From NCBI GenBank assembly GCA_013388645.1, contig JACAEV010000244.1:1-32946 (forward strand): DNA of 32,946 nucleotides, written 5' to 3'. Positions 1 to 32,946 of this stretch are shown one piece after another (within the stretch, counting starts at the first letter, position 1; each line of letters opens with the position of its first letter). The DNA comes from Syntrophaceae bacterium (GTDB taxonomy: Bacteria > Desulfobacterota > BSN033 > UBA1163). A model generated the notes under the pieces. The model was not told the origin of the DNA. It saw only the letters and a list, made by a program, of their open reading frames with translations, and ran no database searches. The position numbers and the translations under genes are program-made.

Positions 1-454
1 ATGTTTTTAAATGTTTAAATGTAAGGCCTCAGTGATAAGTTTTGCACTCCATCGTCCCGACAGAAATGCTTTCGAAAATCTTAGCATGCGGATTGCAATA
101 TTATCTTTAATGATAAGGATGGGGTCACTCATTGGATGGAGTCGTGAGATATACTGGATGAGCCGATCCAATTAAAGAGCGAGGCTAAGGTTCCCGCTCT
201 AACATTTTCTCCAGCATCCCTGTCGGTCCTGTTTTATACCCGAAACGGAGGGATATCGTTTAAAATCAGATCTCCGAACAGGTCAAATATCTCTGATGAC
301 ATGGATGATGAAACGATACCGTAGGTTAAAAATACATTGAAAATAAAGTAACATCTGTGTCATCATTTTGAGGAATCTGAGTAATCAAGAGAGCGTCAAG
401 TGATGTTCCGAAACTCTCTAAACTATCTTTTGAAATATTCAGCAAGGGGTTCTC
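1..454. other. Leading intergenic stretch, no gene recognised
   Basis: No convincing reading frame crosses this stretch on either strand; stops are frequent in all frames. It must hold the promoter of the hyuA-type gene at 455, but I could not find a well-spaced -35/-10 pair. A TTGAAA near 336 has no good -10 partner. The last 15 bases contain AAGGGG seven bases before the ATG at 455, which serves as that gene's ribosome binding site. Part of the stretch may be decayed coding DNA, but nothing identifiable remains. Confidence 0.6.
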
Positions 455-2509
455 ATGAGGATCTCAATTGATGTGGGCGGAACCTTCACCGATGTGATAT
501 TAGCGGATGAAAAAGAAGGAGTGTTTGAATATACTAAAGTCCCAACGACCCACCATGATCTGGCCGAAGGGGTGTTGAAAGGCCTGGAGGAAATTCTCCA
601 GACGTCTAAGAAGTCAATTCAGGATTTAGATTATCTCATCCATGGCACGACTATCGGGACCAACGCCATTGTGGAAGGAAAAGGGGCAAAAGTGGGCTTG
701 CTCACGACTCAGGGTTTTGAGGATGTCCTCGAGATTCGCCGGGTCGCACGCCCTAAAGAGGCCGCCTTTGATTTCGAAGTGGATAATCCCCCACCCCTGG
801 TGCCTCGCTACCTGAGGAAAGGGATCGTCGAGCGGATCAATAGCAAAGGTGAGATATTCAAACCGTTGGATGAAAATTCAGTCCATCAGGCAGTAAACTT
901 TTTTAAGAAAGAAAAGGTGGAGGCCATCGTCATCTCCTTTCTCTTCTCTTTTCTGAACTCATGTCACGAAAGGCTGGCTTCAGAAATCTGTAAGGAGATG
1001 TATCCAGACGCGTTGGTTTCTCTCTCCTCTGAGATCTGCCCTGAATTCCGTGAATATGAACGGACCTGCACTACCGTGATGAATGGTTATCTTGGACCCG
1101 TCATCCGGCGCTATATGGATCATTTAATGAACCGTTTAAAACAGAGATACGGTGATATTCAACTTCACATCATGCAGAGCAATGGAGGCTCCATGACCGC
1201 GGAGGTGGCCAGGGACCATTCCGCTCACCTGATCAATTCCGGACCGGCTGGTGGGGCCATGGCGACTGCTTTTCTCAGTAAATGGACGGGACACGACATG
1301 GCGATTGGCGCCGATATGGGTGGGACGACTTTTGACATTTCGATTATTGACAAAGGCATGCCTAAAACAACGACTTGGGGTGGCGTCACGGAATATCCCA
1401 TTAAACTCCCGATGGTGGATATGAGAACGATTGGTGCCGGCGGTGGTAGCATCGCCTGGATCGATCGAGGAGGAGTTTTAAATGTGGGACCTCAGAGCAC
1501 GGGCTCCAATCCAGGACCAGCCTGTTACGGATGGGGAGGAACACTTCCAACCGTTACGGATGCCAATCTTGTATTGGGTCGTCTCAATCCTGGTTATTTC
1601 CTCGGAGGAAGAATTCCTCTCTACCCTGATCTGGCAAAGAAAGTAATCAAAGAACAGGTCGCTGATCCAATGGGGATCTCCCTTGAGGAGGCAGCCCACA
1701 GCATCGTTCGAATTGTCAATGCGAATATGGCAAAAGGAATCAGTGGTGTCTCGATTCAACGGGGATATGACTTGAGAGAATTCATTTTGATTCCTTTCGG
1801 CGGGGCAGCACCCAATCACGCCGTCGATATTGCAACCGAGCTTGAAATCCATAAAATTATCGTTCCAACCCTCTGCGGAAACTTCTCGGCCGTTGGGCTC
1901 GCCGTTGCAGACATCCAGCATGATTACGTTCGAACCATAGCGAAAAGACAAAAAGATATTAACCCTGAAGAATTAATGGAGATGTTCAGATGGATGGAGG
2001 AGGAAGGTATCCGGCAACTCAAGGAAGAGAGGGTGAAGGACATAGATATCCATATTGAGTGGTCAGCCGATCTTCGGTATGAAGGTCAGTCTTGGGAGTT
2101 AAATACGCCCATTGAAAGGGTCTCCTTATTGGGTTTTCGTGAATTGAGCAATATCTTCTCTCATTTTCATGATCTTCACCAAAGAGTCTATTCCTATAGT
2201 GAACCGGATGGGAAATTAGAGGTCATCAATCTGAGAGTGAAGGTTTACGGGAGGAACCCCGCCTTGGCATTTCCTAAATTCAAAAAAGAGCCAACCCCTC
2301 TATCGAAGGCTTTAAAGGTGAAACGCCCTGTCTTTTTTGAAGGAAGCGGTTTTGTTGAGCTTCCGATTTATGAAAGGGATCAATTAGGCTGTGGGACAGA
2401 TATTCCAGGTCCCAGTCTCGTCGAAGAAAAAATTTCTACCACGCTCATTCCAGATGGATGGACTGGATCAGTGGATGAATATAAGAATATCATCATCATG
2501 CCAACGTAG
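455..2509 (+). CDS. Hydantoinase/oxoprolinase family protein, subunit A (HyuA-type)
   Basis: The 684-residue length is normal for the HyuA / 5-oxoprolinase N-terminal family, whose members are ATP-dependent ring-opening amidohydrolases or, in relatives, acetone/acetophenone-type carboxylase subunits. The N-terminus carries the phosphate-binding signature DVGGTFTDV (residues 6-14) of the ASKHA fold. A second glycine-rich motif, ADMGGTTFDIS, lies near residue 286, and NSGPAGG lies just before it. There is no signal peptide, so the protein is cytoplasmic. The ATG is preceded by AAGGGG at 7-base spacing. The B subunit follows 83 bases downstream, so the two probably form one heteromeric enzyme. 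The substrate cannot be read from sequence: a hydantoin, an oxoproline-like lactam or an aromatic ketone would all fit. The neighbouring transporter and catabolic genes favour a nutrient-degrading role. Confidence 0.9.
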   Translation: MRISIDVGGTFTDVILADEKEGVFEYTKVPTTHHDLAEGVLKGLEEILQTSKKSIQDLDYLIHGTTIGTNAIVEGKGAKVGLLTTQGFEDVLEIRRVARPKEAAFDFEVDNPPPLVPRYLRKGIVERINSKGEIFKPLDENSVHQAVNFFKKEKVEAIVISFLFSFLNSCHERLASEICKEMYPDALVSLSSEICPEFREYERTCTTVMNGYLGPVIRRYMDHLMNRLKQRYGDIQLHIMQSNGGSMTAEVARDHSAHLINSGPAGGAMATAFLSKWTGHDMAIGADMGGTTFDISIIDKGMPKTTTWGGVTEYPIKLPMVDMRTIGAGGGSIAWIDRGGVLNVGPQSTGSNPGPACYGWGGTLPTVTDANLVLGRLNPGYFLGGRIPLYPDLAKKVIKEQVADPMGISLEEAAHSIVRIVNANMAKGISGVSIQRGYDLREFILIPFGGAAPNHAVDIATELEIHKIIVPTLCGNFSAVGLAVADIQHDYVRTIAKRQKDINPEELMEMFRWMEEEGIRQLKEERVKDIDIHIEWSADLRYEGQSWELNTPIERVSLLGFRELSNIFSHFHDLHQRVYSYSEPDGKLEVINLRVKVYGRNPALAFPKFKKEPTPLSKALKVKRPVFFEGSGFVELPIYERDQLGCGTDIPGPSLVEEKISTTLIPDGWTGSVDEYKNIIIMPT

Positions 2510-2592
2510 AGAGCAGAGCCAATAGTGTTTTCTTTTCGATCATGCTTTAGACTCTACCCTTTATCCCTGCTCTTTGCGAACCGGAGTAATCG

Positions 2593-4320
2593 ATGTCTTA
2601 TAAGGCAGATTCTGTGACCATGCAAGTGATTCGTTATGGATTGGAGGCGATTGCGGATGATATGGGGTATCACCTCATGAGGATGGGCAGGACCACCATC
2701 GTCAAAGAGATCATGGATATCAACTGTGCTGTGTTGGACTCTGTGGGGGGCATCTTAGCCCAGGCTCACCTCTGTCCTTTGATGATGTTCAGCCTTCCCA
2801 CAACGGCTGCGAAGATGTTGAAACAAGTGGAGAAGTTCGAAGAAGGGGATGTCATTATCTGTAATGACCCCTATTTGGGGGGACAACATCTTCTGGACAT
2901 GCAGTTTTTTTCACCTGTCTTCTTCGAAGGGGAATTGATCGCCTTTGTCGCCAATATTGCCCATCAACTTGATATGGGAGGAGCTGTACCCGGAGGGGTC
3001 GCGGGTGGTCTAACAGAAATTTACCAGGAGGGGCTACGAATCCCATTTGTGAAACTCTATCGTCAGGGGAAAGAGGATCATCAACTATTTGATATCATCT
3101 CACGCAATATACGGATTCCTGAGAAAACGATGGAAGACTTTAGGGCTCAAGCAGCGACCACCCTGGGGGGTGTTCGACGGGTGAAAGAGCTGATCTCGAA
3201 ATATGGACTCAAAACGTTTAAGGAAGTCACCTCCATGCTCCTCGATTATGGTGAGGCGATTGCCCGTCAGGCGATCAAGGCAATGCCAGATGGAACCTAT
3301 ATCGGAGTAGATGATATCGACGATGATGGATATTCTGATGACCCTTTTAAAGTTCAAGTGAACGTTCATATTCATGGAGATAGGATGAAGGTTGATTTCA
3401 AAGGGACCAGTCCACAGGCGAAGGGAAACATTAACTGTCCTATTTCCTGCACTCAGGCAGGGGTCTTTTATACGATGGTCGGAATCATTGACCCTTATAT
3501 GGTGGTCAACTCAGGTACTTTCCGTCCGATTCAGGTTGAGAGCGAGGAAGGGTTGATTACAAACCCAAGACCACCTGCAGGGGTCACTGCGAGAAGTCAA
3601 ACTATGACGAAAATTACAGAGGCAATGTTGAAGGCGATGAGCCAAGTGGTACCCAACCGTGTAGTCGCCGGAAGCCATGGTCAGGCTTGTACTTGCAGCT
3701 TTACTGGAATTCACCCTGAGACGGGAAGACAATTCAGTTATATCGAAATTCAAGGAGGTGGAGCTGGCGCTAGACCGGATAAAGATGGCCCCGATGGCCA
3801 AGATCTTCATCTGGGTCGTTTTATGAATACCCCTATTGAAGCGGCCGAGCTGGAGAATCCTGTGATCATAGAGCGTTACGAATTTATCCAAGACTCCGGG
3901 GGGGCGGGGAAATTCCGTGGTGGCCTTTCCCTCCGAAGAGATATACGGTTTCTCACGGATGTGACCTGGGCCAGATATTCCGATCGGCAGAAATTTGCAC
4001 CTCAAGGCCTCTTCGGTGGAAAAGAGGGAACAAAAGGCGAGTTGATTTTAAATCCCGGAATGAAGAACGAACAAAAACAAAAGTCAAAGGGAGTAAACCA
4101 ACTGAAAACAGATGATATATTGAGCATACGCCTGCCAGGCAGTGGTGGTTATGGGCCTCCTTGGGAGAGAGATCCAGAAAGGGTGAGATGGGATGTTCTG
4201 AATGGTAAGGTGAGTCTCGACTCTGCCCGAAGGGATTACCTGGTTCTATTGAATGATGATCTAACGATAGACGAAAAAGGAACAGAGTCATTACGTGCCG
4301 AAATGAAGGGAGATAAATAA
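2593..4320 (+). CDS. Hydantoinase/oxoprolinase family protein, subunit B (HyuB-type)
   Basis: This 575-residue protein matches the usual size of HyuB, the partner of HyuA in ATP-dependent hydantoin/oxoproline hydrolysis and in related carboxylases. The family signature NDPYLGGQHL is at residues 91-100. The C-terminal third has the expected glycine-rich segments, including SGGAGKFRGG and PGSGGYGPPWERDP. The protein is cytoplasmic, with no signal or membrane segment. The ATG is preceded by a modest CCGGAG site. The 83-base gap after hyuA holds a distant complementary pair (AGAGCAG and CTGCTCT) but no evident promoter, so co-transcription with hyuA is likely. Substrate is unassigned. Confidence 0.9.
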   Translation: MSYKADSVTMQVIRYGLEAIADDMGYHLMRMGRTTIVKEIMDINCAVLDSVGGILAQAHLCPLMMFSLPTTAAKMLKQVEKFEEGDVIICNDPYLGGQHLLDMQFFSPVFFEGELIAFVANIAHQLDMGGAVPGGVAGGLTEIYQEGLRIPFVKLYRQGKEDHQLFDIISRNIRIPEKTMEDFRAQAATTLGGVRRVKELISKYGLKTFKEVTSMLLDYGEAIARQAIKAMPDGTYIGVDDIDDDGYSDDPFKVQVNVHIHGDRMKVDFKGTSPQAKGNINCPISCTQAGVFYTMVGIIDPYMVVNSGTFRPIQVESEEGLITNPRPPAGVTARSQTMTKITEAMLKAMSQVVPNRVVAGSHGQACTCSFTGIHPETGRQFSYIEIQGGGAGARPDKDGPDGQDLHLGRFMNTPIEAAELENPVIIERYEFIQDSGGAGKFRGGLSLRRDIRFLTDVTWARYSDRQKFAPQGLFGGKEGTKGELILNPGMKNEQKQKSKGVNQLKTDDILSIRLPGSGGYGPPWERDPERVRWDVLNGKVSLDSARRDYLVLLNDDLTIDEKGTESLRAEMKGDK

Positions 4321-4450
4321 CAATTTAATCCCGTATACTCCTGCCCTAAAGGGGGAGCTTTCATTTATCCTTTGATTTGAAATTATCTTCTTACCCAGTC
4401 TAATGACTGAGCCTTTCGGAATGATACGGGGGAAATGGATGGGATAAAGT

Positions 4451-5413
4451 TTGAGGGAGAACAGTAAGCCATTTTATCCAATTGGAATTTGGATCGCCAT
4501 CACCAGTGTCTATATAGTTTGGGGATCCACATACTTAGCCATTCGTTTCGCTGTTCAAACCATGCCTCCCTTTCTCATGGGTGGCGTACGCTTTCTTATC
4601 TCCGGCTCCGTATTATACCTGGTCAGGCGCCTTTGGGGGGATTTAAAGCCGACCCTTCAGGAATGGCGCTCTGCATCGATCATTGGGATTCTCTTATTGG
4701 TTGGAGGAAATGGGGGTGTTGTCTGGGCAGAACAATGGGTCGTCTCAGGAGTCACAGCATTGCTGATCGCCACTGCACCCTTGTGGATGGTTTTAATTGA
4801 TACGCTTCACCCACAAGGCCGGAAGTATGGTCCATGGGTCATAGTAGGAGTCCTATTAGGATTTTCAGGCATTTTCATCCTCATCCATCCTTTTAAATCC
4901 ATGCGCCAAGGAGATGTCGACCTGATCGGTGCAATGGTACTGATTCTGGCTTCTCTTTTCTGGTCCATCGGTTCACTCTATAGCCGCCAAGCCAAATTAC
5001 CTTCATCCCCATTGTTGGGAACCGGGATGGAAATGCTCGCGGGAGGTGGAGGCTTACTCCTTCTGGGGATATTCAGCGGAGAGTTGACTCGGGTGAGTTG
5101 GAAATCGATCTCTCATGAATCATGGCTGGGATTGATCTATCTGATCGTGTTTGGATCCTGGATCGGATTCTCAGCATATACCTGGCTGCTTCGTACCGCA
5201 CCTACCCCCTTGGTCTCGACGTATGCTTATGTTAACCCCATTGTGGCTGTTTGGCTTGGCTATTTTATAGCCAAAGAACCCCTGACGTTTCGGATCCTGA
5301 TCGCAATGGTGATGGTTGTAGGATCGGTTGCTCTTATCACGTTCGCTCAGCAAAGGTCCCTGAGATTAAAAAGAACTCCCCTTCAATCTAAAGGAAAAGA
5401 CGAAATGGATTAA
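4451..5413 (+). CDS. EamA/DMT superfamily membrane transporter
   Basis: This 320-residue, very hydrophobic protein has about ten predicted membrane spans arranged as two EamA repeats. The first opens with SVYIVWGSTYLAIRFAV near residue 17, a typical EamA N-terminal signature; the second repeat starts near residue 155. The family exports or takes up small metabolites such as amino acids and their derivatives through the inner membrane. The C-terminus is a basic cytoplasmic tail. The reading frame starts with TTG at 4451, just upstream of the first membrane span; no ATG lies at a better place. It sits 130 bases after the hyuB-type gene and may move the substrate or product of that enzyme, which is inference from position only. 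Confidence 0.88.
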   Translation: MRENSKPFYPIGIWIAITSVYIVWGSTYLAIRFAVQTMPPFLMGGVRFLISGSVLYLVRRLWGDLKPTLQEWRSASIIGILLLVGGNGGVVWAEQWVVSGVTALLIATAPLWMVLIDTLHPQGRKYGPWVIVGVLLGFSGIFILIHPFKSMRQGDVDLIGAMVLILASLFWSIGSLYSRQAKLPSSPLLGTGMEMLAGGGGLLLLGIFSGELTRVSWKSISHESWLGLIYLIVFGSWIGFSAYTWLLRTAPTPLVSTYAYVNPIVAVWLGYFIAKEPLTFRILIAMVMVVGSVALITFAQQRSLRLKRTPLQSKGKDEMD

Positions 5414-5451
5414 ATCTTCTTTTTAAATTTGGAGGGATGACGGAGGATTGA

Positions 5452-5952
5452 ATGAAACATGAAATTTTGAAAGAACTCCATTTTGTTCAAGAGAAAGGAG
5501 GCCTATTTTATAACGAGGTTCGTTACCTCCTCATCCGGACTGAAACTCTGATCACCTTTCAGAAAGCGGCGGAGAGGGACCTGGGAGCAAAGGCCAATCA
5601 AATTTTATTTGAGAGTGGTTTTGTGGGGGGCGAACTCTCTTCAAAAAGATATCGGGAAGTGTTCTCATTTTCAAATGACGAGATCGTTCGTTTTATCATA
5701 GGCATGGGATCTCAGATTGGTTGGGGAAGATTCGAGCTCGAAAAATTCGATTTCGATCAGAAGAAATTGATTGTTAAAGTTTTCCATTCTCCTTTTGCAG
5801 AAGCTTATGGACCATCCGCATCAGGTGTCTGCCATTTTATTCGTGGAGTCCTATCCGGAATGGCTTCCACTGTCTTCCAGAAATCGGAAATATTAAAAGA
5901 ATCATCTTGCCTTGCAACCGGTGATCCATTTTGTAGGTTCGAAATAATATGA
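5452..5952 (+). CDS. Stand-alone V4R (4-vinyl reductase) domain protein
   Basis: This 166-residue protein consists almost entirely of a V4R domain. The C-terminal signature, with a Cys followed by ATGDPFCRFEI, is the recognisable family end, and YGPSASGVCHFIRGVLSG precedes it. V4R domains bind small hydrophobic ligands and occur as the sensory part of XylR/DmpR-type regulators and in BchJ. Here no ATPase or DNA-binding domain is attached, so it is not a complete regulator by itself. It is soluble and cytoplasmic. The ATG has a clear GGAGG site six bases upstream. It lies 38 bases after the DMT permease and ahead of the CoA-ligase gene. A role as ligand carrier or sensor for an aromatic compound is plausible but unproven. 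Confidence 0.82.
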   Translation: MKHEILKELHFVQEKGGLFYNEVRYLLIRTETLITFQKAAERDLGAKANQILFESGFVGGELSSKRYREVFSFSNDEIVRFIIGMGSQIGWGRFELEKFDFDQKKLIVKVFHSPFAEAYGPSASGVCHFIRGVLSGMASTVFQKSEILKESSCLATGDPFCRFEII

Positions 5953-6107
5953 TTCTCCCTGAAAGGGCGAAAAAATTTAAAAAAATAGCCGAGGGGAGAT
6001 ATCTTCAGAGTTTTAAAATTGCGACCTTTTATAATTATGGATCAAAGAGTTCTCAATGGAATGAGAATGAAAATAAATTTCTTTTTACTTTCTAAGAGGT
6101 TACAAAA

Positions 6108-6151
6108 TGTGATAAGTTTCACTTGACTCCACTTATTTTTTTTAATACGAT
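6108..6151 (+). promoter_or_regulatory. Promoter of the CoA-ligase gene with CRP/FNR-like box
   Basis: A TGTGA-N6-TCACT box at 6108-6123 matches the CRP consensus half-sites at nine of ten positions. It abuts a -35 element TTGACT (6123-6128), followed after 17 bases by TACGAT (6146-6151). If transcription starts near 6157, the box centre lies at about -41.5, the standard class II activator position. The motif alone does not say whether the regulator is CRP, FNR or another family member. Confidence 0.6.
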
Positions 6152-6175
6152 TGGATTGAAAATGGGAGGGTGAAA

Positions 6176-7468
6176 ATGAGCAAGACATTTATGCCAAAAA
6201 TCAGAACAGAGAGAGAGTTAAAGCGAACTCAATTGGAAGGACTTCAATGGACAGTAAATCATGTCTACAAGAATTCTGAGTTTTATCAAAATAAATTCGA
6301 TGAAGCAGGAGTCAAACCCAATCATATTAAATCCCTTAAAGATATCTCAAAACTTCCGTTTACCACCTCTAAAGATCTTCAGGAAGGATATCCCTTCCCT
6401 TTAAGATCCGTTCCTTTTGAGAAAATCGTTCGAATTCACGCTTCTTCTGGCACGACCGGAAAAAGAAAAGTCCTTTGTTATACTCAGAAGGATATCAATG
6501 ATTGGGCCAATATGTTTGCCCGCTGCTACGAGATGGCTGGATTGACCACTAAAGATAGGGTCCAGGTTGCTGTAGGTTATGGTGTATGGACCGCTGGGGT
6601 TGGTTTCCAATTAGGGGTGGAGCGGTTGGGTGCGATGGCTATCCCTATCGGTCCGGGCAATATTGATATGCAATGTCAGTTTTTAGAAGACTTTCAATCG
6701 ACCGTCTTGTGTAGTACAGCTTCGATGGGTATTCTCATGGCAGAGGAAGTGGAAAAGAGAGGGTTGAGACAAAAAATCGCTCTTAAAAAACTAATTATGG
6801 GATCGGAACGTTCAAGCGATGCTCAAAGAAAAAAGATGAAAGAGCTTTTGGGGGTTGATCATGTTTTTGACATTCCCGGCCTGACAGAACTTTATGGCCC
6901 AGGCACAGGACTGGATTGTATCTATCATGAGGGGATCCATTATTGGGCGGATTACTATATTCTTGAAATTCTTAACCCGGAAACACTTCAACCTGTTCCA
7001 CCTGGAGAGATTGGAGAGATGGTCATTACCACGCTTCGCAAAGAGGCCGCACCTCTTGTCCGTTACCGAACCAGAGACCTGACCAAGCTCATCCCTAAAA
7101 GATGTTCCTGCGGCTCTATCCTTCCAATGCATGACCGGTTGCTGGGTCGCTCTGATGATATGTTTATCATCAGAGCGGTCAATATCTACCCGGGCCAGAT
7201 AGATCATATTCTTTCCAACACAAAAGGAGTGGGCAGTGAATACCAGATTCACCTCGATCGGAAAGAGGATGGCAAAGATTACATGACCATTAAAGTGGAG
7301 AGAACGGAAAGGGGGAATCCGGCAGAAGATCCAGCCATCGCAAAGGGGCTTGAGGAGGAAATTAAGAAACAGATTCTGGTAAGTGGCAAGGTGGAGATCG
7401 TTGACTACGGTGCACTTCCGAGATCGGAAAGAAAGAGCAAACGCGTCTTTGATAATAGGGGAATATAA
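6176..7468 (+). CDS. Phenylacetate-CoA ligase-like (PaaK family) AMP-forming ligase
   Basis: This roughly 430-residue adenylate-forming enzyme would activate an aromatic or similar carboxylic acid to its CoA thioester using ATP, in the cytoplasm. The phosphate-binding loop HASSGTTGKRK is near residue 92. The RYRTRDLT motif, the hinge-region GRSDDMFIIRAVNIYP and the C-terminal LPRSERKSKRV, which carries the family's lysine region, are all present. A CSCG pair lies just before the hinge, as in many PaaK relatives. An in-frame GTG at 6170 overlaps the GGGAGGG ribosome binding site, so the ATG at 6176, five bases after that site, is the likelier start. A TRAP uptake system follows, which fits an imported acid being activated on entry. 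The exact acid is unknown; phenylacetate itself is only one option. Confidence 0.87.
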   Translation: MSKTFMPKIRTERELKRTQLEGLQWTVNHVYKNSEFYQNKFDEAGVKPNHIKSLKDISKLPFTTSKDLQEGYPFPLRSVPFEKIVRIHASSGTTGKRKVLCYTQKDINDWANMFARCYEMAGLTTKDRVQVAVGYGVWTAGVGFQLGVERLGAMAIPIGPGNIDMQCQFLEDFQSTVLCSTASMGILMAEEVEKRGLRQKIALKKLIMGSERSSDAQRKKMKELLGVDHVFDIPGLTELYGPGTGLDCIYHEGIHYWADYYILEILNPETLQPVPPGEIGEMVITTLRKEAAPLVRYRTRDLTKLIPKRCSCGSILPMHDRLLGRSDDMFIIRAVNIYPGQIDHILSNTKGVGSEYQIHLDRKEDGKDYMTIKVERTERGNPAEDPAIAKGLEEEIKKQILVSGKVEIVDYGALPRSERKSKRVFDNRGI

Positions 7469-7504
7469 TTTTTTCACAAAGGAGGTGATAGACTTCAAAA
7501 AAAC

Positions 7505-7538
7505 TTGACGAAAGGGTTAAATATTGTATACAGTATAC
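7505..7538 (+). promoter_or_regulatory. Promoter and candidate operator upstream of the TRAP genes
   Basis: TTGACG (7505-7510) and TATACA (7527-7532), 16 bases apart, form a reasonable sigma70 promoter. The -10 lies inside GTATAC-A-GTATAC (7526-7538), two self-complementary hexamers separated by one base, which is both a palindrome and a direct repeat. GTATAC-centred palindromes are typical operators of GntR-family (FCD) regulators of acid catabolism. A protein bound here would block the -10. No regulator gene lies within the window beside it. Confidence 0.55.
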
Positions 7539-7570
7539 GTTAAAAGAAACTTAAAAAAGGAGGTCAGCGT

Positions 7571-8602
7571 ATGAGAAAAAAAAGTATAAGCATCATTGTT
7601 GCGTTCGCGTTCTTATTGGGGGTCGGTCTATGGACCGCTCCGGCCCAAGCCCAAATTAAATTAAGCTATGCCAATTTCCCACCTGCTCCTACCTTTCCCT
7701 GTGTTCAAATGGAGAGATGGAAGACAGAGGTGGAGAAGAGGACAGCTGGAAAGGTAAAAGTGGATACCTACCCAGGTAGCACCTTGCTCAACCCGAAAAA
7801 CATGTTCGATGGAGTGATTGCCGGGACGGCAGATATCGGGTGTCTCGCTACATCTTATCAACCTGGTGCCTTTCCTGTGGTGGAAGCTGTTGATCTTCCA
7901 CTTGGATGGCCAAATGCCACTGTTGCGAGCGTCACGCTCTGGGAATTAGTTGACAAATATAAACCAAAAGAATTTGAAAAGGTAAAAGTCCTGACGATGT
8001 TTACATGTCCCCCGGCTAATATCATGTCCATGAAAGCCATTCGCAGCCTATCCGATATCAAAGGATATGAATTAAGGGCATCTGGAACAGGGGCAAAAAT
8101 TCTTGAACTCCTCGGAGCTGCACCTGTTGCCATGCCACAATCCGATGTCCCTGAGGCGCTTCAAAAAGGGGTGATCAAAGGGAATGTCTCTTCCATGGAA
8201 GTATTGAAGGATTTCAAATATGCAGAATACTGCCGACACGTGACCAGCAATGTCAACCTCTTCGTCGTCTCCTTCGCCGTGGTCATGAACCAGGCGAAAT
8301 GGAACTCCCTACCGGATGATGTGAAAAAAGTGTTTGATGATCTTCGAAGGGAACAGGCCATCTGGACCGGCCAATATGTCGATGATCATGTGAATAATGC
8401 GATCAAATGGTCCAAAGAGACTTATAAAGATTTTCAGATGTACACTCTCTCAAAAGAGGAACTTGCCAAGTGGTATGCCCTCCTAAAGCCAATGATGGAT
8501 AAATATCTTAAGGATTACGAGGCGAAGGGATTACCCACTAAAGCCATCCTCGATGATGTGATGAAATTAAAAGACAAGTACAGCAAAGAATACGTGAAGT
8601 GA
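7571..8602 (+). CDS. TRAP transporter substrate-binding protein (DctP family)
   Basis: This 343-residue periplasmic protein captures the substrate for a tripartite ATP-independent transporter. A signal peptide with a basic start and hydrophobic core ends at APAQA, about residue 27. The mature part shows the DctP pattern, with LSYANFPP at its start and GYELRASGTGA, whose Arg169 corresponds to the residue that usually clamps the ligand carboxylate. The ATG has a strong GGAGG site seven bases upstream. The small and large permease genes follow after a GC-rich hairpin. The conserved Arg points to an organic acid ligand, and the CoA ligase directly upstream suggests an aromatic or similar carboxylate. 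Confidence 0.92.
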   Translation: MRKKSISIIVAFAFLLGVGLWTAPAQAQIKLSYANFPPAPTFPCVQMERWKTEVEKRTAGKVKVDTYPGSTLLNPKNMFDGVIAGTADIGCLATSYQPGAFPVVEAVDLPLGWPNATVASVTLWELVDKYKPKEFEKVKVLTMFTCPPANIMSMKAIRSLSDIKGYELRASGTGAKILELLGAAPVAMPQSDVPEALQKGVIKGNVSSMEVLKDFKYAEYCRHVTSNVNLFVVSFAVVMNQAKWNSLPDDVKKVFDDLRREQAIWTGQYVDDHVNNAIKWSKETYKDFQMYTLSKEELAKWYALLKPMMDKYLKDYEAKGLPTKAILDDVMKLKDKYSKEYVK

Positions 8603-8625
8603 TTTTTTAAAATCCTTTCAGTTGC

Positions 8626-8661
8626 CCCCTCATCTCCCTTTAATGAAGGGGGGATGAGGGG
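8626..8661 (+). other. Intercistronic hairpin between dctP and dctQ genes
   Basis: CCCCTCAT (8626-8633) pairs with ATGAGGGG (8654-8661), and the stem continues inward with CTCCCTT against AAGGGGG, leaving a loop of a few bases. No U-run follows, so it is not a standard terminator. It more likely protects the 3' end of the abundant binding-protein message, giving more P than Q and M subunits. Confidence 0.7.
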
Positions 8662-8681
8662 ATTTCCGTCAGGGGAGTCTT

Positions 8682-9173
8682 GTGGTAGGAACACTGGAAA
8701 AAATCAGCAATGTGCTGAACAAATGGTTTATCTGGATCGGGGGGTTCTCCCTGTTGCTCATGATAGGCATTGCCTGCGCCAATATGCTGCTGCGGCCATT
8801 CGGCTCTCCGCTCAAAGGAGCCTATGAACTGGTTGGGTTTTTAGGGGCGATGACGGTCGCCTTTGCTTTGGGCTATGCCCAGATCACCAAAAGCCATATC
8901 GCTGTGGATATCTTAGCCATCCATTATTCAAAACGAACTCAGCGGATGGTGAATGGGATCAGTTCACTTTTCTGCATAGTCTTTTTTGTATTGGTATCCT
9001 GGCAATCCGCTGTTTTTGCAACGACGATTTTGAAGCGGGGGGAAACGTCAGAGACGCTCAGAATCATTTACCACCCTTTTGTTTACTTAGTCGCCCTCTG
9101 TTGCCTGCTCCTTGCCTTCGTTCTTTTCATCGACCTTCTGAAATCACTCGCTCCTGGGAAAGGAGAAAAATAG
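8682..9173 (+). CDS. TRAP transporter small permease (DctQ family)
   Basis: This 163-residue protein has four predicted membrane helices, the usual size and topology of the DctQ subunit that pairs with the large permease. The segment YELVGFLGAMTVAFALGYAQ near residue 47 and the ITKSHIAVDI motif are family-typical. It begins with GTG at 8682, with AGGGGAG four bases upstream; no in-frame ATG precedes the first helix. Its stop codon directly abuts the ATG of the dctM gene, indicating translational coupling. Confidence 0.9.
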   Translation: MVGTLEKISNVLNKWFIWIGGFSLLLMIGIACANMLLRPFGSPLKGAYELVGFLGAMTVAFALGYAQITKSHIAVDILAIHYSKRTQRMVNGISSLFCIVFFVLVSWQSAVFATTILKRGETSETLRIIYHPFVYLVALCCLLLAFVLFIDLLKSLAPGKGEK

Positions 9174-10469
9174 ATGGTCGGGATCATCGGTATCGTCATC
9201 CTCCTTTTTGTGATGATCGTCCTGAAGATGCCCGTGGGTTTCTCCATGGCGATTGTGGGTTTCGGCGGGCTATGGTATGTGACTGGGTTAAATTCCGCTC
9301 TCTCCATGATAGGGACCGAGACGTGGTCAAATTTTTCATCTTACAGTCTCACCGTGATCCCCCTTTTCATCTTGATGGGAACGATCTGTTTTTATTCTGG
9401 GGTGAATAAAAACCTTTATAATACCGCTTATAAATGGTTTGGCAGAACCCAAGGAGGCATTGCCATGGCAACAGTCATGGCCTGTGCAGGGTTTGCAGCC
9501 ATTTGTGGTTCCAATAACGCTACGGCGGCCACCATGACGACCGTCGCCCTTCCAGAGATGAAAAAATATAATTATAATAAAGCCCTTTCCTCTGGATCCA
9601 TTGCCTGTGGCTCGACCTTGGGGGTCGTGATCCCACCAAGCGTCGTGCTGATCGTCTACGGAATCCAGACGGGACAATCCATCGGCAAACTCTTCTGGGG
9701 GTCCACCCTCCCTGGAATCATCATGACGGTTCTCTTCTGCCTGACTATCTATCTCCTTTGTGTCAAACATCCGGATTGGGGTCCAGGAGGAGAAAAAACG
9801 ACAATGCTTGAAAAAATAAAGTCCATCCCAGGGGCTACCGAGATGATCATCCTTTTTGGCTTAGTGATGGGAGGTCTTTATACAGGGGCCTATACTCCCA
9901 CTGAGGCGGGGGCAGCAGGAGCCTTTTTCGCCTTTATTATTGCCGGTCCGATCAGAAGAAAGCTAAAATGGAAAGGGTTCGTCTCTTCGATTGTGGATGC
10001 CTTGAAGGTGACCTGCATGGTGATTGTGATTATTTGGGGAGCTGTCATTTTCGGCCGATTTCTCACCATCAGCAGGCTTCCCTTCATCGCAGTGGATTTT
10101 GTTTCGACGCTTCATGTGCCTCCCTTTATGATTATGATTTTCATCTTGATCATTTATGCCATTGCAGGAATGGTCATGGATGCCCTTGGATTTCTTCTCA
10201 TCTCCATCCCCATCTTCTTTCCCATGGCCATCCAGTTGGGTTATGATCCGGTATGGTTTGGGTGTATCCTTACAGTGGTCACCACGATGGGAGCCATCAC
10301 GCCCCCGGTTGGCATCTGTGCATATGTGGTCTCCGGAATGGCAGAAGATATTCCCCTTTCAACAGTCTTTAAAGGTGTCTTATGGTTTATCCCCGCTTAT
10401 TGCGTGACGATGGCGGTGATGATATTTTTCCCGAAGATTGCCCTTTTTTTACCCAGTTTGGTGAAGTGA
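9174..10469 (+). CDS. TRAP transporter large permease (DctM family)
   Basis: This 431-residue integral membrane protein has about twelve predicted helices and is the channel subunit that moves the bound acid inward, driven by an ion gradient. The family hallmarks are present: PVGFSMAIVGF near the N-terminus, GFAAICGSNNATAATM, the conserved PPSVVLIVYG stretch, and TPTEAGAAGAFFAF in the second half. The gene starts on the base after the dctQ stop, and GGAG at the end of dctQ serves as ribosome binding site. With the genes at 7571 and 8682 it completes a three-part TRAP system in standard P-Q-M order. Confidence 0.93.
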   Translation: MVGIIGIVILLFVMIVLKMPVGFSMAIVGFGGLWYVTGLNSALSMIGTETWSNFSSYSLTVIPLFILMGTICFYSGVNKNLYNTAYKWFGRTQGGIAMATVMACAGFAAICGSNNATAATMTTVALPEMKKYNYNKALSSGSIACGSTLGVVIPPSVVLIVYGIQTGQSIGKLFWGSTLPGIIMTVLFCLTIYLLCVKHPDWGPGGEKTTMLEKIKSIPGATEMIILFGLVMGGLYTGAYTPTEAGAAGAFFAFIIAGPIRRKLKWKGFVSSIVDALKVTCMVIVIIWGAVIFGRFLTISRLPFIAVDFVSTLHVPPFMIMIFILIIYAIAGMVMDALGFLLISIPIFFPMAIQLGYDPVWFGCILTVVTTMGAITPPVGICAYVVSGMAEDIPLSTVFKGVLWFIPAYCVTMAVMIFFPKIALFLPSLVK

Positions 10470-10504
10470 TGTTCAACTATATTTTTTAACCCGTGGAGGC
10501 TTCC

Positions 10505-11476
10505 ATGAAAAAGTTTGATTATTTAAAACCCAAATCCATTGAGGAGGCTCTCACTCTCCTCGATCAATATGGCGAGAAGGCAAAATTGATTGCTGGGGGG
10601 ACAGATGTCATCGTGATGGTGAAGCAGAAAACAATGGCTCCTGAGGTGCTCATCTCTTTGCAGGCAATTCCAGGCCTTAATGAAATAAATTACAATGGAT
10701 TTTTGAGCATCGGGCCAATGGTCACCCATCGGATGATTGAAAAATCGGAATTGATTAAGAAGGATTATTCTGCACTGGCTGATGCCGTCAGTTGGCTTGG
10801 ATCGATTCAAATTCGAAACGTCGCAACGATTGGGGGGAATATTTGCACGGCGGCACCTTCAGCAGATACCGCGACTCCCCTCCTCGTCTTAGGAACACAG
10901 GTTAAAATCAAGAGCCTTAAAGAAGAGAGAGTCGTCCCAATTGAGGAGTTTTTCAAAGGGCCTGGGGAAACTGTATTAAAAAAAGGCGAACTCATTAAAG
11001 AATTAATGATTCCTAAACCTTTACCCAACACTGGATCTGCCTACTATAAACTTCAGAGGAGGCTCGCTTTAGACCTTCCCATCCTTGGGGTTTCTGCCCT
11101 CCTCTCTCTTGATAAAAACAAGGTGACCTGTGCCGACATGCTTTGTACAACCTCACCGATTTCTTCCATCCTTCATAAGATGGAAGAGGATGATCTGGTA
11201 TGTAAGGAAGTGAGGATCGCCTTAGGAGTGGCTGCACCAACACCCATGAGAGCTGTTAAAGCGGAAACCCTTTTAAGGGGTAAAAAACTGAGTGATGAAC
11301 TTTTGGAGGAAGTCGCAGAAACCGCTGCCAAAGAGGCTCAACCTCGGGACAGCATCCGAGGGGAGGCTTGGTACCGAAGAGACATGATCAAGGTCTTGGT
11401 GAAAAGAATGGCGATGAAATCGATTGAGAGAGTCATTCAACCTGAAGAGACGGTATTTCCGGAAAGGTTGTGGTAA
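10505..11476 (+). CDS. Molybdenum hydroxylase FAD-binding subunit (CoxM/XdhB type)
   Basis: This medium subunit carries FAD and passes electrons from the 2Fe-2S subunit to an acceptor. The two FAD motifs are clear: IAGGTD at residues 29-34 and TIGGN with following Cys114 at 108-114. A GTG at 10493 is in frame, but it overlaps the GGAGG ribosome binding site, so the ATG at 10505 is chosen, giving 323 residues. The 40-residue four-Cys insertion that holds a 4Fe-4S cluster in 4-hydroxybenzoyl-CoA reductase is absent after the second FAD motif. Instead an extra segment lies near residues 208-233, with Cys209, Cys214 and Cys233, just before the conserved VRIALGVAAPTP. It is not obvious in the family and its DNA holds a perfect palindrome. 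The 2Fe-2S and Mo subunit genes follow. Confidence 0.9.
   Translation: MKKFDYLKPKSIEEALTLLDQYGEKAKLIAGGTDVIVMVKQKTMAPEVLISLQAIPGLNEINYNGFLSIGPMVTHRMIEKSELIKKDYSALADAVSWLGSIQIRNVATIGGNICTAAPSADTATPLLVLGTQVKIKSLKEERVVPIEEFFKGPGETVLKKGELIKELMIPKPLPNTGSAYYKLQRRLALDLPILGVSALLSLDKNKVTCADMLCTTSPISSILHKMEEDDLVCKEVRIALGVAAPTPMRAVKAETLLRGKKLSDELLEEVAETAAKEAQPRDSIRGEAWYRRDMIKVLVKRMAMKSIERVIQPEETVFPERLW
11162..11187 (+). repeat. Perfect inverted repeat inside the FAD-subunit gene
   Basis: TCTTCCATC (11162-11170) and GATGGAAGA (11179-11187) are exact reverse complements around an eight-base spacer. They lie within the atypical in-frame segment of the FAD-subunit gene, which raises the possibility of a small palindromic element inserted in frame. 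Confidence 0.6.
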
Positions 11477-11494
11477 ATGACTTTTTTGAAATAT

Positions 11495-11520
11495 AGGTTA
11501 AGGTTAAGGTCAAGGCTAAG
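11495..11520 (+). repeat. Short degenerate hexamer tandem repeat
   Basis: AGGTTA, AGGTTA, AGGTCA and AGGCTA follow each other directly, then AG. The repeat lies in the 91-base gap between the FAD and 2Fe-2S subunit genes. No function is evident; it looks like replication-slippage spacer DNA. Confidence 0.6.
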
Positions 11521-11567
11521 AAGCCTGTTTTGGCAAACACCCTATTTTCATTTGAGGAGAACACGAT

Positions 11568-12032
11568 ATGAAACAAACCATCAATTTCACATTAAACGGA
11601 GAACTTGTGGAGGTGGAGATCGAACCCCATCTCACCCTTCTGCAATTATTGAGAGATAAATTGGAACTGATCGGGACAAAAGAAGGATGCGGGATGGGTG
11701 AATGCGGTGCCTGTACCGTCCTTTTAGATGGGAAGACGGTGAACTCCTGTATCTTTCCTGCCATGGAAGTGGAAGGTAAAAAGGTGGTCACGATTGAGGG
11801 ATTGATGGATGCGCAGGGCAATCTCCATCCTATCCAGAAGGCTTTCGTTGAGCAGGGGGCGGTTCAGTGTGGTTTCTGCACACCAGGAATGGTGCTTTCT
11901 GCTAAGGCGCTTTTGGATGAGAATCCTAAACCCACTGAGGAAGAGATCCGTCACGGTATCGCAGGAAACTTATGCCGTTGTACGGGATACATCCAGATTA
12001 TTGAAGCCATCAAGGCAGTCAGTGGACAATAA
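11568..12032 (+). CDS. Molybdenum hydroxylase 2x[2Fe-2S] subunit (CoxS/XdhC-type small subunit)
   Basis: This 154-residue electron-transfer subunit has all eight cluster cysteines. Cys41, Cys46, Cys49 and Cys61 form the N-terminal plant-ferredoxin-type [2Fe-2S] site. Cys101, Cys104, Cys136 and Cys138, in QCGFCTPG and NLCRCTGY, form the C-terminal cluster next to the molybdopterin. The length is standard for the family. There is no Tat or Sec signal, so the complex should be cytoplasmic. The ATG follows GAGGAG at seven bases. It sits between the FAD and Mo subunit genes in the common medium-small-large order, and all three should assemble as one hydroxylase. Confidence 0.95.
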   Translation: MKQTINFTLNGELVEVEIEPHLTLLQLLRDKLELIGTKEGCGMGECGACTVLLDGKTVNSCIFPAMEVEGKKVVTIEGLMDAQGNLHPIQKAFVEQGAVQCGFCTPGMVLSAKALLDENPKPTEEEIRHGIAGNLCRCTGYIQIIEAIKAVSGQ

Positions 12033-12100
12033 CCCTTGCAGATTGCTGATTGCGGAATGCGGGTTTAAAATTCCGAAATCCGAAATAATTGGAGGAGATC

Positions 12101-14395
12101 ATGGAAGAGTTTATCAACGTCGGCAAACGAATTCCCAAAATGGATGCAGAGGAAAAAGTCACAGGCAAGGCCATCTATATTCATGACTTGAAGATTCCAG
12201 GGATGCTCCATGGCAAAATCCTCTATAGCCCTCATCCCCATGCAAAGATCAAAAGCATCGATACCTCTAAAGCAGAGAAACTTCCTGGGGTAAAGGCTGT
12301 TTTGACTGGCTATAACATCCCTCCCATTAAATTTGGTTTTTACAAAGATAACACCCCTCTTAAAGCAAATAAAGTCTGCTCTTTGCGGGATGAGGTCGCT
12401 GCCGTGGCGGCCACCGACCTGGATATTGCTGAAGAAGCCCTCGATTTGATTAAAGTCGAGTATGAAATTCTTCCAGGTGTATTTGACCCAGAGGAGGCCA
12501 TGAAGGAAGGTGCCCCTCTTATCCACGAGGAACATGTTGGCGGCAAGGAAAAGAAGCCAACCAATGTTCTCAATCTTCCATGGAGATTGATCGCAGGAGA
12601 TGTGGAGGAGGCAAGAAAAAACTCTGCTTTTGTGGCCGAAGACCGTTTCAAAGTCACTTGGGTCACCCATTGCTGTATGGGTACAAGTGGATGTGTGGCA
12701 CAGTTCGATTTGAAAAATAATCTCACCGTATACAGTATCACCCAAATCCCTTCTCTGGAACAACGGGATTTCACCGAGGCTCTCGCGGCCATGGGATTGA
12801 AAGGAAAAAAGGCTCGAGTGATCAAGACGATGATTGGCGGTGGATTCGGGAGTAAACTCGATACCTATGCGTTTGAATACATCGCCATCTTATTGGCTTT
12901 TAAGACCCGAAAACCGGTCAAAATCGTATTCAGTCGAGAAGAAGAATTTTTTGCTACCTCACCCAGACAACCGGCCATCATCGATATCGCTCAAGGTTGT
13001 ACCAAAGAAGGAATACTCACATTTCGCGATATTCGGATGATCCTCGATAACGGAGCCTATACGTCATGGGGCGCGACCACCCCCTCCGTCATGATGATGC
13101 CTATTTCTTCTCTCTATAAGGTCCCCAATGTCCGTTATATCGCTAAGTGTGTGTATACCAATAATACTTATTCCCAAGCGATGAGGGGGTATGGAAACCC
13201 TCAAGCGACGTTCGCCATTGACTCGCAGATGGATATCTTGGCTGAGATGGCTGGGATCGATCCACTTGATTTCAGGTTGAGAAATGCCAATACACCTGGT
13301 GAAGTCACCCCTCAGAATTTCAAAATCGTTAGCTGCGGCTTAAGAGAATGCATTGACGCGGTCGCCCAGAAATTAGATTGGCGACAAAGTCGGGGAAAAA
13401 GGGATGGAAGAGGAGTGGGAATGGCTTCTCTAATTCATGTGGGTGGAGGCGCTCGAGTCTATAAATCGGATGGCTGTGGCACCATCATCAAAATAGACGA
13501 TTTCGGGACGGTTAATGTTTTCACAGGCGCAACCGATATGGGGCAGGGTTCGGATACGGTGATTGCTCAAATTGTTGCTGAAGAGCTTGGAGTCAGGGTT
13601 GAAGATGTGGTCGTAACCCACACCGATACGGATATCTGTCCCTGGGATGTGGGGGCCCACGCAAGTCGAACGACCTTTGTAGCTGGAAATTCTGCCCGTG
13701 GGGCGGCAAAAAAAGTCAAAGAGCAACTGCTTGAAATCGCCGCCAAATCAATCAGTGAAAGTCCTGAAAATTTAGATATTCGAGATCGGACCATCTATTC
13801 AAAAAAAGACCCTGAGAAGAAATCTCCCTTAGGAAAGGTGTTGAGGGCCGCCCATTATGCTGCAGGCGGAAGCATGGTCATGGGAGAGTATTTCTATGAT
13901 CCCAACAATGAGAATTTGGATAGAGAATTCAAAGGGAATCTCTCCGTCACCTATGCGTACGGAACGCACGGTGTGGAGGTGGAGGTGGATAAGGAGACAG
14001 GTCAGGTGAAGATTCTGAGATATGTCGCTGCTCATGATGTTGGAAAAGCCATCAATCCAATGCTTCTCGAAGGACAGGTCTATGGTGGAGCGACTCAAGG
14101 AATCGGTTATGCCTTGACGGAGAGGTTGATTTTACAAAATGGCAAGGTGATGAACCCAAATTTTTTGGATTATAAAATGCTCACGGCCAAGGATGTTCCA
14201 AATTTTGAAACCATCGTGGTTGAAACAAACGATGAATTTGGACCTTTTGGCGCAAAAGGAATTGGAGAACCGGGGCTCGTCCCGACAGCCCCTGCCATTG
14301 CCAATGCTATTTACGATGCGGTTGGGGTGAGAATCAAAGACCTTCCCATCACTCCTGAAAAGGTGTTGGGGGCACTGAAAGAAAAAGCAAAATAA
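12101..14395 (+). CDS. Molybdenum hydroxylase Mo-binding large subunit (xanthine dehydrogenase/HcrA type)
   Basis: This 764-residue catalytic subunit binds molybdopterin cytosine dinucleotide and hydroxylates, or in relatives reduces, an aromatic or N-heterocyclic ring. Family motifs are GGGFGSKLD, QAMRGYGNPQ (359-368), GQGSDTVIAQI and GIGEPGLVPTAPAI, in which Glu723 is the expected catalytic base. The AYXCSFR loop of aerobic CO dehydrogenase is absent at the QAMRGYGNPQ position, so a CO dehydrogenase call is excluded. An in-frame TTG at 12089 precedes the GGAGG ribosome binding site; the ATG at 12101, five bases after it, is the true start. The nearby PaaK-like ligase allows an acyl-CoA substrate, as in 4-hydroxybenzoyl-CoA reductase. 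Xanthine- or nicotinate-type substrates also remain open. The convergent yqeB/yqeC/mocA/xdhC genes probably mature this enzyme and suggest a labile selenium at the Mo centre. Confidence 0.92.
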   Translation: MEEFINVGKRIPKMDAEEKVTGKAIYIHDLKIPGMLHGKILYSPHPHAKIKSIDTSKAEKLPGVKAVLTGYNIPPIKFGFYKDNTPLKANKVCSLRDEVAAVAATDLDIAEEALDLIKVEYEILPGVFDPEEAMKEGAPLIHEEHVGGKEKKPTNVLNLPWRLIAGDVEEARKNSAFVAEDRFKVTWVTHCCMGTSGCVAQFDLKNNLTVYSITQIPSLEQRDFTEALAAMGLKGKKARVIKTMIGGGFGSKLDTYAFEYIAILLAFKTRKPVKIVFSREEEFFATSPRQPAIIDIAQGCTKEGILTFRDIRMILDNGAYTSWGATTPSVMMMPISSLYKVPNVRYIAKCVYTNNTYSQAMRGYGNPQATFAIDSQMDILAEMAGIDPLDFRLRNANTPGEVTPQNFKIVSCGLRECIDAVAQKLDWRQSRGKRDGRGVGMASLIHVGGGARVYKSDGCGTIIKIDDFGTVNVFTGATDMGQGSDTVIAQIVAEELGVRVEDVVVTHTDTDICPWDVGAHASRTTFVAGNSARGAAKKVKEQLLEIAAKSISESPENLDIRDRTIYSKKDPEKKSPLGKVLRAAHYAAGGSMVMGEYFYDPNNENLDREFKGNLSVTYAYGTHGVEVEVDKETGQVKILRYVAAHDVGKAINPMLLEGQVYGGATQGIGYALTERLILQNGKVMNPNFLDYKMLTAKDVPNFETIVVETNDEFGPFGAKGIGEPGLVPTAPAIANAIYDAVGVRIKDLPITPEKVLGALKEKAK

Positions 14396-14502
14396 CCACT
14401 GGAAGTTTGAAATAATGAAAAATAGAATATCTATTGACGAGTTGAACAAAAAACAGGGAGGATCGAGGCAAGGGATATGACGTAGAATGAAAGAGGAAGG
14501 AT

Positions 14503-15438
14503 TTAAACTTTTTCTATTTTTTCTTTTACCACCTGCTTGAATGCTTCGACCACTTCAGGGTCAAACTGCTTCCCAGCATTTTTAACGATTTCCTCTAATG
14601 CCTCCCAAGGTGGCATCCCTTTGCGATAAGGACGATCGGTTGTCATCGCATCAAAGGCGTCTGCAACAGCGACGATGCGAGCGCCGATAGGAACTTTATT
14701 CATTTCAGGAGCGAGTCCATCAGATGATTTCATGAAATAATTATGATGGGAGACGACAATCGGAACGACTTCTTTGAGAACCGACCCGACCGAGGAAAGA
14801 AGATAAGCCCCTTTCACTGTATGCTCATTAATCAATTCCCGTTCTTCTGAACTTAATTCAGCAGCTTTTCGAAGAATTTCACCGCTGACTTCAATTTTCC
14901 CAATATCATGAAGCAATCCTGCCACGCGAATATTTTCTACCTCGTTACGAGAGAGATTCATCGCGATAGCAATTTCCATGGCCGACTCTGAAACCCTAAC
15001 GGAGTGCCCCTTCGTATAACGATCCGTGGATTCAAGGTATTTTGATAGGATCTCCAGAACACCAATATAGGCATTTTTTAAATCCCGTAGACGTTTCTCG
15101 TTCTTTTCATATAGGGTTCCCACGACAATGCTTGCCAAGATGAGAAACCCACTCCAAGATAAAAGCTTGACGACAATACTTAAGAGTTCTTGACCTTTGA
15201 AAAAGTTTTGGGGAAACATCATGCCAGAAATGATTACAGCCAAGATAGAGAGAATAGCAACCAGAGCCCCCATACGACGGCCCAAGAAGTATCCTGCGGA
15301 TAGCACGGGAAGATAATAGAAATTAAGGATCACAAATTTTTCTTCGATGAAGTAGGTTCCAACGAATGTAGCGATGAGGATGACACCCACCATAATTCGT
15401 TCAAAATGGTGGGTAAAAAATTGTTTAAATTGCTCCAT
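14503..15438 (-). CDS. Membrane protein with divergent HD-GYP-like phosphohydrolase domain
   Basis: This 311-residue protein has about four hydrophobic helices in residues 15-110, a short linker, and an HD-type phosphohydrolase domain from about 125 to 300. His145, the HD pair His177-Asp178 within LLHDIGKIE, His206, the pair His231-His232 and Asp260 within VAVADAFDAMTTDRPYR are all kept. These are the metal-ligand positions of c-di-GMP-degrading HD-GYP proteins. However, the stretch after HH lacks the GYP signature: it reads HHNYFMKSSDGLAPEM where HHExxDGxGYP is expected. Activity on c-di-GMP is therefore uncertain. The gene is the last on the minus strand, 292 bases after xdhC, and converges with the Mo-subunit gene. 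No clear ribosome binding site precedes its ATG. Confidence 0.85.
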   Translation of the reverse strand: MEQFKQFFTHHFERIMVGVILIATFVGTYFIEEKFVILNFYYLPVLSAGYFLGRRMGALVAILSILAVIISGMMFPQNFFKGQELLSIVVKLLSWSGFLILASIVVGTLYEKNEKRLRDLKNAYIGVLEILSKYLESTDRYTKGHSVRVSESAMEIAIAMNLSRNEVENIRVAGLLHDIGKIEVSGEILRKAAELSSEERELINEHTVKGAYLLSSVGSVLKEVVPIVVSHHNYFMKSSDGLAPEMNKVPIGARIVAVADAFDAMTTDRPYRKGMPPWEALEEIVKNAGKQFDPEVVEAFKQVVKEKIEKV

Positions 15439-15730
15439 ATTTATCTATTGTTTCCGGTATTTTGTCTACTAAAATGGAAAACAATAAATTTAGAGCAATT
15501 TCTATACCAAATGCCTTGTATAACCTAAATATTTGTTTTTAAACTTATTTTTAAAAACAAAATGGGTCTTGAGAACCCTATGTGATAAATTATTGACCAG
15601 TAATATTACTTAAATTGTAACCGCACCCCACTTTAACAATTCCCCTTATTTATACTGAATCCTCTCTCTCCTTTTAGGCAAGGGTTTTTTAACATCCTCA
15701 ATGTTGAGGCAAACCTGACATTTGGGAGTC

Positions 15731-16795
15731 TTAGAATTTTTCTCCTCTGACTTTAATCAATTCGGCTGCAATGCTGACCGCGATCTCCTCAGGGGTTTCG
15801 GAATTGATATCAATTCCGATGGGCGCATGGACCCGATTTAAGTCATCTTTTGGGATCCCCTCTTTCATTAATTTTTCATAGAGGGTCTGAATCTTCTTCT
15901 TCGAACCAATCATGCCAATGTAACGGGCATTGGTTTTGACGGCCTGCTTCAATACCAAACTATCATAGAGATGGCCTCTGGTTACAATGATGATATAGGA
16001 AGATTCGTCAATAAAAAGTTGGTCGAAACACTTCTCGAACTCTGAAACGATGATTTCATCTGCTTCGGGGAAACGGTTCCGATTGGCAAAGACTTCTCGA
16101 TCATCAATGACAGCGACTTTGAAATGGACCTTCTTAGCAAGAGGAGCAACCTGCTCAGAAACATGCCCTCCCCCAAAAATATAGACCGTCGGCTCAGAAA
16201 AAATAGGTTCCAGCAATATCTCCATCATTCTATTTTCAGACCGGAAAGTCAGGACCTTGGGTTTTTTTTCTTTTAACAAGGTCTCACTTTCTTCCAAAAT
16301 TCTATTCTCCAATCCCGCTCCTCCCAATAAAAAGCCAACGATTTCTCGAGAGGTCTTGACTAATGCCTTGGAACCCTCCATTTTGGTAAAGACGCCATCT
16401 ACTGAAATGATGGTCGCCAGGATGGCTGATCCGCCTTTCTGTCTTATCTTTGCTGCCTCCTCATAGATCTTCAAAAATTTTTCATGAAGGGGCTCAATAA
16501 AAATGCCGATGTTCCCTCCACAGATCAACCCCCCTTCTGCTAAAAGTTCAGGAGTCAGTTCAAAGTGGAGAACCCTCTTCTCTCCTTCCTCCATCACTTT
16601 TTGGGCTTCTTGCCATACTTCTGCTTCGACACACCCCCCTCCGATCGATCCCGAGGAGGTACCATCGCTCCTGATTAAGTATTTTGCACCGACTGCCCTG
16701 GGAGCGGAACCCACACGGGTAATCAATGTGGCTAAAACCGCCTTCTCTTTATTCTGAAGGGTTTTTACAATTTCATAATAGATCTCTTTCATCAT
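15731..16795 (-). CDS. XdhC/CoxI family molybdenum-hydroxylase maturation protein
   Basis: This 354-residue protein belongs to the XdhC family, which binds molybdenum cofactor and helps insert the sulfurated (or selenated) form into xanthine-dehydrogenase-type enzymes. The N-terminal domain has LITRVGSAPRAVGAKYL and the signature GSIGGGCVE (residues 49-57), with a Cys in the cofactor-binding loop. The C-terminal Rossmann domain starts near residue 207 with VYIFGGGHVSEQVAPLA and continues with VIDDR. The first of two tandem ATGs is preferred, because AAGGA lies seven bases before it. The gene closes the mocA-yqeB-yqeC run on the minus strand and likely serves the hydroxylase at 10505-14395. 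Confidence 0.93.
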   Translation of the reverse strand: MMKEIYYEIVKTLQNKEKAVLATLITRVGSAPRAVGAKYLIRSDGTSSGSIGGGCVEAEVWQEAQKVMEEGEKRVLHFELTPELLAEGGLICGGNIGIFIEPLHEKFLKIYEEAAKIRQKGGSAILATIISVDGVFTKMEGSKALVKTSREIVGFLLGGAGLENRILEESETLLKEKKPKVLTFRSENRMMEILLEPIFSEPTVYIFGGGHVSEQVAPLAKKVHFKVAVIDDREVFANRNRFPEADEIIVSEFEKCFDQLFIDESSYIIIVTRGHLYDSLVLKQAVKTNARYIGMIGSKKKIQTLYEKLMKEGIPKDDLNRVHAPIGIDINSETPEEIAVSIAAELIKVRGEKF

Positions 16796-16858
16796 GACGA
16801 TGTCCTTCTACTTTTTATCATATATTTTAATCATTTCATTTTACCCCCCCTGCCGCCT

Positions 16859-16883
16859 TCTCTCTCCACAGCAGTGAGAGAGA
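16859..16883 (-). other. Hairpin upstream of xdhC
   Basis: A ten-pair stem with one bulged base (16859-16869 against 16874-16883, loop AGCA) lies in the 105-base gap between the unknown secreted protein gene and xdhC. In the transcribed minus direction no U-run follows, so it may be an mRNA-stability or processing hairpin rather than a terminator. Confidence 0.5.
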
Positions 16884-16900
16884 ATCTCAAACATGTTTGT

Positions 16901-17524
16901 TTAAGATTTTTTCTCTTTAGAAGCTGCCTTCTTCCCATCGGAGGTTGGTTTCTTCTCTTTGGCTGGAGTTGATTTCTTTTCTTTCTGCGAGGTCTTCGTC
17001 TCCGGATCTTTTAAATGGGCGAGCGGTAGGAGGTGAAGTTTATAAAAGACCGGATCAGCCCACAGTTCCATCTCGGGGGCTAAATCTCCGACCCAGGAAG
17101 AGAAGAAGGTCATATTGTTATACGTATTGAAATGGGAGGATAGGTCTTTTAAATTTTTATAAAGTTTGATCGAAGCAAGAAGGTGGGTTGATCTCTCCCT
17201 CAATAACTTAATTTGTTGAATGGCCGCCTCAATGAAATCTTTGTCCTCTTCTAACTTAACCATCCAGAACTTCCCTTCCTGATATCGAACATCGGTCTCA
17301 CCTGTTTGGATGGCTTTCATTAAATGAGAACGGATTTTTTGGGCTTTTTTCATCACCTCCTCCAATTGATCAAACAATTCGGCAAGCTCCTTCTTGGAAA
17401 GCTCTATCTTCTTGGAAGAAGCTTTTGATAAAAAATATTGTAGAGAATAATCTTCCGCAAGACTCATTGGGGTCAAGCCTAATAAAAAAATGATTCCTAT
17501 AAAAAAAACCTTCAGGTATTTCAT
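16901..17524 (-). CDS. Exported protein of unknown function with Lys-rich tail
   Basis: I do not recognise this 207-residue protein. A signal peptide is clear: KYLKVFFIGIIFLLGL with cleavage probably after SLAE or just before it, near residue 23. The mature part is helical and highly charged, with heptad-like Leu/Lys/Glu runs around residues 38-125 that could form a coiled coil. The last 35 residues are Lys/Ser/Pro/Glu-rich with repeated KEKK and KEKKPTS-like units, a disordered basic tail. No Cys occurs in the mature part. The ATG has AGAGGTG five bases upstream. It lies inside the molybdenum/selenium maturation gene run, 56 bases after yqeC and 105 before xdhC, on the same strand. An envelope role is suggested by the signal, yet its neighbours act in the cytoplasm. 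Confidence 0.75.
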   Translation of the reverse strand: MKYLKVFFIGIIFLLGLTPMSLAEDYSLQYFLSKASSKKIELSKKELAELFDQLEEVMKKAQKIRSHLMKAIQTGETDVRYQEGKFWMVKLEEDKDFIEAAIQQIKLLRERSTHLLASIKLYKNLKDLSSHFNTYNNMTFFSSWVGDLAPEMELWADPVFYKLHLLPLAHLKDPETKTSQKEKKSTPAKEKKPTSDGKKAASKEKKS

Positions 17525-17580
17525 TTTTTCACCTCTTTGATGAGATCGTGTTTCCCTTTAGACAGGGTAAAAAATATTGT

Positions 17581-18429
17581 TTACGGAAATATCACTTCTA
17601 CCACGGGAGGTTCTTTTTTTAACTGGCCTAACACAATCCTTTCGATCCGCTGATGTCCTGTCTTAGCTATTTTCAATGAGATTTCCCTCCCCTTCTCCAC
17701 TCCTCCTGGGATGTCCACCTTATTCAGGAAAACCACGACCCTCGAAGAAAAAGGAATCCCCTTCAGGAGACCTTCTGGATGGGTTGCCAATAGAGCTAAG
17801 GTGTCACCTCCTATTTTCTCCCCTATAGCCAGCCCTGTCATTTTTGAAACTCGCTCCGGTTGAAAGACATGATCCCCGTTTAACTCCTTTCCCACCGAAT
17901 CTACCCCTAATATGGCCACGACTAAGGTGGTACAGGTTGGGATGACGGGCTCCCCTTCTCTCGGAGCTTTGATTGACCGGCCTGCTGCGCCATCCGCTTC
18001 AACAATGATGGTGTCCAGCCCATGAAAATTCCAAAGTTCGTTGACCAGGGATGGAGAAATCCCTTTCAATTTACCAGACCCAAGTCTTTCCAAAGCAATG
18101 GTGATATGGTGATCCTGATGAAGGTGGCGTTGAATAAAATCTTTAATCCTCTTTTCGTCGGGATGGATGAAAAGGGAGTTTGTCTCTTCTGACGTGGGCT
18201 CTAATATCTTGGTCGTGGTCGTCGTCACCACCTTTTTGCCACTCAGAAATAACTCCTTGGCAAGGCGAAACATGAAGGTGGTCTTCCCCCCCGCTCCGAC
18301 CAGACTAATCACCTCCTTCGCTTTAAGGCCTAAAGCCTCTCTTAAAAAACCGACTGATTTTTCTTCATCAGAAGGCCTTTTTACAAATTTCTCAATGAGA
18401 GAATGAATAACTTTTTGATTTGGATCCAT
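17581..18429 (-). CDS. Selenium-dependent hydroxylase accessory protein YqeC
   Basis: This 282-residue P-loop protein matches YqeC, a marker of the selenium-dependent molybdenum hydroxylase system. The Walker A loop GAGGKTT is at residues 45-51, followed by a Thr run (VVTTTTTKIL) typical of the family. Further on come IIVEADGAAGRSIKAP, which carries the acidic Walker B-like segment, and VVVFLNKVD. YqeC genes co-occur with yqeB and Se-dependent xanthine or purine hydroxylases; the exact step is not known, but delivery or activation of selenium at the Mo centre is the usual proposal. The protein is cytoplasmic. It lies 24 bases after yqeB in the same transcript. Confidence 0.9.
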   Translation of the reverse strand: MDPNQKVIHSLIEKFVKRPSDEEKSVGFLREALGLKAKEVISLVGAGGKTTFMFRLAKELFLSGKKVVTTTTTKILEPTSEETNSLFIHPDEKRIKDFIQRHLHQDHHITIALERLGSGKLKGISPSLVNELWNFHGLDTIIVEADGAAGRSIKAPREGEPVIPTCTTLVVAILGVDSVGKELNGDHVFQPERVSKMTGLAIGEKIGGDTLALLATHPEGLLKGIPFSSRVVVFLNKVDIPGGVEKGREISLKIAKTGHQRIERIVLGQLKKEPPVVEVIFP

Positions 18430-18453
18430 CTGCCCAGAAAATAAAGTTTTGGT

Positions 18454-19269
18454 TTAACGATTAAACCAATATAAAATGGCTTCCAAGACTCCCCCGCCAA
18501 TGGCCCGAGCTTTATCGGAAATGTTAAAGCAGACTTCCCTTTTGCCCCTCGGATCAATATCGCCTACCTTCATTCCCTTCTTTACTTCCATCCCTTCGCG
18601 AAGTAACCCTCTCACTACACCACTGATTTTTGCGATGACCGGATAATCATCCACCACTGCCACCACCGATCCCTTATGAATGCTTTCCCCGATTAATTTT
18701 TGTGGATGGAAAATCCCCTTCTTCATTGTCCGAAGAAGCCTCTCAATCGCATATCCACCGATCTCCCCAGGGATTCCGGTATCAGGTTCGGCTGTTCCGT
18801 TCAAGATCAACTTTCCCAGATTGTTCCCTCGGTTTGTCTCGATGACAGCATGGACATCCTCACCTGCCGTAAACCCTGGGCCGAGACTGATGACCAGAGG
18901 AGCATCTTGGATTTGAGTTCCCAAATTTTTCTTAGCCATAATTCCATCGATGAGGACATCGGGTTTTAAAAAACTCCTTGTTTTCTTTCCATCGGGATCG
19001 ATTAGAACTGGAATCTGCTCCTGCTTCCATATGCCTTCAATCTCACCCATATTTGAAATGAGTTTCGCCCGAACCCCCTCCACAACTTTTTCCCCATCAT
19101 AGATGGCTTCGCAGAAACTCACTTCTCTTCTGACGGCCAAAGGATGAGGGATCTCTGTCATGCAAATTTTAAAATGAGAACGGTGAAGTCGGTGGGCCAC
19201 TCCACTCGCCATCTCTCCTGCCCCTCGAATTAAAACGACCAATTCATCTATGCTTTTTTTCATTTTCAT
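18454..19269 (-). CDS. Selenium-dependent molybdenum hydroxylase system protein YqeB (EF2563 family)
   Basis: This 271-residue protein has the N-terminal glycine motif VLIRGAGEMASGVAHRL (residues 12-28), the dinucleotide-binding-like start that defines the EF2563/YqeB family. ISLGPGFTAGEDVHAVIETNRG near the middle is also typical. The family accompanies Se-dependent molybdenum hydroxylases, in which selenium is a labile Mo ligand and not selenocysteine. The reaction is undefined. The first ATG is chosen because AAGGAG stands six to seven bases ahead of it. With mocA upstream and yqeC downstream it forms the core of the maturation operon. Confidence 0.92.
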   Translation of the reverse strand: MKMKKSIDELVVLIRGAGEMASGVAHRLHRSHFKICMTEIPHPLAVRREVSFCEAIYDGEKVVEGVRAKLISNMGEIEGIWKQEQIPVLIDPDGKKTRSFLKPDVLIDGIMAKKNLGTQIQDAPLVISLGPGFTAGEDVHAVIETNRGNNLGKLILNGTAEPDTGIPGEIGGYAIERLLRTMKKGIFHPQKLIGESIHKGSVVAVVDDYPVIAKISGVVRGLLREGMEVKKGMKVGDIDPRGKREVCFNISDKARAIGGGVLEAILYWFNR

Positions 19270-19318
19270 TAAAATCTCCTTATCGCTTTCAAATCTCTTA
19301 CTCCTTAACTCTTCATCC

Positions 19319-19897
19319 TTAACGCTTTATATAATCTTGCCATGTATCGATATCCTTTACAACCCCTGCTGATTTGACGGAAATCCTTCTGACGTCTTCC
19401 GGATGTTTCACAATGATTGACCTCCCTCCCGCGTCCCCTTGCAAATTGAATAGCTCCTTTATATATTTTTTATGAAAGATGACAGGGTGACCCATTTGCC
19501 CTCGAAAAGAGGGAACGACGATCCCTTTTTCTCCTAAATGAAAAGCCCGGATCAAGGCATTGATGGTCCTTGTCTTAAGATAAGGCTGATCTCCCAGCGC
19601 GATGAGAATTCCCTCATGATTGGGGTGGATGGCCTGGAGACCTCTGCGTATGGATGAGCTCATACCTCTTCTAAAAAGAGGATTGATAACGATTTTAAGC
19701 TTTGGATTTTGGGATAGATTGCGGCTCATTCTAATTTTAGGGCTAAGAACGACCACCACCTCTTTGGCCTCTGAATTCAAAAGAATCTCGATGCCATGTT
19801 CTAAAATGGTCGTTCTTCCCCAAGAGAGTGATAGTTTATTCACCCCCATCCGTTTGGATTCGCCGGCACCCAGAAGAATAGCAGAGATGTTTAACAT
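19319..19897 (-). CDS. MocA-like molybdenum cofactor nucleotidyltransferase
   Basis: This 192-residue protein has the MobA/MocA NTP-transferase fold. LLGAGESKRMG at residues 8-18 is the nucleotide-binding loop with Lys21 just after, GDQPYL is the metal-binding acidic motif near residue 102, and GHPVIF with GDAGGRSII completes the signature. Such enzymes attach CMP (MocA) or GMP (MobA) to molybdopterin. Xanthine-dehydrogenase-type hydroxylases use the cytosine form, and the neighbouring xdhC and hydroxylase genes favour MocA. The short GGAAG site is very close to the ATG, so initiation may be inefficient. It is the first gene of the minus-strand operon. Confidence 0.9.
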   Translation of the reverse strand: MLNISAILLGAGESKRMGVNKLSLSWGRTTILEHGIEILLNSEAKEVVVVLSPKIRMSRNLSQNPKLKIVINPLFRRGMSSSIRRGLQAIHPNHEGILIALGDQPYLKTRTINALIRAFHLGEKGIVVPSFRGQMGHPVIFHKKYIKELFNLQGDAGGRSIIVKHPEDVRRISVKSAGVVKDIDTWQDYIKR

Positions 19898-19924
19898 CTT
19901 CCTTTTTCTATAAGAATTTGTTAA

Positions 19925-19953
19925 ATTTAATCCGTCTTTTTAATTTCTGTCAA
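19925..19953 (-). promoter_or_regulatory. Promoter of the mocA-yqeB-yqeC operon
   Basis: On the minus strand a perfect TTGACA (19953-19948) and TTAAAT (19930-19925) are separated by 17 bases, giving a start about 20 bases before the mocA ATG. It lies in the 74-base divergent gap with the cytochrome gene, so the two units may influence each other. Confidence 0.6.
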
Positions 19954-19971
19954 GGCCTTAAGGAGGATTCA

Positions 19972-21495
19972 ATGAAGAAGGGAACATCTATCATTGGTTT
20001 CGTTTGTTTCATGATTCTTGTTTTAATAAGTCTGGGGAAGGCTCAACCCAAAACGAGTGAAAACACAGAGGCCTGTCTTACCTGTCATGCCCAATTGCAT
20101 CCCGGGATTGTTGCGGAATGGAGGAAAAGCAACCATGCCCAAATCACTCCGTCCGATGCCATTAAAAAACCGAAATTGGAAAGGAGAGTCTCGTTCCAAA
20201 AAGTTCCTGATTCGTTAGCCCACCATGTCGTTGGTTGTGCCGAATGTCACATGATGAATTCTGAAAAGCACCAGGACCGTTTTGATCATAACGGCTTTAA
20301 TATTCATATTGTCGTTACTCCGACGAACTGTTCGACCTGCCATCCCATCGAGGTTCAGCAATATGGGAAGAACCTGATGGCCCACGCTTATGGGAACCTC
20401 ATGAATAACCCGGTTTATCGATCTCTTGCCGATGCTGTAAACGGAATTCAATCCTTTGAAAAAACGAAGACGATGATCAGACCTCCGGACCTTGAAACCA
20501 ATCTGGATTCCTGCCTTTATTGTCATGGGAGCGAAATGAAACTTAAAGGGAAAATATCCAGGGAGACATCGATGGGGAAGATGGAATTTCCTGTCCTTTC
20601 CGGATGGCCCAATCAGGGCGTTGGGAGAATCAATCCAGATGGAAGCAAGGGCGCCTGTACGGCATGCCATACCCGGCATCAATTCTCCATCGAAATGGCA
20701 AGAAAACCCTACACCTGTTCAGAATGTCATAAAGGCCCTGATGTTCCTGCCTATAGCGTCTATGAGGTCAGCAAACACGGAAACATTCACTCCGCTCTTG
20801 GAAAGGGGTGGAATTTCAATGCCGTCCCTTGGACGATTGGCAAAGACATCACAGCCCCCACCTGTGCGACCTGTCATGTCAGTTTGATGGTCAATGAAAA
20901 TAAAGAAGTGATTTCTGAAAGGACTCATCAAATGGGAGACCGGATCCCTTGGAGGCTGATGGGGTTGATCTATTCTCATCCCCACCCCAAATCCCCAGAT
21001 ACGACCCCCATCAAGAATAAGGCTGGGTTACCCTTACCGACCGAATTGACAGGTGAACCTGTCGTCCTTTATCTGATCGATGGCAAAGAACAAGAGAAAA
21101 GAAAAATGGCCATGCAGAAGACTTGCTTGGCTTGCCATAGTCCAGGATGGGTGAACGGACAATGGACTCGTTTTGAAAACACTCTTAAAACGACCAACGA
21201 GATGACTTTGACAGCCACCAAAATTCTTCTCGCAGCCTGGGAAAAAGGCGCAGCGAAGGGTCTATCCCAAAAAGACAGCATCTTCAATGAAGCGATCGAA
21301 AAGAAATGGGTGGAGCAATGGCTCTTTTTTGCAAATTCAACACGGTACGCCTCCGCGATGGCCGGAGCAGACTATGGGGTTTTTGCCAATGGTCGCTGGT
21401 ACTTGAATAAAAACATTCAAGAGATGATGGATTGGCTTGAATTCAAACTCAAAAATCAACCGGAGAAAAAGGAAAAGAAAGAGAGACCGAAATAA
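19972..21495 (+). CDS. Octaheme cytochrome c, hydroxylamine oxidoreductase (HAO)-like
   Basis: This 507-residue exported protein has exactly eight CXXCH heme sites, starting at Cys35, 89, 120, 181, 229, 249, 298 and 385. A signal peptide ends near Ala24. The spacing, the CLTCHAQLHPGIVAEWRKSNHA opening (split over residues 35-56) and the C-terminal RYASAMAGADYG and GRWYLN segments fit the HAO family. That family oxidises hydroxylamine in nitrifiers and, in anaerobes, reduces nitrite or hydroxylamine. Whether the catalytic heme carries the cross-linking Tyr needs alignment. The mature protein should be periplasmic, with a Lys/Glu-rich tail. A longer frame begins with TTG at 19918, but the ATG at 19972 has AGGAGG five bases upstream and begins the signal peptide. 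No quinol-oxidising partner gene is adjacent. Confidence 0.88.
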   Translation: MKKGTSIIGFVCFMILVLISLGKAQPKTSENTEACLTCHAQLHPGIVAEWRKSNHAQITPSDAIKKPKLERRVSFQKVPDSLAHHVVGCAECHMMNSEKHQDRFDHNGFNIHIVVTPTNCSTCHPIEVQQYGKNLMAHAYGNLMNNPVYRSLADAVNGIQSFEKTKTMIRPPDLETNLDSCLYCHGSEMKLKGKISRETSMGKMEFPVLSGWPNQGVGRINPDGSKGACTACHTRHQFSIEMARKPYTCSECHKGPDVPAYSVYEVSKHGNIHSALGKGWNFNAVPWTIGKDITAPTCATCHVSLMVNENKEVISERTHQMGDRIPWRLMGLIYSHPHPKSPDTTPIKNKAGLPLPTELTGEPVVLYLIDGKEQEKRKMAMQKTCLACHSPGWVNGQWTRFENTLKTTNEMTLTATKILLAAWEKGAAKGLSQKDSIFNEAIEKKWVEQWLFFANSTRYASAMAGADYGVFANGRWYLNKNIQEMMDWLEFKLKNQPEKKEKKERPK

Positions 21496-21521
21496 ATAGC
21501 GACTGATCCTAATGGAGCCCT

Positions 21522-21536
21522 ACAGGTTAAGCCTGT
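21522..21536 (+). other. Small hairpin after the cytochrome gene
   Basis: ACAGG (21522-21526) and CCTGT (21532-21536) form a five-pair stem with a TTAAG loop, 27 bases after the cytochrome stop. No U-run follows. It is a weak 3'-end structure at most. Confidence 0.35.
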
Positions 21537-21568
21537 GGTTCCCAAAACACGCTCCACAAGAGACGAAC

Positions 21569-21629
21569 ATCCCGTACCAGAAGACCAATTCGACCACGGG
21601 TAGAACCCGTGGTCCTCTTGGTTCGGGAT
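21569..21629 (+). other. Long nested inverted repeat between cytochrome and ABC operon
   Basis: A perfect nine-pair stem (ACCACGGGT at 21593-21601, ACCCGTGGT at 21605-21613, triloop AGA) is nested in an outer pairing of ATCCCG (21569-21574) with CGGGAT (21624-21629). The flanks between also partly match as inverted copies. It may end or stabilise the cytochrome message, although no U-run follows. Confidence 0.6.
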
Positions 21630-21678
21630 AGAGGGTTTATCGAGAAATACTCCCTAAGTTAATCCTTCTTCCAGAGAT

Positions 21679-21707
21679 TTGACAAAGGGGTTATTACTCT
21701 GTATGAT
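21679..21707 (+). promoter_or_regulatory. Strong sigma70 promoter of the ABC-transporter operon
   Basis: TTGACA (21679-21684) and TATGAT (21702-21707) are spaced by 17 bases, matching the consensus at 11 of 12 positions. Transcription would start near 21714, giving a leader of about 57 bases before the ATG at 21771. Confidence 0.75.
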
Positions 21708-21770
21708 GAGTTTCTAAATGGGATTCCATAGGAAAAACCCTATAAATTAAAAAGAAAGGAGAGGAGAGGA

Positions 21771-23381
21771 ATGATGAAGAAAATTGGAATTTTCGTCTGC
21801 ATCTTTACGTTTTTGATCGTTAGTAGTTCACTTGCTCAGACGCCCAAAAAAGGAGGGACGCTCGTATTTGGGCGTGGAGGGGATAGTGTTGGGCTTGACC
21901 CCGCCTACGAAACCGACGGTAATTCTTTCATGATTTGTGACAATGTTTATGAAGCCCTCGTTTTTTACAAAGACGAATCCACCGCACTGGAACCCGGTTT
22001 AGCGACCTCGTGGGAGGTCAGCCCGGATGGCCTGACTTACACCTTCAAGCTCCGGAAGGGAGTGAAATTCCATGATGGTACCCCCTTTAACGCCGATGCC
22101 GTTGTTTTTTCTCATGGCCGAATGATGAAGGAGCGCAAGATAAAATTCTTCGGTAAAGGCTGGGAGATCCCAAAACAGGAGCGTCCACCCGAATATTGGG
22201 TATCCATGGAGATGGATAATACCATCGATTCCATCGAAGCTAAAGATGAGCATACCGTCGTTTACAAACTGAAAAGGGTTGAAGCCCCTTTTCTGGCCAA
22301 CATGGGGATGGACTTCGCTGACATTATCAGTCCTACCGCCTTCATGAAGGACCCCGCTGGATTCGTCCGAAACCCTGTGGGCACAGGTCCGTTTAAGTTT
22401 GTTAAATGGATCAAGGATGACCGGATTATCCTGGAGGCGTTTAAGGATTATTGGAATAAAGCCAAGGGACCCTATTTGGATCGGGTAATCTTTCGAGCTA
22501 TCCCAGAAAACTCTGTAAGGTTTTTGGAGCTCAAGGCCGGCAATATCCATATCTGCCAATTTCCCAATGCGGCAGATATACCTCTCGCTAAAAAAGATCC
22601 AAAACTCCAGGTTTTTACACAACCTGGAATGAACATCGGTTACCTGGGGTTCAATCACAAAAAGGAGCCATGGGCAAGTAATGTCAAACTTCGTAAGGCC
22701 ATTGCTCATGCCATTAATCGAAAGGCTATCGTCGACAATATTTATCAGGGAATGGGAGAAGTCGCTAAAAACTGCATCCCCCCTACGATGTGGGGTTATA
22801 ACAAGGATGTCCCCGGGTATCAATATGATGTCGAACTGGCAAAGAAACTCATTGCCGAGGCTGGTTATCCGGAAGGAAAAGGTTTACCAGAAATTACTCT
22901 TTGGTCGATGCCCGTTGCAAGACCTTACAACCCTGAAGGTCTGAAGGTCGGGGTTGCGATGATTGGTGATCTGGCTAAGATCGGAATCAGGGCTCGCGTG
23001 GTCAGCTATGATTGGGGGACCTATCTCAAGCGCCAGCGTGAACAACCTGAAGATATGGATTTATTCCAACTCGGTTGGACTGGGGATAATGGAGATCCCG
23101 ATAATTTCCTGGCGGTACTCTTTGATGGGATGGCCTCTCCAGCGGTTCGTATTCAGTGGCACAATGAAACCTATCATAACCTGATGCTCCAAGGGAAACA
23201 GACCGTCGATCAAGCAAAACGTGCTGAAATCTACAAAAAAGCTCAACAATTGATGTATGAAGAATGCCCGGTCATTCCCATCGCTCATTCGGCCGTAATG
23301 TGGCCTGGGTTAAAAAAAGTTCAGAATTTCAAACTCCATCCGACTGGATCGGTTTATTTAGGGAGCGTTTGGTTGCCATAG
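21771..23381 (+). CDS. ABC transporter substrate-binding protein (DppA/OppA/NikA family)
   Basis: This 536-residue exported protein belongs to the SBP_bac_5 family, which binds peptides, nickel complexes or other small solutes for ABC import. A signal peptide runs to about residue 22 (SSSLAQ), with no lipobox Cys. The mature start KKGGTLVFGRGGDSVGLDPA, the GLTYTFKLRKGVKFHDGTPF stretch (spread over residues 99-118) and NPVGTGPFKF are family signatures. The ATG is preceded by a purine-rich GAGAGGAGAGG run. It is first in a five-gene operon with a complete permease and ATPase set. Specificity cannot be set from sequence; dipeptides are the default, but nickel chelates are possible in view of the nickel locus 2.3 kb after the operon. 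Confidence 0.92.
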   Translation: MMKKIGIFVCIFTFLIVSSSLAQTPKKGGTLVFGRGGDSVGLDPAYETDGNSFMICDNVYEALVFYKDESTALEPGLATSWEVSPDGLTYTFKLRKGVKFHDGTPFNADAVVFSHGRMMKERKIKFFGKGWEIPKQERPPEYWVSMEMDNTIDSIEAKDEHTVVYKLKRVEAPFLANMGMDFADIISPTAFMKDPAGFVRNPVGTGPFKFVKWIKDDRIILEAFKDYWNKAKGPYLDRVIFRAIPENSVRFLELKAGNIHICQFPNAADIPLAKKDPKLQVFTQPGMNIGYLGFNHKKEPWASNVKLRKAIAHAINRKAIVDNIYQGMGEVAKNCIPPTMWGYNKDVPGYQYDVELAKKLIAEAGYPEGKGLPEITLWSMPVARPYNPEGLKVGVAMIGDLAKIGIRARVVSYDWGTYLKRQREQPEDMDLFQLGWTGDNGDPDNFLAVLFDGMASPAVRIQWHNETYHNLMLQGKQTVDQAKRAEIYKKAQQLMYEECPVIPIAHSAVMWPGLKKVQNFKLHPTGSVYLGSVWLP

Positions 23382-23382
23382 A

Positions 23383-23428
23383 GAGATAGGCCTGGATAGG
23401 GAGACGATCCCCTATCCAGGCCTATCTC
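23383..23428 (+). other. 19-bp perfect hairpin between binding-protein and permease genes
   Basis: Positions 23383-23401 pair without mismatch with 23410-23428 around an eight-base loop, starting one base after the binding-protein stop codon. No U-run follows. By analogy with periplasmic binding-protein operons it probably blocks 3' exonucleases and raises the amount of binding protein relative to the permease. Confidence 0.8.
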
Positions 23429-23464
23429 CAGCAATACGATCTGACCATCACATTTCTTTAAATT

Positions 23465-24469
23465 ATGATTGGTTTCATCCTTCGTCGAATCTTGGTTGTC
23501 ATCCCTACCCTTCTTGGAGTCTCCATCATCATCTTTCTTATGTTGGCGATCACACCAGGCGATCCTGCCGAGTTGTTGCTGGGTGAACGGGCCACCAAAG
23601 AGTCACTTGACGCCATGCGGGAATACCTCGGTCTTCAAAAACCTCTTTATGTTCAATATGGATTATTCCTCAAGAGGGTGGCTCAATTCGATCTGGGTGA
23701 AACCATATGGACCCGACAAAAGGTGTCCGTAGAAATTATGGAGCGTTTTCCAGCCACCATTGAATTGACCTTAGCCGCCATGATCATCAGTAGCTTTTTG
23801 GGTATTATCCTTGGCATTATTTCAGCCACGAAACAATATTCTTGGTTCGATTATGCCAGTATGCTAGGTTCGCTTTTTGGAGTGAGTATGCCTGTATTTT
23901 GGTTAGGGCTTGTGCTCATGCTCATCTTCGCTTTAAATCTTGGCTGGTTCCCCATGTCTGGCCGTCTCGGAGTGGATATTGATCTCACCACTATCACAAA
24001 CCTGTTTGTCTTAGATTCCGTTCTGACAAGAAATTGGGAGGCACTTCGGAGCGCATTGATGCACCTCACCCTACCCGCAATTGCTTTAAGCACTATCCCC
24101 CTCGCGATTGTCGCCAGGATGACCCGATCCTCCATGCTGGAAGTACTGAGACAGGATTATATCAAGACAGCAAGGGCAAAAGGCCTTAGCGAATTTAAGA
24201 TCGTTCTAAAGCATGCGCTTCGAAATGGCTTGATCCCTGTGGTGACAGTCGTGGGTCTTCAATTTGGAATCCTACTGGGAGGGGCGATTTTGACCGAAAC
24301 TGTCTTCGCCTGGCCAGGCGTGGGGAAGTGGCTTTATGATGGGGTGGTCAAGCGGGATTATATGGTCATCCAGGGAGGTTGTCTCCTGGTCGCTACGATC
24401 TTTGTCTTTGTTAATCTTATTGTGGATGTGCTCTATGCCATCATCAACCCTCGGATCAGTGTAAAATAG
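23465..24469 (+). CDS. ABC transporter permease (DppB family)
   Basis: This 334-residue inner-membrane protein has about six helices. FILRRILVVIPTLLGVS near the N-terminus is the standard DppB opening. The cytoplasmic coupling segment DYIKTARAKGLSEFKIVLKHALRNG (around residues 231-255) is the EAA-type loop that contacts the ATPases. ATG 23465 has no clear Shine-Dalgarno site, so translation may be weaker than that of the upstream binding protein. It pairs with the DppC-like gene that starts four bases after its stop. Confidence 0.93.
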   Translation: MIGFILRRILVVIPTLLGVSIIIFLMLAITPGDPAELLLGERATKESLDAMREYLGLQKPLYVQYGLFLKRVAQFDLGETIWTRQKVSVEIMERFPATIELTLAAMIISSFLGIILGIISATKQYSWFDYASMLGSLFGVSMPVFWLGLVLMLIFALNLGWFPMSGRLGVDIDLTTITNLFVLDSVLTRNWEALRSALMHLTLPAIALSTIPLAIVARMTRSSMLEVLRQDYIKTARAKGLSEFKIVLKHALRNGLIPVVTVVGLQFGILLGGAILTETVFAWPGVGKWLYDGVVKRDYMVIQGGCLLVATIFVFVNLIVDVLYAIINPRISVK

Positions 24470-24473
24470 AAAA

Positions 24474-25391
24474 ATGGCAAAGAATAAAATCCAGAAAATA
24501 AAGTTTTTCGAGAGAATCACCAATCCGGAAGACCGACATCCGATCTTCGATCAGATCGAAAAGCTGTTTAAGAACCGAACAGCGGTAGCTGGCCTAATCA
24601 TTATTACTCTCTTCGCCTTCACTGCAATATTTGCTCCTTTGATCAGTCCACATAATCCAGATGAAAATTCCCTTTATGACCAGCTCAAGCCACCCGTCTG
24701 GAATGAGGGAGGTTCGACCAATAACCTCCTTGGGACGGATGATCTGGGACGAGATATGTTGTCTCGATTAATTTATGGGGCACGAGTGTCCTTAACGCTG
24801 GGAATTGTCAGCGTTGGAATAGCCCTTGTTTTCGGTTCCCTCCTGGGATCTCTGGCTGGATACTATAAGGGGTGGCCAGATAACCTGATCATGCGCTTTA
24901 TGGATCTCATTCTGGCCTTTCCTTATATTCTTCTGGCAATTGTCATCGTCGCCTATTTGGGGCCGGGATTAAAAAACGCGATGATTGCGATCGGAATTAT
25001 CAATATCCCCCGATTTGCTAGGATCATCCGAGCCTCAGTGATGGAGGAGTATGAGAAGGATTATGTCACGGCGGCTCGAGCAGTGGGGGCCCATAACCGG
25101 CGAATCATCTTCAATGCCATCTTTCCAAATTGTTTATCTCCCATCATTGTTCAAGCCTCCCTTGGTTTTGGAGAAGCCATTTTGAGTGGGGCAGGTCTTA
25201 GCTTCTTAGGGCTGGGGGCTCAGCCTCCCCTTTCTGAGTGGGGAGCCATGATTGCCCAAGGACGTTCCATGATCCTTCGCGCCTGGTGGGTCATGACCTT
25301 TCCAGGAATTGCCATCCTCTTTGCCGTTCTCGGCTTTAACCTCCTTGGAGATGGCTTACGGGATGCCTTAGATCCAAGGCTCAGGGATTAA
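24474..25391 (+). CDS. ABC transporter permease (DppC family)
   Basis: This 305-residue permease has a cytoplasmic N-terminal stretch, then about six helices. The [21 protein letters not shown] first helix (around residues 36-56), [20 protein letters not shown] and the EAA loop [18 protein letters not shown] are typical of DppC. The C-terminus ends in [15 protein letters not shown], a conserved family ending. It is spaced four bases from the genes on both sides, so tight coupling in one transcript is expected. Confidence 0.93.
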
Positions 25392-25395
25392 AGCC

Positions 25396-26373
25396 ATGAA
25401 CGACGACCATCTCCTTGAGATCCGTAACCTCAAAACCTATTTTTATGTCAGAGGAGGTGTGCTTAAAGCGGTTGATGATGTCAGTCTGACGATCGAAAAG
25501 GGGGAAACATTGGGTCTTGTTGGAGAGTCCGCCTGTGGAAAGAGTGTAGCTGCCTCCTCGATCATGCGTCTTGTCCCCATCCCTCCTGGATATTACGCCG
25601 GAGGGAAGATCTTATTTGAAGGGGAAGATATCCTAAAACTTTCCGAATCTGAAATGAGAAATGTCAGGGGAAATAAGATTTCGATGATCTTTCAGGAGCC
25701 GATGACCTCGCTCAATCCAGTTTTCACAGTAGGAGATCAAGTTGCCGAGGCCATCCGCCTTCATGAAAAGCTAACTCAACGGGAGGTTCGGGACAGAGTC
25801 ATCGAGGCTTTCCGCTTAGTTCGAATCCCAGCCCCTGAAACGCGCATTAAAGAATACCCCCATCAAATGAGTGGGGGGATGCGCCAGCGAGTCATGATTG
25901 CCATGGCTCTGGCCTGTCACCCGAAGCTGATGATTGCAGATGAACCCACTACGGCTTTGGATGTAACGATCCAGGCCCAGATTTTAGATTTGATGAATAA
26001 GCTGAAGGAAGAAACGGGTGCTTCGATCCTGTTTATCACTCACGACTTAGGGGTGATCTCTGAGATGGCCCAGAAGGTAGCCGTCATGTATGCTGGGAAA
26101 ATTATGGAGGAGGCAGATGTGGAGACGCTCTTCGCTGAACCAAAACACCCCTATACCATCGGGCTGATGAATTCAATTCCAATCTTAGGGATTGGAAAGA
26201 AAAAGAGACGGTTGAGCACTATAGCTGGTGTGGTCCCATCCCTTTTCAAACTCCCTGAAGGTTGTCTTTTCCATGACCGCTGCTTAGTGGCAGAAAAGGA
26301 GTGTAGCCAGATCGAACCCCCTACCATTGACTTAGGTCGTGGGCATTTCGTCCGGTGTCACAAGTATGGCTGA
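25396..26373 (+). CDS. ABC transporter ATPase (DppD family)
   Basis: This 325-residue ATPase powers the importer from the cytoplasmic face. Walker A is GESACGKS (residues 43-50), with Ala in place of the usual Gly or Ser before Cys. The signature SGGMRQRV, Walker [13 protein letters not shown] and switch His in ITHDLG are present. The Cys-containing oligopeptide C-terminal region ([15 protein letters not shown]) matches the family's extension. Its end overlaps the next ATPase gene by eight bases. Confidence 0.94.
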
Positions 26374-27373
26374 AAAAAATAAACCTTCAAACACCCCACT
26401 TGTTGAGACGCGACAAGTGGTCAAGCATTACCCCATTACGGGTGGGATTTTCTTGCGTACGATTGCTTCCGTCAAAGCTGTGGATGGAGTCAGCTTGAAT
26501 ATACTTCCAGGTGAAACATTAGGGCTGGTTGGAGAATCCGGTTGCGGCAAATCGACTTTAGGTCGCCTTATCCTACGCTTAGAAGAACCGAGCCGGGGTG
26601 ATATTCTGTTTAAAGGGCAAAGTATCCTTGGCTATGATCCCAATCAAATGAGGGCATTACGGAGAGAAATGCAGATTATTTTCCAGGATCCATTCTCTTC
26701 TCTGAATCCTCGGAAAAATGTGGCCCATATCGTGGGGGAACCGCTCTATGTCCACGGAATGACCGATAGACATGAACGGGAGGCCCGAGTCCTCAAGCTT
26801 TTGGAGGTAGTAGGTCTTAAACAAGAGCACATGCGCCGATATCCTCATCAGTTCTCTGGAGGTCAGCGCCAACGGATTGGTGTGGCTCGTGCCTTAGCGC
26901 TCAATCCCAAATTGATTATTTGCGATGAGGCCGTCTCGGCCCTCGATGTCTCTATCCGAGGACAAGTCATCAACCTGCTTCAAGACTTGCAAAGAGAATT
27001 CGGTCTGACCTATCTTTTTATTTCTCATGACCTGAGCGTGGTGGAGCATATCAGTGATCGCGTTGCCGTCATGTACCTTGGGAAAATAGTGGAATTAGCC
27101 GATTCTGAAATGCTGTACAAAGCCCCACTTCATCCTTATACCCAAGCCCTCCTTGCCGCAGCCCCCATTCCCGATCCAAAACAAAAAAGGAAACGAATCG
27201 TTCTGTCCGGAGACGTTCCGAGCCCAATTAATCCCCCCTCGGGATGCCGTTTCCATACGCGCTGCCTCTATGCCAAGGAGATTTGCAGTCAACAGGAACC
27301 TCCTCTGAAGGCAGTTAGAGAAAACCATCTCGTCGCCTGTCACGTTACGCCATCTGATTCTGAATGGGTATAA
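26366..27373 (+). CDS. ABC transporter ATPase (DppF family)
   Basis: This second ATPase of the importer, 335 residues from the chosen start, has Walker [10 protein letters not shown], signature [14 protein letters not shown], Walker [13 protein letters not shown] and the switch His in SHDLSVVEH. The C-terminal [14 protein letters not shown] matches the oligopeptide extension. Walker B has EAVSALD where many paralogs have EPTSALD, which is typical for DppF. An in-frame GTG at 26339 exists, but the ATG at 26366, which overlaps the dppD-type stop by eight bases, fits coupled translation. The gene ends the operon. Confidence 0.93.
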
Positions 27374-27477
27374 AAAGATATCGTTGAGAACTCTCTGATC
27401 TTTATCTCGATGGAGGAGTTAGATGGCTCTGATCTTGAGAATCAATAAAGGGGGAAAAATTTTCTTTGGATACCCTT

Positions 27478-27508
27478 CCCCCCTTTCCTTCCTAAAAGGA
27501 AAGGGGGG
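27478..27508. terminator. Shared hairpin between convergent ABC and ferritin-like genes
   Basis: Thirteen pairs, CCCCCCTTTCCTT (27478-27490) against AAGGAAAGGGGGG (27496-27508), close a five-base loop. It lies between the convergent stops at 27373 and 27542. A strong U-run is missing on either side, so it is a probable rather than certain bidirectional transcription end. Confidence 0.6.
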
Positions 27509-27541
27509 AGATTCTCTGGTTCGACCATAGATTAAGCTTTT

Positions 27542-28000
27542 TTAGCTTGTCAGGGTTGCAAGATAGGCAGCACCTATCTTATCAACATGGTTTTTGACAT
27601 TCTCAAAGTAATTGTAATGATCCTCCTCATCTTTGAGGAGCTCCTCAAATAATTCTTTTGAAATCTGATCTTTTTCGGCGGCACAGATGACAGAGGCATC
27701 GTTATACATTTTAATCGCCTGAGATTCAAGAGCCATATTCGTTTTAAGCATCTCCGGGATTTCCTGACCTTTCTTTGGAATCGCATCCGGTTTTGAGGTC
27801 GGTACTCCTTTTAAGTAGAGAATCCTCTCCGCTAATTTTTCTGCGTGTTTCATCTCTGCAATGGCAATCTCCTTGAACTTTGAGGCCAACTTTCCAAAAT
27901 CACTATCCTCTAATTCATAGTGATGGGCCATATACTGAGTGATGGCTGTTAACTCTCTTGACCGAGCCGCATTCAATAAATCGATCACCTTCTTGCTCAT
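27542..28000 (-). CDS. Bacterioferritin-like ferroxidase
   Basis: This 152-residue four-helix protein has the full di-iron ligand set: Glu16, Glu49, His52, Glu92, Glu125 and His128, in the pattern E...ExxH...E...ExxH. Met50 lies where heme-binding Met52 is found in bacterioferritin, so heme may sit at the dimer interface. It would oxidise and store iron and remove peroxide or oxygen in the cytoplasm, useful to an anaerobe rich in iron-sulfur proteins. The length is close to that of standard bacterioferritin (about 155-160). It has its own strong promoter, and GGAGAG six bases before the ATG. It is transcribed alone. Confidence 0.9.
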   Translation of the reverse strand: MSKKVIDLLNAARSRELTAITQYMAHHYELEDSDFGKLASKFKEIAIAEMKHAEKLAERILYLKGVPTSKPDAIPKKGQEIPEMLKTNMALESQAIKMYNDASVICAAEKDQISKELFEELLKDEEDHYNYFENVKNHVDKIGAAYLATLTS

Positions 28001-28029
28001 AATCTCTCCTTTCTATAAGTTTTTATTTT

Positions 28030-28058
28030 ATTGTATTTTCAAAAGGCTGATTAGTCAA
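28030..28058 (-). promoter_or_regulatory. Promoter of the bacterioferritin-like gene
   Basis: On the minus strand TTGACT (28058-28053) and TACAAT (28035-28030) are separated by 17 bases, ten of twelve consensus matches. The start would be near 28023, leaving a leader of about 23 bases. Confidence 0.7.
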
Positions 28059-28118
28059 GGGAAAAAGTTATTAAGCCTATGTCAATGGAAGTGATCGGTG
28101 ATCAGTATGAGATACTGT

Positions 28119-28147
28119 TTGACATATTCAATTGAGTGTGTTATCGC
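28119..28147 (+). promoter_or_regulatory. Possible promoter of the amidase gene
   Basis: A perfect TTGACA (28119-28124) is followed after 17 bases by TATCGC (28142-28147), a poor -10. The implied start, near 28154, would leave almost no leader before the ATG at 28157. Either the -10 call or the start codon is wrong, or translation begins at the ATG at 28178. Confidence 0.35.
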
Positions 28148-28156
28148 TAACCCAGC

Positions 28157-29311
28157 ATGGGAACGAAGTGTTTCATAATGATTTCCCTGTGGCTGTTTGG
28201 AATTTCATTAATTCTACTTCAACCCCTACCTGTCCTGGGAGCAAAGGTCACAGACATTCGGATCTGGAACGCTCCAGATCATACCCGAATCGTCCTCGAC
28301 CTCTCTGAGCCGATTCAATATGAAAGCTCTTCACAAGAAAACCCGCCCCAATTTCATATTGAATTAAAGGGAATTTCCTCTCATACACTCAAACGCGAGA
28401 TGGATCTAAAAGATCCGTTTCTTATTAAAATGAGTTTAGTCGATGTAGAAAAAGATAAGGTGAAATTGGTCCTCCACCAAAAAAGACCCCTCAATGTCCA
28501 TGTCTTTACGTTGAAACCCTACCAGGATAAACCCTATCGTCTTGTGATCGACTTCATTGATGTTGCTCAGGAGAAAAAGGAATTGGAAGAGAGACGAAAG
28601 CAAAAAGAGATTAAGTCCAAGGGGACCAAAATTGTCGTCATCGATCCAGGCCACGGTGGAGAAGACCCAGGGGCTATCGGCCCCAAAAAGACGATGGAGA
28701 AAGACATTGTGTTAAGGGTGGGGATGAAATTGGTTGATCTCCTGAATCAAAATAAAGAGACTCAAGCCTTTCTCACTCGTAAGGGAGACTATTTCATCCC
28801 TCTCGAAGAAAGAGTTAAAATTGCCAGAGAGTATGGCGCTGACCTTTTCGTCAGTCTCCATACAGATGGAAGTTTCAACCCCCAGGCCAGGGGCTCCTCT
28901 GTCTACTGTCTCTCCCTCTCTGGCGCTACAGATGAAGCAGCTAAAATTTTAGCCGACAAAGAAAATACGTCGAACATCTTAGGGGGCGCCCTCCTGAGAC
29001 CAGCCGCTTTTGCGAAAGATCCCAACCTCAATCAAATTCTATTAGACCTCATGCAAAATAATTCAATGAAGGAGAGTTTTCGATTCGCTGAGGCTCTTCT
29101 TGAGAACCTTAAGTCGGTGAACTCACTAAAATACTCTGCCTATCGCCAGGCGAACTTCATCGTATTAAAGGCCCCTGACATCCCTTCTGTTCTGGTGGAA
29201 ATGGCATTCATTACCAATAAAGAGGATGAGCGCTTACTCAATCTTAACGACTTCCAGGAGAAAATAGCAAAAACTCTCAGCTCGACCATAAAAAAATATT
29301 TTGAACCTTAA
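28157..29311 (+). CDS. N-acetylmuramoyl-L-alanine amidase with AMIN domain (AmiC-like)
   Basis: This 384-residue exported protein has a signal peptide to about residue 28, an AMIN domain (around 30-135) that targets the septal wall, a charged Lys/Glu linker and an Amidase_3 domain (around 158-380). The zinc ligands are His166 in DPGHGG, Glu181 and His235 in SLHTDG, and Glu348 in VEMAFITN is the catalytic acid. The usual SLHAN reads SLHTD here. It cleaves the amide between MurNAc and the stem peptide in the periplasm, aiding cell separation. No good ribosome binding site precedes ATG 28157; the ATG at 28178 is an alternative that would still leave a signal peptide. Confidence 0.93.
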   Translation: MGTKCFIMISLWLFGISLILLQPLPVLGAKVTDIRIWNAPDHTRIVLDLSEPIQYESSSQENPPQFHIELKGISSHTLKREMDLKDPFLIKMSLVDVEKDKVKLVLHQKRPLNVHVFTLKPYQDKPYRLVIDFIDVAQEKKELEERRKQKEIKSKGTKIVVIDPGHGGEDPGAIGPKKTMEKDIVLRVGMKLVDLLNQNKETQAFLTRKGDYFIPLEERVKIAREYGADLFVSLHTDGSFNPQARGSSVYCLSLSGATDEAAKILADKENTSNILGGALLRPAAFAKDPNLNQILLDLMQNNSMKESFRFAEALLENLKSVNSLKYSAYRQANFIVLKAPDIPSVLVEMAFITNKEDERLLNLNDFQEKIAKTLSSTIKKYFEP

Positions 29312-29550
29312 AGGACTCACTCATCGAGGATCTAAGCTGATCAAATTAGAATAAAGGATGAGGCAGGTCAAAGGTCAAAGGAAGAATCGGAGGGCGGGTA
29401 ACCGTTAAAGAGAGCCCTGAAAAACTACTTTCCGGCCCCTTGAATGCACAGATTCCTCTTTATTATCAGTAAATGGTTAATCTGGGCCATCGTTTCATCA
29501 TCATGTCATCAGAGATTTTTAGACGTTTTCAGAAATCTCTTAAACTTCTA

Positions 29551-29579
29551 TTGACAAATCAAATTTTTACTGTTTTAAT
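29551..29579 (+). promoter_or_regulatory. Promoter of the DUF3842-cooT unit
   Basis: TTGACA (29551-29556), a 17-base spacer and TTTAAT (29574-29579) match the sigma70 consensus at 11 of 12 positions. Counting seven bases on, transcription should start at or next to A29586, the first base of the hairpin leader. Confidence 0.75.
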
Positions 29580-29585
29580 AAGATT

Positions 29586-29637
29586 AGCCACGAAGGTTAA
29601 GATCCCTTGAAAGGGGCAGCCGCAAGTGGCTTTTTTT
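29586..29637 (+). promoter_or_regulatory. Structured leader 1 (GCCACGAAGG hairpin with U-run)
   Basis: The transcript would begin with AGCCAC (29586-29591), which pairs with GUGGCU (29626-29631). Inside lie an asymmetric GAA/GCAA loop, a four-pair helix GGUU/AGCC (29595-29598 with 29618-29621), a second asymmetric loop, and a CCCUU/AGGGG stem closed by GAA. Seven U follow (29631-29637), so the fold can act as an intrinsic terminator about 50 bases into the message. The same architecture recurs at 30321. I match it to no known riboswitch class. Confidence 0.6.
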
Positions 29638-29653
29638 GTTGAATGGAATGGGG

Positions 29654-30082
29654 ATGGATAAAAGGAGGAAGTCTATTGCTGTGATCGATGGCCAAGGAGG
29701 GGGGATAGGGAGCGCCATGATTAAGCGTCTCCGGGAAACACTCGCCGAGGAGGTAGAGGTCATTGCTTTGGGAACGAATGCGATGGCAACGGGAATGATG
29801 TTAAAAGCCGGGGCCAATAAGGGAGCTTCGGGAGAAAATGCCATAGTTCAGACGGTCACGAAAGTCGACCTCATTATTGGAACAACAGCGATTGTATTGG
29901 CCAACTCCATGATGGGAGAATTAACCCCTAAAATGGCGGAAGCGATCGCCTCTTCTCCAGGGGTAAAATGTCTTCTCCCTTTAAAAATACCCGAAGTGGA
30001 AATCATTGGAACCCCTAAAGAGCCCCTTCCTCACTTAATTGATCAACTGATCAAACGAATTCAAGAAATGATCCATTCATAA
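29654..30082 (+). CDS. DUF3842 family protein
   Basis: This small cytoplasmic protein (142 residues from this ATG) matches the DUF3842 family. IAVIDGQGGGIGSAMIKRL is the glycine-rich, Rossmann-like nucleotide-binding start, and ALGTNAMATGMMLKAGANKG and NSMMGELTPKMAEAI are conserved stretches. Its function is unknown. Several starts are possible. The frame runs back to TTG 29636 inside the U-run of the leader, and ATGs stand at 29648 and 29654; the latter best fits the family's short N-terminus. A purine-rich AAAAGGAGG lies just inside the gene and not in front of it. Its stop overlaps an in-frame ATG of the cooT reading frame (TAATG), so the two are translated together. The pairing with a nickel protein suggests a role in metal handling, which is inference. 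Confidence 0.82.
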   Translation: MDKRRKSIAVIDGQGGGIGSAMIKRLRETLAEEVEVIALGTNAMATGMMLKAGANKGASGENAIVQTVTKVDLIIGTTAIVLANSMMGELTPKMAEAIASSPGVKCLLPLKIPEVEIIGTPKEPLPHLIDQLIKRIQEMIHS

Positions 30083-30093
30083 TGGAGGAAACC

Positions 30094-30282
30094 ATGTGCG
30101 AAGCCAATGCGTACTTAGTAAAAGAAGGAAAGGAAGAGCTTATCTTGGAGGATCTCTCCATCCTCCGACCTGAAAAGGATGAACTCTACCTCCAAAATAT
30201 CTTTGGAGAACAGAAACGGATTAAGGCTCGAATTAAAGAGATGAATCTCATCGATCATCGTATCCTTCTCGAAGAAGGATAA
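30094..30282 (+). CDS. cooT: CooT family nickel-binding protein
   Basis: This 62-residue protein begins MCEANAYL, the CooT signature, with Cys2 the expected nickel ligand at the homodimer interface. LEDLSILRPEKDELYLQNIFGE and the KARIKEMNLIDHRI end fit the family throughout. CooT is a nickel chaperone first described with the carbon monoxide dehydrogenase of Rhodospirillum. An upstream ATG at 30082 is in frame, but it would bury Cys2 internally. GGAGG lies five bases before the ATG at 30094, which is therefore the start. It follows the DUF3842 gene in one transcript. No CO dehydrogenase gene lies in the window. Confidence 0.88.
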   Translation: MCEANAYLVKEGKEELILEDLSILRPEKDELYLQNIFGEQKRIKARIKEMNLIDHRILLEEG

Positions 30283-30320
30283 TTTTTAATATAACGATTT
30301 ACGTTTCTTAACTTTAAAAT

Positions 30321-30369
30321 AGGCCACGAAGGCTGTTTTCCCAAAGAAGTTGGGAAGTCATCGTGGCCT
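30321..30369 (+). promoter_or_regulatory. Structured leader 2 (GCCACGAAGG hairpin) before the nikMK gene
   Basis: AGGCCACGA (30321-30329) pairs perfectly with UCGUGGCCU (30361-30369). Inside lies GGCU (30331-30334), which can pair with AGUC (30356-30359), then a UUCCCAA/UUGGGAA stem with an AGAAG loop. It shares the 5' segment GCCACGAAGG and the three-tier design with leader 1, and the middle helix keeps pairing through changed bases. A -10-like TAAAAT ends just before it (30315-30320), with no good -35. It could also act as the end of the cooT message; a weak U-rich tract follows. Confidence 0.55.
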
Positions 30370-30419
30370 ATTTTATTTCTCTGCAAAGATGGGGCCTCAC
30401 GCTAAGCCTGTGGTTCATT

Positions 30420-30455
30420 GGATTCGGAATGGTATTTTTTTCCAGAGTCGAATCC
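30420..30455 (+). other. Second leader hairpin before the nikMK gene
   Basis: GGATTCG (30420-30426) and CGAATCC (30449-30455) pair around a U-rich centre, with an extra TGG/CCA inside. The hairpin ends 15 bases before the AGGAGG site at 30471 and may take part in control of the leader. Confidence 0.4.
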
Positions 30456-30482
30456 CACCCGTTGGAAGAAAGGAGGTTATGT

Positions 30483-31898
30483 ATGCATATCCCGGATGGA
30501 TATTTAGGGCCAGAAACGTACGGAGGTCTTTGGGCGATCATGGTGCCCATCTGGATGGTTGCTTCAAAAAAGGTGAAACAAAGTCTTGAAGCAACACGTG
30601 TTCCCTATTTAGCCATGGCATCTGCATTCAGCTTGGTCGCAATGATGTTCACTATTCCTCTTCCAGGAGGGACAACTGGCCATATCACTGGTTCAACTTT
30701 GGTCGCTGTGTTGTTGGGACCTTGGGCGGCTCTCCTTGCCGTCTCTGTAGCCCTAATGATCCAAGCATTGGTCTTCGGTGACGGAGGTATCACCTCCATC
30801 GGAGCAAATTGCTTCAATATTGCCTTTATCGGAGCCATGGTGGGTTATGGAATTTATAGGTTCATCACTCGTATCGGCCGTCCATTCATCAAGCAGCCAC
30901 CAGACAATGAAAAAAAGTTTGGTGCTTCAAACCTGTTTCTCCATCTTACCGGTGCAGGAATTGCCTCTTATCTTTCAATCAATTTGGGAGGTCTTTTCAC
31001 GGCCATTGAGCTTGGCCTGCAACCATTGCTTCATTCGGGAGGCTCCGGAGCCTCACTCTATTTTCCCTTTCCCCTGAAAATGGCCATCCCTGCTGTCATG
31101 ATTCCTCATCTGACCGCAGTTGGCCTCCTTGAAGTGACAGTGACCGTTCTCGTGCTCCTGATCATTTTTAAATCGCAGCCCGCCTTGGTCAGTCGGATGA
31201 AAACTATCTGTTTTGTTTTAATGTTCATCTTTATCGCTGTCTTTCCAACTTTGGTCTTTGCCCATGATTTCTGGATTGAGAAAAAAGGCAACGACTTTAT
31301 GGTCGTGTATGGACATGGAAGCCAAAGGCTGGAATTCGAACCTACAAAAATAAAGACCGTTAAAGCCTTCGATTTTCGAGGAAAAGAGGTCGAAGTGACC
31401 AAGGAAAAGAAAGCAACGGGCGTACTTCTAAAACCCATTGAATCGCCGTCTTTATTTTTTGTTGAGATTGATGATGGTTACTGGTCAAAGACCATCTATG
31501 GTTGGAAGAACCTTCCCAAAACCAAAGCAAGCCGAGTGGTTGAATCTTTCCGTTCTTTCTATTATTCCAAGGCTCTACTTTCTTGGGGGGAAGCCGCTCA
31601 AAGACCCCTGAGTGATGCAAAACTTGACCTCCTCCCCCTTGAAAACCCTTTTGAGTTAAAGGAAGGAAATGTTTTATCCATTCGGGTTCTGTATCAGGGC
31701 AAACCGATTTCAGAATTGGAAGTTGAAGGAGGGGACCATAAAAAAATAACCACGACAGACAAGGAGGGGGTAGCGAAACTAAAGATATCAAAAGGCCATC
31801 AGGTTTTTTCCGTGAATTACAAAGAACCAATAAAAAATGATCCAGATGCGGATTTATTGCGCATCACCTCCACGCTGACTTTTGAGGTGACAAAATGA
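30483..31898 (+). CDS. NikM-NikK fusion: ECF nickel transporter S component with DUF4198 domain
   Basis: This 471-residue protein joins two nickel-transport parts. Residues 1 to about 235 are NikM/CbiM, the membrane metal-binding component: it starts MHIPDGYLGPE, and His2 and His67 (in GGTTGHITG) are the ligands that, with the free N-terminus, hold Ni(II). From Met239 a signal-like hydrophobic helix leads into AHDFWIEKKG (His261) and a periplasmic DUF4198 domain, the NikK part normally encoded apart. The reading frame extends back to GTG 30363 in the leader hairpin, but metal binding needs the MH start, and AGGAGG lies six bases before the ATG at 30483. nikL overlaps its end by four bases. 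Nickel rather than cobalt is favoured by the NikK/NikL partners and CooT. Confidence 0.85.
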   Translation: MHIPDGYLGPETYGGLWAIMVPIWMVASKKVKQSLEATRVPYLAMASAFSLVAMMFTIPLPGGTTGHITGSTLVAVLLGPWAALLAVSVALMIQALVFGDGGITSIGANCFNIAFIGAMVGYGIYRFITRIGRPFIKQPPDNEKKFGASNLFLHLTGAGIASYLSINLGGLFTAIELGLQPLLHSGGSGASLYFPFPLKMAIPAVMIPHLTAVGLLEVTVTVLVLLIIFKSQPALVSRMKTICFVLMFIFIAVFPTLVFAHDFWIEKKGNDFMVVYGHGSQRLEFEPTKIKTVKAFDFRGKEVEVTKEKKATGVLLKPIESPSLFFVEIDDGYWSKTIYGWKNLPKTKASRVVESFRSFYYSKALLSWGEAAQRPLSDAKLDLLPLENPFELKEGNVLSIRVLYQGKPISELEVEGGDHKKITTTDKEGVAKLKISKGHQVFSVNYKEPIKNDPDADLLRITSTLTFEVTK

Positions 31899-32407
31899 AA
31901 AAGGTGAACATTGACAAAAACTCCATCGTCGCAAGAACAGGAACTTACTCTTTCCAATCTCTCTTCATAGCAGTTCTTTTTCTTATTCTCCTTAACGCCT
32001 CTGCCTACGCTCATTCCATCAATTATGAGGTCCAGCAGAAAGGAATTTCAGTAAGGGTCTTTTATACTGAAAAGGACCCTGCCAGTTATTCACAATATGA
32101 GCTGTTCGGACCAGGGGATACGGAACCTCATCAGATAGGGAGAACTGACAAAAATGGATTTGTATCCTTTTTTCCAGAAAGACCTGGAATCTGGAAAATC
32201 AAGGTTTGGGGAGAATCGTCTCACGGGTATCATGGAGTCACGATTGATGTGAAGGTGGATGAAGCCCTCAATCTCCAATCTTTCAGTAAGCCTCTGGCGG
32301 CAACCCATACAAAATTAATTGTTGGAATCAGCCTCATCTTTGGCATTTTCGGCATTTACGCCCTCTTAAAATCAAGAAGGGCACAGGACAAAGGTAAAAA
32401 ATCTTAA
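31895..32407 (+). CDS. NikL-like nickel ECF transporter accessory protein
   Basis: This 170-residue protein has an N-terminal signal or anchor helix ending in SAYAHS, with His40 the likely first mature residue. A periplasmic beta-sandwich follows, in which GRTDKNGFVSFFPERPGIWKI (spread over residues 82-102) and HGYHGV are recognisable, then a C-terminal helix (141-158) and a basic cytoplasmic tail. This pattern is that of NikL, the extra component found with NikK and NikM in nickel ECF importers. The ATG overlaps the stop of the nikMK gene (ATGA), so translation is coupled. His40, His110 and His113 could help pass metal to NikM. It was named from layout and motifs, and no direct test of function is implied. 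Confidence 0.75.
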   Translation: MKKVNIDKNSIVARTGTYSFQSLFIAVLFLILLNASAYAHSINYEVQQKGISVRVFYTEKDPASYSQYELFGPGDTEPHQIGRTDKNGFVSFFPERPGIWKIKVWGESSHGYHGVTIDVKVDEALNLQSFSKPLAATHTKLIVGISLIFGIFGIYALLKSRRAQDKGKKS

Positions 32408-32430
32408 TTTGAAAAAGAGGAGGGACGAAA

Positions 32431-32946
32431 ATGAAGAAAATTAAATGGATGGTGTTAGGAATGGCACTCAGCGTGTTGTTTTCACCCCTTATGGCAATGG
32501 CCCATCACGGAGGTGTGAGCCTTGCTCTGGGACCTGGAAGTCCGATTGAAACCAGCTCTCCCCTCACCCTTCCTGAAGGGGGGATCGTGCTTTCCTGGAG
32601 GATTGAACAGGTGGAATGGAGGAAGTGGACTCGGGCTAAACCCAATAAAGACGACTTCACTTTCTTTAATCTCGGCCTCTCTTATGGAATAAAGCCCTAC
32701 CTGACAGCAAGCATGTTTATCCCTTACAATATCAAGCGACAAGATGAATTGGGTTCAAATAAAGGGATCGGTGACCTAAAATTTCAAGCCAATCTTGGAT
32801 TTCATTATGACCCCGAAAAGAAAGGAGTCTTTTTAAACAAAGCCGAAGATACGGCCATTACCCTTGAAGGAGCAAAGAAAATTTACTGCTCTATCTATGG
32901 AGGAGTGACAGCGCCCACAGGGAAAAATCGAAAAGAACTCGGAGGA
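32431..32946 (+). CDS. Exported, probably outer-membrane protein (partial, runs off the window)
   Basis: This reading frame begins at an ATG with GAGGAGGG upstream and is open for 172 codons to the window edge, so the C-terminus is missing. A signal peptide ends near MAMA, leaving a mature start HHGGVSLALGPGSP. The rest has alternating hydrophobic stretches such as FFNLGLSYGIKPYLTASMFI and GIGDLKFQANLGF, which resemble strands of an outer-membrane beta-barrel of the type often annotated as transporter. The tandem His at the mature start is suited to metal binding. It lies 23 bases after nikL in the same direction. An outer-membrane nickel entry protein is a reasonable guess, but no family is certain. 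Confidence 0.7.
   Translation, partial: MKKIKWMVLGMALSVLFSPLMAMAHHGGVSLALGPGSPIETSSPLTLPEGGIVLSWRIEQVEWRKWTRAKPNKDDFTFFNLGLSYGIKPYLTASMFIPYNIKRQDELGSNKGIGDLKFQANLGFHYDPEKKGVFLNKAEDTAITLEGAKKIYCSIYGGVTAPTGKNRKELGG

Follow-up and report, generated by a model that had tools for sequence, protein, structure and literature searches.

RNA can sense nickel and cobalt, as in the NiCo (czcD) riboswitch family, a large four-way-junction RNA of efflux genes. Many anaerobes need nickel for enzymes such as CO dehydrogenase and hydrogenases yet lack NikR, and we found no account of their control of nickel uptake in the literature consulted. NikR acts through the DNA operator GTGTTAC-N13/14-GTAACAC. In Desulfovibrio, this regulator controls the [FeFe] hydrogenase genes hydAB, which encode a nickel-free isozyme, together with nickel uptake (PMC545781). 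In the BglG/LicT-RAT, ANTAR (NasR/NasT/EutV), PyrR and HutP systems, a short leader hairpin is read by a protein and competes with an overlapping terminator. The locus described here contains two leader hairpins that resemble the latter systems in architecture and are linked to nickel by their genes; both belong to a family that has not been described previously.

Leader hairpins at a nickel locus

The gene context that had been proposed from the letters of the window (the whole 32,946-nucleotide stretch of DNA analyzed) is borne out by domain searches. The first set consists of a DUF3842 gene (29654..30082, plus strand; likely ATG start at 29654; Pfam PF12953, 1.2e-52) and cooT (30094..30282, plus strand; Pfam PF10133, 9.3e-25), the latter encoding a member of a Ni-binding protein family that starts with MCEANAY and carries the cysteine at position 2. 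The second set includes a nikM-nikK fusion for an ECF nickel/cobalt transporter (30483..31898, plus strand; Pfam and NCBIfam), in which CbiM (NikM) and DUF4198 (NikK-like) are joined in a single gene, and a gene for a NikL-like ECF transporter subunit (31895..32407, plus strand) whose resemblance to NCBIfam NF058648 (E 8e-15) is under the cut-off of that family. The predicted fold of the window CooT matches the CooT structures 6fan, 5n76 and 6y8v (Foldseek), indicating an ordinary family member. CooT binds Ni(II) with a Kd of 9 nM, and the only role given to it in the same review is in CO dehydrogenase maturation (PMC6006190).

Each gene set is preceded by a hairpin that runs into a U-rich tract and thus looks like an intrinsic terminator. 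Hairpin A (29586..29637, plus strand) has a basal stem (29586-29591/29626-29631), an upper stem and a U-tract (29631-29637), and closes with seven T; hairpin B (30321..30378, plus strand) has a basal stem (30321-30329/30361-30369) followed by the U-rich tract ATTTTATTT (30370-30378). The two hairpins lie and fold as the sequence-only reading had claimed, with energies of -18.6 kcal/mol for A (z -2.2) and -27.6 kcal/mol for B (z -5.9), and have in common GCCACGAAGG (29587-29596 in A, 30323-30332 in B) and the 3' arm GTGGC. A sigma-70 type promoter (29551..29579, plus strand; TTGACA at 29551-29556, a 17-bp spacer, TTTAAT at 29574-29579) ends 7 nt from the start of hairpin A, and by this spacing the transcript should start with the hairpin itself. 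Hairpin B is located 40 nt 3' of cooT and 114 nt 5' of nikM, with no consensus promoter just upstream, and may therefore act between cooT and nikM inside one operon.

This arrangement is conserved in the family of the source genome. In 15 of the 15 family genomes that have DUF3842, hairpin A is found at the same spot right behind the promoter, with a TTGACA/TATAAA arrangement (TTGACA-N17-TATAAT type) directly 5' of it, and GCCACGAAGG...GTGGC-T6/7 lies between promoter and DUF3842 in all of them while the upper stem is freely divergent. In relatives, counterparts of hairpin B separate cooT from the nickel transporter that follows; other copies stand at the head of TonB-ExbB-ExbD/TonB-receptor operons, in many cases as two hairpins ~60 nt apart in tandem, or of operons for a binding protein, FecCD, an ATPase and FmdE.

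It had been conceded beforehand that the ten shared bases alone could occur by chance, and they are indeed near chance level, with 8 copies of GCCACGAAGG in the 3.95 Mb genome. The whole motif (covariance model R2, E<=0.05) has exactly 4 copies in the source genome, two in the window and two in tandem on contig C225, where they precede a methyltransferase/TonB-receptor operon; this count, the conservation in 15 of 15 family genomes and the same gene classes in other families and phyla exceed chance, in line with the argument from the sequence that shared position, structure and context make chance less likely. The tandem pair (G000:C225:8087-8197, L081) consists of GCCACGAAGG... and ACCACGGAGG..., ~60 nt apart, and the first 3' arm could alternatively pair with the second 5' arm. 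Three simpler accounts of the shared sequence were considered and rejected. Chance sharing is contradicted by the other single genomic copies of GCCACGAAGG, which are mostly coding and not hairpins; an uptake sequence or dispersed repeat by the lack of over-representation of the 10-mer in the genome; and an upstream ORF or Shine-Dalgarno reading of GAAGGTGA by relatives without a conserved start codon or frame (by eye).

A search of the window against Rfam 15 produced 0 matches at the gathering threshold and none relevant on the leaders at E<=10, in agreement with the earlier statement that no known NiCo or cobalamin riboswitch fits. Among ten strong loci, Rfam detected only a tRNA, and a further search at E<=1 found none; weak matches to plant miRNA families and similar were far under thresholds and were dismissed. 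The NikR operator is absent from both window leaders.

Two structures on one strand

Across copies, the whole element is 26 to 58 nt long, with varying spacing between the half-sites, and has the architecture of an intrinsic terminator, a GC-rich hairpin followed directly by a U-tract on the sense strand. The basal stem is 92.9% paired, compared to 31-59% when slid, with compensatory changes at 4 of the 8 pairs (G-C/A-U, A-U/G-C, C-G/U-A, A-U/G-C), and the inner part of the hairpin folds better than shuffled sequences (mean z -2.4). Apical AGAA/UGAA tetraloops account for 45 of 79 tetraloops and are absent from 40 other tetraloop terminators of the same loci. In 102 copies, the U-tract contains a mean of 5.9 T in 8 nt and positions 8-10 of the 5' arm read A101/G102/G102, a conservation that is partly selected among matches, the 5' arm and the T-run being included in models R1 and R2; the terminator partners of positions 8-10 pair only in ~77%. 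That these positions stay A-G-G while their partners drift indicates a constraint on the 5' strand other than the terminator.

The 5' arm itself corresponds to a 4-bp mini-hairpin, N0-R1-C2-C3-[A-Y-G-R-A]-G9-G10-Y11-N12, which occupies the same 5' strand as the terminator, so that the two structures are mutually exclusive. The mini-hairpin, a putative antiterminator or receptor, reads AGCC [ACGAA] GGTT in hairpin A (29586..29598, plus strand; stem 29586-29589/29595-29598) and GGCC [ACGAA] GGCT in hairpin B (30322..30334, plus strand); the 13-mer that covers it is AGCCACGAAGGTT. Pair 1-11 (GC72/AU34/GU30/AC1) is 99.3% paired, compared to 86% in shuffles, with one exception in 137, and pair 0-12, of which position 0 lies outside R1 and R2 and position 12 is weakly weighted, is 81% paired, compared to 55%, with five pair types. 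The pairs one and two steps farther out fade to background, which limits the stem to 4 bp. If position 0 is allowed only T as its terminator partner, pair 0-12 still forms in 75%, compared to 55% (0/5000 shuffles), and five C-G pairs at 0-12 are unusable by the terminator; thus, the covariation of the mini-hairpin is independent of the terminator. A formal count with an independent tool agrees: the covariation score of the mini-hairpin is 0.353, against 0.206 (0/500 shuffles), and all slid versions stay at <=0.074. The check for covariation that was suggested with the original observation thus came out in favor of paired structure, albeit not where it was expected: the middle helix (GGUU/AGCC in one hairpin, GGCU/AGUC in the other), taken as kept pairing in the sequence-only reading, is not general and is missing, for example, in L020, L021, L023 and L036, and the covarying parts are the basal stem and the mini-hairpin inside the 5' arm.

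As in antiterminator leaders, a recognition hairpin supported by covariation excludes the terminator, and we read the two structures as a terminator/antiterminator switch. The forced fold of the mini-hairpin has a stability of about -1 to -2.5 kcal/mol, compared to -19 and -28 for the window terminators, so a stabilizing partner would be expected.

It is very unlikely that the element is instead a DNA operator, that is, an inverted-repeat site of another nickel repressor at the transcription start. GCCACGAAGG does overlap the start predicted for the DUF3842 leaders, and many copies contain it as one arm of a palindrome, but the free half-site spacing does not fit such a site, hairpin B has no adjoining promoter, and covariation of the mini-hairpin would be meaningless for DNA. 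In addition, the DUF3842 leaders have a degenerate 3' arm, yet U-tract and pairing persist.

Gene linkage and co-occurrence with DUF3842

The covariance-model search proposed earlier for homologous hairpins retrieved many. Model R1, built from 40 family hairpins, scores hairpin A at 51.4 bits and hairpin B at 45.4 bits (R2 scores A at 43.2 bits) and has matches in 110 of the 395 genomes of the phylum sample; the element is also present in Bacillota and Nitrospirota. Nickel-type genes (NikM/CbiM, TonB/ExbBD, FecCD, FmdE, CooC and DUF3842-CooT were counted) lie on the same strand within 3 kb downstream of 59 of the 82 copies outside the family, compared to 4 of 82 in the divergent control, and several of the about 80 retrieved non-family loci that lack such genes are cut by contig ends. 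In Bacillota, the element is found upstream of DUF3842 (L148, L175, L304) and of CbiM operons (CbiMNQO), an SBP_bac_5 type (peptide/nickel-type) ABC transporter, Peripla_BP_2 proteins, FmdE and a CooC-like ATPase; Heliobacterium, a cultured carrier, has an R2 match 5' of cbiM. In two Desulforudis-type genomes of this set, it is located 5' of an operon for an FlpD-like protein and [FeFe]-hydrogenase (L310:14337-17179, L312:3-2693). The NikR regulon, with [FeFe] hydrogenase as the nickel-free isozyme and NikMNQO-type transporters, is a gene set that overlaps these targets (PMC545781).

Several loci show further associations. The order DUF3842-cooT-hairpin-binding protein-CooC, found in L112 (1501-3048) and L210 (2532-4385), ties FecCD-type uptake to CO dehydrogenase maturation. 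Proteins with an FmdE domain, among them one that ends in a zinc finger, accompany FecCD transporters under the hairpin (L084:46-657, L085, L213, L280) and may be nickel-related rather than molybdenum-related. A Clostridia genome (G410, L299-L305) has 12 copies of the element, some of them 5' of S-layer/DUF4430 surface proteins.

That these hairpins are ordinary intrinsic terminators sharing sequence through common descent appears extremely unlikely. The U-tracts and strong hairpins would fit, as would the location of hairpin B shortly after cooT and the bidirectional nature of some copies; such terminators, however, would not account for the leader position directly behind a promoter, for a 5' arm and loop conserved across phyla while upper stems diverge, for the specificity in gene class and direction, or for the absence of the element from all 18 NikR+/DUF3842- control genomes of other phyla. 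The assignment as a nickel-linked cis-regulatory RNA, conserved with covarying stems beyond the source genome, is well supported and this part of the sequence-only reading stands; the ligand-binding, riboswitch-like character that it implied is not supported. The anatomy, in which a terminator competes with a mini-hairpin whose pentaloop is of an invariant type, and the co-occurrence with DUF3842 suggest a terminator/antiterminator switch that a trans-acting protein would read, rather than a metal-binding RNA.

Among the 395 genomes, 103 have both hairpin and DUF3842, 7 the hairpin only, 35 DUF3842 only and 250 neither. The corresponding counts are 108/2/122/163 for CooT and 6/104/177/108 for NikR, which the hairpin largely excludes; among the CooT-containing genomes the hairpin still tracks DUF3842 (103/5/35/87; an odds ratio of 51). 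The association of hairpin and DUF3842 persists inside variable families as well, with a Mantel-Haenszel odds ratio of 6.8 (p 0.002; permutation p 0.001) over hand-curated strata, the other Fisher tests ignoring phylogeny. In other phyla, 20 of 27 genomes with DUF3842 contain the element. In the family, R2 detects it in 15 of 17 genomes, and the two without it (G006 and G015) are also the two without DUF3842; NikR is encoded in 0 of the 13 family genomes searched, compared to 6 of the 6 searched genomes of other families of the same class. R2 recovered 7 of the 35 DUF3842-containing genomes missed by R1, leaving 28 of 138 in the phylum without a match to either model. Among the hairpin-only genomes, G081 (95% complete) has CooT and the hairpin and lacks DUF3842; in G203, the contig starts where its genus-mate G179 has DUF3842-cooT; the remaining cases are incomplete or weak. 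Given that no more than about 10 of the 80 named loci have a hairpin just upstream of DUF3842, the co-occurrence is not mere regulon membership and argues for a trans-acting role. By this co-occurrence, DUF3842 is a candidate for the cognate RNA-binding regulator. Its AlphaFold model (pLDDT 94) is a high-confidence prediction of a Rossmann-like domain, in which the loop DGQGGGIG is invariant; no PDB entry matches by sequence, and structural matches are generic Rossmann-like ones at a TM of about 0.5, a fold without close PDB match that speaks against such a role. No mention of DUF3842 was found in the searched literature.

These data bear on two further possibilities. An RNA-only nickel (or cobalt) riboswitch, in which the leader would bind the metal and shift between mini-hairpin and terminator with DUF3842 as a passenger or regulon member, would accord with the conserved loop and stem, the metal-linked genes and the NiCo precedent. 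We consider it decidedly unlikely: what is conserved is a 4-bp hairpin of only 13 nt, the terminator is as short as 26 nt in one copy and offers no pocket there, and the occurrence of the element is tied to a genomic DUF3842 gene that is usually not itself under the leader. Alternatively, CooT might be the RNA-binding nickel sensor and DUF3842 an accessory protein or enzyme. Its Ni(II) affinity given above, its presence in 108 of 110 hairpin genomes and the retention of CooT with the hairpin in G081 are compatible with this proposal, and the first description of CooT, by Timm et al. in 2017, reportedly noted an Sm-like fold. Nevertheless, it seems unlikely, given that 122 genomes have CooT and no hairpin, that the hairpin follows DUF3842 where CooT is present, and that Foldseek returns other CooTs and then, only weakly, a RimM-like protein, so that the Sm-like fold is unsupported by this comparison. 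The CooTs of hairpin-bearing genomes outscore those of NikR genomes against the Pfam CooT family, a possible sign of a distinct CooT subfamily that goes with the element. No link of CooT to RNA control was found in the accessible literature.

Proposed attenuation mechanism and comparison with known systems

Both hairpins, in our preferred reading, probably act as a transcription attenuator of a nickel regulon, with the mini-hairpin held by DUF3842 together with CooT at low nickel and the terminator formed otherwise. As RNA polymerase moves past the leader, the 4-bp hairpin with its conserved pentaloop would form from the initial 13 nt (N R C C [A Y G R A] G G Y N). Unaided, this weak structure would yield to the long hairpin on the same 5' strand, which with the U-tract would form an intrinsic terminator, and transcription would end after about 45-50 nt. 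When nickel is scarce, an RNA-binding regulator acting in trans, which is most likely DUF3842 with the Ni-binding CooT, would hold the mini-hairpin, prevent the terminator and allow the uptake and maturation genes to be read through; with sufficient nickel, the regulator would release it and the genes would be off. The location of DUF3842-cooT under their own leader in the source family would provide feedback. This polarity is suggested by the geometry, in which the mini-hairpin excludes the terminator, and by the logic of uptake genes. The chances appear about even that, more broadly, nickel-responsive antitermination by a new RNA-binding regulator, DUF3842, with CooT as the sensor operates in Desulfobacterota, Bacillota and Nitrospirota and replaces NikR in many anaerobes.

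For many NikR-less, nickel-dependent anaerobes, the element points to a regulon, to a hairpin of 13 nt as its recognition site and to a protein that may regulate it. It would give DUF3842 a testable function and CooT a second role, and it helps in the annotation of TonB/FecCD/FmdE transporters, which are probably nickel systems.

The NikR system differs in that it relies on a DNA operator, whereas the element appears to act at the RNA level as an attenuator; 104 of the 110 carrier genomes have no NikR. The NiCo riboswitch is likewise an RNA linked to Ni/Co, but the window leaders have no Rfam match. To our knowledge, this would be the first nickel-tied RNA attenuation system other than a riboswitch. 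The closest parallels, the BglG, ANTAR, PyrR and HutP types, share with it the control of several scattered operons and possible autoregulation; in contrast to these, none of their homologues is implicated here, the motif, R-CC-AYGRA-GG-Y, is smaller and different, the apparent signal is nickel, and DUF3842, as the candidate regulator, is predicted to be Rossmann-like. On present evidence, the element would represent an attenuator family of its own, outside the BglG, ANTAR, PyrR and HutP types, for which DUF3842 is a new regulator candidate.
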